Source: Paludibacter propionicigenes (GTDB lineage Bacteria > Bacteroidota > Bacteroidia > Bacteroidales > JAIFNL01). From it: a stretch of 47,200 nt of DNA. Positions 1 through 47,200 of this stretch are shown here, piece by piece. Within the stretch, counting starts at the first letter, position 1. Each line of letters starts with the position of its first letter. The notes below the pieces were generated by a model. It made no database searches. It saw only the letters and a program-made list of their open reading frames with translations, and was not told the DNA's origin. Where the stretch lies: NCBI GenBank assembly GCA_020721325.1, contig DYNA01000016.1:1-47200 (forward strand), written 5' to 3'. The position numbers were made by a program, and so were the translations under genes.

Positions 1-175
1 ATTCGACCAAAAACAAAGTAAGATGTAAATGTTATTTATTTACGATTACATAGTATATACCCCATATTACAAAAAATAAAAATACGTACTTTACAAAAAA
101 ATTAAAATAAGAGTTAAAAAAAATCTTTTTTTTACAAAAAATAAAAATTAATTTATAAAAATATTCAATTTATTA

Positions 176-183
176 TAATTTTG
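176..183 (+). promoter_or_regulatory. Possible Bacteroidetes -7 element TAATTTTG (TAnnTTTG) upstream of lipoprotein gene
   Basis: Sequence TAATTTTG about 55 nt upstream of the ATG at 238; matches TAnnTTTG, but the background is AT-rich. Confidence 0.35.
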
Positions 184-237
184 CAAAAAAAAAAGCAAAA
201 GGCTAATTATTAATTATTTAAAAACGAGAATAAAAAA

Positions 238-822
238 ATGAAACAATTTGGATTTCTACTACTTACTATTTTTTTTCTGATAACAGTTTCATGCAGTGAA
301 AATGCGGAAAAATTAATTCAAGGAACATGGACTTTTGAAAAAATTGAGATTTTAAACCATGACGAACTTATTGAAAATCAAATCAATTTTAGCAAAGAAA
401 AATTAGAAAAGGATATTTTAGCAACGAAAAAAAAATTAGATGAAACGGAAGATGAAATAACGCGCGATGTACTGAAATCGAGCCTTTTACAATACGAAAC
501 CGCTTTGAAAGAATTACCCGAACGCGCAAAAGAAGCCAAAGAAAATACTTTAAAAGGTTTTGAAGAACTAAAAGGCAAAGCCAAACTGTTTTTTAAAGAA
601 GACTTTAAATATGAAATGAATTTATCAATGGAAGAAAAGTCGGAAGGTTCATGGAAAATAGACAGCAAAGAAAATATTTTAATGCTTATTGAATCAACTA
701 ATAATCAGACTATTGAGCGAAAACATGAGATTAAAAAAATTTCTAAAGATAAATTAATCATTGTTCGCGTAGAAGAAAAACAAGGCATGGTGATGAAAAT
801 GCAAATGGAATTGAAAAAATAA
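238..822 (+). CDS. Small lipoprotein, lipocalin-like/DUF-type fold possible
   Basis: 194 aa ORF, signal peptide with lipobox (LITVSC), conserved-looking 'IQGTWTFEKI...' start of mature protein. Confidence 0.8.
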   Translation: MKQFGFLLLTIFFLITVSCSENAEKLIQGTWTFEKIEILNHDELIENQINFSKEKLEKDILATKKKLDETEDEITRDVLKSSLLQYETALKELPERAKEAKENTLKGFEELKGKAKLFFKEDFKYEMNLSMEEKSEGSWKIDSKENILMLIESTNNQTIERKHEIKKISKDKLIIVRVEEKQGMVMKMQMELKK

Positions 823-832
823 AAATTTTGGT

Positions 833-879
833 AAAAAAGCTTTCTAAAAAATTATAAAATTTTATTAGAAAGCTTTTTT
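833..879. terminator. Bidirectional Rho-independent-like terminator
   Basis: Perfect inverted repeat AAAAAAGCTTTCTAA (833-847) / TTAGAAAGCTTTTTT (865-879) between convergent genes. Confidence 0.8.
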
Positions 880-881
880 CA

Positions 882-1436
882 TTATTTAATTTTCAGTCCG
901 TCTTTAAAAGGCAGAAAAGTCATAAAATCAGCGTGATGCACAATGTAAGCTTCGGTGGTTCGTTTGACCAAATCGCCTTCGTGTGCGTGAGCGGCTATAA
1001 TGTGGCACACCGCAGCCGGCACACCGCAAGCCTCAGCCAACGAAACGCCCGAAAACGGGTGGCGCAAATATTTTCCGTAATTGCCCTGAACAGCTTTTCC
1101 TTCTGCATTTAATTCATATTCAAGAAGTTTGCCCACATCAGCAAGAATTGCACCCGAAATAAGCACGTCCATATTTACGGGTAAATCTGTACCGTAAAAC
1201 TTATTGATTTGATTTCCGGAATCTCTTGCAATGTGAACCACAGAGCGTTTGTGTTCCATAAAAGTTACGCTCAAATTTGGAACCAACAATGTAAATGGAA
1301 TGGAGTTCAAATCTTCGGGAGTTAATACGCTTTTTTCTAAAGCCAACTTCCAAGTATTGGCGGTTTTTTCTCTCAAATCGGGGTCAGAAATCCAATTCAA
1401 TTCTTCGCCCCAAAGTTTCATAACAGCTTCGTTCAT
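882..1436 (-). CDS. HD-domain family protein (metal-dependent phosphohydrolase-like)
   Basis: 184 aa; HD-like spacing: 'VVHIARDSG', 'ILADVGKLLEYE', 'HIIAAHAHEGD', 'YIVHHADF'. Confidence 0.75.
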   Translation of the reverse strand: MNEAVMKLWGEELNWISDPDLREKTANTWKLALEKSVLTPEDLNSIPFTLLVPNLSVTFMEHKRSVVHIARDSGNQINKFYGTDLPVNMDVLISGAILADVGKLLEYELNAEGKAVQGNYGKYLRHPFSGVSLAEACGVPAAVCHIIAAHAHEGDLVKRTTEAYIVHHADFMTFLPFKDGLKIK

Positions 1437-1446
1437 AGCTATTTAA

Positions 1447-2643
1447 TTATTTGAGTTTATCAATAATTGCTTGAGCCATTTCTTGAGTAGAAGCAGCACC
1501 ATTTTGAATGGCTTCAGGCGCACCGCGCATTTTCATCATGTCGTAAGTGCGTACTTTTCCTTCGGCAATCACTTCGGCAACGGCGGTTCTAATTTTTTTA
1601 GCTTTCTCATTTTCACCCACATAGTCGAGCATCATGCAAGCCGATTCAATCATTGCAATCGGATTTACGATAGATACCTCATAATCAGCATATTTTGGAG
1701 CCGAACCGTGTGTAGGTTCAAAAACAGCTACGCCACTCTCCGACCATTGTGCGCTGCATGCAAAACCCAAACCACCAATTAATCCGGCAAAAGCATCGGA
1801 AACAATATCGCCAAACATGTTGCCGGCAACGATAACTCCGTAATTTTCAGGGTTTTTAGTGAGCCACATCATTTGTGCATCAATATTGGTGTTCCAGAGT
1901 TCTATTTCAGGATATTCGTTTTTTTGCATGGTTTTAGCCATTTTATACATCATGCCCGATGTTTCGCGAATTACATTGGGTTTTTCGGCAAGGGTAACCG
2001 ATTTGTAACCATATTTTCGGGCGTGTTCAAAAGCGGCTTTCAAAATTCTTTCGGTTGCTTTTTTTGTAAAAATACGAGTAGAAATAGAAATTTCTTCTTT
2101 AGGAGTACTACCAAAATTCTTTTTAAATTTTGGGTGAGTCATAAAGGCATCATAAACTTTTTCTTCAGGGTTTGACCATTCAACACCACCGTAAAGTCCT
2201 TCGGTATTTTGTCTGAAAATAACAACATCTACTTCGGGTTCTTCAATTTCAGAACCGAAGCCGCGACGCACAAAATTTAACGGATTTCCTTTGTAAGTTT
2301 TGCACGGACGCGCACAAATGTCGAGATTGAAATGCTGACGCAAACCCACAATTGGGCTTGAATAAACCAACCCCTTGCTTTGAAGTTCGGGAATTAACTC
2401 ATTGGCAGCTTCTTCTTTGGGTTTGGAAGTGATGGCTCCAAACAAACCAATTTTATGTTCTTCTAAAAGTTTTAACGTTCTATCGGGCAGAGGATTACTT
2501 TCTTTGCACCAAAATTCCCAACCTATATCGCCGTTTACATATTCGGCTTCAAAACCGGCTGCATCTAATACTTTTATGGCTTCCTCTAAAACTACTTTTC
2601 CTATGCCATCGCCCGGCATTGCTACGATTGTTCTTTTCGACAT
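1447..2643 (-). CDS. Isocitrate/isopropylmalate dehydrogenase family protein
   Basis: 398 aa; 'MPGDGIGKVV', 'RQNTEGLYGGVEW', 'GNMFGDIVSDAFAGLIGGLGF', 'FEPTHGSAPKYA'. Confidence 0.9.
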   Translation of the reverse strand: MSKRTIVAMPGDGIGKVVLEEAIKVLDAAGFEAEYVNGDIGWEFWCKESNPLPDRTLKLLEEHKIGLFGAITSKPKEEAANELIPELQSKGLVYSSPIVGLRQHFNLDICARPCKTYKGNPLNFVRRGFGSEIEEPEVDVVIFRQNTEGLYGGVEWSNPEEKVYDAFMTHPKFKKNFGSTPKEEISISTRIFTKKATERILKAAFEHARKYGYKSVTLAEKPNVIRETSGMMYKMAKTMQKNEYPEIELWNTNIDAQMMWLTKNPENYGVIVAGNMFGDIVSDAFAGLIGGLGFACSAQWSESGVAVFEPTHGSAPKYADYEVSIVNPIAMIESACMMLDYVGENEKAKKIRTAVAEVIAEGKVRTYDMMKMRGAPEAIQNGAASTQEMAQAIIDKLK

Positions 2644-2775
2644 ACTATAAAATTTTATAAATTTTTAATATTAAAATTGTTTTTTTCAAAAGTTTATTTT
2701 TGTCAAAAATAAGTTTTTTTGTAAAAAAAATAAAATTTTTGACTATGTTATAAAACTATTTTTTTCAAAAAAAAT

Positions 2776-2803
2776 AACCCTTTTTGGAAAACCAAAAAGG
2801 GTT
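2776..2803 (-). terminator. Rho-independent terminator of the DUF349 gene
   Basis: Perfect 12-bp stem AACCCTTTTTGG/CCAAAAAGGGTT, AAAA loop, followed by a T-rich run when read on the minus strand. Confidence 0.85.
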
Positions 2804-2850
2804 CATAAAGTATAACAAAATGAAATTACAAATTCTTAAATATCAACTAA

Positions 2851-4893
2851 TTAAACATCAGAACCATCAATTAAAGCAATTTTTTGTTTGATGTCGTCAG
2901 CTTTTTTCTTAGATGCAAGTATTTGATTTTTAACATCTTGAATTAAAGCATCGGCATTTTTGGTTTTAGCAAAAAAGCCAATATTGTTTTCAAGTGTAAC
3001 AATGTCATTATTAATCTTTTGCAATTGATTTACCAATTTTTCTCTTTCGCCTTTCATTTTACCCGAACCGGCAGAAGATAAATTTTCGATTTTTTGTTTA
3101 AATCTCAAATTGCTTCTTTCGCGTTGGTTTAAATTGATTCGATTGAATTTTGCATCGAGCTGTTTTCTAAATTCGGTAATCAATTCGTCTTTTTTATCAA
3201 AAGGAACATGACCTATGTTTAACCATTCATTTTGAAGATTTTTAAGGGTTTGCATACCTTCTTCAATGTTGTTGGTTTCGTCAAAACTTTTGATTTTTTC
3301 AATAATTTCGAGTTTTAAACGCAAGTTTTCGTCTTGAGTTTTATCAATGGAATTGAAATGTTCTGATTTTTTATTGAAAAAATTATCGCAAGCGGCTCTA
3401 AAACGTTTCCAAACAAGGTCAGAATGTTTGCGTGGAACGGGACCAATTTCTTTCCAGCGTTTTTGCAAAGCAATAAATTCGTCTGTAACTTTTTTCCATT
3501 CGTTGCTTTCTTTCAAACTTTCGGCTTGAACGCAAAGGTCAATTTTGAGTTGTAAATTATTGTTTTGCTCATTTTTCAAACTATCAAAGAAAGCTCTTTT
3601 TTGTTGGAAAAACAAATCGCAAGCATCTCTAAAGCGTTGATATATAGCTGTATTCTCTTTTTTAGGAGCAAAACCAATTAAACGCCAGATTTTTTGAAGT
3701 TCAATAATTTCTTTGGATTTTTCGTCCCATTCTTTAATGGTTTCAGTTCTGTGAGCATTAATTTCGTCCACTTTTTCGCAAATAAGCGTTTTGGCTTTCA
3801 AATTATTATTTTGCTCTTCTTTGAGCGATTCAAAGTGGTCTTGATGGTTTTTATTTATCTGATTTGTAGCTCTTTTGAAGCGTTCCCAGAGTTCATCTTT
3901 TTTCTGAGTAGGCACCGGACCGGCTTCGCGCCAGAGTTCGTGTAATTCTTGCAACTTCTTGAAAGCTAAAATAATACTTGGTTCTAAAAGCAATTCTTCG
4001 GCTTGTTCGCAAAGTTGAGTTTTCACTTCGAGATTTTTTTTCAAATCTAAATCTCTAAGTTCTTGATTTATTTTAACATAAGCATAAAAACTTTCAACGC
4101 TTGCATGGTAATTATCCCAAAGTTCTTTTACCGAATTTTGAGGAACAAGACCTATTTCGCGCCATTCTTGTTGTAAAACTTTAAATTCGTTAAAAGTCTC
4201 ATTAAAAGCTTCTTCCTTATTAATTAAGTGGTTTATTTTTTCAATAATTTGATGCTTTTTAGCCAAATTAGCTTCTTTTTCTTTCTCTAAATTTTTAATA
4301 AATTCGGCTTTTGCATCTTTATAAAGTTTTAAAAGTTGTTTTAAATCTTCTTCAACTTTATCTTTTTCAGGAACAAATGGAAGACGCTCATTTTCTTCAA
4401 GTTCGATATTTTTTTTCTCATGCTCGTCGGCTAATTTTTTTAGTTCTACATTGTAAATTTTGTAAAAATTCAACTTAATAGCCTCAACATCAGCCTTAAT
4501 AGCATTCACTTCGCCTACCGAAATAATTTCTCGCAATTTATCAACCAATTCAGCCTTAGAGAAATTTGAATAATCAATGCTTGGGGTTTCTAACGGCTCG
4601 TCTTCCTCCTCCATTTCTTCTTCAGCCATTGTATTTTCAAAGTGACTAATAATTGGGTCAATCTGTTCCTTTTCAACAGCTATTGAGTTATTAATCACAA
4701 CATTACTTTGTGCTTCCTTGGGTTCAATTTTTTCCGATTCTACCTTTTTACTTTCGGGAAAGTCGTAAACTTTTCCGGTTTTTTCGGCAATTCGTCTTAA
4801 AATTTCATCAGCCGCACTTAATTTTTTTTCGTTTTTTTCTGTAGAAACCGAAGTTTCTTGGTTCGATACCTGATTATTCAAATTTTCGTTCAT
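2851..4893 (-). CDS. DUF349 repeat protein
   Basis: 680 aa; about five repeats with core 'W(R/K)xIGxVP...LWxRFRxAxDxFF' and coiled-coil segments. Confidence 0.85.
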   Translation of the reverse strand: MNENLNNQVSNQETSVSTEKNEKKLSAADEILRRIAEKTGKVYDFPESKKVESEKIEPKEAQSNVVINNSIAVEKEQIDPIISHFENTMAEEEMEEEDEPLETPSIDYSNFSKAELVDKLREIISVGEVNAIKADVEAIKLNFYKIYNVELKKLADEHEKKNIELEENERLPFVPEKDKVEEDLKQLLKLYKDAKAEFIKNLEKEKEANLAKKHQIIEKINHLINKEEAFNETFNEFKVLQQEWREIGLVPQNSVKELWDNYHASVESFYAYVKINQELRDLDLKKNLEVKTQLCEQAEELLLEPSIILAFKKLQELHELWREAGPVPTQKKDELWERFKRATNQINKNHQDHFESLKEEQNNNLKAKTLICEKVDEINAHRTETIKEWDEKSKEIIELQKIWRLIGFAPKKENTAIYQRFRDACDLFFQQKRAFFDSLKNEQNNNLQLKIDLCVQAESLKESNEWKKVTDEFIALQKRWKEIGPVPRKHSDLVWKRFRAACDNFFNKKSEHFNSIDKTQDENLRLKLEIIEKIKSFDETNNIEEGMQTLKNLQNEWLNIGHVPFDKKDELITEFRKQLDAKFNRINLNQRERSNLRFKQKIENLSSAGSGKMKGEREKLVNQLQKINNDIVTLENNIGFFAKTKNADALIQDVKNQILASKKKADDIKQKIALIDGSDV

Positions 4894-5418
4894 GAGATAT
4901 AGTTTGGAAATCGTAATACTTTAACTATAAATAATTTATAGTCGTTTAGAGTTCGTTTTTTGTTTTTTAAAAAAACAAAATTAGCTTTCAATTTTCTTTT
5001 TTAATAATTTTTTAATACTATTTTTTTTATAAAAATCTTATTTTCAATTGTTTTAAAAAAATGCTTTCCATTTTTTTTAAGTAAAAACAGATTTTTTGAA
5101 AGGACGAAATTAAATAATCTGCTAATATGCTCAAAAAAAAAATTGAAAAAAAATTGAAAACTCAAAATCTTTAACATTTAAAACTCAAAAAAAGTTTGCT
5201 GAATTATCTTAATTAATTGAATTTTAATATTTTACAAATGTTATCATTGATGTTAAATTTTCAATAAACAAACATTTTTTTTTATTTTTTTAAAAAATTT
5301 TTTTTTTAATCAAAGAACTTGGCTATTTACCAAATTGTTTAGATATTTGTAAAATAAAATAAATAAAATAATAAAATAAAAAATATTTTTAACACAATGA
5401 ATATCAATTAAATACATT

Positions 5419-6093
5419 ATGCGAATAGATATACTAACCGTTGTACCGGAATTGCTCGAAAGTCCATTTCAACATTCGATTATAAAAAGGGCGATTGAAA
5501 AAAAACTGGTAGAAGTTCATATTCACAATATTAGGGATTATTCGCTCGACAAGCATCGCAAAACGGACGATTATGCCTTTAGCGGTGATGCAGGTATGGT
5601 AATGACTATACAACCCATTGAAACACTGATAAATAAATTAAAAAAAGAACGAAATTACGACACCATTATTTATACCAGCCCAGACGGACAACGATTGGAT
5701 CAAAACAAATGCAATAATTTATCAACTTTAACTAATATTATGATACTTTGCGGTCATTACAAAGGAGTTGACCAGCGAGTTCGCGATTATTTAATCACCG
5801 AAGAAATTTCAATTGGCGATTATGTACTTTCAGGTGGCGAATTGGCAGCGGCAATAATTTCGGATAGCATTATTCGGCTTATTCCGGGAGTTTTGAGCGA
5901 CGAAACTTCGGCATTATTCGATTCATTTCAAGACAATTTGCTCGCTCCTCCGGTTTATACGCGCCCGGCAGATTATAAAGGCATGAAAGTACCTGAAATT
6001 TTACTTTCGGGCAACCAAAAAGCCATAGATAATTGGAAATTAGAACAATCCATTGAAAGAACCAAACAATTAAGACCCGATTTATTAAAATAA
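5419..6093 (+). CDS. trmD: tRNA (guanine-N1)-methyltransferase TrmD
   Basis: 224 aa; '[13 protein letters not shown]', '[17 protein letters not shown]', '[16 protein letters not shown]', '[29 protein letters not shown]'. Confidence 0.96.
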
Positions 6094-6104
6094 AAAATAA
6101 AAAA

Positions 6105-6284
6105 ATGAAAAAAATACTGATTTTATTACTTTCGTTAAGCCTTTTTTGGGCTTGTAACTCTGAATCAAGTGAAAATGAAGAACTTGGAACAGAAGAAAAC
6201 AATACTGAAAATGTTAATTTAGAAGAAGATTTAGGAGAATTGGAAGAAGAATTGAATACAGAAAAAGATAGTTTGAAAAAATAA
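6105..6284 (+). CDS. Small acidic lipoprotein (59 aa), not in the supplied ORF list
   Basis: Translated by eye: MKKILILLLSLSLFWACNSESSENEELGTEENNTENVNLEEDLGELEEELNTEKDSLKK; lipobox LFWAC; 11 nt after trmD stop. Confidence 0.65.
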   Translation: MKKILILLLSLSLFWACNSESSENEELGTEENNTENVNLEEDLGELEEELNTEKDSLKK

Positions 6285-6292
6285 ATACCAGA

Positions 6293-7213
6293 TTATTTAA
6301 AATATTTTCCTTGAAAAGTATTTCTAACTTTCATGCGTTTAATTATTTTATCAACAATTTGAAAATTTTTCAAACCGTTCCAATTCGGGCTAATTATCAT
6401 CTCTCTGGGCGATTCGCTAATGAAACGTTCGAGCATTATTGAAGGCGAAAGCAATTCGAGAAAATCAATCACTAAATCAATGTATTCGTCGGCAGAAAAC
6501 TGATGAAAAATATTTGGATTTTCGGCAAATTGTTTTGCCATTTTAGTTCCTTTAAGTATTTGAAGTTGATGAATTTTGAGTGTTTGAAAAGGTAATTTAG
6601 AGAGAATTTGAGCTTGTTCCAAAATTTCAGCTCGAGTTTCATTTGGTAAGCCCAAAATTAAATGAACTCCAACGGAAATGCCAAATTTTGCTATCATTTC
6701 GAGAGCTTGAACGGTTTCAAGGTGCGTATGTCCGCGATTAATAAATTCAAGAGTTTTATCGTGCGTACTTTCTACGCCAAGTTCTAATACAACAAAATAT
6801 TTTTCCGATAATTCTTTAAGATAGTTAAGTATTTGAATATCAATGGCATCTGGGCGTGTAGCTACTACTAAACCAATAATTTTTGGATTGGCTAACGCTT
6901 CGGAGTAAATTTTTTTTAAATGTTCTAAATCGGCATAAGTGTTTGTATAAGCCTGAAAATAAGCTAAATACATTTGAGTTTTGTATTTTTTTTCAAAAAA
7001 AGCCATTCCCTCATTTATTTGTTGCGTAACCGACTTTTCAGGCGAACAATAAAATGGGTTAAAACTTTTATTGACACAATACGTGCAGCCTCCAAAAGCT
7101 TTAGTTCCATCGCGATTAGGGCAAGTAAAACCGGCATCTATCGAAATTTTTTGAACACGTTGCGAAAATAAGTTTTTAAAATATCTATTGTAGTTATTAA
7201 ATAATTCAATCAT
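6293..7213 (-). CDS. Radical SAM protein, TIGR01212/YhcC-like family
   Basis: 306 aa; 'CPNRDGTKAFGGCTYC', 'HLILGLPNET', 'LKIHQLQILKGT'. Confidence 0.88.
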   Translation of the reverse strand: MIELFNNYNRYFKNLFSQRVQKISIDAGFTCPNRDGTKAFGGCTYCVNKSFNPFYCSPEKSVTQQINEGMAFFEKKYKTQMYLAYFQAYTNTYADLEHLKKIYSEALANPKIIGLVVATRPDAIDIQILNYLKELSEKYFVVLELGVESTHDKTLEFINRGHTHLETVQALEMIAKFGISVGVHLILGLPNETRAEILEQAQILSKLPFQTLKIHQLQILKGTKMAKQFAENPNIFHQFSADEYIDLVIDFLELLSPSIMLERFISESPREMIISPNWNGLKNFQIVDKIIKRMKVRNTFQGKYFK

Positions 7214-7296
7214 TCTATATAATTAATTTTCAATAAATTAAATCTTTTTTTACTTTTAAAATTCATGCAAAAATAAATATTTTCGTTTTAAAAAAA

Positions 7297-8628
7297 TTAA
7301 AATAAATTCTTATGATAAATCAAATTAACCTGTTTAATTAAATCCTCCCGATTTGTGGAAGTTACATTGATTAAATAATATGGTTTTTCACCCAAAAGCA
7401 TTTTCCAACGCCAATATAATTGACTGATAGTCTTATCATTACCATTATCATACCACCACGCAGTAAAAAGGTTTTCATTTTTCTCGGTCTTTAAAACAGA
7501 GTAATAAAATTTTATATTTTTAATTTGAATAATTTCTTCTTTTGAAAAATTATAACCGCTTCCTTTCCAACAAATTAATGGGGTATGGTCAGCGGCATAA
7601 AAGTTTACCGGCGGCTTAATATAAATTAATAAATTATCATTTGAAAATTGTAAAACATTATCACTAACTAACTGTTTTTTTAAATTTTCTATTCTAATAT
7701 TGTCATTAAAATTTGCCAATGTAGAACCTCTAAAACTATCTCTATAAAAATTTAAAATACCTAAAAATAAAAGTAGAATAAAAGAAAATATTAAATTTTT
7801 AACTAAAACTTTTTTTGTAAAAATTGAAATAGTCCTTTTTATACCTGAAATATTCTTAAAATTTAAAAATGAAATACGAAAAAAAGCATGAACAAAAAAA
7901 TAAAAAGGCAGTAAAAAATAAATAAAAAAAGATAAAAGCCCAAATAATTCGTGTTCAATGCTATCTATCTGTAAATCAAACAAAACAATACCTATAATTC
8001 GCATAAAATTAGAAAAAATATTCAGAAAAACGGCAACAAAAAGCATCAAAAAAATGTGAATATAATTCGCAACTTTATGAATCTTTTTTTCACGATGCGA
8101 AATAATAAGCAAAGCAAAAAGCAAACCAATTGAAAATAAGTTCATTCCCATACACTCAGGAGCAACTTTGTATGTATTTTGACCAAATAAAATTAGATTT
8201 CCACTGAATTGAATGCCTTCAAAAAAAGGTTTCAAAACCCAAACAGCCGATTTTGTAAGCCACAAACGAATATTGAATCCAAACACTTGAAAAAGGTATG
8301 AAGCCAATGGTGAAGCAATAAAAAGATAAAAAATGGGCAAATTATTGAGTTTTCCAAATAAAAATTCGATTAAAAATAAAAGAAAAAAGAAAAAACCAAA
8401 AAAATACAAGGATTGAATCTTTAGAATAGGGTAAAAAATTAAAAAAAATAGAGAAAAATAAAAATAACGACTACTTTTTGTTCCTTCCGGCAAAAAATAC
8501 ATTGCGAATGGTGATAAAAGTATGGCAAAAACAATTTGATTATTCAGATTCAAATAAAAAAGTAAATTTTGGAAACTTAATAGACAAGCAAATATTAAAA
8601 GCGGAATAAAAATAAATTTTTCTTTCAT
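7297..8628 (-). CDS. xrtN: Exosortase (XrtN-type) with C-terminal EpsI-like domain
   Basis: 443 aa polytopic protein; candidate catalytic Cys 'VAPECMGMN', Arg 'FSNFMRIIGIV', His 'DSIEHELFG'; C-terminal 'DHTPLICWKGSGYNF' resembles EpsI; sits next to a protein with a PEP-CTERM-like tail. Confidence 0.82.
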   Translation of the reverse strand: MKEKFIFIPLLIFACLLSFQNLLFYLNLNNQIVFAILLSPFAMYFLPEGTKSSRYFYFSLFFLIFYPILKIQSLYFFGFFFFLLFLIEFLFGKLNNLPIFYLFIASPLASYLFQVFGFNIRLWLTKSAVWVLKPFFEGIQFSGNLILFGQNTYKVAPECMGMNLFSIGLLFALLIISHREKKIHKVANYIHIFLMLFVAVFLNIFSNFMRIIGIVLFDLQIDSIEHELFGLLSFFIYFLLPFYFFVHAFFRISFLNFKNISGIKRTISIFTKKVLVKNLIFSFILLLFLGILNFYRDSFRGSTLANFNDNIRIENLKKQLVSDNVLQFSNDNLLIYIKPPVNFYAADHTPLICWKGSGYNFSKEEIIQIKNIKFYYSVLKTEKNENLFTAWWYDNGNDKTISQLYWRWKMLLGEKPYYLINVTSTNREDLIKQVNLIYHKNLF

Positions 8629-8654
8629 AAAATACTAATTATTAAGATTTTAAA

Positions 8655-8686
8655 GAATTTAACTGCCACAAAAGGCAGTTAAATTC
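8655..8686 (-). other. Strong intergenic hairpin between VIT/PEP-CTERM gene and exosortase gene
   Basis: Perfect 13-bp stem GAATTTAACTGCC (8655-8667) / GGCAGTTAAATTC (8674-8686), 6-nt loop. Confidence 0.8.
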
Positions 8687-8698
8687 ACTCAATTGAAA

Positions 8699-11182
8699 TT
8701 AAAAAAGTTTCTTTAAATAAATAAAAGCAATAAAAACGAGCGACAAAATAATTAAAGCCCATTCATGCGGTTCGGGTACGCCTCCATGCCCCGCAGTTGT
8801 TGCATTTCCGAGCGAATTTTTGTTTTCATCAATATTAAACCGTTCATAATCTTTTTGAGTTTCTAAAACAATTAAACTCGAAACCGGACTAACAATGTAA
8901 GCCTCTTCAGCTAAACTAATTAATTGATTAGTAATAAATTGCTCATTAAAAAAATCTTTTCCGGCTTCTTGCACAATTTTATTGTAAGCGTATAAACGCA
9001 ACAAATGGTCTGGAGCTTTACTCAACTCTTCATTAGCGAACTTTGATATAACCATTTGAGATTCAGATATTAAAACCTGATTGCTATCTAAATCGGGAAC
9101 TAAAATCTCCTGTTTTTTTAACAACATTTCTAAATCAGAAACTGCCCCGTTGTAATAATTAAAAATACCGAATTGTTTTAAAGTTTTCAAATAAGGAGAA
9201 AGCTCACTACCTAAATTATAAAAATTAATTTTCTGGTTATTTTTACTAACGAAATCTGATATTTTTTTAATAAATTCACTTTCACTTAAATCGGAATAAT
9301 TTGGAGAAGATTCTCCGGATTTAGAAATAATTAAAGATTGCTTTAAATTTAATTTGTGTAAAGGTATAAAACTGAAATTCAACGATTTCAATCGATTGAA
9401 CTGTTCTATTGCATTCTCAGAATTAATTTCAATCCATTCATCATAATAAATATATACTTTCTTTTGACTAAAAATTTCGAGAATTTCCAAATATTCATCT
9501 TCCGACCAAGCCGAATTGATGTCCAAATAAATGTTTTCGGGTATAAATTTTAATTTTTTCAGGTGTAAATTTTGAACTTTATATGAATTTTCACCAAAAG
9601 AAAACGAACTTTGAGCTAATTGAGTTTTATCAAATTTAATATTCCAATTCTCATTATAATTTCCGGTATATTCAAAAAATTTAGAATCATTTTTCTTAAA
9701 AAAATCAGGTATTTCAAGATTTGAAACTTGAACTTTCGTATCAAATTTTATTATTAAAGTTTCACGAGCCTTATCAAAATTAGGACCATCAAAAGTAACA
9801 TTCTGTAAAACAAGTCTTTCGCTCTCAAGCAAAAGAGGAATGGTAATTCCAATTTTAAAACGTCTATTTTCAACAGGTGTACATGGAAAAACATTGACAA
9901 CCAGTTGATTACCTTCTTGCCAATGCACTACCGAAGGGTCACGAACTTCTACACTAACAATGGTTTTATATGCGCTATCTGCTTGAGCCTTAGTTGATAA
10001 TCTCGATTTTTCCTCTTTACCATTAATCCAGAGCGAAAGCGAGCTTGCAACAGACCCTTCGGGCAAAGTGAATGTATATAAAGCTTCTTGCTGATTCCAC
10101 TGATATTGATTATTATTTTTTACCGAAATAATTTTTTCTAAATACGCAATTCTATACTCTGGATAAACTCGAATATTGGTTAAAACCTCGGCAGTTTCTA
10201 AGTCTTTTCCAGTCCATAATTTTGCTGTGGCAGCATGTCTGTTTCCGTAAAGTGTTTTTAAAATATTAACTCTTTCATCAACGGAAATATCTAATTTTTC
10301 AGAAAGTAATCCGGCAATTGTAATAAATGGATTATGCAATTTTACTTCGCTAAAAGAGCCAATATTCGGGGCAAACCAATTTCTTTCCGTTCCCATGTCA
10401 TATACTAAATCGCCTTTTAAAATAGATTCAGTAAAGCTATTATTTTCAATATTTTGAGCCAATAAAACCCAAATTGGTAAATCATTGTTTTCATGAGTAA
10501 TAATAGTAGCATTGGTTTGATGAATTTTATTGGCTACGGAAGTATATTGTGCTATAAAAAATACCAGAATAATTATTGGAAAAAAAATTCCGACCGCATA
10601 AGAAATTTTAGAAACTAAAACTTTTTCCATTTTAATAACCCATACCAAAATAGTTATGAGCAATATAATAGGCATTAAAAGGTGAATTGTTAAACCAAAA
10701 AAAAGTAAACCGACAAAAGCAAATGGAATATAAGGCATTAAATACAAAGTAAAATACAATGCCATTATAGTGCCAATTCCTAAAAATAATAAGCTAATAG
10801 TTTGATACAAAGGATTTAGTTTTGGAAAAAAAATAACAACTCCTAATGCAATGTAAGTAGTAAAAAAAGTAAAAATGAGCCAATCCGGCATTTGAGAAAA
10901 TACCGGAATTTCAAGATTTACAGAAAAGCAACTTACAGTAAGTAATGCTAAAAGGAAAAAAAAATGTTTGGCATTTAATTTAAAAATATTCCATCTATTT
11001 ATAACAAAATTATTGATGGCTATAGCTACGAAATACCCCACAGCTATTAAATAAATGGTAAAAAGCAGAATTTCTTCCGACTGTCTCATTTTTGAAAAAA
11101 AATGAAGAATAGCTAATGCTAAAATATTTAATATCAGTCCAATAACTGATAAAAATCGTGAATTTTGATTTTCTGTTTCCAT
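8699..11182 (-). CDS. VIT-domain polytopic membrane protein with PEP-CTERM-like sorting signal (XrtN system VIT protein)
   Basis: 827 aa; multiple N-terminal TM helices; VIT-like region 'AEVLTNIRVYPEYRIAYLEKIISVKN...YTFTLPEGSVASSLSLWINGKEEKSRLSTKAQADSAYKTIV'; C-terminus 'GGVPEPHEWALIILSLVFIAFIYLKKLF' = PEP + TM + basic tail. Confidence 0.85.
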   Translation of the reverse strand: METENQNSRFLSVIGLILNILALAILHFFSKMRQSEEILLFTIYLIAVGYFVAIAINNFVINRWNIFKLNAKHFFFLLALLTVSCFSVNLEIPVFSQMPDWLIFTFFTTYIALGVVIFFPKLNPLYQTISLLFLGIGTIMALYFTLYLMPYIPFAFVGLLFFGLTIHLLMPIILLITILVWVIKMEKVLVSKISYAVGIFFPIIILVFFIAQYTSVANKIHQTNATIITHENNDLPIWVLLAQNIENNSFTESILKGDLVYDMGTERNWFAPNIGSFSEVKLHNPFITIAGLLSEKLDISVDERVNILKTLYGNRHAATAKLWTGKDLETAEVLTNIRVYPEYRIAYLEKIISVKNNNQYQWNQQEALYTFTLPEGSVASSLSLWINGKEEKSRLSTKAQADSAYKTIVSVEVRDPSVVHWQEGNQLVVNVFPCTPVENRRFKIGITIPLLLESERLVLQNVTFDGPNFDKARETLIIKFDTKVQVSNLEIPDFFKKNDSKFFEYTGNYNENWNIKFDKTQLAQSSFSFGENSYKVQNLHLKKLKFIPENIYLDINSAWSEDEYLEILEIFSQKKVYIYYDEWIEINSENAIEQFNRLKSLNFSFIPLHKLNLKQSLIISKSGESSPNYSDLSESEFIKKISDFVSKNNQKINFYNLGSELSPYLKTLKQFGIFNYYNGAVSDLEMLLKKQEILVPDLDSNQVLISESQMVISKFANEELSKAPDHLLRLYAYNKIVQEAGKDFFNEQFITNQLISLAEEAYIVSPVSSLIVLETQKDYERFNIDENKNSLGNATTAGHGGVPEPHEWALIILSLVFIAFIYLKKLF

Positions 11183-11218
11183 AAAAAAATTGGTTTAAAA
11201 ATAATTAATACATAAAAG

Positions 11219-11237
11219 TACTTTGCATTTCAAAGTA
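11219..11237. promoter_or_regulatory. 19-bp palindromic putative operator, copy 2
   Basis: TACTTTG-CATTT-CAAAGTA, 36 bp upstream of the VIT gene start codon; same arms and spacing as 12237-12255. Confidence 0.75.
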
Positions 11238-11252
11238 TAAAAGTAAAAAAAA

Positions 11253-11558
11253 TTACTTACTATTTTCTTGATTTTCAATTAATAACTTAAGATTTTCAAA
11301 ATGTTCCGAAAATACTATTTTGCCTAAATCGCTTACACGATACGATGTATTAGGTTTTTTACCGACAAATTGCTTCCTAATATCAATATATTGAGCTATT
11401 TCGAGAGCTTTTAAATGGCTTGCCAAATTACCATCGCTTAATTCGAGAAGTTCTTTAAGTTCCAGAAAATCAACCCAATCATTAACCATCAAAATAGACA
11501 TAATCCCCAGCCTATATCGGCTTTCAAAAAGCCTGTTCAATTTAGCTATAATATTCAT
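11253..11558 (-). CDS. Winged-helix transcriptional regulator (HTH_34-like)
   Basis: 101 aa; 'RYRLGIMSILMVNDWVDFLELKELLELSDGNLASHLKALEIAQYIDIRKQFVGKKPNTSYRVSDLGK'. Confidence 0.87.
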   Translation of the reverse strand: MNIIAKLNRLFESRYRLGIMSILMVNDWVDFLELKELLELSDGNLASHLKALEIAQYIDIRKQFVGKKPNTSYRVSDLGKIVFSEHFENLKLLIENQENSK

Positions 11559-11575
11559 AATTAGCGAATTATAGA

Positions 11576-12217
11576 TTAGTTTTTGTCGTACTTAAAAAAC
11601 ATAATTGCTCCATACAAAATGTGCAAAACACCAAATCCAACCATCCAAAAAAACAGCCCGTACCCAATAAAAAAAGCGGTAATTAAACCTAAAATAATTT
11701 CGGAAATTCCTAAAAAACGAATATCGGAAAAAGTATAATGGCTTGCATTGATTAAAGCCAATCCGTAAAAAATTAAAGTAACAGATGGCAAAATACCAAC
11801 AATACCGTGCCAAAGCAGAATTAATCCAAAAAAACCTCCGGCAAAAAGAGGGATAAACAAATTAATAAGCATTCGTTTAGTAGTAAAATTCCATACCTGA
11901 ATATTTTTCTTTTTAGCTTTGCGCCAAGTAAAATAAAACGCGGAAATTAAAGCCAAAATTAAAACGGTTGCAGCATCTAAAAAAATGAATAATAAAAATT
12001 TATTTCTAATTTCTGAGTTTGCAAAATAAAGTATTTCGCGGGTTTGCCCGTAGTAAAATGTTTTACCGAAATAAATATAAGCTGCCACCGCACCAAATAT
12101 GGCAAAAATGCCGGCGAAAACGCCTGAAAGTCCGCTCAATGAAAGAAATCGACTTGATTTTTCCATCATTGTTTTTATTTCGTCTATACTATTCAAATAA
12201 TATTGCTTATTTTCCAT
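11576..12217 (-). CDS. Integral membrane protein of the exosortase locus (start trimmed to MENKQYY...)
   Basis: ORF track begins at 12331, but the ATG at 12217 lies just downstream of the palindrome 12237-12255; predicted about 6 TM helices. Confidence 0.75.
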   Translation of the reverse strand: MENKQYYLNSIDEIKTMMEKSSRFLSLSGLSGVFAGIFAIFGAVAAYIYFGKTFYYGQTREILYFANSEIRNKFLLFIFLDAATVLILALISAFYFTWRKAKKKNIQVWNFTTKRMLINLFIPLFAGGFFGLILLWHGIVGILPSVTLIFYGLALINASHYTFSDIRFLGISEIILGLITAFFIGYGLFFWMVGFGVLHILYGAIMFFKYDKN

Positions 12218-12236
12218 AATTTTTAAATAATAAAAG

Positions 12237-12255
12237 TACTTTGAATTGCAAAGTA
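12237..12255. promoter_or_regulatory. 19-bp palindromic putative operator, copy 1
   Basis: TACTTTG-AATTG-CAAAGTA, 19 bp upstream of the ATG at 12217. Confidence 0.75.
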
Positions 12256-12526
12256 AATGATAAAAATCGAATTTAAAAAATATTTTTTGAAAAAAAATAA
12301 AAATATTTTCTAAAATCTTAAATATTAACAATTTAAAAGAGATTTATTTTTCAAAAAAAATTGCCTACTATTAAATTTAAAATTATATTTGGAAAAAAAA
12401 ATTTGAAATCAATGTGGGTATATATTAAATATAATGATTTGATTGATTGAATCTTAGAATATTAGTACAAAACTTTTTTTCTAAAAAAAAAATTTAAAAA
12501 AGATAAAAAAATTAATTATTAATACA

Positions 12527-14458
12527 ATGCAACAACATTCAAATTTAAAAAGTATTCTAAAAAAAATAAGCCAAAAAATATTTTTTGGCTTTAATAATCT
12601 TTCAATAAAGCATAAGTTATTAATAATCATAAGTTTATTATTTTTAATTAGTTTTTCAACATTAACAATATTTTCGGCAATAACATTAAAAAGTGCCTTA
12701 TTTGAAAATTCACAAAAAGAATCAATTTCCAAAGCAGAGAAATATGCAAGTCAAATAAAATCAGAACTTGAAGCCGCTTTAAATTCAGCGAAAACACTCT
12801 CTCAGGCACTTTCAACCTCAAATTTAACAGCCGATAAAATAAATTTTGAGCGAAAACAAGCAATTAAAGTATGTGCTGAGGTTTTAAAAAACAATACTCA
12901 ATTTGTCGGTTTAGGCTTTTTATACAAAAAAAATGCCTTTGACGGTTTGGATTCACTTCATAAAGATTCCATTGGTTCTCAAATAGATGGTCAATTTACT
13001 CCTTATGTATATATCGAAGATGGCAAAATAAAAATTCAGGTATTAAACCAAGAAGAATTACCGAGTTTTGATACAATCGAAAGCATTTTAGAACCTTATC
13101 CTTTTCAGATAAACAAAAAAAAGATTATAGTTATTACTGCCTTAGCTCCGATAATAAAACAGTCAAAATTAGTTGGTTATATGGGAATTGATATGAACAC
13201 AAAGCACTTATCGAAAATAATAACCAACCAAAATGATTTGCAAAATCAAATAAAAGTAGAATTAATAGGCAAAAATGGAATTATAGCCTCAAATCGCAAC
13301 CAGAATGAAGATGAAAAGAATAACTCAATCAAAAAAAATAATGAAAACGATTTTACCAAAAAATATTTTACTAAAAACAAAATAAAAAACGGTATTAGTT
13401 ATACCGATAGCACATTAATAGTATTTTCACCATTTAGAATAGGAAATACAAAGACCGACTGGTTAATAAGTCTAACTGTGCCTATTGACCAAATAATGCA
13501 AAAAGCCAATAAAGCATTGATTATAGAAGGCAGCATCAGTCTCTTTTTTATGTTGGTTTTAATAATTGGTTTAATTTTTTTAATCAACTATTTGTTTTCA
13601 CCGTTATATAATTTTATAAGAAATGTAGAAGAAGTTTCTACCGGAAAATTAAATGTTAAAATAGAAACCAATAGTAGCGACGAATTAGGCAAATTGGGAC
13701 GAGCCACCCAAGAAATGATACGCCGATTAGCCCGAATAATAGGGCAAATAAACAAAACCAGCCTCGATTTGGTCAAAGCTGGCAGCCTGATACAACAAAA
13801 TTCAAAATCAGTAGCCAATGGCGCAACCAATCAAGCTTCAGCCATTGAAGAAATTTCAACCTCTATAGAAGAATTGCTTGCAGGCATCAATCAGAATAAT
13901 ATCAATTCAAAATCGACAGAAAAAAAAGCAAACCTTGCTGCATCTCAAATACAAATTGTAAATAAAGCCTTTGAAAAAACTGCCGAAGTAATGGAAACCG
14001 TTACAGAGAAAATACAAGTAATCAATGAGATAGCAGCAAAAACCGACTTATTGGCTATCAATGCAGCCATAGAAGCCGCCCGAGCAGGGGAGCAAGGAAA
14101 AGGTTTTGCAGTGGTAGCAAACGAGGTAAGAAAACTTGCCGAGCAAAGTATGAAAGCGGCAAAAGAAATCAACCAACTAAGCACAAAAAGTGTGAAAACA
14201 ACTTCCGATTCGGTAAAACTTCTTATGGCAGTAATTCCAATAATAAAAGAAACAGCCAATCTGGTAAAAGAAATTTCATTAAGCACAGAGGAACAAAATA
14301 GCGGTATCGAATTGATAAGCAAAACATTAATGCAATTAACTCAAGTAACACAACAAAATGCAGAGTCATCTGAAAATCTGGCAGAACAAGCGAATGTATT
14401 TGAAAAGTATTCAAAAGAATTAAAAAAAGTAATCAAGCATTTAAAAAACGAAAAATAA
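12527..14458 (+). CDS. Methyl-accepting chemotaxis protein (Cache-like sensor, HAMP, MCP signalling domain)
   Basis: 643 aa; hairpin tip '[43 protein letters not shown]'. Confidence 0.95.
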
Positions 14459-14483
14459 AATATCAATCTATTATTTTATTATA

Positions 14484-16259
14484 ATGAGGTCGAAGTATTT
14501 AGGACGTTTTCTAATTTGGCGCGTTCGCCATATATCCAATCGCAATTTTATATTATTTTTAAGTGCCATTATAGGTGTTGGTGCCGGATTAATTGCACTT
14601 TTACTTAAAACGAGTGTCTTAAAAATTAAAACATTATTTGTAGAAAGCTTAGATGTAGATACCGAATTATTTTGGTTAATTTTTTATCCGATAATTGGCA
14701 TTTTATTAACTTTTTCTATGCGTAAATATATTTTTAGAAATGTAGAATCGCACAGTGTATCAGCCATTTTATATGCTATATCAAAGCGCAACAGTTTGAT
14801 GAGACGTCATAAAATATTATCATCTATTTTCGGAGGTGCATTAACGGCAGGTTTTGGAGGTTCGATAGGATTAGAGTCTCCAATTATTTCTTCCGGAGCG
14901 GCTCTGGGCTCAAATTTGAGCCGAGAATTGCATTTAAGCTACAAAGAAATAACACTTTTGCTGGCTTGCGGCGCTGCCGGAGGTATTGCAGCCATTTTTA
15001 GCACTCCCATTGCAGCCATAGTATTTGCGTTGGAAGTTTTGCTTATTGATTTATCGCGTTTTTCGCTCATTCCGTTGTTGGTAGCATCATCAAGTGGAGC
15101 TGTTACCTCAAAAATTTTACACGGCAGTGAATTTTTATTCAACTATCACCATTCAGAAGATTTTAAAATTTATGATTTATTTTTTTTCATACTTTTTGGA
15201 ATATTGATAGGATTAATGGCAATTTATTTTACGAAAGTTTACATAAAAATTGAAAATTATTTTGGTAAAATAGTAAATCCCGTTAAACGAATAGTACTTG
15301 GAGGGATTGTAATTGGTCTTTTGGTATTTATTTTTCCGGCACTTTATGGAGAAGGCTTTCAAGTTATCAGAAGCATCTTAAGCCTTAATTATCAAGACAT
15401 TATCTATTTTAGCTTATTTAAAGGTTTTAGAGAAGATTTCCTATTTATAGTGCTATATTTCAGTATTTTGGCAATAATAAAAGTGGTAGCCACTTCGGTA
15501 ACGATTTCAGCAGGCGGAATAGGAGGAATTTTTGCGCCTTCGCTTTATGTTGGTGCAATAAGTGGTTTTTTGTACGCATTCATTTTCAATTCATTAGGTT
15601 TTGAATATCAATTGTCGGTAGTGAATTTTACGCTTATTGGAATGTCGGCAATGCTGGGTGGCGTTATTCATGCTCCTTTAACCGGAATTTTTCTTATAGC
15701 CGAAGTAACGGGCGGTTACAATTTAATAGTCCCACTAATGATTTGTACTACAACAAGTTATATTACTGTCAAAGCCATATATAAAGAATCAATTTTTACT
15801 TACCAACTTTCGCAACGCGGCGAATTAATTACCCACAACAAAGACAAAGCGGTATTGACTTTAATGCGGTTAAAATCGCTGATTGAAACCGACTTAGAAC
15901 CTATTCAAGTAAGTGCAAGTTTAAGAAAATTGGTTGAAAACGTTAAAATATCGAAGCGAAATATTTTTCCGGTTCTTAATGAAGAATCGATGCTGGTGGG
16001 TATTATTCTTTTAGATGATATTCGCGAAATCATGTTTAAACCAGAGCATTACGATACCGTTTATGCACGAAATTTAATGCACTTGCCACCAACTTACATA
16101 ACAACCGAAGACGATATGAACTTGATAATGAAGAAGTTCAAAGAAACAGGCGCGTGGAATCTTCCGGTCATTGAAAAAGGAAAATATTTAGGTTTTGTTT
16201 CAAAATCGAAAATATTTGAAGCTTACAGAAAACTACTTCAAGAAATTTCTTCTGAATAA
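14484..16259 (+). CDS. ClC-family chloride channel/antiporter with C-terminal CBS domains
   Basis: 591 aa; 'GGSIGLESPIISSGAALGS', 'SAGGIGGIFAPSLYVGA', C-terminal CBS pair. Confidence 0.93.
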   Translation: MRSKYLGRFLIWRVRHISNRNFILFLSAIIGVGAGLIALLLKTSVLKIKTLFVESLDVDTELFWLIFYPIIGILLTFSMRKYIFRNVESHSVSAILYAISKRNSLMRRHKILSSIFGGALTAGFGGSIGLESPIISSGAALGSNLSRELHLSYKEITLLLACGAAGGIAAIFSTPIAAIVFALEVLLIDLSRFSLIPLLVASSSGAVTSKILHGSEFLFNYHHSEDFKIYDLFFFILFGILIGLMAIYFTKVYIKIENYFGKIVNPVKRIVLGGIVIGLLVFIFPALYGEGFQVIRSILSLNYQDIIYFSLFKGFREDFLFIVLYFSILAIIKVVATSVTISAGGIGGIFAPSLYVGAISGFLYAFIFNSLGFEYQLSVVNFTLIGMSAMLGGVIHAPLTGIFLIAEVTGGYNLIVPLMICTTTSYITVKAIYKESIFTYQLSQRGELITHNKDKAVLTLMRLKSLIETDLEPIQVSASLRKLVENVKISKRNIFPVLNEESMLVGIILLDDIREIMFKPEHYDTVYARNLMHLPPTYITTEDDMNLIMKKFKETGAWNLPVIEKGKYLGFVSKSKIFEAYRKLLQEISSE

Positions 16260-16292
16260 AAAATATTTTTTTATAGAAAAAACGAATAAAAT

Positions 16293-16329
16293 AAAAACAG
16301 GTTCTTTTTTTAAAAAAAAACCTGTTTTT
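16293..16329. terminator. Bidirectional terminator between convergent genes
   Basis: AAAAACAGG ... CCTGTTTTT with flanking A/T tracts. Confidence 0.75.
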
Positions 16330-16350
16330 TAAAAAAAAAATTAAAAAAAC

Positions 16351-17562
16351 TTATTCAAAAGTAAGAATAGCATCTTTAATTTTTGAAACGGCTTCCATCA
16401 ATTGCTCTTCGTTAATAACCAAAGGCGGTGCAAAGCGAATGATATGCCCATGAGTAGGTTTAGCCAAAACGCCATGTTTAGCCATTTCTACACAAACGTC
16501 CCAAGCTTCTTTTCCATTTTTGGGTTTGATAATTACGGCATTTAAAAGTCCTTTTCCGCGAACCAACTCAATCATATCGGATTGAATAGCACGCATTTGA
16601 GTACGGAAAATTTCGCCCAAACGTTGAGCATTTTCGGCAAGTTTTTCTTCTTTCACTACGGTAAGAGCGGCAATAGCTACTTTAGCAGCCAAAGGATTTC
16701 CACCAAAGGTAGAGCCATGCTCGCCGGGTTTAATGGTTAGCATAATTTCATTGTTCGCCAAAACAGCCGAAACCGGAAGCACACCGCCCGAAAGCGCTTT
16801 TCCAAGAATCAAAATATCGGGTTTTACACCTTCCCAATCCACAGCCAAAAGTTTTCCGGTACGTGCAATTCCGGTTTGAACTTCGTCGGCAATGAACAAA
16901 ACATTGTTTGCTTTGCACAAATCGTAAGCTTTTTTCAAATAACCTTCGTCGGGAACATATACACCGGCTTCGCCTTGAATAGGTTCAACTAAAAATCCGG
17001 CTACATTGGGGTCTTTGAGTTCATTTTCGAGAGCAGCCAAATCATTGTAAGGAATTTGCACAAAACCGGGTGTAAATGGACCGTAATGATTGTAAGCATC
17101 AGGGTCTGTGGACATAGAAATAATTGTTACCGTTCTACCGTGAAAGTTATTTTCGGCTACTATTATTTTGGCTTTGTTTTGTTCTATGCCTTTTACTTTG
17201 TAAGCCCATTTTCTGCAAAGTTTAATGGCGGTTTCGTCGGCTTCAGCACCGGTATTCATAGGCAAAACTTTGTCGTAACCAAAATATTTGGTAACAAATT
17301 CTTCGTATTCGCCCAACGAACTGTTGTAAAAAGCACGCGAGGTAAGCGTCAATTTTTGAGCTTGCTCGGTAAGTGCCGAAATAATTCTTGGGTGGCAATG
17401 TCCTTGATTAACAGCGGAATAAGCCGACAAAAAGTCGAAATATTTTTTTCCGTCTGTATCCCAAACATACACACCTTCCCCTTTATCGAGAACAACAGGC
17501 AGCGGATGATAATTGTGCGCTCCGTATTTATCTTCTCTTGCAATATAATCTTGTTGATTCAT
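16351..17562 (-). CDS. rocD: Ornithine--oxo-acid transaminase
   Basis: 403 aa; '[48 protein letters not shown]', '[17 protein letters not shown]', '[17 protein letters not shown]', '[11 protein letters not shown]'. Confidence 0.95.
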
Positions 17563-17820
17563 TGTTTTTTTTAAAAAAAGATGATTAGAAATAACATTTT
17601 ATTTTGCTTACAAAATTCTAAAATAATTTTCGCATTTCAAACAAATTAAAATAAAAAAGCCCAAAAAACTTTTAAATTCAAATCTAAAATACTGATTTTC
17701 AAGTAAAATTTTATAAAAAATGTTTCTAAACATATTTTTAACAAAAAGTTACATTATTTATGTTAAAAAATCATAATAAATTTTAAATTTGGCATTTTTT
17801 TAAAAAAAATAATAACAAAT

Positions 17821-17853
17821 TTTGATTTGTTTCGTATAAAAATTATAAGTTTG
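17821..17853 (+). promoter_or_regulatory. Possible Bacteroidetes promoter of the LruC-domain gene
   Basis: TTTG (17821-17824), 21-bp spacer, TAAGTTTG (17846-17853); ATG at 17883. Confidence 0.5.
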
Positions 17854-17882
17854 CAAAATAAATTTTTAAAACTATCTCAAAT

Positions 17883-19949
17883 ATGAAAACTTTCAAAAAT
17901 TACTTGTTTTTGGTTCTATTAATACTGGCTTTTTTCACATCTTGCGAAATGAAAGAAATACTGAACGTAGAACTATCAGAAAATGAAATATCTAACGATT
18001 TTGAGTACCAAACTACTCAAAACATTGAATTTAGCTTGTATGTGCTCAACTCAAAAGGCGAAGCACTTAAAAATGTACCGCTAAACGTTTACGACTCTGA
18101 CCCTTTTGATTTGGAAGGAAATTTTGTTGACGGAAAAGCCAATTTACTTTTCAAAGGAATAACAAATTCAAAAGGTGAATTTAATTACAAAACCAAATTA
18201 CCTCAGTATTTAAACAAAGTTTATGTTTGTCCACAATACATAGGTGTAGCCTCAAAAGGAGTAATAACAATCAATTCCGAATACGAATTTTATACCTTAG
18301 GCGGAAAAGCTCCGGCTAACGTAACGAGCAAATCTACCCTAAAAGGAAAAAAAGTAAACGGATATTTAACATTGGGAACTTGGAACGAATTAGGTGTTCC
18401 GAACTATTTGGTATTAGAAAACGATAACATTTCGAGTGAATTATTACAAAAAATTAATGCTTCTCTTCCAGAAAGACAGCCCGTTCCACAGCATCACCCT
18501 GAGTTTATAGACAACAACGCTCAAGTAAATGTGCGTTTGATAGCCGATGCAAAATTATGGGTAACTTTTGTTCACGAAGCTGCGGGTTGGAAAAACGTGT
18601 TGGGTTATTATACTTATCCAACAAACAATCCTCCTCAAAGTGCCGAAGACATTGAAAATTTAATCATTCTTTTCCCAAATTCGTCCTATAAAAATTCAGG
18701 TGGCGGTTTGTATTCAGGAAATAAAGTTCAGTTAAAATATTGGAACGAAGAAACCAACGAATTTTCAGAAACTTTTCCAGAAGGCACAACAGTAGGTTGG
18801 TTTATCAATGCCAACGGCTGGAATGGAAGTGTAACGGAAGGCAATTATCGCCATTATTCAAATTCCGAATTTAACGTAGAACAAAATCAAGAATTGCAAA
18901 AACACAATGTTTTATTGCGAGATGTTGAAAATCAATTACTTATATTAGGTTTTGAAGACATTAGACGCGATGCAGGCAGTTGCGACCAAGATTTTAACGA
19001 TGCTGTATTCTATGTAAAAGGCGAACCTTTTGGAGCAATTGATTTAGAAGATGTTGAAGATGCAGAAGAAATAGTAGATACTGATAATGACGGAGTTTCA
19101 GATAGTTTTGATGATTATCCAGACGATGACACAAGAGCTTTTGATAACTACTACCCTTCTAAAAATGTTTTTGGAACATTTATTTTTGAAGACTTATGGC
19201 CTTCAAAAGGAGATTACGATTTTGAAGACTTGGTAATGGATTACAACATCAATCAAATAACCAACGCTCAAAATCAAATCGTTGAGATTTCCTCGCGCTA
19301 TGTGGTAAAAGCAATTGGAGCTGGTTTTAACAATGGTTTTGGTTTCCAACTTTCAGCTTCGCCCGAAGATATAGAATCGGTTGAAGGCTTTAATATTCAA
19401 GGAAATTACATAACCCTAAACAGCAACAAAACCGAAGCCAATCAAAGCAAAGCCACAATAATTTTGTTTGACAACGCTTATAATATTTTGCCACGTGTAC
19501 CGGGTTATTTTGGAGTAAACGTAGTACCGGAAGCACCTTATTCAGAGCCAGATACCGTATTTTTAAGTGTAAAATTCAAAAATAAAATTCCAATTATTCA
19601 ATCGGCTTTACCTCCTTACAATTCATTCTTAATTGTAAACAAAATAAGAGGCAAAGAAATTCATTTGCCCAACATGCAACCAACTGATTTAGTTGATGTT
19701 TCATTTTTTGGCACAGCCGACGACAATAGTATTCCGGAAGAAGGAAAATATTACACATCGACCAAATATTATCCTTGGGCAATTGACCTGCCAAATTCTT
19801 ACAAACACATGCAATCTTCAAAACGAATAACTTTGGGTTATTTGAATTTTGCAAAATGGGCAGAAAGCAATGGCACTCTTTTCAAAGATTGGTATCTTGA
19901 TATTGAAGGTTACAGAAACTGGGATTATATTTATCCGCATGGAAACTAA
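17883..19949 (+). CDS. LruC-domain-containing surface lipoprotein
   Basis: 688 aa; lipobox 'FFTSC'; 'DTDNDGVSDSFDDYPDDDTRAFDNYYPSKNVFGTFIFEDLWPSKGDYDFEDLVMDYNI'. Confidence 0.82.
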   Translation: MKTFKNYLFLVLLILAFFTSCEMKEILNVELSENEISNDFEYQTTQNIEFSLYVLNSKGEALKNVPLNVYDSDPFDLEGNFVDGKANLLFKGITNSKGEFNYKTKLPQYLNKVYVCPQYIGVASKGVITINSEYEFYTLGGKAPANVTSKSTLKGKKVNGYLTLGTWNELGVPNYLVLENDNISSELLQKINASLPERQPVPQHHPEFIDNNAQVNVRLIADAKLWVTFVHEAAGWKNVLGYYTYPTNNPPQSAEDIENLIILFPNSSYKNSGGGLYSGNKVQLKYWNEETNEFSETFPEGTTVGWFINANGWNGSVTEGNYRHYSNSEFNVEQNQELQKHNVLLRDVENQLLILGFEDIRRDAGSCDQDFNDAVFYVKGEPFGAIDLEDVEDAEEIVDTDNDGVSDSFDDYPDDDTRAFDNYYPSKNVFGTFIFEDLWPSKGDYDFEDLVMDYNINQITNAQNQIVEISSRYVVKAIGAGFNNGFGFQLSASPEDIESVEGFNIQGNYITLNSNKTEANQSKATIILFDNAYNILPRVPGYFGVNVVPEAPYSEPDTVFLSVKFKNKIPIIQSALPPYNSFLIVNKIRGKEIHLPNMQPTDLVDVSFFGTADDNSIPEEGKYYTSTKYYPWAIDLPNSYKHMQSSKRITLGYLNFAKWAESNGTLFKDWYLDIEGYRNWDYIYPHGN

Positions 19950-20026
19950 TGCAGTATTAATTTTATATCTGCAAATTTGCTAACTACATAAAAGTCAAAG
20001 CAAAATTCGGATCTTATTAAAAAAAA

Positions 20027-20056
20027 AACTTCTTAAAACTATTTTAAGGAGTTTTT
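20027..20056 (+). terminator. Rho-independent-like terminator
   Basis: AAACTTCTTAAAA / TTTTAAGGAGTTT stem (one G-U), followed by a T-run. Confidence 0.7.
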
Positions 20057-20669
20057 TTTTTCCTAAAAATCTGTTTTTTGTAAAAAAAAATATCAACAAT
20101 GGGCTTCGGTCTTGCTTGTAAAAAACAAATATCTGATATTAAATACTTTATAATCAAATTTCTTCCCAAGCTTTCACTTAAATTTTAAAAAAAACGTATT
20201 TTAAAATTACAAAACAACAATCTTATTTTTTTCAAAAAAAATAAAACAATATAAAAAAAATATTTTTTTTTATAATTTTATATAAAAAAAAGAAAATAGT
20301 AAGAAAAGTATGAAAATTTATGAATAATTTTTACCAAAATATCATATTTTTACTAAATAAAATAAATACATCAAAAATTTACCACATTTTAACATTTTTT
20401 TTTAAAGCATAAGTAACTAATTTAAAAGTATTTATAAAAAAAAGTAAAAAAATTTTCATAATAAAATAAAAAAATAATTCAAAATAATTATCTTTACCAA
20501 ATAATATAAAAAATAAAAACTATTTTTGATAATATAATTTCCAATAAGGTACTAAATTTTAATAAGTTAATTAAATTTTAGTTAAAAAAAATAGCTATTT
20601 GGAGATTTATATATTGTGTATTTTGAAAAAAATTTTATAACTCAAACTTTTTAAAAGAATTTAGGTAAA

Positions 20670-23600
20670 ATGAAAAGCTTTGTTTTATTAACCTCTATTG
20701 TATTGATATTCAGTCTTTCTGTATTCGCGCAACCTGAAATTATTGTACAATCCAAACACAATTCGAGAGTATTACAATCGAAATACAGCTACGATGGGCG
20801 TTGGATAGTAACGGGAGATGAAAACGGAAAAATTATTTTATGGGACGCCAAAACAAAAAAACGTGTTCGCACTTTTTTTAATTTGGGCTATCCGGTGAAA
20901 GCCTTGACTTTTCACCCAACTAAGAATTTTCTAATCTCATCGAGTTACAACAAAATATTAGAATGGGATATTTATACCGGAAAAATAAAAAGGGTATTTA
21001 AAATAGAACATTCCGATTACATAACAAGTCTTGATTTTTCGAGCGATGGAAAATACATAGCCAGCGGGTCGTTAGACGAGAGTGCCATTGTTTGGAAATA
21101 TCAAAACGCCAAAGCCATAAGCAAGTTAAAACAAAAAATGTTTTACAACAATGCCATTTATTCGGTAAAATTTTCGCATTTGGGTAGAAATTTATTTACC
21201 GCCGGCGAAGATATTAATGTAAACATGTGGGATTGGAAAAAAGGAAAGTTGATTAAAAAATTTAAACACCACAAATATAAAATCAATAATATTGCCATAA
21301 ACAGCACCAATAGTTTGATAGCTTCGGCAAGTAACGATAGCAAAGTAAACATTTGGAGCATTAATAGTGGAAAAAAAGTAGCCTGCCTTCAATTGCCCGA
21401 TGCGCCGGCTCAAAGTATAGCTTTTCACCCCAATTTAGACCGAATAATAGCAACTTATTATAAAAATTTTACCGATTCTACCAAACTTTATACTCAAGAA
21501 GTGGTTGAAGGCAGAATAATAATGTGGGATATAAATAAGCTAAAAATTGTTTGGGACAAAAAACTCTCCGGTGGCATTTTAGACATTGCCATTACTCCCG
21601 ATGGAAAGAGTTTTATTACAGCCAATAGCGATACGAATGTAAAAATTTTCAACATTTCAAATGCCAATTTACTTTATGTTTTAGGTATCGAAACACAAAT
21701 AAATAACATTGTTTTTATACCTGAGCGCAATGAATTTTTAACGGCACTGAACAATGGAGTGATTAAAATATGGGATTCAAAACGCTTGAAAGTTAAAGGT
21801 ACTTTGGAAACCAATATCCCAGAGCGAGTAGTTGCCATAGATTATGATTATTCGAGTGGCAATCTGGTGGCAGCCATAGTATCTACAATTTTTATATGGA
21901 ATTATGATTACAATCAAAAAAAGTATTTGTTTCTTAATACTTTTAAAATACCTGAAAGTATAATTTCGGATATTCAATTGAGCGATTTTTCGACCAAAAT
22001 ATTTGTAAAACGCGAGTCTTCGCACAATAAATACGATATTGAAAAACTTCCCGCCTATAAAAATGGCATTTTACCGGAAGATTTAATGGAACAAATCGAT
22101 TCGATTAAAATAGAAGTTTATAGTTTTAATGGAGAGAAAATATATGATTATCAAGATATTTCGCACGAAGAAATTCTTTTTGCCAACAATAATTCGACTC
22201 AACGAATAGCTTACAACAACACCAAAAGTAATATTGTAGAATGTGATTTTAATAAATTTTTAAGTAATAAACAATTGCTGAATTGTCCGGAAGGTGCAAT
22301 GAGTAATACAGTTGTAAAGAATTTAAAAAATTCATCGTCAAAACTCAGTAGCAGCCTTGGTGCGATAAAAACAAAGCAAATCGAACCCAGTTTAAGTAAA
22401 AAAGCACTCAAAACAGAACAAAAACGCTTGAGTAAAATAAATGAAAATTTTACGGTGGGTGCCAATAAATATATTCACATTTCGTACAGTACCGATGGAA
22501 ATTATATTGCAGCTTCGGGCTATTTTGATTACATAGAACTAATTGATTTAAAGGAAAATACCACTAAAAGAATAGGTCATTTTACAGAACCGGTCAATTA
22601 TTTTGAATTTAGCACCGATAATTCAATGCTGGCAAGTATTTCAGAGAATAAAGGACAAGTTTGGAACATAAAAAACGGTGCTTTGGAAACAGAAATAAAA
22701 TCGGAAAATCAACTCAAAGAAATCCATTTTTTTGAAGAAAATCAAAAAATTCTTACCTACGGCGACGAAGATGGAATGAGAGCTTGGAATTCGCAAACCG
22801 GCGAGCCAATTGCTACTATGGTTTCCATTGGCAAAAATGATTTTATAACGCTTTCGCACGAAAACTATTACATCAGCTCAGAAAACGGCAGCCAAGGAGT
22901 CGCTTTTTTTGTTGATGAAACTTCTATTCCGGTAGAATGTTTTAAAATGAAATTTTATAGACCCGAAATTGTATTAGAACGCTTAGGCTTTTCAGACCAA
23001 AATATAATAAACGATTATGCTTCGGATTACAATCAAAATTTGGAAAAATTCGGAATCACACAAGAAGATTTTGATTTATCGCACATTCCAACCATAGAAA
23101 TTCAAAATAAGAAAGAATACAAATGGTTCACTTACAATCGAAATATCAATTTAGATGTTTTTGCAACTGATTTATCACACAATCTGAAAAAAATAAATAT
23201 TTTGGTAAATGGTGTTCCCATTTTAAAACCTTCTCAAACCGATTTAAGCAACCACAATACAGATAGTTATTTTCAAAAATACACTGTTGAATTGAATATG
23301 GGTAAAAATGTAATTTATACTTATATTACAAACGATAAAGGTATTGAATCACTTAAAGATTCGTTAGTGATAACCTTAAAAAACAGAAATAATACCGTAA
23401 CAAAACCTAATTTATACATTATTGCGCTTGGAACTTATAATTTTTCGGAAGAAAATCTAAACTCAGAGTTTAATCTCGAAAATACAAGAAAACTTATTAA
23501 AGTTCTAACAAAAGATGTTTCTCAATACAATGAAATAATTATTGATACCCTTTTTGACGAACAAGCATTAAAATTTCAATTGCTCAAACTCAAAAGAAAA

Positions 23601-24155
23601 TACAGACATGTGTCGGTAGATGACCAATTTATAGTAATTTCGTCGGGTTATAGTGTTCTTAAAAATAATTTTGACGTTTATTTTGCTACTTACAACATGA
23701 ATTTTAGCGACCCCGAAAAAAATGGTATTGCGCATAGTTTAATCAACGGAATGCTTTCCGAAATACCTTCGCGAAATAAAATAATTGTTGTTGATTCTTG
23801 GCAATTTATTCACAACGAAACGGCTAAAAATCTTGATAAACAAAACAATAAAGAGCTTTCGGAAATGACCATCAATACCAACGACCCCGCTAAAAATATG
23901 CGCAAAGATATTTTTAAAGAAATGTATAATACTTCCGGCACAACGGTTTTATTTACCGAAAATATTTTACGTACAGAAGAAAAAGTAAATATTATAAATA
24001 ACACACTTTCAAATGGTTATAAAAAGAAATTAGCCGATATAAACAGCGATGGAATTATTTCGAGCTACGAACTAAATACTTATCTTATTCTTCAAAACGA
24101 ATTAATTGAAGAACCCGAACAAGATAAAAAAGTAGCAATATACAAAGAATTTTAA
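20670..24155 (+). CDS. WD40-repeat protein with C-terminal caspase-like domain (probably inactive)
   Basis: 1161 aa; signal peptide; many WD40 units ('GKYIASGSLDESAIVWKYQ', 'NSLIASASNDSKVNIWSI'); 'KPNLYIIALGTYNF...', 'DDQFIVISSGYSVLKNNFDVYFATYNMNFSDPEKNGI', 'IPSRNKIIVVDSWQ'. Confidence 0.8.
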   Translation: MKSFVLLTSIVLIFSLSVFAQPEIIVQSKHNSRVLQSKYSYDGRWIVTGDENGKIILWDAKTKKRVRTFFNLGYPVKALTFHPTKNFLISSSYNKILEWDIYTGKIKRVFKIEHSDYITSLDFSSDGKYIASGSLDESAIVWKYQNAKAISKLKQKMFYNNAIYSVKFSHLGRNLFTAGEDINVNMWDWKKGKLIKKFKHHKYKINNIAINSTNSLIASASNDSKVNIWSINSGKKVACLQLPDAPAQSIAFHPNLDRIIATYYKNFTDSTKLYTQEVVEGRIIMWDINKLKIVWDKKLSGGILDIAITPDGKSFITANSDTNVKIFNISNANLLYVLGIETQINNIVFIPERNEFLTALNNGVIKIWDSKRLKVKGTLETNIPERVVAIDYDYSSGNLVAAIVSTIFIWNYDYNQKKYLFLNTFKIPESIISDIQLSDFSTKIFVKRESSHNKYDIEKLPAYKNGILPEDLMEQIDSIKIEVYSFNGEKIYDYQDISHEEILFANNNSTQRIAYNNTKSNIVECDFNKFLSNKQLLNCPEGAMSNTVVKNLKNSSSKLSSSLGAIKTKQIEPSLSKKALKTEQKRLSKINENFTVGANKYIHISYSTDGNYIAASGYFDYIELIDLKENTTKRIGHFTEPVNYFEFSTDNSMLASISENKGQVWNIKNGALETEIKSENQLKEIHFFEENQKILTYGDEDGMRAWNSQTGEPIATMVSIGKNDFITLSHENYYISSENGSQGVAFFVDETSIPVECFKMKFYRPEIVLERLGFSDQNIINDYASDYNQNLEKFGITQEDFDLSHIPTIEIQNKKEYKWFTYNRNINLDVFATDLSHNLKKINILVNGVPILKPSQTDLSNHNTDSYFQKYTVELNMGKNVIYTYITNDKGIESLKDSLVITLKNRNNTVTKPNLYIIALGTYNFSEENLNSEFNLENTRKLIKVLTKDVSQYNEIIIDTLFDEQALKFQLLKLKRKYRHVSVDDQFIVISSGYSVLKNNFDVYFATYNMNFSDPEKNGIAHSLINGMLSEIPSRNKIIVVDSWQFIHNETAKNLDKQNNKELSEMTINTNDPAKNMRKDIFKEMYNTSGTTVLFTENILRTEEKVNIINNTLSNGYKKKLADINSDGIISSYELNTYLILQNELIEEPEQDKKVAIYKEF

Positions 24156-24180
24156 CAAATAAAAGATAAAAAAATAAAAA

Positions 24181-24211
24181 AAAACTTTCCTAAAATCAAT
24201 AGGAAAGTTTT
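24181..24211. terminator. Bidirectional terminator
   Basis: AAAACTTTCCTA / TAGGAAAGTTTT between convergent genes. Confidence 0.85.
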
Positions 24212-24265
24212 TTTAATTTTAATCATTAATGAAAGAATTTCAAAAAAAAATACGGCAAAATAAAA

Positions 24266-26257
24266 TTAAAAACAATTCTCTAATTGTTTATTTAATTCAG
24301 CAATGGTACGTTTATACTGCCTAATTTCACGCTCTATTTCTTCCTGCTGCGCTCTAATTTGTTCCATACTTTGCCTCATTTCTTCTTCTTGAGCTTTCAT
24401 TTGTTCTGCTTGAATCTTAGAATCTTCAAGCAATCGAGCTGTTCGGCTATTTATTTTTATAGTGGCAAAAGTGGCAGCAATAGCTTCCGAAACTTTCTCA
24501 ATAAATTGTTTTTCATATTTATCAAAAATATTAAAAGATGCCAATTCTATAACACCTTGAACCTGTTCATTAAAAATCAGCGGTACAATAATTATATTTC
24601 GTGGAGTAGATTTTCCTAAGCCTGAGGTAATTACAGTATAATCTTCCGGCAAATCGGTTAAATAAATAATCTCTTTTTCCAAAACACTTTGCCCAACTAA
24701 ATTTTCACCAATATCAATCTTTTTTTCGGAATATTTTCTACGCTCAAAAGCATAAGTAGCTAATAATTCAAGATATAAATCGGTTTTATCTTCATCATTA
24801 AGCATCAAAATAGCACCTTGATTGGCTTTAACATATTTGGTCAATTCGCTAATAATTTTATAAGCAAAATCGGCTACATGAGTAGAATCGGAACGCAACA
24901 ACTCAGCAAAAACAGCCAAACCCGCAGTAATCCAATTGCGTCTTTCAGCCGAATGCTTACTTTTTTGATTTTCCGCTTCAGCTTTTGTTAAACTATCGCG
25001 CAATTCAACCAGCAAAGAACCCAATTTATCATTTTTACCAAGTTTATTATATTGAGCCGCATAATTTCCTTTCCGCACTTCGGTCGCAAAATTTGCCAAA
25101 TTATTTAAACCGGTTATCAAATTATTAGTCGATTGAGCCATTTCACCAAGCTCATCATTTGCATTAACTTTAAGAAGCTCTATATCAGATATTTCGCCAA
25201 CCTCCAGTTTTTTTAATATTTCAGTAACTTCTAAAACAGGACGCGAAATTGAATACAACAAAAAAAGCAAAACCAAAACCAAAATACCAAATCCCAAACT
25301 CGAAAAAAGAATCAAATGAACAAAACGCTCGCGAGACGCCTTCTGTATTTCCGACACAGGAACGGCTATACCAAGCGACCAATTTTTTTCATAAGTCCCT
25401 ATTTTAAAAGGCGCAACTGTTAAAAAATACTCGACTTTATTAATTAAAACGGCATGAAAATTAAAAAATTCACCTTTTTTTATTTTTTCAACATACAAAT
25501 CTTGTTTTTCCAAAAAAAGTTTATCAAATTTTTTTCCAAACAAAGAAGGAAAATTAACCGTTACAAAATTTCCATTATTGGTTAATAAAAAAGCGATAGA
25601 ATTCTCAAAAGGCGTAATTTGTCCGGTAATTTCTTGTAAAGCATGCAGCGAAAAATCAATCCCTACAACACCGGCAAATTCGCCACTCCAAAAAATGGGA
25701 GTAGCCAATGTAGTTTCAAAAATAGAATCTTTATTACCAATTTTAGTCCAATATGGTTCAGACAAAGATTCATTTTTCACCTCCTTAATTCTGTGATATT
25801 CAGTAATTTTACTAATCTTCCCAACATCAGCAGTGTCCACTACTTTCAAAATTTTTTTATCTTTTTTTATAAAAAAAGTAGAAACTCTTCCACTTTTATC
25901 ATAACGATTTGTATCAAAAAAAGACATCTCACGCGAATCCCATAATGCTAAAAAAAGCGGATTTTTTTTCAAATCCTTTTCAAACAATTTATCGCGCAAC
26001 AATTCAAATTGCGACAACTGCAAGAACTTACTATTCTCATTTACAGAAGCTAAAGCTCTAATCACCCCCAAATGACCTTCAAATTGCGCTCTAATTTCAT
26101 TGGCTTTTTCATGCACCAAGGCATTGAGCATTTCCTCCGAGTTTTTTTGAGTTAAACTACTGAAATTAAATATAATAATTCCTAATACCAGAGCATAAAC
26201 CAACAAAGAAGTAAATACTACTGTAAAAACTATTTTGGTATTTAATCGATTTTTCAA
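24266..26257 (-). CDS. Membrane sensor: Cache-like periplasmic domain, HAMP, GAF, C-terminal coiled coil
   Basis: 663 aa; 'FAGVVGIDFSLHALQEIT', HAMP after second TM, GAF 'GENLVGQSVLEKEIIYLTDLPEDY...IIVPLIFNEQVQGVIELASF'; no kinase/GGDEF domain recognised. Confidence 0.82.
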   Translation of the reverse strand: MKNRLNTKIVFTVVFTSLLVYALVLGIIIFNFSSLTQKNSEEMLNALVHEKANEIRAQFEGHLGVIRALASVNENSKFLQLSQFELLRDKLFEKDLKKNPLFLALWDSREMSFFDTNRYDKSGRVSTFFIKKDKKILKVVDTADVGKISKITEYHRIKEVKNESLSEPYWTKIGNKDSIFETTLATPIFWSGEFAGVVGIDFSLHALQEITGQITPFENSIAFLLTNNGNFVTVNFPSLFGKKFDKLFLEKQDLYVEKIKKGEFFNFHAVLINKVEYFLTVAPFKIGTYEKNWSLGIAVPVSEIQKASRERFVHLILFSSLGFGILVLVLLFLLYSISRPVLEVTEILKKLEVGEISDIELLKVNANDELGEMAQSTNNLITGLNNLANFATEVRKGNYAAQYNKLGKNDKLGSLLVELRDSLTKAEAENQKSKHSAERRNWITAGLAVFAELLRSDSTHVADFAYKIISELTKYVKANQGAILMLNDEDKTDLYLELLATYAFERRKYSEKKIDIGENLVGQSVLEKEIIYLTDLPEDYTVITSGLGKSTPRNIIIVPLIFNEQVQGVIELASFNIFDKYEKQFIEKVSEAIAATFATIKINSRTARLLEDSKIQAEQMKAQEEEMRQSMEQIRAQQEEIEREIRQYKRTIAELNKQLENCF

Positions 26258-26673
26258 TTTTCAATTTTTTTTTACAAAAACAAATATTTTTTCATTTTTA
26301 ACAAACAAACTCGTTCGTAAAAAAACATTCCAAAGATACAATTTTTAATAAAAAATAAAAAGTTTTAACCCAAAAAAAGTTTTTTAAAAAAAATAAATTT
26401 CATTTTTTCAAATTTTGAAACTAAAAAAATAATAAACATAAAATACTCATTTTCAACCTAAAAAAAAACTCTATTTAGAATAATTCTAAAATATGAAAAA
26501 AAATAGAAAAAAACACTATAATAAAACTTAATTTTATAATTTTATAATCTATTTCGATGATGTTTTTAGTAGAAAAATTTAACTATTTTTTTTATATAAA
26601 AAACTCATTTTAAATATTTTATTAAAAATAAAAAGCAAAAAAACTCGAAATAACTATCAATTTACAACAAACC

Positions 26674-27192
26674 ATGCGAATACAACGAATTTCACTATCA
26701 AAACAAAAAAAGCAAGACCAAGAAGTTGATTTAAGCTTACTTGAGCCGCTTTTAAAAAAATACAAGGGAAAAAAAGGAAATTTAATTCCAATCTTACAAG
26801 GTACACAAAATCTCTATAATTTTTTACCTCAAGCAGCAATTTTGAAAATTTCGGAAGAAACCGAACATAAACTTTCTGATATTTATGGTGTTGCAACATT
26901 TTATGCACAATTTAGATTAAATCCCGTAGGAAAAAATATAATCAAAGTTTGCCACGGAACGGCTTGCCACGTGCAAGATGCCAAACAAATAACAACCGCC
27001 ATCAAAGAGCATTTAAAAATAGAAGACGGACAAACCACCGAAGACGGAATTTTCACTCTCGAATCTGTGGCTTGTTTGGGCTGCTGTTCCTTAGCCCCCG
27101 TTATGATGATAGCAGACGAAACGTTTGGAAAACTCACAGGAAAATCTGCCGTAAAAATTATACGTGAAATTAAGAAAAAAGAAAATAATTAA
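26674..27192 (+). CDS. NuoE/HydC-like [2Fe-2S] subunit
   Basis: 172 aa; 'YGVATFYAQFRLNPVGKNIIKVCHGTACHV', 'ESVACLGCCSLAPVMMI'. Confidence 0.92.
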   Translation: MRIQRISLSKQKKQDQEVDLSLLEPLLKKYKGKKGNLIPILQGTQNLYNFLPQAAILKISEETEHKLSDIYGVATFYAQFRLNPVGKNIIKVCHGTACHVQDAKQITTAIKEHLKIEDGQTTEDGIFTLESVACLGCCSLAPVMMIADETFGKLTGKSAVKIIREIKKKENN

Positions 27193-27246
27193 GTCTATTT
27201 TTTTATAATAAAAATTGTATTTTAGACTAAAAAACCATTAAAAAAA

Positions 27247-29025
27247 ATGGAAAAATTAAAATTAATTGTAGGAATGGGAAGTTGCGGAATAGCTGCCGGA
27301 GCTGGAAAAGTTTTCGAGAAATTAAAGCAACTCAAAACAGAAGAACTATTCGATATAAATATTGACCAAACAAGCTGTATAGGAATGTGTTACCGCGAAC
27401 CACTTGTTGAAATAATTGACAATAACCATTCGTATTTATATGGCGGAATTGACGAAAACAAAGTAGAAGAACTCATTGAACACCATCAAAAATTTCATCT
27501 TCCCATAAAAGAATGGGTAGTAAAAACGGAAGAATTTACTACACAAGACAACGAATTTACCGATTCGCAAGTAAAAATAGCCTTAAGAAACTGTGGCTAC
27601 ATCAATCCGGAGCGAATTGAAGAATATGAAGCCCAAAAAGGGTATCAATCCATCAAAAAAATAGCTGAAAATAAAATTTCAGCCCAAGAAGTAATCCAGT
27701 CAATACTCGATTCCGGACTTAGAGGACGCGGAGGCGGAGGCTTTTCAACCGGAATGAAATGGCGTTTTGCACGCAACAGTCAAAATACCGAAAAATATAT
27801 TATCTGCAATGCCGATGAAGGCGACCCGGGAGCTTTCATGGATAGGTCGCTACTCGAAGGCGACCCGCATTCGGTTATAGAAGGTATGATAATTGGTGCC
27901 TATGCCATTGGAGCCACAGAAGGTGTAATTTATTGCAGAGCCGAATATCCATTGGCTATCAAGCGATTAAACATTGCATTAGAGCAAGCCAGACAAAAAG
28001 GATATTTAGGAAAAAACATTTTGGGAATCCAAAATTTTAACCTGAATATTTATGTAAAAGAAGGTGCAGGCGCATTTGTTTGCGGTGAAGAAACCGCCCT
28101 AATTGCCTCCGTAGAAGGAGAGCGCGGCATGCCTCGCAAACGTCCGCCATTTCCGGCAGCTTCCGGTCTTTGGAAAAAGCCTACAAACATCAATAACGTA
28201 GAAACTTACGCTAATATTCCTTGGATAATTCTTAACGGAGCCAAAGAATATTCAAAATATGGAACCGAAAAAAGTAAAGGCACAAAAGTTTTTGCCCTTA
28301 CGGGAAAAATAAATCGCGGCGGATTGGTTGAAGTACCAATGGGAATAACGATTAAAGACATCATTTTTAAATTGGGCGGTGGCATTCAAAATGGCAAAAA
28401 ATTTAAAGCAGTCCAATTAGGTGGACCTTCCGGCGGCTGTATTCCGGCATACCTCGACGACACCATAGTCGATTACGATTCGGTCAATGCAACCGGTGCC
28501 ATCATGGGTTCGGGCGGCATGGTAGTAATGGACGAAACAACCTGCATGGTAGATATGGCGCGGTTTTTCTTAGATTTTACACAAAAAGAATCGTGTGGTA
28601 AATGTACTTTTTGCAGAATAGGAACCAAGCGAATGTTGGAAATTCTCACTCGAATAACCGAAGGAGAAGGCAAAGAAGGCGACATAGAAAAACTGGAAGA
28701 ACTTTCTTATCAAATCAAAGAATCTTCACTTTGTGGTCTTGGACAAACAGCTCCTAATCCGGTACTTACAACCATAAAATATTTTAGAAACGAGTACGAA
28801 GCCCACATTCGTGACAAAAAATGTCCGGCAAAAAGCTGCACAAAACTTTTAACTTACGAAGTAATTGCGGAAAATTGCACAGGCTGCACAATTTGTGCCA
28901 TAAATTGCCCAACAAATGCCATCGATGGAGGCAAAAAAACGATTCATTTCATTCGTCAAGACGCATGTATAAAATGTGGAGCTTGCTTTACAAAATGCAA
29001 TTTTAATGCAATAAAAATATCGTAA
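27247..29025 (+). CDS. NuoF/HydB-like flavoprotein with N-terminal Fd-like domain and C-terminal 2x[4Fe-4S]
   Basis: 592 aa; 'GLRGRGGGGFSTGMKW', 'CNADEGDPGAFMDR', 'ESCGKCTFCRIGTKRM', 'CTGCTICAINCPTNAI', 'CIKCGACFTKCNFNAI'. Confidence 0.94.
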   Translation: MEKLKLIVGMGSCGIAAGAGKVFEKLKQLKTEELFDINIDQTSCIGMCYREPLVEIIDNNHSYLYGGIDENKVEELIEHHQKFHLPIKEWVVKTEEFTTQDNEFTDSQVKIALRNCGYINPERIEEYEAQKGYQSIKKIAENKISAQEVIQSILDSGLRGRGGGGFSTGMKWRFARNSQNTEKYIICNADEGDPGAFMDRSLLEGDPHSVIEGMIIGAYAIGATEGVIYCRAEYPLAIKRLNIALEQARQKGYLGKNILGIQNFNLNIYVKEGAGAFVCGEETALIASVEGERGMPRKRPPFPAASGLWKKPTNINNVETYANIPWIILNGAKEYSKYGTEKSKGTKVFALTGKINRGGLVEVPMGITIKDIIFKLGGGIQNGKKFKAVQLGGPSGGCIPAYLDDTIVDYDSVNATGAIMGSGGMVVMDETTCMVDMARFFLDFTQKESCGKCTFCRIGTKRMLEILTRITEGEGKEGDIEKLEELSYQIKESSLCGLGQTAPNPVLTTIKYFRNEYEAHIRDKKCPAKSCTKLLTYEVIAENCTGCTICAINCPTNAIDGGKKTIHFIRQDACIKCGACFTKCNFNAIKIS

Positions 29026-29079
29026 AAAATATGATTTTTTATTTATAAAATTTTATAATCTAATGAAATTAATATATAA

Positions 29080-30651
29080 ATGAATAACAATCTAAAAATA
29101 GAAAAGCGTTTACCCATAGGAAGAGCTGTTTTCAGAAGTTTTACCGAAGAAAACCTATGCTATGTGGATAAAACGCCTTTTATTAAAGCTCTTAACGATG
29201 AAGTAAGCAAATATTTCTTTTTAGCTCGTCCTCGCCGTTTTGGAAAATCTCTTTTTTTAGATACCCTAAGAGCTGCTTATTCAGCTGAAAAAGAGCTTTT
29301 TAGTGGATTATTTTTAGAAAATAATTGGGATTGGAATGTAAAATACCCGGTTATTAAAATTACCTTTGGTGCAGGAACAATTCAAAATAAAAAAGAATTT
29401 GTCAGTTCTGTGCTTTATTCATTAGATTCTATTGCCGAAAATTTTAATTTAACTATCACTTCCAGAGAATTTACTGCAACTGCATTTAGAGAATTAATTA
29501 AAAAACTTTATATACAAGAAAATCAAGAAGTTGTTATTTTAATTGATGAATACGACAAGCCTCTTTTAGACAATATTACGAAACCAGAATCGGAGGTTTT
29601 ACGCGAAGAATTAGCATCTTTGTATTCGGTTTTAAAAGAAGAAGAACAATATTTGAAATTTGTTTTTATTACGGGAGTTTCAAAATTTAGTAAAACAAGT
29701 ATTTTCAGTAAGTTAAACAATATTCTTGATATTTCGCTCAGTCCAAAATATGCAGACATTTGTGGATATACGCAAGAAGATTTAGTAAATGTTTTCAGTC
29801 ATTTTCTCTTTGATGTGGATTTGAAAAAAATAAAAGTTTGGTACGATGGTTATAATTTTTTAGGACAAAATTTGTATAATCCATATGATATTTTATTGTT
29901 TTTGAACGACAAAAAATACAAATCCTACTGGTTTGAAACCGGAACACCTACTTTTTTAGTTCAACTGATTAAAGAAAAAAAATTTCATGTCCCTTCGCTT
30001 GAAAATATTAAACTTCGTGCTTCGCAACTATCTGAATTTGATATAGATAGAATTGAATTAACGACTTTACTTCTTCAAACCGGATATTTAACCATAGTAA
30101 AAGAGATTGAAGAATTAGACGATACTGTTTACGAACTTTCAATTCCGAACAAAGAAGTACGAAAAGGCATTAATGATTTCTTAATCAGAATGTTATATGC
30201 TTATGAAATCGAAAATATCCAAACAAATTTTATGTTTGACGGTATCAAAAACGCTTTGATTGAAAATAAACCGGAAAACTTAGAAGCAACTTTCAAAAGT
30301 TTTTTTGCCGGAATTCCAAACGATTGGTATCGAAAAAATAAAATAGCTGAATTTGAAGGTTTCTATTCGGCAATGTTTTACGCCTTTTTTGCGGCTTTGG
30401 GCTTAGATATTGTAGCCGAAGATGTTACAAATAAAGGTAAAATTGATTTAACGGTAGTTTTAAATTCTAATTATTTTATTTTTGAATTTAAAATGAAAAA
30501 AAATAGTCAAATTACTGCTATTGAGCAAATTAAAAATAAAAAATATTTTGAAAAATACATTTCCGATTCTGAAAATTTATTTTTAATAGGAATAGAATTT
30601 GATGAATTGGAAAAAAATATTTCGCATTTTGAATGTGAAAAAATTAAATAA
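29080..30651 (+). CDS. AAA-ATPase-like / PD-(D/E)XK nuclease superfamily protein
   Basis: 523 aa; 'LPIGRAVFRSFTEENLCYVDKTPFIKAL', 'FLARPRRFGKSLFLDTL', 'VVILIDEYDKPLLDN', C-terminal 'GKIDLTVVLNSNYFIFEFKM'. Confidence 0.9.
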   Translation: MNNNLKIEKRLPIGRAVFRSFTEENLCYVDKTPFIKALNDEVSKYFFLARPRRFGKSLFLDTLRAAYSAEKELFSGLFLENNWDWNVKYPVIKITFGAGTIQNKKEFVSSVLYSLDSIAENFNLTITSREFTATAFRELIKKLYIQENQEVVILIDEYDKPLLDNITKPESEVLREELASLYSVLKEEEQYLKFVFITGVSKFSKTSIFSKLNNILDISLSPKYADICGYTQEDLVNVFSHFLFDVDLKKIKVWYDGYNFLGQNLYNPYDILLFLNDKKYKSYWFETGTPTFLVQLIKEKKFHVPSLENIKLRASQLSEFDIDRIELTTLLLQTGYLTIVKEIEELDDTVYELSIPNKEVRKGINDFLIRMLYAYEIENIQTNFMFDGIKNALIENKPENLEATFKSFFAGIPNDWYRKNKIAEFEGFYSAMFYAFFAALGLDIVAEDVTNKGKIDLTVVLNSNYFIFEFKMKKNSQITAIEQIKNKKYFEKYISDSENLFLIGIEFDELEKNISHFECEKIK

Positions 30652-30703
30652 AAATTTATGAATTTTAGAATTTAACGATAAAAATATATATATTTTCAAA
30701 GAA

Positions 30704-33700
30704 ATGTCGCAAATAAATGTAACGATAGATGGCAATTTGTACAAAACGGAATCTGAAAAAACGATTTTAGAATTTTGTACAGAAATAGGAATAAAAATTC
30801 CAACACTTTGCCACGACCCACGATTAGAACCTTATTCATCTTGTTATCTGTGTGTTGTAGAAGTAGAAGGTGCGAAAGGTTTGCAAACTTCATGCTCAAC
30901 AAAACTTCAAGAAGGCATGAAAATACAAACGAACAATGAAAAAGTTCGTAAATCGCGCAAAATGGCACTCGACCTTTTGCAAAGCAATCACTTTGCGAGT
31001 TGTCAAGCTCCATGCAAAAGTACTTGTCCGGCAGGCGTAGATGTTCAAGGTTATATTTCATTGATAGATAAAGGTTTATATCACGAAGCAGTTAAATTGA
31101 TAAAAGAAGTAAACCCGCTTCCGGCAATTTGTGGTCGGGTGTGTGTACGCCCATGTGAAGCGGCTTGCAATCGCAATTTTATGGACGAAGGTACGCCGGT
31201 AGGAATTGATTACATGAAACGCTTTGCAGCAGATTTTGATTTGTATTCAAAAAATCACTACAAACCTGAAATACAAGCAAGTACAGGCAAAAAAATTGCA
31301 GTTATCGGAGCTGGTCCGGGTGGACTTTCTGCGGCATATTTTTTACAGCAAAGAGGGCATCAGGTAGATATTTTTGAAGCCAACAAACATGCCGGAGGTT
31401 GGTTGCGATACGGAATTCCTGAATACAGATTACCTAACGACTTATTAGACAAAGAAATAGAAACAGTTACCGAACTGGGTACACAAATTTTTCTAAATCA
31501 AAAATTAGGAGATAATTTAAGTTACGAAAAAATTAAAAAAGAATATCAAGCCACCATTTTAACTATTGGAGCGCAACGTGGAACGCTTTTGGGAGTTGAA
31601 GGCGAAGATGCAGAAGGTGTTTATTCGGGCATCGATTTTTTACGAAATATGGAGCAAACCGGTCAAAAATATGACTTTTCGGGTAAAACAGTAGTGGTGG
31701 TAGGTGGTGGAAATACCGCAATGGATTGTTGCAGAACGTCCATTCGCTGCAAAGCCGAAAAAACATATATTGTGTATCGAAGAACCGAAAAAGAGATGCC
31801 CGCCAATCCGATTGAAATTCACGAATCTAAATTGGAAGGTGTTGAATATCTGTTTCTTACAAATCCTACAAAAGTAAATAAAGACGAAAACGGAAAATTA
31901 AAGTCCATCACTTGCGTTAAAATGACTTTGGGTGAACCCGATTCTTCCGGTCGTCGTCGCCCTGTTCCAATGGAAGGTTCTGATTTTGAAATAGATGCAG
32001 ATTACATTTTAGCAGCCATCGGACAAAAAGTTGATGCCGATTTTGTAAATCACATTAACCAATTTTCCGACAAAGGAGAATTAAAATTGAGCAAATGGGG
32101 AACGATTCAAGCCAATGAAAAAACACTTCAAACCGACATTCCATCGGTGTTTGCAGCCGGAGACGGAGTAACGGGACCGGCTACAATTATTGAAGCCATT
32201 GCACAAGCTGGAATTGCAGCCCGCAGTTGCCATCAATTTATAATGGGCGAAAAAATTGAACCCAAATCCAAAGAATTTTTGAGTAAAAAATCAAATTTTG
32301 TTAAACCGGGTCCAAAAGCTTTTATCGGAAAATACGAAAAACATTTGCGACAAGAAATGCCGGTTTTAAATGAAAAATACCGGATTAATTTTCAAGAAGT
32401 AGAATTGGGTTACACAGAAGAAATGGCTTTGCAAGAAACTGCACGCTGTTTTGAATGTGGTTGCACGGAATATTTCAATTGCGATTTGAAAGACTATTCA
32501 ACCGAGTATGAAGCTGAGCAAGAGAAGTTTAAAGGTGAATTTACCATGCGTCCGCTCGATTTTTCGCATCCATATATAGAAATTGACAATAATAAATGTA
32601 TTTTGTGTTCGCGCTGCGTGAGAATTTGTAAAGAAGTGGTTGGTGCAGGTGCTTTGGGCTTGGTAAACAGAGGGTTCGACACGTATGTAGCTCCAAGTTT
32701 GGGCTTGTCGCTAACCGAAACCGAGTGCGAAAGTTGCGGATTGTGCATTTCTACTTGCCCAACGGGTGCAATTACCGAAAATGTTAAATTCAAAGCCGGA
32801 CCTGTAAAAATGGACAGTTTTGATACGATATGTAACTATTGTTCAATAGGTTGCAAACTGACCATTCATCACCGAGCCGGTTTTGTAATGAAAGTAACCG
32901 GAGCAAACGGTTTGGTAAATAAAGACGGAAACCACTGTAAATTCGGCAAATTTGGCTATTCATACTTCAATGATAAAACACGAATTACAAAACCACTTTT
33001 AAAAATTGGCGATAAATTAGAAGAAATCAGTTTTGAAAAAGCCTTTAAAATTATCGCTGAAAAAATTAATTCGGTAAAACCAAACGAAAACGCATTCTAT
33101 GCAGGTGCGCGTTTAACAAACGAAGAAATTTATTTGGTACAAAAATTAGCGCGTGCCGGAGCTAAAACCAACAATATCAGCAGTTTTCATTATGCTCAAC
33201 GCGAAAACGGATACATAAAAAATTATTTTGAAAATGTGCCGTTTGAAGAAATATCGAAAGCAGAAAAAATATATCTATTTGGTGCTGAGCTAAATAACGA
33301 CAACGGCGTAGTTGGATTTATGGTTCAAAATGCCAGAGCCAAGAAAAATGTAACCATCGATTTGATTACAAGCCACGAAAACAGTGGCATGAAGCATAAA
33401 GCCGACAATATTTTTCATTTAAAATCGTATTACAAATTCATCAAAGCTGTAAACCATTTTTTACTTTCCAATAATCTTCAAAATCAGTTCTTTATAGACG
33501 GAAATTCCCAAAATTTTGAACAATACAAAGAAAATCTTTTGAAAGAAAATTTTGACGATTTGGTAGCCGAATCGGGAGTTTGCTGCAAAGGCACGATTAT
33601 AAATTTTGCAACGGATTTTAACAAAACTCAAAATGCCATCATTATTTTTTCAGAAAAAGAAGTTTCGGCAAATACCAGTTTTGAATTGCAAAATTTAGCC

Positions 33701-34402
33701 CTTTTGACCGGAAAGTTAGGCAAAACCGCCAATGGAATCATAGCCTTGAAAGAAAAAAACAATTCACAAGCCCTTTTCGATATGGGAAGTTTTTCGGAAT
33801 TAGGCATTGGGGCAGTCAATTTACACAACTCGGAAGAACAGAACAAATTAAAAAACAAATGGAATTTAGACCATTTTCCAACCGAAATAGAAGAAGACCA
33901 ATTTTCGCTTTTGCAAAACGGAAAAATTAAAAACACCTTCATTTTTGGCGAAGACCCAATCGGTTGTGCCATTGATAAAGCTGAAATTGAGGAGCTTTTT
34001 GTTGGTGTGGACTTTATTATGGTGCAAGATTATTTCTTAACCGACACCGCAAAATATGCCGATTTAATTTTACCGGCATCGTTTCCGGTTGAAATCGGGG
34101 GAAGTTTTACCAATACCCAAAAAGTAATTCAGGAATTTGAAAAAGCCGAGCATTTTGGAAACCAAAAATTAGAAAAAAACTCGTACCAGCAATTGTTTGA
34201 GTTACTCAAACTATTCAATATTAATGGTTTAAACAATAGAGAAGATGTAATTTCCGAAATCATTTCGTTGCTACCGGAAGCCACATCAGCAGAAAAATTA
34301 AGTTTTACTTACACAAACAAATGCAATACGAATCGAAGATTTAATCACGGTTGCGATAGTTTGGTAAGGCGTTTTAAGCAAGAATTTAATGCTAATTTTT
34401 AA
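30704..34402 (+). CDS. Multidomain redox protein: NuoG-type [2Fe-2S] domain, GltD/NfnB-like NAD(P)H-FAD domain, 2x[4Fe-4S], degenerate FDH/NuoG-like molybdopterin-oxidoreductase fold (StnC-like)
   Basis: 1232 aa; 'CHDPRLEPYSSCYLC', 'IGAGPGGLSAAYFLQQRGHQVDIFEANKHAGGWLRYGIPEYRLP', 'GGGNTAMDCCRTSIRCKAEKTYIVYRRTEKEMPANPIE', 'CILCSRCVRIC...CESCGLCISTCPTGAI', 'CNYCSIGCKLTIHHRAG'. Confidence 0.88.
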   Translation: MSQINVTIDGNLYKTESEKTILEFCTEIGIKIPTLCHDPRLEPYSSCYLCVVEVEGAKGLQTSCSTKLQEGMKIQTNNEKVRKSRKMALDLLQSNHFASCQAPCKSTCPAGVDVQGYISLIDKGLYHEAVKLIKEVNPLPAICGRVCVRPCEAACNRNFMDEGTPVGIDYMKRFAADFDLYSKNHYKPEIQASTGKKIAVIGAGPGGLSAAYFLQQRGHQVDIFEANKHAGGWLRYGIPEYRLPNDLLDKEIETVTELGTQIFLNQKLGDNLSYEKIKKEYQATILTIGAQRGTLLGVEGEDAEGVYSGIDFLRNMEQTGQKYDFSGKTVVVVGGGNTAMDCCRTSIRCKAEKTYIVYRRTEKEMPANPIEIHESKLEGVEYLFLTNPTKVNKDENGKLKSITCVKMTLGEPDSSGRRRPVPMEGSDFEIDADYILAAIGQKVDADFVNHINQFSDKGELKLSKWGTIQANEKTLQTDIPSVFAAGDGVTGPATIIEAIAQAGIAARSCHQFIMGEKIEPKSKEFLSKKSNFVKPGPKAFIGKYEKHLRQEMPVLNEKYRINFQEVELGYTEEMALQETARCFECGCTEYFNCDLKDYSTEYEAEQEKFKGEFTMRPLDFSHPYIEIDNNKCILCSRCVRICKEVVGAGALGLVNRGFDTYVAPSLGLSLTETECESCGLCISTCPTGAITENVKFKAGPVKMDSFDTICNYCSIGCKLTIHHRAGFVMKVTGANGLVNKDGNHCKFGKFGYSYFNDKTRITKPLLKIGDKLEEISFEKAFKIIAEKINSVKPNENAFYAGARLTNEEIYLVQKLARAGAKTNNISSFHYAQRENGYIKNYFENVPFEEISKAEKIYLFGAELNNDNGVVGFMVQNARAKKNVTIDLITSHENSGMKHKADNIFHLKSYYKFIKAVNHFLLSNNLQNQFFIDGNSQNFEQYKENLLKENFDDLVAESGVCCKGTIINFATDFNKTQNAIIIFSEKEVSANTSFELQNLALLTGKLGKTANGIIALKEKNNSQALFDMGSFSELGIGAVNLHNSEEQNKLKNKWNLDHFPTEIEEDQFSLLQNGKIKNTFIFGEDPIGCAIDKAEIEELFVGVDFIMVQDYFLTDTAKYADLILPASFPVEIGGSFTNTQKVIQEFEKAEHFGNQKLEKNSYQQLFELLKLFNINGLNNREDVISEIISLLPEATSAEKLSFTYTNKCNTNRRFNHGCDSLVRRFKQEFNANF

Positions 34403-34409
34403 TAACTTT

Positions 34410-34443
34410 AACTTTTGTGCTATAATTTTTTAGCACAAAAGTT
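34410..34443. other. Perfect intergenic hairpin, possible terminator/attenuator
   Basis: 13-bp stem AACTTTTGTGCTA (34410-34422) / TAGCACAAAAGTT (34431-34443), 8-nt loop; weak T-tract. Confidence 0.7.
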
Positions 34444-34458
34444 TAAATTTCTATTTCT

Positions 34459-34848
34459 ATGGAAAATTTATCCATTACCGAAAAACTTGGTGGGCTAAAA
34501 GCGAACTTCTCTATCCTTTATAATGGTGAAATGCTAAACACAGACGCCCCAATATTAGTGCATTATCCAATTTACGAACACCAGCAAGAACTGTATAAAG
34601 GAGGTTACGGTTACGCGTATCAAGCACTGCATTTGGAATTTTTAAGCTTCAAAAATATTGAAAGCAAAAAATATACTTTTGAATTTTTTGACAAAACCAA
34701 CACTTTGCAATGGAAAATACCGTATTACCCAATTATAAAAACTCACCAAAATATAGATAAAACGAAATTTTTACATTCACTAAATATCGAAAATATTCCT
34801 ATTTTAATTTTAGAAACTACTTCCAAAATTAATTTTTCAGATAAATAA
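34459..34848 (+). CDS. Hypothetical protein
   Basis: 129 aa ORF, no recognised family. Confidence 0.6.
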   Translation: MENLSITEKLGGLKANFSILYNGEMLNTDAPILVHYPIYEHQQELYKGGYGYAYQALHLEFLSFKNIESKKYTFEFFDKTNTLQWKIPYYPIIKTHQNIDKTKFLHSLNIENIPILILETTSKINFSDK

Positions 34849-34940
34849 TTTGAAATAAAAATGATAAAAATTTATATTTTATTTCAAAAAAAATAAAAAA
34901 TTATAATTTTAATCAAAAAAAACGATATAAAATATTAACA

Positions 34941-35396
34941 ATGAAAAAATTTGAAACAATAGAAGAAATTTTAGATTTTGCAATCCATTCGGAACAACAA
35001 GCGGTTGATTTTTATACAAAATTAGCAGAAAAAGCAGGTAATCCTATTGTAAAACAAGCATTTTTAGAATATGCACAAGAAGAGGTGGGGCATAAAGCTA
35101 AATTATTGAAAATCAAAACAGAAGGGATTTTTGAAACAAGTTACGAAAAAGTACCCGATTTAAAACTTTCAGACTATATTTTAAAAACTCTGCCCGATGA
35201 AATCAATGATTATGCCGATGCGCTAAAATTGGCAATGCACCGCGAAAAAGCAGCTTTTAAACTTTATACAAACATAGCCAATCAAGTGGAAAACGCTGAT
35301 TTAAAGAATGTTTTCTTTAAACTTGCCGAAGAAGAAGCCAAGCACAAATTGCGATTTGAATTAGAATATGATGAATTTGTTTTAAAAGAAAATTAA
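34941..35396 (+). CDS. Rubrerythrin-like ferritin-like diiron protein without rubredoxin domain
   Basis: 151 aa; paired E...ExxH: 'HSEQQAVDFY', 'YAQEEVGHKAKL', 'HREKAAFKLY', 'LAEEEAKHKLRFE'. Confidence 0.88.
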   Translation: MKKFETIEEILDFAIHSEQQAVDFYTKLAEKAGNPIVKQAFLEYAQEEVGHKAKLLKIKTEGIFETSYEKVPDLKLSDYILKTLPDEINDYADALKLAMHREKAAFKLYTNIANQVENADLKNVFFKLAEEEAKHKLRFELEYDEFVLKEN

Positions 35397-35403
35397 AAAA
35401 ACA

Positions 35404-35439
35404 AAAAAAACTTTCGGCATATTTTCCGAAAGTTTTTTT
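35404..35439. terminator. Bidirectional terminator
   Basis: AAAAAAACTTTCGG / CCGAAAGTTTTTTT between convergent genes. Confidence 0.88.
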
Positions 35440-35464
35440 GTTTTTCAAAATACCTTTTTATTTT

Positions 35465-36682
35465 TTATCCGTTCCAATTTTCTGATAAAATACCCAAATT
35501 TATAGCAAGTTTTATGGTAGTTTGCGCACGTTTAACTACCGGCGCATCAATCATTTTTGTTCCCAGTGAAACCACACCCAATCCCTTTTCTTGGGCTTCG
35601 GCAAAAGCTACTACAATTTTTTTAGCTTTTTCAATTTCTTCTGGAATTGGAGCAAAATTATCATGGATTACTTTTACTTGCCTTGGGTGAATGCAACCCA
35701 TTCCTTCAAAACCAAGAGATTTAGAAATTTTGACATTTTGAGCCAAACCCTCCATGTCGGAAACATCAGAAAAAACAGAATCAATTGGCTGAATACCAGC
35801 AGCTTTGCAGGCATTAACCAAGCGCATACGAGCGTAAAGCGATTCAGTTCCCTCTTTGGTTCTACTAACGCCCAAATCGGCTGTAAAGTCTTCTAATCCA
35901 ATAGCTAAGGCAACTATATTGGGCGAAGCTGTTGCTATTTCAAAAGCCTTCTCTATCCCCAATGCACTTTCGATGATTGGCATCAACCAAATAGAATGTG
36001 TAACAAAATTATTCACTTTTAAATTACTAATCTCATTATCAATAGCTTTAATCTGTTCTGCACTTTCGCATTTAGGAATTAAAATCAAATTTACAAAGTG
36101 AGGCACAATGTATTTTAAGTCATCTAACCCTTTGGGATACTGATTGATACGAACCATACGTTCCACTCCATAAAAATTTACCGACCGCAAAGCATTGCGT
36201 ACTAAAAGTTGTGCTTCCCCTTTTTTGGCAAAAGCTACAGCATCTTCCAAATCAAGAATAATTCCATTAGGCTTATGAATACCGGCATTGAGCATCATGC
36301 TCGGCGTATTTCCGGGTAAATAAAGCCGTGAAAATCGGAATTGTTCCTTAAATGTAATATACTGATTTTCAATAATTACTGGCAATAAAAATTCTTTATT
36401 ACAAGGTTTTAAAAGTTTTATGGCATATTCTAAACGCGCAGCTTGAACAAAAGGCAAAGCTCCGGTATCTTCAAAAAGTAACTTAGCATTTTCAATTTCA
36501 AAAAAATCAAAAATCTCATGTATCAATTTCAAAATACCTGTACCATAAAGGGCTTCTACTCTACTCTGAATATCAATTACTCTGCCACCGGCTTGAGTTA
36601 ATTCGAGCGTTACAAAACAATCAGAGCGAATTTTTTCGCCCTTATTTCCTACATTAACAATATTATTAACAACCATTTGCAT
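35465..36682 (-). CDS. Citrate lyase-type protein: apparent CitD (acyl carrier) - CitE (HpcH/HpaI aldolase) fusion
   Basis: 405 aa; N-terminal 'GNKGEKIRSDCFVTLEL...DTGALPFVQAARLEYAIKLL' resembles CitD; then 'RLYLPGNTPSMMLNAGIHKPNGIILDLEDAVAFAKK' CitE. Confidence 0.82.
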   Translation of the reverse strand: MQMVVNNIVNVGNKGEKIRSDCFVTLELTQAGGRVIDIQSRVEALYGTGILKLIHEIFDFFEIENAKLLFEDTGALPFVQAARLEYAIKLLKPCNKEFLLPVIIENQYITFKEQFRFSRLYLPGNTPSMMLNAGIHKPNGIILDLEDAVAFAKKGEAQLLVRNALRSVNFYGVERMVRINQYPKGLDDLKYIVPHFVNLILIPKCESAEQIKAIDNEISNLKVNNFVTHSIWLMPIIESALGIEKAFEIATASPNIVALAIGLEDFTADLGVSRTKEGTESLYARMRLVNACKAAGIQPIDSVFSDVSDMEGLAQNVKISKSLGFEGMGCIHPRQVKVIHDNFAPIPEEIEKAKKIVVAFAEAQEKGLGVVSLGTKMIDAPVVKRAQTTIKLAINLGILSENWNG

Positions 36683-36898
36683 ATTTTAACAATTCGTATA
36701 GAATCAAATTTTTCGGTTTTTCATTCGATTTAAAATACTGATTTTCTGTATTAAAAAAAGAATAAAACATTCGCAATAAGTTTTCACAAAAATAAAAAAA
36801 GAAATCCGTTTAAAATAAAAAAAAAGAATGTTAAAGGGCAGTTTTTTTATAAAAAAAATATACTTTTGTAAAAAAAAATAAGCTAAAAAAATAAAAAA

Positions 36899-38110
36899 AT
36901 GACCTCAGATTTTATTCACAAATTTATATATTCAATTGAAAATAAAGAATTTATAAAAATTACATTAAGCAAACCGATTGAAAAAAACAATAGTTTAGAA
37001 AATATTTATGGAAAATTAATTGAATTGAAAAAAGGTTTATTTATCTCATTTACATTTCGTTACAAAATGCGTGATGAAGTCAAAAATATTGAAATAAGCC
37101 AATGCGAACAATTTTTAAAAGAACAATTAGGCACAAAATTTTTAGCTGCCGATTTAATGACCATTTCGCAGCATTATTCATTAAAATATAATAAAAAAAG
37201 AGAAGCTCAATTGTTTGAACACAAACAGTCTAAACCTATTCAACCTATTGAATTACAACATGATAAAGAAAAAAAAAGATATATACACTCTAAAAACAAT
37301 CTCTACTTAGAAAAGCTTGGTATTGTTACAAAAAATGGTGAAATAATTAAAAATAAGGAAGATAAATTTAGACAAATTAATAAATTCATTGAAATTTTAG
37401 ATAGTCAAATTAAAGAAATTCACTTTGAAAAAACTATCAAAATTGTAGATATGGGGTCAGGAAAAGGTTATTTAACTTTTGCAGTTTACGATTATCTTAA
37501 AAATTCTTTAGGTCTGAATGTGAATGTTATAGGGATTGAAACTCAAGAAAAATTAGTAAATATATGCAATTTAATAGCACAAGAATCGGGTTTTGAGTTT
37601 TTATATTTCAGACAATCAAATATAAATGATTTCAACGAAAGTGATATTGATATATTAATTTCACTTCACGCCTGCGATACGGCTACCGATGACACTTTGC
37701 ATAAAGGTATTCAATCAAATGCCAGATTAATTGTTTCTTCGCCTTGTTGTCATAAACAAGTAAGAGAACAAATGAATAAAAGTAAAAAACTTTTACAAAT
37801 TAATAAATTTGGTATTTTGCGCGAAAGACAAGCAGAATTAATAACCGATTCTATTAGAGCCTTACTCCTTGAAAAACAAGGTTATAAAACAAATATCATT
37901 GAGTTTATTTCATCGGAATATACCGGAAAAAATCTATTAATTATCGCTTCAAAATCTCAAGCCGAGCGTGATAAAGAAAAATTATCAGCAGAAATAAAAG
38001 AGTTAAAAAAGCTTTTTGGCATTGAATATCAATATCTTGAAAAACTTTTAGAAGGAAACGAAAATGACCAATCGTGGAGAAACTTAAATCCGGTTTGCCA
38101 CATTCACTAA
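36899..38110 (+). CDS. SAM-dependent methyltransferase
   Basis: 403 aa; 'IVDMGSGKGYLTFAVYDYL', 'ISLHACDTATDDTL', 'LIVSSPCCHKQVREQ'. Confidence 0.87.
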   Translation: MTSDFIHKFIYSIENKEFIKITLSKPIEKNNSLENIYGKLIELKKGLFISFTFRYKMRDEVKNIEISQCEQFLKEQLGTKFLAADLMTISQHYSLKYNKKREAQLFEHKQSKPIQPIELQHDKEKKRYIHSKNNLYLEKLGIVTKNGEIIKNKEDKFRQINKFIEILDSQIKEIHFEKTIKIVDMGSGKGYLTFAVYDYLKNSLGLNVNVIGIETQEKLVNICNLIAQESGFEFLYFRQSNINDFNESDIDILISLHACDTATDDTLHKGIQSNARLIVSSPCCHKQVREQMNKSKKLLQINKFGILRERQAELITDSIRALLLEKQGYKTNIIEFISSEYTGKNLLIIASKSQAERDKEKLSAEIKELKKLFGIEYQYLEKLLEGNENDQSWRNLNPVCHIH

Positions 38111-38174
38111 AAATTATCCAATTTCTTTTCAAAAAAAATTAAACTAAAATAAAAAGACCTTCTTATTCATTTTT

Positions 38175-38205
38175 TTTGTTTGTTTTAATATTATTAATAA
38201 ATTTG
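38175..38205 (+). promoter_or_regulatory. Bacteroidetes-type promoter of TonB receptor gene
   Basis: TTTG (38175-38178), 19-bp spacer, TAAATTTG (38198-38205); ATG at 38245. Confidence 0.6.
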
Positions 38206-38244
38206 TTTTAAATTTTTATTATTCAAATTTTTAAAAAAAACAAA

Positions 38245-40296
38245 ATGAAAAAGAACTTTTTACTTTTAATTATTTTATTATCAGGACTTTATATTCAAAG
38301 TCAAGAAAAAAATATCTATTTAGATGAAATTATTATCAGTGATAAATCCAAAACTCAGTTTATTAATAAGGAAATAATTATTGATAGTTTTCAAATAAAT
38401 ACTCCAAGGACAGCAGGTGATGTATTTAAAAATATTCAGGGATTTAATATTACGAAAAGAAGCAATTATGCAATTGAACCTGTTTTGAGAATGTATAGAA
38501 ACGAACAATTGAAAGTGATGCTCGACGGAGGTAACCAAATTGCACAATCGTGTGCAAACCGCATGGATCCAACCACTTCACGAATTTCGGCAAGCGAAAT
38601 AGAAAAAATTGAAATCGTAAAAGGTCCTTACAGTGTACGCTTTGGACAAAGTTTTGGTTCTATCATAAACATCATAACGGAACGACCGAAAATAAGTGAA
38701 AACTTTAAAATACACGGCAGCATTGAAGGTGGTTATGAATTAAATGGAGAAGGAAAAAATTCAGGTATTTCACTTTCGGGTAGCAATCAAAAAATCGACT
38801 TATTATTAAATGGAAATTATAGAAATTTTGGAAATTATAAAAGCGGAGACAATACAGAAATAGCCTCATCTTTTGAAGCTTATGATTATTCTGCAAAGTT
38901 GGGCATCAATTTTACAGCCGCTCAAAGATTGCAACTATCATGGCGTCAATCGTTTGCCAACAATGTACTGCACGCAGGTTTACCAATGGACGCAAAGGAA
39001 GATAGAGGCGACATTTTAGCACTCGATTATGCTTACAAACCTAAAAGTAATCTGGTAAAAAGTATTCAAACAAAATTTTATGGTTCATGGGTTGACCATT
39101 TAATGACCAATGAATTTAAAACAAGTGCAAAATTCAGTTTGGCTCTTGCCGATGTTTATTCTACTACTTATGGCTCTAAAATAGAGATAGTTACAACCCC
39201 AACAGATAATTTAATACTTTATTCGGGCATTGATTATAAATATTTGAATAAAGACGGAAAAAGGGTTCGCACGCTTTACATCAACCCCTGCACAAATGCT
39301 CCCATGAGTGGCGAAGCAGTAGATTTAATCTGGCAAAATTCGGAAAGTGAGAATTTTGGTATTTATACTGAATTACAATACTTTATAAGCGACAAATTGT
39401 CATTAACTTCCGGCTTACGCTCTGATTATGTTACAATTAACATTAAAGAAGCAGCAACGGATTTTTCTACATTTTATGGCGAAAAACTTCAACCTGAAGA
39501 CAGAGTTCATTTCAATTTTTTTGCAAAAGTTCATTACCAAATTTCTGCCAAAAATCAATTGGAGTTGGCAATTGGAAAAGGCACTCGAACGCCGGATTTG
39601 TTGGAGCTTTTTATCAATCACTTCAACGTTGGGAAAGATTCGTATGAATATTTAGGAAATCCGGAATTACTTTCCGAAAAAAACATTCAAACCGATTTAG
39701 GTTTTTATCATAATTCAGCAAATTTTAGCTTTAATGCTACTGTTTTTTATAGCATAATAAACGATTATATTACTGCTTTTGTAAATGAGGAAATCAATCG
39801 AAAATACACTCCTTGTGCTTTGCCAAAATATACCAAACAATTTACGAATGTAGATAAGGTTTTTCAATATGGTTTTGAATTGGGCGTTGATTGGAAAATC
39901 ATTGAAAACTTAAAACTTTCGAGCTTTTTAAATTACACTTATGCTCAAAACGAAACATGGAATGAGCCTGTTTCAGAAATAGCACCGCTTGATTGGCAAA
40001 CAAAATTAAGTTTTAGAGAAAAAAACTTTTTAATAGAACTAAATAGCCGATATGTAGCCAAACAAGATAGAATTTCGGAAAGTTTCAGCGAAACAGAAAC
40101 TGAAAGTTTTAAGGTATTTGGAATTGGCTTACAGTATCGCATTAAAACATTAGCTACTCTAAATTTTAATGTCGATAATATATTGAACGAAAATTATTAC
40201 GAGCATTTAAGCCGTGCTTATTTGAATATGACCGAAAAAATTCCGTATTTTGAAACCGGAAGAAATATTAAAATTGGGGTTAAAGTCAATTTCTAA
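38245..40296 (+). CDS. TonB-dependent outer-membrane receptor, OprC/NosA-like (putative copper)
   Basis: 683 aa; plug 'MLDGGNQIAQSCANRMDPTTSRISASEIEKIEIVKGPYSVRFG'; barrel 'WVDHLMTNEFK'. Confidence 0.88.
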   Translation: MKKNFLLLIILLSGLYIQSQEKNIYLDEIIISDKSKTQFINKEIIIDSFQINTPRTAGDVFKNIQGFNITKRSNYAIEPVLRMYRNEQLKVMLDGGNQIAQSCANRMDPTTSRISASEIEKIEIVKGPYSVRFGQSFGSIINIITERPKISENFKIHGSIEGGYELNGEGKNSGISLSGSNQKIDLLLNGNYRNFGNYKSGDNTEIASSFEAYDYSAKLGINFTAAQRLQLSWRQSFANNVLHAGLPMDAKEDRGDILALDYAYKPKSNLVKSIQTKFYGSWVDHLMTNEFKTSAKFSLALADVYSTTYGSKIEIVTTPTDNLILYSGIDYKYLNKDGKRVRTLYINPCTNAPMSGEAVDLIWQNSESENFGIYTELQYFISDKLSLTSGLRSDYVTINIKEAATDFSTFYGEKLQPEDRVHFNFFAKVHYQISAKNQLELAIGKGTRTPDLLELFINHFNVGKDSYEYLGNPELLSEKNIQTDLGFYHNSANFSFNATVFYSIINDYITAFVNEEINRKYTPCALPKYTKQFTNVDKVFQYGFELGVDWKIIENLKLSSFLNYTYAQNETWNEPVSEIAPLDWQTKLSFREKNFLIELNSRYVAKQDRISESFSETETESFKVFGIGLQYRIKTLATLNFNVDNILNENYYEHLSRAYLNMTEKIPYFETGRNIKIGVKVNF

Positions 40297-40459
40297 TTGG
40301 TATTTTTTGGTTTACACGAATTTTTAAATAAAGAAAAATAAAAGTTTTGTGGTATTGTTGTATTTTAAAAATTTAAAAAACACAAAAATTATTTGTTTTC
40401 TCAAAAAAATTATTTTCACACCCCATAATGAAATAAAATTTATAAAAAAGTAGAATAAA

Positions 40460-40490
40460 AAAGTCCGAAAGTTTAATATTTTCGGACTTT
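40460..40490. terminator. Bidirectional terminator
   Basis: AAAGTCCGAAA / TTTCGGACTTT between convergent genes. Confidence 0.85.
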
Positions 40491-40626
40491 CTTTTTAATA
40501 AAAAAAACATTATATAAAAAAATTTTCTATAAAAATAAAAAAAGTTTTTCCTTATTAAAAAAGCTAAAAAAAAGATAATTTTATATTTCAAAAGAATTTA
40601 ATTCATCAATTTTTATGTCCATTCTT

Positions 40627-42060
40627 CTAATCGGAATACTTTTCTAATTCTATTTTAAGAGCTTTGATTTCTTGTTTTGCCTTATCGAGTTCGGCAATCA
40701 AAATCTTCTCTTTTCTAAGCGATTCCTCTTGAGTAGCTCGAAGTTCTTCAACATTTTGCATCATTTCTTCTTCTTGAGCCGATTGCTGTTCGGCGTTTAT
40801 TTTCAATTCGTCCACCAAAAGTTTGGTTCGCGCATTTATTCTGGCAATTGAAAGGCTCGAAGCTATACTTTCTCCTAATTTTTCGACAAATTCGATTTTA
40901 TATTTTTCAAATTCGTAAAACGATGCAATTTCGAGAACCCCTAAAACATTATTATTCATAATCATAGGAACGATTAATAGGCTTCTTGGAGTTTCTCCAC
41001 CCAAACCGGAAGTAATTTTGATGTAATCGTTTGGTACTTTTTTAAGGTATATTGTCTTTTTTTCAAGAAAACACGCCCCAACGAGTCCCTCGCCGGGTAA
41101 AATTTCTTTTACCAAAAATTTTCGTCTATCGAAAGCTATACTTGCCTGAAGTTCAATAACTTGAGCTTTTTCTTCATCGTCTGAAATTAAAAACAAACCA
41201 CCTTGATTGGCAGTCAAATATTTTACCAAATCGCGAATAATAACAAATGAAAGCTCTTTAATATCAGTATTATCGCTGCGCAAAATTTCGTTAAATTTGG
41301 CAATTCCTTGCACCGCCCAATCTCTGTTTTTATCTAAAATTTTTCTTTTTTCATTTTCTTCCTGCAAAACTTTCATTTTTTTAAGTTCCATTTCCAAAAA
41401 TTTTCCAGCTCTGTAGGCTTCCTCTTCTTTGTCTTTAGATGATTGCAGTAATTGACTGTTATTTTTTTCGCTTTCTCGTTCGGATAATAAAAATGGTAAA
41501 ACCACCCCGTAAATAGTAAATGGCATTGCAAATACCAGAATATTAAAAAAAACTCCTTGTTGTAATACCGAAGGGTCTATTTCCAAAATAATTAATTTAT
41601 TAAAAAAAATGACCGAAATAAAAATTAGATAAACAGCTAAAGAAGTAAAAATAAGTAAATAAATTTCGCGTAAGCTAAACAAAACCAATGGTATAAGTAC
41701 AAAAAGAAATTGGATAAGAAATATAACAGAAATAAAATTCTCCTGCGGACCTACAACGGAAGCATGAAAAAGTACATCGGCAGTAACTCCAACTATGGCA
41801 ACTAAAATTCGTGAAATATGGTAATATTTAAAATAATTAAACAGGTATGCACTCATTGTTAAAACCGTTGCTAAAATTGGCAACAAAATGAGCTTAGAAA
41901 AATAAATGTAGCAAATGGCTATAAATGGTATATAAAGCCAAAAAGTTAATACTAAGGCTATGGTATTAGTAATTAATATCTTATTTTTCAGATAGTTATT
42001 TGTATCTTCATAAATACCTGTTCTTAAAAATTGTCTGAATATGGAAAAAAACTCTTGCAT
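40627..42060 (-). CDS. Membrane protein with about 6 TM helices, GAF domain and C-terminal coiled coil
   Basis: 477 aa; GAF 'GEGLVGACFLEKKTIYLKKVPNDYIKITSGLGGETPRSLLIVPMIMNNNVLGVLEIASF' closely similar to that of 24266-26257. Confidence 0.8.
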   Translation of the reverse strand: MQEFFSIFRQFLRTGIYEDTNNYLKNKILITNTIALVLTFWLYIPFIAICYIYFSKLILLPILATVLTMSAYLFNYFKYYHISRILVAIVGVTADVLFHASVVGPQENFISVIFLIQFLFVLIPLVLFSLREIYLLIFTSLAVYLIFISVIFFNKLIILEIDPSVLQQGVFFNILVFAMPFTIYGVVLPFLLSERESEKNNSQLLQSSKDKEEEAYRAGKFLEMELKKMKVLQEENEKRKILDKNRDWAVQGIAKFNEILRSDNTDIKELSFVIIRDLVKYLTANQGGLFLISDDEEKAQVIELQASIAFDRRKFLVKEILPGEGLVGACFLEKKTIYLKKVPNDYIKITSGLGGETPRSLLIVPMIMNNNVLGVLEIASFYEFEKYKIEFVEKLGESIASSLSIARINARTKLLVDELKINAEQQSAQEEEMMQNVEELRATQEESLRKEKILIAELDKAKQEIKALKIELEKYSD

Positions 42061-42281
42061 TTTTTATATCTATTTTAGAATCATCATTCTATAAAAAAAA
42101 GAAAAAAATATTCAATTAAAAAAAACTTAAATAATTATTAATCAATATTTTACACAGATTATAACTATGATAATATTTTTTTTTTAAGTAAAATTGAAAA
42201 AGCTAATATAATTATAAAAAAAAGAAAAAAGCGTTTTTTTCAAAAAAAAAATATTTTATTTTTTAAAAAATTGATTTTCAA

Positions 42282-43835
42282 TTATTTATCATTTTTAAAT
42301 GTTGGTTTTTGGAAGAATTTATTCACTTTGTCAAAGAATTTTAAATACGTTTCCGATTCCATGATAGAGGAATCGTAAGTAGCTTTGTATGTGAAATATA
42401 TACCCAAAGGTAACAATATTGAAGTAGCTAACCACATGCCCTGCAAAGAATCTAATCTACTTTCTCTCACCAATTTTTCGCCGGTGAGCGAAACGATATA
42501 ATATGCTACAAAAAACAAAGCCGATACTACAACGGGCATTCCCATTCCTCCTTTTCGAATGATTGCGCCCAAAGGTGCGCCAATAAAGAAAAATAAAAAG
42601 CTGGCAAAAGCTAAAACATATTTTTTGTGCCATTCGATTTCGTGTCGGCGAATGTACCTAACCTGCTCAATATTAGAATCTTTAATTCCGCGAATTTCCA
42701 TTTGAACGGAATTAGCGCGTTCGAGCGCATCGTTAAAAGTGATAGCCTTTGTGTGCATTGGCAATCCATTTATGAATGTATCTAAATCTAAAACGACTTC
42801 TAAATTATTGTATTTCAATGATTTATAAAACTCTTCATTTCGTTCAATTCTACCAGTGTAGAGCGAATCGCGCATCTTTGTAAGTAAATAAGTTCTAAAA
42901 ATTAAGTCTTTATACAATCGTTGAGCTTGTTTTTTGGTTTCAGAATTTAAAGAATCGATGGCATAGTCTAACTGCATAACATTTAACATTTGATAATTTT
43001 TGGCAAAAAGCTCTTCGTTGGTTCTTTGTAATTCAAAACCTATCATTGGAATTAATATCTGTTTACTTTCAAAGGTATCGCGTTGCATAGGAAACCCCAT
43101 ATTGTTTCCATTTTTATAAATTTCTTGGTAACTTGAGCCTGTAAATAAAGTAAAAACCATGTATTTTTTGTCGCTTGTTAAAACCATCCGCGCCGAGTCG
43201 GCTATTGTAACTCCCACATTTCCACGCTCGTTTGTGTGGTCGTAGAGCATTAAGTCGTGCATTATTCCGGTTTTTTTATCTCTATAATCTACCTTTAAAG
43301 TATATCCTTCCAAATCGTTATTAAAAATACCGGTTTTTATATTAAGTTCGGGCTTTTTGTGAGTAACATCGTAAAGCAAAGAAAGAGATTTAAGTTGAGT
43401 GTAAGGCAAAACATTATTAGCAAAGAAAAATGCCACTAAACTTACCAAGAAACTAAAAAAAATCAAAGGCAACATAGCTCTTTTAAGCGAAATTCCGGCG
43501 GCTTTTAAAGCCAAAAGCTCATAATTTTGACCTAAATTTCCAAAAGTCATTAAAGATGACATTAAGATTGAAAGCGGCAAAGCCAAAGGTACTAATCCGG
43601 CAGTTGAGTAAAGTAAAAGCTCGGCTATAACGCTCCAATCCAATCCCTTACCAACCATATCTTCCATATATTTCCACAAAAACTGCATTAATAATATAAA
43701 AGTAGATATGAAAAAAGTAGCCAAAAGAGGTTTTATATAAGAACGAAAAATTAATAAATCAAGTCTTTTTAAAAACCTCATTTTCAATACATAATCTAAA
43801 TAATCGTTTTCCTCTAAATTTATTTTTTTATTCAT
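42282..43835 (-). CDS. LptF/LptG-family permease (YjgP/YjgQ)
   Basis: 517 aa; 'LKRLDLLIFRSYIKPLLATFFISTFILLMQFLWKYMEDMVGKG', 'EWHKKYVLAFASFLFFFIGAPLGAIIRKGGMGMPVVVS'. Confidence 0.92.
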   Translation of the reverse strand: MNKKINLEENDYLDYVLKMRFLKRLDLLIFRSYIKPLLATFFISTFILLMQFLWKYMEDMVGKGLDWSVIAELLLYSTAGLVPLALPLSILMSSLMTFGNLGQNYELLALKAAGISLKRAMLPLIFFSFLVSLVAFFFANNVLPYTQLKSLSLLYDVTHKKPELNIKTGIFNNDLEGYTLKVDYRDKKTGIMHDLMLYDHTNERGNVGVTIADSARMVLTSDKKYMVFTLFTGSSYQEIYKNGNNMGFPMQRDTFESKQILIPMIGFELQRTNEELFAKNYQMLNVMQLDYAIDSLNSETKKQAQRLYKDLIFRTYLLTKMRDSLYTGRIERNEEFYKSLKYNNLEVVLDLDTFINGLPMHTKAITFNDALERANSVQMEIRGIKDSNIEQVRYIRRHEIEWHKKYVLAFASFLFFFIGAPLGAIIRKGGMGMPVVVSALFFVAYYIVSLTGEKLVRESRLDSLQGMWLATSILLPLGIYFTYKATYDSSIMESETYLKFFDKVNKFFQKPTFKNDK

Positions 43836-44323
43836 GCACTTTTCATTTTAATAAAAAACAAAAGTAGAAATAATCTCTAAAAAAAATGAATCTTTTATTT
43901 GTTTTTTTCAAAATATATTTTTTATAAAAAAAAAGATATTTTATAAATTTTCTATAAAGTTATAAGTTATATAATTTTATAAGTTGTAAAAGCAACTTTA
44001 TTTAATTATTAGAATTTTTTTAATTTGAAAAATAAAAAAACAATCGATAAAAAAAATAAATTTGTATAAAAAAAAATACCATTTAGTTTATAAAAGTAAA
44101 TACAAATTAATTTATCTTTTATACAAAAATAAAAGCTTTTTTTAATGAAAGCGAAAAAATAAAATAAAAATACAACACATAAAATAATAGCAAATAGAAT
44201 TTGAATAACTATAAAATTTTAATACTATCAAATTATAAAAATAAATCTTCAATATCTTAAAAAAAGAACAGATAAAAAAAATTATAAAAAAGAATTTTCT
44301 TATTAAAAAAAACGAAATTAAAT

Positions 44324-46159
44324 TTATTTTCCAAAGAGTTTTTTTATAATATCGAACTGTTTATTTCGTTTGAGTTCATTCATAATATCCACTTTATTCT
44401 CTTTTAGATACCAAAAGAAAAACTTTTTTTGAAGTTGTTTGAGTTGCGGATTGCGTGCAACAAAAACTTCCTTGAGTGTATAAGGGTGTAAACCAGTATA
44501 ATAAACCACTGCACTTAAAGTCATAGGTGTAGGAGTAAAATCTTGTACCTGTTCGAGTTTTAAATTTAATTTTTCGGTGTTCTCAGCCAACTTTGCCATC
44601 TCAAAAGTAGTACTTCCGGGGTGGCTTGAAATAAAATAGGGAATGATTTGATATTTCAATTTGTACTTTTCGTTAATATGGTCGAAGAGTTTTTTAAATT
44701 TAAAAAACAAGGAAAATTTTGGTTTTCGCATAAGCTTTAAAACTTGATCGTCGGTATGTTCGGGTGCAACTTTTAATCGACCGGATACATGATTTGTAAT
44801 CAATTCGATAGCATATTCAAGTTTGTCATCTTTAATGTTTTCGTCTTTATCAAAAAGCATATCGTAACGCACACCCGAACCGATAAAAGCTTTTTTAATT
44901 CCATCAGTAGCGTTCACTTTTTTATAAACCTGAGTTAAACTGGAATGATTTGTATCAAGATTGCTGCAAATACTTGGAAATATGCACGATGGACGCAAAC
45001 AAGTTTGACATTGTCTTAAATCTTTGCCTTGCATTTTATACATATTTGCCGAAGGACCTCCTAAATCGGATAAATAACCTTTAAAATCCGGCATTTTTTT
45101 TATTTCTTCCACTTCGTTTAAGATAGATTTCTCGCTTCTACTCACTATAAATTTACCTTGATGTGCTGAAATAGTGCAGAATGAACATCCACCGAAACAA
45201 CCTCTATGCATATTTATAGAAAATTTAATCATTTCAAAAGCCGGTATTTCTTTGTCTTTATAGCGTGGATGTGGTAAGCGTGTGTAAGGTAATTCGTAAG
45301 TGCTATCAGCTTCTTTTTCAGATATATAAGCATACGCCGGATTTACAACCACTTTAAACTGAGATTTGTCCCCAGTGCGCTGAATAAGCTGACGTGCAAA
45401 TTTTTTATTCGACTCTTGTTCTATAATTTTAAAATTTTTTGCAAATTTTATTTTATCTTTTAAACAGTCCTGATGCGAAAAAAGTTCAAAAGTTTCCCAG
45501 TCTTTTGGTATATTGTATTTTTGTTCTTTGTTAACAAGAAAAGCCGTCTGGTGAATATTATGTAAATTATTGATATTAACTCCTTTATCTAATAAAAGAG
45601 CTATTTCAACGATGGCTTTTTCCCCCATACCCCAAACCAATAAATCGGCTCCGCTTTCATATAAAATACTTGTTTTTAATGTTTCAGACCAATAGTCGAA
45701 ATGGGTATGTCTTCGCAGTGAAGCCTCTATGCCTCCAATTATCAAAGGGACTTCGGGAAATAATGATTTAATAATTTTTGAATATGTAACAACTGCATAA
45801 TCAGGTCTATACCCCGATTTTCCACCCGGCGTATAAGCATCATTTGAGCGCAAACGCTTGGCAGCCGTATAGTGATTAATCATCGAATCCATTGCACCCG
45901 AAGTAACACCAAAAAACAAACGAGGTTTCCCCATTTTTTTAAAGTCGCGCAAATCATCTCTCCAATTGGGTTGCGGTACAATAGCAACTCTAAATCCTTG
46001 TTTTTCAAGTACTCTGCCAATTACCGCTGCTCCAAAAGCCGGATGGTCTATGTAGGCATCGCCGGTGAAAAGTACCACATCAATTTCACTCCACGAGTGT
46101 AATTCAACCTCTTTCATTGAAGTTGGCAACCAATCTGTAATTTTTTTTTCAAAATTCAT
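44324..46159 (-). CDS. YgiQ family radical SAM protein
   Basis: 611 aa; 'VVLFTGDAYIDHPAFGAAVIGRVLE', 'HRGCFGGCSFCTISAHQGKFIVSRSEKSIL'. Confidence 0.94.
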   Translation of the reverse strand: MNFEKKITDWLPTSMKEVELHSWSEIDVVLFTGDAYIDHPAFGAAVIGRVLEKQGFRVAIVPQPNWRDDLRDFKKMGKPRLFFGVTSGAMDSMINHYTAAKRLRSNDAYTPGGKSGYRPDYAVVTYSKIIKSLFPEVPLIIGGIEASLRRHTHFDYWSETLKTSILYESGADLLVWGMGEKAIVEIALLLDKGVNINNLHNIHQTAFLVNKEQKYNIPKDWETFELFSHQDCLKDKIKFAKNFKIIEQESNKKFARQLIQRTGDKSQFKVVVNPAYAYISEKEADSTYELPYTRLPHPRYKDKEIPAFEMIKFSINMHRGCFGGCSFCTISAHQGKFIVSRSEKSILNEVEEIKKMPDFKGYLSDLGGPSANMYKMQGKDLRQCQTCLRPSCIFPSICSNLDTNHSSLTQVYKKVNATDGIKKAFIGSGVRYDMLFDKDENIKDDKLEYAIELITNHVSGRLKVAPEHTDDQVLKLMRKPKFSLFFKFKKLFDHINEKYKLKYQIIPYFISSHPGSTTFEMAKLAENTEKLNLKLEQVQDFTPTPMTLSAVVYYTGLHPYTLKEVFVARNPQLKQLQKKFFFWYLKENKVDIMNELKRNKQFDIIKKLFGK

Positions 46160-46189
46160 ATAAAAAAGGATAAAAGTACTTAAACAAAA

Positions 46190-46804
46190 TTATAAATAAA
46201 CATTTGCAAGCGGTCCTTCATTAAAAAGTAAATCGAGAATTGATAAATTTTCAATAAAAGGATAACGATTGCTAAAAACTTGATAATAAGGTTTTTGATT
46301 AACTAAAAAAAGTGTATTTGCACTATTAATGATGGTATCAAAATTTCTAAAATCAATAAATTCAGCAGAATTTGCCAAATATTTTTCAGAAAAATTAAAA
46401 TTTTTATTAATGTCCAATTCTAAGAGCAATATTTTAAAAATTTCTGTATTAAATTCAAGTAAAAATTGGTATTTTTTTGTAAAAAATGGTAAAAAAGCAT
46501 CGATGTAATACTCAAAAAAAGCCGAAGAACGATAAGCAGATTCGAGTGCTTTAAAGTGCAATCGTTGCCAGTTCGTGTCATACGAAATTTGCACTTCGTC
46601 TATTGTCATTTTGCTTGTTTTCAGCTTTTTAATAGGAATACTCAAAGTCATTTTACCATTTGCAGTTAAAATTTCACAACGATTTAAAAAAGTTTGTTTA
46701 ATAAAATTGGCTTTTGCCTCAATGGTAAAAAAATTTGACGCTTTTATCAATGAAAAATAATTAACCGAAGGAAAATACGATGTTGAAAATATTAGTTTAG
46801 TCAT
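46190..46804 (-). CDS. WbqC-family protein
   Basis: 204 aa; 'FSTSYFPSVNYFSLI', 'SYDTNWQRLHFKALESAYRSSAFFEYY', 'FSNRYPFIENLSILDLLFNEGP'. Confidence 0.88.
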   Translation of the reverse strand: MTKLIFSTSYFPSVNYFSLIKASNFFTIEAKANFIKQTFLNRCEILTANGKMTLSIPIKKLKTSKMTIDEVQISYDTNWQRLHFKALESAYRSSAFFEYYIDAFLPFFTKKYQFLLEFNTEIFKILLLELDINKNFNFSEKYLANSAEFIDFRNFDTIINSANTLFLVNQKPYYQVFSNRYPFIENLSILDLLFNEGPLANVYL

Positions 46805-47200
46805 GCGTTACAATATTAAAACCACAAAGTTGAAAAAAAAAATTGAAAGTAAAAATTATTTTTTTTTAGAAATAAATTTATGTTTGATTTTGTAAACAAA
46901 AGAAAAATATAGAACCCACTCTGTTTACATAAAAAACAAACCGAGAAATCAAATTACAAATCTAAACAATGCCAAAAACTACAATCACAAAAGTAAACAA
47001 ATTCAAAATTAACAATAAACATTTGTAATCGACAAAAATTCATATTTACATTGATAAACACCTTGTATTTTATGTTTACAAATGCTTACAACTTGTACCG
47101 ATAAAAAAAATGAAGAATCGATATTAAAAAAAACAAGCTGCATTGATTAAAAAAAATATTAAAAAAGAAATTTTAAAAGGTTATGAGGCGATTTTAATCA

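Follow-up and report, generated by a model that had tools for sequence, protein, structure and literature searches.

What does an exosortase do for a target that is encoded beside it, and do the genes upstream of that pair belong to the same system? The question is raised by four genes in a 47,200-nt stretch of DNA from Paludibacter propionicigenes (hereafter the window, meaning the whole stretch that was analysed), which encode a small membrane protein, a winged-helix regulator, a VIT-domain protein and an exosortase. A preliminary description, made from the sequence, had portrayed them as a self-contained, one-enzyme, one-substrate sorting system of a known but functionally uncharacterised family.

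Results

The four co-directional genes had been correctly recognised, and three of them have NCBIfam or Pfam matches. Read 5′ to 3′ on the minus strand, the order is element 1, mem, HTH_34, element 2, vit and xrtN, the two elements being copies of a DNA pattern considered below. The last gene, xrtN (7297-8628, minus strand), encodes a 443-aa exosortase N (TIGR04476, 300.9 bits, curated cut-off 200 bits; PF09721, 44.4 bits), and vit (8699-11182, minus strand) encodes an 827-aa XrtN-system VIT protein (TIGR04477, 877.1 bits, curated cut-off 250 bits; PF08487 VIT, 35.5 bits). Both proteins thus score above cut-off in the HMM search that had been suggested with the exosortase N and XrtN-VIT models, and by sequence the pair is an ordinary member of a catalogued family; no function for that family was found in the literature searched, in agreement with the initial reading. 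The regulator gene, hth (11253-11558, minus strand), encodes a 101-aa HTH_34 winged-helix protein above the gathering score of 27 (PF13601, 93.7 bits), and mem (11576-12217, minus strand) encodes a 213-aa membrane protein with five TM helices by hydropathy. No Pfam or NCBIfam family matched mem, which aligns with 25 homologues at 38-66% identity. Its likely start is the ATG at 12217, rather than position 12255, where the locus had been said to begin, or the mechanically assigned TTG at 12331.

XrtN is laid out as a TM exosortase core followed by a C-terminal alpha/beta domain at about residues 315-440 (AF2 pLDDT 91). The candidate catalytic Cys, Arg and His noted earlier correspond to C159, R210 and H226, which are invariant across 55 XrtN sequences. 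The C-terminal domain carries a conserved motif, H348-x-P-x-x-C353-W-x-G-x-G-Y, and H348, P350, C353, W354, G358, W391 and W392 are invariant in the homologue alignment. Its resemblance to EpsI/DUF3485 (PF11984) is weak, with no match in the window's XrtN and weak matches in six of the 55 homologues (best E 0.007). Weak matches to this region in the sample family f19 sit on separate ORFs, which suggests that the domain can exist as a stand-alone protein. Since a PDB fold search with XrtN gave no match below E 0.2, the domain is left without a structure-based name.

The pairing of one enzyme with one substrate was borne out at the genome level. The window's own genome (4.36 Mb, 91% complete) has a single exosortase match and no match to PF07589 (PEP-CTERM) at E ≤ 1, and a profile built from 30 rows of XrtN tails identifies the VIT protein alone at 72.9 bits, the next score being 11.4; the genome scan for further PEP-CTERM tails, whose presence had been named as the refutation of a dedicated pair, thus returned none. 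One strong tail (66-78 bits; next at most 18.7) was also found in each of 32 other XrtN genomes, 28 of which have a single exosortase match. Both family cut-offs are passed by the same five of 396 sampled genomes of the phylum, and in 77 of 80 loci vit is followed by a co-directional xrtN. Among the three loci with no xrtN after vit, two are on contigs that stop less than 1 kb from vit, and one (L095) has none in 3.7 kb. The VIT protein is, as judged by these profile searches, the sole XrtN target in its own genome.

No EPS cluster was seen among the ORFs of the window. Other genes in the window include one for a predicted AAA-ATPase/PD-(D/E)XK nuclease (29080-30651, plus strand; PF09820 and PF08011), which is flanked by genes for hydrogenase/formate-dehydrogenase-like subunits (26674-29025 and 30704-34402) and may be a mobile insertion, one for a 1161-aa protein with many WD40 repeats and a C-terminal half that looks caspase-like by eye (20670-24155, plus strand), and one for a protein of 688 aa that looks secreted and contains the domains DUF4114 and DUF4842 (17883-19949, plus strand).

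By hydropathy and in the AF2 model (pLDDT 91), the VIT protein begins with seven TM helices, continues as a large body and ends in a C-terminal TM tail. The VIT domain occupies about residues 328-460, an ITIH-like beta and alpha/beta body continues to about residue 780, and the tail spans residues 800-827. The best Foldseek match is inter-alpha-inhibitor heavy chain 1 (6fpz/6fpy; E 6e-15, 594 columns), one of the inter-alpha-trypsin inhibitor heavy chains with VIT and VWA domains, from which the VIT protein differs by its added TM regions, a TM-score of 0.3-0.4 and an identity of 12%. The tail carries the C-terminal processing signal GGVPEPHEW-TM-KK (8702-8785, minus strand), previously described as PEP-CTERM-like, in which G800, P803-E804-P805 and E807-W808 are invariant among 61 homologues. 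Loop charges (positive-inside) fit a predicted orientation with the N-terminus in, the body out and the end of the tail in. No TM helix or one is present in each of seven ordinary VIT proteins of the Bacteroidota, whose sequences were taken from partial loci. The XrtN target is thus modelled as a polytopic membrane protein with a periplasmic body rather than as a secreted protein, and cleavage of the tail could not release it because seven other TM helices would keep it anchored. It is mainly because tail removal would leave the target in the membrane that a plain secretion or sorting role is doubted; of the sorting system first proposed, the XrtN/VIT pairing stands and the implied release calls for revision.

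The two upstream genes have a distribution of their own. A co-directional pair of mem and HTH_34, always in that order, precedes vit-xrtN in 34 of 80 loci (31 of the 69 with at least 3 kb upstream), over half of the relatives having no such genes beside vit; at this position, neither mem nor HTH_34 occurs without the other in any of the 80 loci. The four-gene arrangement spans Flavobacteriales, Chitinophagales, Cytophagales, Sphingobacteriales and Marinilabiliales, and has a patchy distribution on the VIT tree, where 35 members have it, 35 lack it and no fewer than 14 changes are needed. In the phylum sample mem is present in 133 of 396 genomes, mostly as a single copy, against five of 396 for XrtN/VIT. 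Of 20 loci inspected, 18 have an HTH_34 gene immediately after mem; the remaining two have either two genes between mem and HTH_34 (L142) or another ORF in its place (L154). The genes that come after mem-HTH_34 often encode CreD, DUF4153 or other membrane proteins. Given these counts and the repeated changes in linkage, mem-HTH_34 was rejected as a fixed part of XrtN systems, and its distribution is that of an independent and far more widespread module. The locus is therefore self-contained only in part, a separate module being tied to the exosortase pair through a common promoter element. A further membrane protein, about 170 aa long, unnamed and unmatched in Pfam, recurs between hth and vit in several orders (for example L032, 9319-9822, and L108, 9295-9801).

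The upstream regions of mem and vit have the pattern ACTTTG-N5-CAAAGTACTTT in common, which the preliminary description had missed at both sites. Element 1 (ACTTTGCAATTCAAAGTACTTT; 12233-12254, minus strand) lies 15 bp upstream of the mem ATG, and element 2 (ACTTTGAAATGCAAAGTACTTT; 11215-11236, minus strand) lies 16 bp after the hth stop and 32 bp upstream of the vit ATG. Both are exact matches to the pattern and have a promoter- or operator-like placement, and no other site in the 4.36-Mb genome comes within one mismatch of it; at two mismatches the pattern has seven sites there and the reversed pattern three. Allowing at most one mismatch between -300 and +200 of the start codon, the element was found at mem in 32 of 35 loci and at vit in 18 of 35 four-gene loci and 30 of 45 stand-alone vit loci, with none at hth (0/35) or xrtN (0/78) and none for the reversed pattern throughout. 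Of the 34 four-gene relatives, 32 carry a site in the hth-vit gap itself, usually at a distance of 19-22 bp from the hth stop, and there it precedes whichever gene comes next.

These positions bear on whether the locus is an ordinary dedicated sorting system, in which XrtN would cut the VIT protein for delivery to the matrix or cell surface, the proposal made for PEP-CTERM proteins, with the regulator and mem as unrelated neighbours. Such a reading fits the TIGR04476/TIGR04477 membership, the standard motif-TM-basic tail and the independence of mem-HTH_34, yet it is unlikely, since the product would be held in the inner membrane by its seven further helices and since an element that the genome carries only before mem and vit speaks against chance neighbours.

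The element was then compared with gene content in a scan of 75 genomes, including 23 mem-positive and 20 mem-negative genomes and 32 named XrtN genomes. A site is present in all 23 mem-positive genomes, which come from the phylum sample, and in all 32 named XrtN genomes, and it is lacking in 19 of the 20 mem-negative ones. The twentieth, G107, is without mem and carries an HTH_34 gene (143 bits) preceded by an element site. Among vit genes unlinked to the module, those of G174 and G246 have the element and that of G325 has none at the threshold used. The conserved element thus stands in the promoter of the regulator's own operon and co-occurs strongly with mem/HTH_34, and because it tracks the HTH_34 gene, including in G107, the HTH_34 protein is probably its reader. 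The link to exosortase pairs appears common and not obligatory, because 15 of 45 stand-alone vit genes, G109 (which has XrtN and no mem, and no element site), and the XrtK genomes G163 (at its MSEP gene) and G137 are without the element.

Bacteroidota promoters have -33 and -7 elements, the -7 box being TAnnTTTG. Over 192 element sites, a TTG-like peak at -24 to -22 stands out in flanking sequence on which the pattern placed no selection; it lies about 20 nt before TACTTTG, and because this resembles the -33/-7 spacing, the dyad probably overlaps a promoter. The closeness of TACTTTG to the -7 box and the -33-like peak could also mean that the element is merely a strong promoter, or a site for another factor, and not an HTH_34 operator. 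We consider this improbable: a plain promoter would be spread over every genome, whereas the element has 1-8 copies per genome in the scanned genomes with sites, is missing from 19 of the 20 scanned genomes that lack mem and goes with the hth gene even when mem is absent, and its N5-spaced CAAAGT arm and extra ACTTT lie outside that promoter consensus. Control of translation or mRNA stability by an RNA hairpin in the 5′ leader is very improbable, for although the two copies can fold (-4.5 and -5.2 kcal/mol; z -4.6 and -3.7) and often lie within 60 nt of the start codon, the letters are conserved (the arms being pattern-selected), a third ACTTT arm lies outside the hairpin, the element tracks a DNA-binding protein, and a known structured RNA was rejected as there is no Rfam match.

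Other genes directly behind the element encode CreD, DUF4153, DUF1361, DUF2809, Coq4-like, Peptidase_C92 and beta-lactamase-fold hydrolase proteins, as well as small unnamed membrane proteins, so that the genes it precedes are mostly for inner-membrane or envelope proteins. We infer from this pattern an envelope regulon under HTH_34 control, exosortase pairs included. In the window's own genome the regulon appears to consist of just two units, mem-HTH_34 and vit-xrtN; CreD is absent there, so the case for a role in envelope maintenance rests on other species. Element-linked genes for Coq4-like, DUF1361, DUF2809, Peptidase_C92 and beta-lactamase-fold proteins recur in many genomes (including at L244 and L245), and this candidate envelope regulon is worth study of its own.

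Discussion

The XrtN/VIT pair does not differ from other XrtN/TIGR04477 systems, with which it has in common the adjacent genes, the PEPHEW tail and one target per enzyme; the upstream mem-HTH_34 operon and the common element are not part of those models. XrtK (TIGR04287) with MSEP-CTERM (TIGR04286) is likewise a single exosortase with one adjacent dedicated target, which also has an N-terminal polytopic region, a VIT-like region and a C-terminal TM tail. It differs in its MSEP tail, in a target with 10-12 TM helices against seven, and in a short exosortase without the weakly EpsI-like domain of XrtN, and the window's VIT protein scores 54.1 bits against TIGR04286, below the 150-bit cut-off. 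The element is linked to XrtK/MSEP in two of four genomes, before xrtK in G290 and before the MSEP-CTERM gene in G166; general membership of XrtK/MSEP in the regulon was therefore rejected in favour of an occasional one. At the G290 locus (L142, 3372-8955), XrtK and MSEP-CTERM occur with mem, HTH_34, SanA-like and YiiX-like (C92) genes, which makes this another exosortase pair with such regulatory surroundings. With PEP-CTERM/EpsH (XrtA) systems the locus has in common the exosortase core, the Cys/Arg/His residues and a PEP-containing tripartite tail, but it has one polytopic target rather than many, and no PF07589 match. The marine proteobacterial sortase target (TIGR03788) is a VIT-domain protein dedicated to a single transpeptidase; our VIT protein matches it weakly (E 0.005, far below cut-off), and the class of enzyme differs.

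Taken as a whole, the locus is with moderate confidence best explained as a two-unit HTH_34 regulon combined with remodelling of the VIT protein C-terminus by XrtN. The two transcription units, mem-HTH_34 and vit-xrtN, would each have their own ACTTTG-N5-CAAAGTACTTT copy over the promoter, and a dimer of the HTH_34 protein would most likely bind the dyad. ACTTTG apparently falls on the -7 box, which makes repression the simplest mode; it would be lifted by an envelope signal, in the sensing of which mem may take part. On induction the VIT protein would enter the inner membrane through its seven TM helices; the VIT/ITIH-like body would then lie on the periplasmic side, and the tail would recross the membrane. 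XrtN, using Cys159, Arg210 and His226, would then cut at or near PEPHEW and form an acyl-enzyme, after which the new C-terminus would either be left free or be transferred to an acceptor in the membrane or envelope. A Cys/Arg/His mechanism has been proposed for archaeosortase ArtA, whose cleavage step precedes attachment of a lipid to the C-terminus (PMC7157517); cleavage of the VIT protein near PEPHEW most likely follows an ArtA-like mechanism. The product would be an inner-membrane protein with a periplasmic body and a remodelled C-terminal attachment, not a secreted one. Its role may lie in envelope maintenance, to judge from the regulon neighbours CreD, DUF4153, Peptidase_C92 and beta-lactamase-fold hydrolase. 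The only Bacteroidota exosortase phenotype found in the literature searched concerns a different family, xrtF of Flavobacterium johnsoniae, deletion of which abolishes surface colonisation and biofilm formation (PMC10936215).

Within the literature searched, outside which lie subscription papers, no paper was found that joins an exosortase with XrtN, the VIT domain or MSEP-CTERM, that describes the mem-HTH_34 operon or the common element with XrtN/VIT, or that gives the element for bacteria. The link between regulator, element and regulon and the argument from polytopic targets are thus provisionally regarded as new.

We tentatively suggest, at somewhat less than even confidence, that a phylum-wide envelope regulon of the Bacteroidota, run by a single-copy HTH_34 regulator and mem through ACTTTG-N5-CAAAGTACTTT, recruits XrtN pairs, and at times XrtK/MSEP pairs, alongside CreD and DUF4153, and that exosortases there would remodel inner-membrane proteins for envelope homeostasis rather than serve secretion or matrix sorting. 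Polytopic dedicated targets question the view that every exosortase releases its substrate or sorts it outside the cell. The mem-HTH_34-CreD/DUF4153 regulon may be of interest to Bacteroidota envelope biology generally, and the element is carried by cultured Pedobacter, Mucilaginibacter, Dyadobacter and Chitinophaga. For XrtN and XrtK, for which the literature searched yielded no function, it offers a candidate for the regulator, a list of targets and, in envelope stress, a class of phenotype, and the common element provides a first testable clue to the purpose of the XrtN/VIT pair.

Follow-up and report, generated by a model that had tools for sequence, protein, structure and literature searches.

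The locus examined here raises a straightforward question: what purpose is served by two copies of one perfect palindrome that bracket the genes for a small winged-helix regulator and a membrane protein, next to an exosortase gene pair? It lies in a stretch of 47,200 nucleotides of Paludibacter propionicigenes (contig DYNA01000016.1; hereafter, the window). An earlier note on this DNA had proposed that the 101-aa regulator binds both palindromes, autoregulates its operon and controls the VIT/exosortase genes, and comparative genomics lends this sequence-based prediction strong support.

The genes concerned are encoded on the minus strand in the order first site (O1), membrane protein, regulator, second site (O2), XrtN-VIT protein and exosortase N. 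The regulator (11253-11558, minus strand) is a member of the HTH_34 family, with residues 16-94 matching positions 2-80 of the 80-position PF13601 profile at 93.7 bits (curated cut-off, 27). It is the only HTH_34 protein in the genome, it lacks a sensor domain, and a sequence search found a single solved relative, PH1061 (1ub9). A 213-aa integral membrane protein, recognized from its open reading frame and hydropathy, is encoded in the same operon (11576-12217, minus strand). It was found in all 80 orthologous loci as one homologous cluster, and its AF2 model is a helical bundle (pLDDT 89), for which a fold search against the PDB gave nothing significant and family searches gave no convincing family. 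Because it is conserved beside a regulator without a sensor domain, it is a plausible source of input and hence a candidate sensor. Beyond O2 are the genes for a VIT-domain protein with a C-terminal VPEP-type sorting segment (8699-11182, minus strand; TIGR04477, 877 bits, cut-off 250) and for exosortase N, or XrtN (7297-8628, minus strand; TIGR04476, 301 bits, cut-off 200). The two are adjacent and both score above their curated cut-offs, and they form a standard XrtN-VIT/XrtN pair; exosortase systems of this kind serve protein sorting and have been little studied. On the other side, a divergent gene of 643 aa (12527-14458), which resembles a methyl-accepting chemotaxis-type sensor by sequence, shares its intergenic region with O1.

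Both palindromes are exact copies of TACTTTG-N5-CAAAGTA, namely TACTTTGCATTTCAAAGTA at 11219-11237 and TACTTTGAATTGCAAAGTA at 12237-12255, and each is immediately preceded on the plus strand by TAAAAG. The earlier note had described them in just these terms, as two identical copies without a third in the window, and the sequence agrees; the window holds one further copy with two mismatches, at 16678. Both sites are also close upstream of start codons, as had been claimed, the O1 palindrome about 20 bp before the membrane-protein ATG (12217) on the minus strand and the O2 palindrome about 37 bp before the XrtN-VIT ATG (11182), just past the stop codon of the regulator gene. Across the full 4.36-Mb genome, which is 91% complete, a scan recovered only these two exact copies, bracketing the regulator gene rather than abundant at random positions, and no copy of a reversed control pattern. 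When up to two mismatches were allowed, 52 palindromes were counted versus 49 matches to the reversed control, which is the level expected by chance, and the three near-copies examined were all inside open frames. Near-matches elsewhere in the genome were consequently rejected as extra targets.

Orthologues of the regulator occur throughout the class at about 43-63% identity (64% for the Flavobacterium johnsoniae protein), and comparison of their loci indicates that the sites travel with the gene. In 72 of 80 orthologous loci, one site precedes the membrane-protein gene and another lies just after the regulator, and at least one site is present in all 80; most of 29 further orthologous loci have the pair in the same positions. 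Two relatives of the same genus, with VIT proteins 57-59% identical, have kept the regulator and both sites, and the slot behind the second site holds XrtN-VIT/XrtN there as it does here. A first scan of genome contigs with the VIT protein as query had found no relatives; alignment of the regulator did work. Among the orthologues, the residues DGNLASH of the recognition region are almost invariant, as are the arms of the operator.

The conserved operator is longer than the palindrome, reading RCTTTG-N5-CAAAGT-N-CTTT. In the sequence logo (111 sites upstream, 98 downstream), the ACTTTG and CAAAGT arms are near-invariant around an A+T-rich spacer, an invariance that is partly built in since sites were gathered with at most one core mismatch, which leaves the flanks and the extension unaffected. 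The CTTT one base past the right arm is strongly conserved, on that side only. In this genome the extended form, ACTTTG-N5-CAAAGTACTTT, is exact only at O1 (12233-12255, minus strand, with CTTT at 12233-12236), which precedes the membrane-protein and regulator genes, and at O2 (11215-11237, minus strand, with CTTT at 11215-11218), which precedes XrtN-VIT/XrtN; the next best match has two mismatches. Extended operators numbered 63 in 22 chosen genomes, and the reversed control had no matches there.

The upstream sites coincide with a promoter consensus. Core promoters of Bacteroidota carry a -7 box, TAnnTTTG, at -12 to -5 (PMC9723704), and a -33 element, TTTG (PMC2483708). Just before the palindrome a T is present in 98% of upstream sites, and TTTG occurs at -24 to -21, about 20 bp further upstream. 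Since this T and TTTG complete a -33/-7 promoter, the left arm in gene sense can be read as the -7 box, with the predicted start inside the operator. TAnnTTTG on the left arm together with the -33 TTTG was found in 100 of 111 upstream sites, such that operators of the O1 type overlap the core promoter predicted for the operon that includes the regulator. In the window, the putative -7 box is TTACTTTG (12249-12256, minus strand) and the putative -33 element (12276-12279, minus strand) reads TTTT rather than the TTTG of most relatives. Transcription is predicted to start near 12244, which would leave some 26 untranslated bases at the 5′ end, close to the reported median of 24 in Flavobacterium psychrophilum (PMC9723704). 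Because the -7 box falls on the left arm, bound regulator should block RNA polymerase at O1. The earlier note had also suggested that binding blocks the promoter, and this idea survives with a different -7 box, the one on the left arm. Its own candidate, TACTTTTA, which follows the right arm, was rejected: it is conserved as C-T-T-T and ends without the final G in 98-100% of sites (G in just 0-2%), and the positions taken to be free in it are conserved.

The second site is associated with a different type of promoter. At downstream sites the conserved -33/-7 pair was not seen (98 sites), and a T7 tract at a fixed distance upstream of the operator, at positions -14 to -8, is found in 97 of 98 cases versus 4 of 111 upstream sites; in the window, this tract lies at 11245-11251 on the minus strand. 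In four loci (L121, L128, L135 and L147), the gene after the regulator has no operator and the T7 tract is missing too. A plain intrinsic terminator is not supported as an explanation of the tract, for no G+C-rich stem is visible by eye in the flanks, although L219-L221 do have a terminator-like stem ahead of it. A role as polymerase roadblock was weighed as well, but not taken up. T7 tracts are also found at some unlinked operators, and in L229 a DUF4153-like gene is preceded by two tandem extended operators about 100 bp apart, which represent the two promoter types.

A link to the exosortase genes is also seen in other genomes. The regulator is present in all 13 genomes of the class sample that have XrtN-VIT above its cut-off. 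Across all samples, regulator-bearing genomes contain 18 XrtN-VIT loci, and at 13 of them an operator whose core has one mismatch or none lies no more than 200 bp from the VIT gene. This operator is linked to the regulator in six (G000, G740, G851, G542, G588 and G460) and unlinked in six others (G174, G246, G325, G584, G396 and G645), with a weaker unlinked site in G468. In G445 the regulator and operator are one gene upstream of XrtN-VIT, and in G555, G503, G674 and G572 no operator was found within 200 bp. Neither of the XrtN-VIT loci of two regulator-less genomes (G109 and G810) has the operator. A control set of upstream regions was small (52) and contained the true module L024, and was not used as a null.

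Taken as a whole, we consider it likely, at a probability of roughly 85%, that the palindromes are operators of the HTH_34 regulator, with O1 serving autorepression, O2 serving exosortase control and the membrane protein being the likely input. The regulator is probably a winged-helix autorepressor. The centres of the two ACTTTG half-sites are 11 bp apart, or one helical turn, and the conserved inverted repeat suggests that a homodimer would read both on one face of the DNA. At O1, such a dimer would sit over the -7 box and over the point where transcription of the membrane-protein/regulator operon is predicted to begin, thereby repressing the operon, and at O2 it would control the adjacent XrtN-VIT and XrtN genes. 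Repression may be relieved by the co-encoded membrane protein, as the likely signal input that releases binding.

At O2, where the conserved -33/-7 pair was not seen, the direction of regulation is uncertain. It is conceivable that the regulator acts as an activator, or in a dual capacity, at this site, the dimer and T7 tract together helping to recruit polymerase while O1 is autorepressed. Such an arrangement would suit the difference between the promoters (97 of the 98 downstream sites have the T7 tract, and 100 of the 111 upstream ones a -33 TTG with T at -1), yet the operator sequence is the same at both sites, and most of the XrtN-VIT sites that are unlinked overlap a -7 box, where repression is expected. 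Activation at O2 is considered unlikely, if the most serious of the alternatives.

Binding by the HTH_34 protein is itself a prediction, and the sites could in principle belong to another transcription factor, the regulator being a bystander in a conserved operon. The distribution of the palindrome across 395 genomes of the class bears upon this. In counts compiled by hand from two listings, the strict form WACTTTG-N5-CAAAGTW was present in 102 of 128 genomes (80%) with a strong orthologue of the regulator (E below 1e-20) versus 30 of 267 (11%) without one, an odds ratio of 31 with a p-value of 5e-42 that is nominal, the genomes being related and not independent. The reversed control was unassociated with the orthologue (p 0.07, equally nominal). 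The 26 of 128 orthologue-bearing genomes that lack the strict palindrome do so partly because its first and last bases vary. Its presence in 30 genomes without a strong orthologue might seem to favour a different binding protein, but this 11% is below the rate at which those genomes contain the control (54 of 267) and far from the 80% of orthologue-bearing ones. Unlinked operators, too, co-occur with the regulator elsewhere in the same genome, and the XrtN-VIT loci of the regulator-less genomes are without the site, all of which makes a bystander role very improbable. The inverted-repeat form of the palindromes, and the intergenic position of O2 beside a T tract, might also suggest a mobile repeat or an RNA element such as a hairpin or terminator. 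This notion has hardly any credibility, given that the arms are near-invariant rather than covarying and are in fixed register with the -7 box, that the T tract is upstream of the repeat rather than downstream, and that a sequence with only two copies in the genome is not a dispersed repeat.

If the palindromes are operators of the HTH_34 regulator, its reach extends beyond XrtN. The gene after the second position varies, with DUF4153 first in 39 of 80 loci and CreD in 10 of 80 (no CreD was found elsewhere in the present genome), and Coq4-like genes, DUF1361 genes or c48, an unnamed family with proteins of about 415 aa, in others. In Chryseobacterium-type strings, small membrane proteins or a metallophosphoesterase are encoded there. 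Unlinked operators precede genes for Coq4-like, DUF4153, DUF1361, polysaccharide-export, c48, MSEP-CTERM and XrtN-VIT proteins. The c48 family, which has no Pfam match, directly follows the regulator without an operator in L121, L128 and L135, and is unlinked with an operator of its own in L226 and L228. In L024, of the same genus as other Flavobacterium-like loci, the regulator module is followed by exosortase K and an MSEP-CTERM protein in the same slot, and then by another operator and a Coq4-like gene (3303-3803, 520-3306 and 10-465 of that locus, minus strand). Together with the XrtN-VIT loci, this places two different exosortase/VIT systems under one operator; the survey of MSEP-CTERM used short flanks and does not give an operator frequency for that system. 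One may tentatively propose, at somewhat less than even odds, a widespread and previously undescribed envelope-control module of the Bacteroidia, in which a membrane sensor, an HTH_34 repressor and a pair of operators of two promoter types would govern swappable envelope systems. Those plugged into it, in cis or in trans, would include DUF4153, CreD, XrtK/MSEP-CTERM, XrtN-VIT/XrtN, Coq4-like proteins and polysaccharide export.

Much of this follows familiar patterns. Autoregulated MarR/ArsR-type repressors have palindromic operators that overlap the promoters of their own operons and of neighbouring genes, and the present arrangement resembles theirs, but differs in its overlap with the Bacteroidota-specific -7 box, in the co-encoded, conserved membrane protein, and in the one-sided CTTT extension and the T7 tract of the second site, both unusual. 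PadR regulators with DUF1700 proteins likewise pair a small cytoplasmic regulator with a co-encoded membrane protein, and the likeness lies in an operon where a regulator that lacks a sensor accompanies an integral membrane protein; the protein families are unrelated, however, and the pairing here is known from gene adjacency and membrane prediction. With the HTH_34 family (PF13601, MarR/ArsR-like; 1ub9/PH1061) the regulator shares its form as a small stand-alone DNA-binding domain, while the present analysis predicts, for a Bacteroidia subgroup, an operator, its overlap with a promoter and a set of targets. The protein family and the principle are thus known; a published account of an operator, target or regulon for this subgroup, or of its exosortase link, was not found in the open-access literature searched. 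XrtN/VIT (TIGR04476/TIGR04477) and XrtK/MSEP-CTERM (TIGR04287/TIGR04286) are established systems that were found here under the same operator, and the same open-access literature yielded no regulator of either; a function or trigger of these systems was not described in it.

From a palindrome with two copies in one genome, the analysis has thus arrived at a predicted regulon that spans the class, with an operator that is defined and targets that can be tested. If the envelope-control module proves true, its regulator would be the first to be identified for exosortase systems of the XrtN and XrtK types. The membrane protein encoded beside it is conserved, has no recognised fold and is a candidate for the sensor. 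Finally, that both exosortase systems may be under one regulator, along with CreD, DUF4153 and polysaccharide export, hints at the cell state that the two systems serve and offers a means of turning them on.
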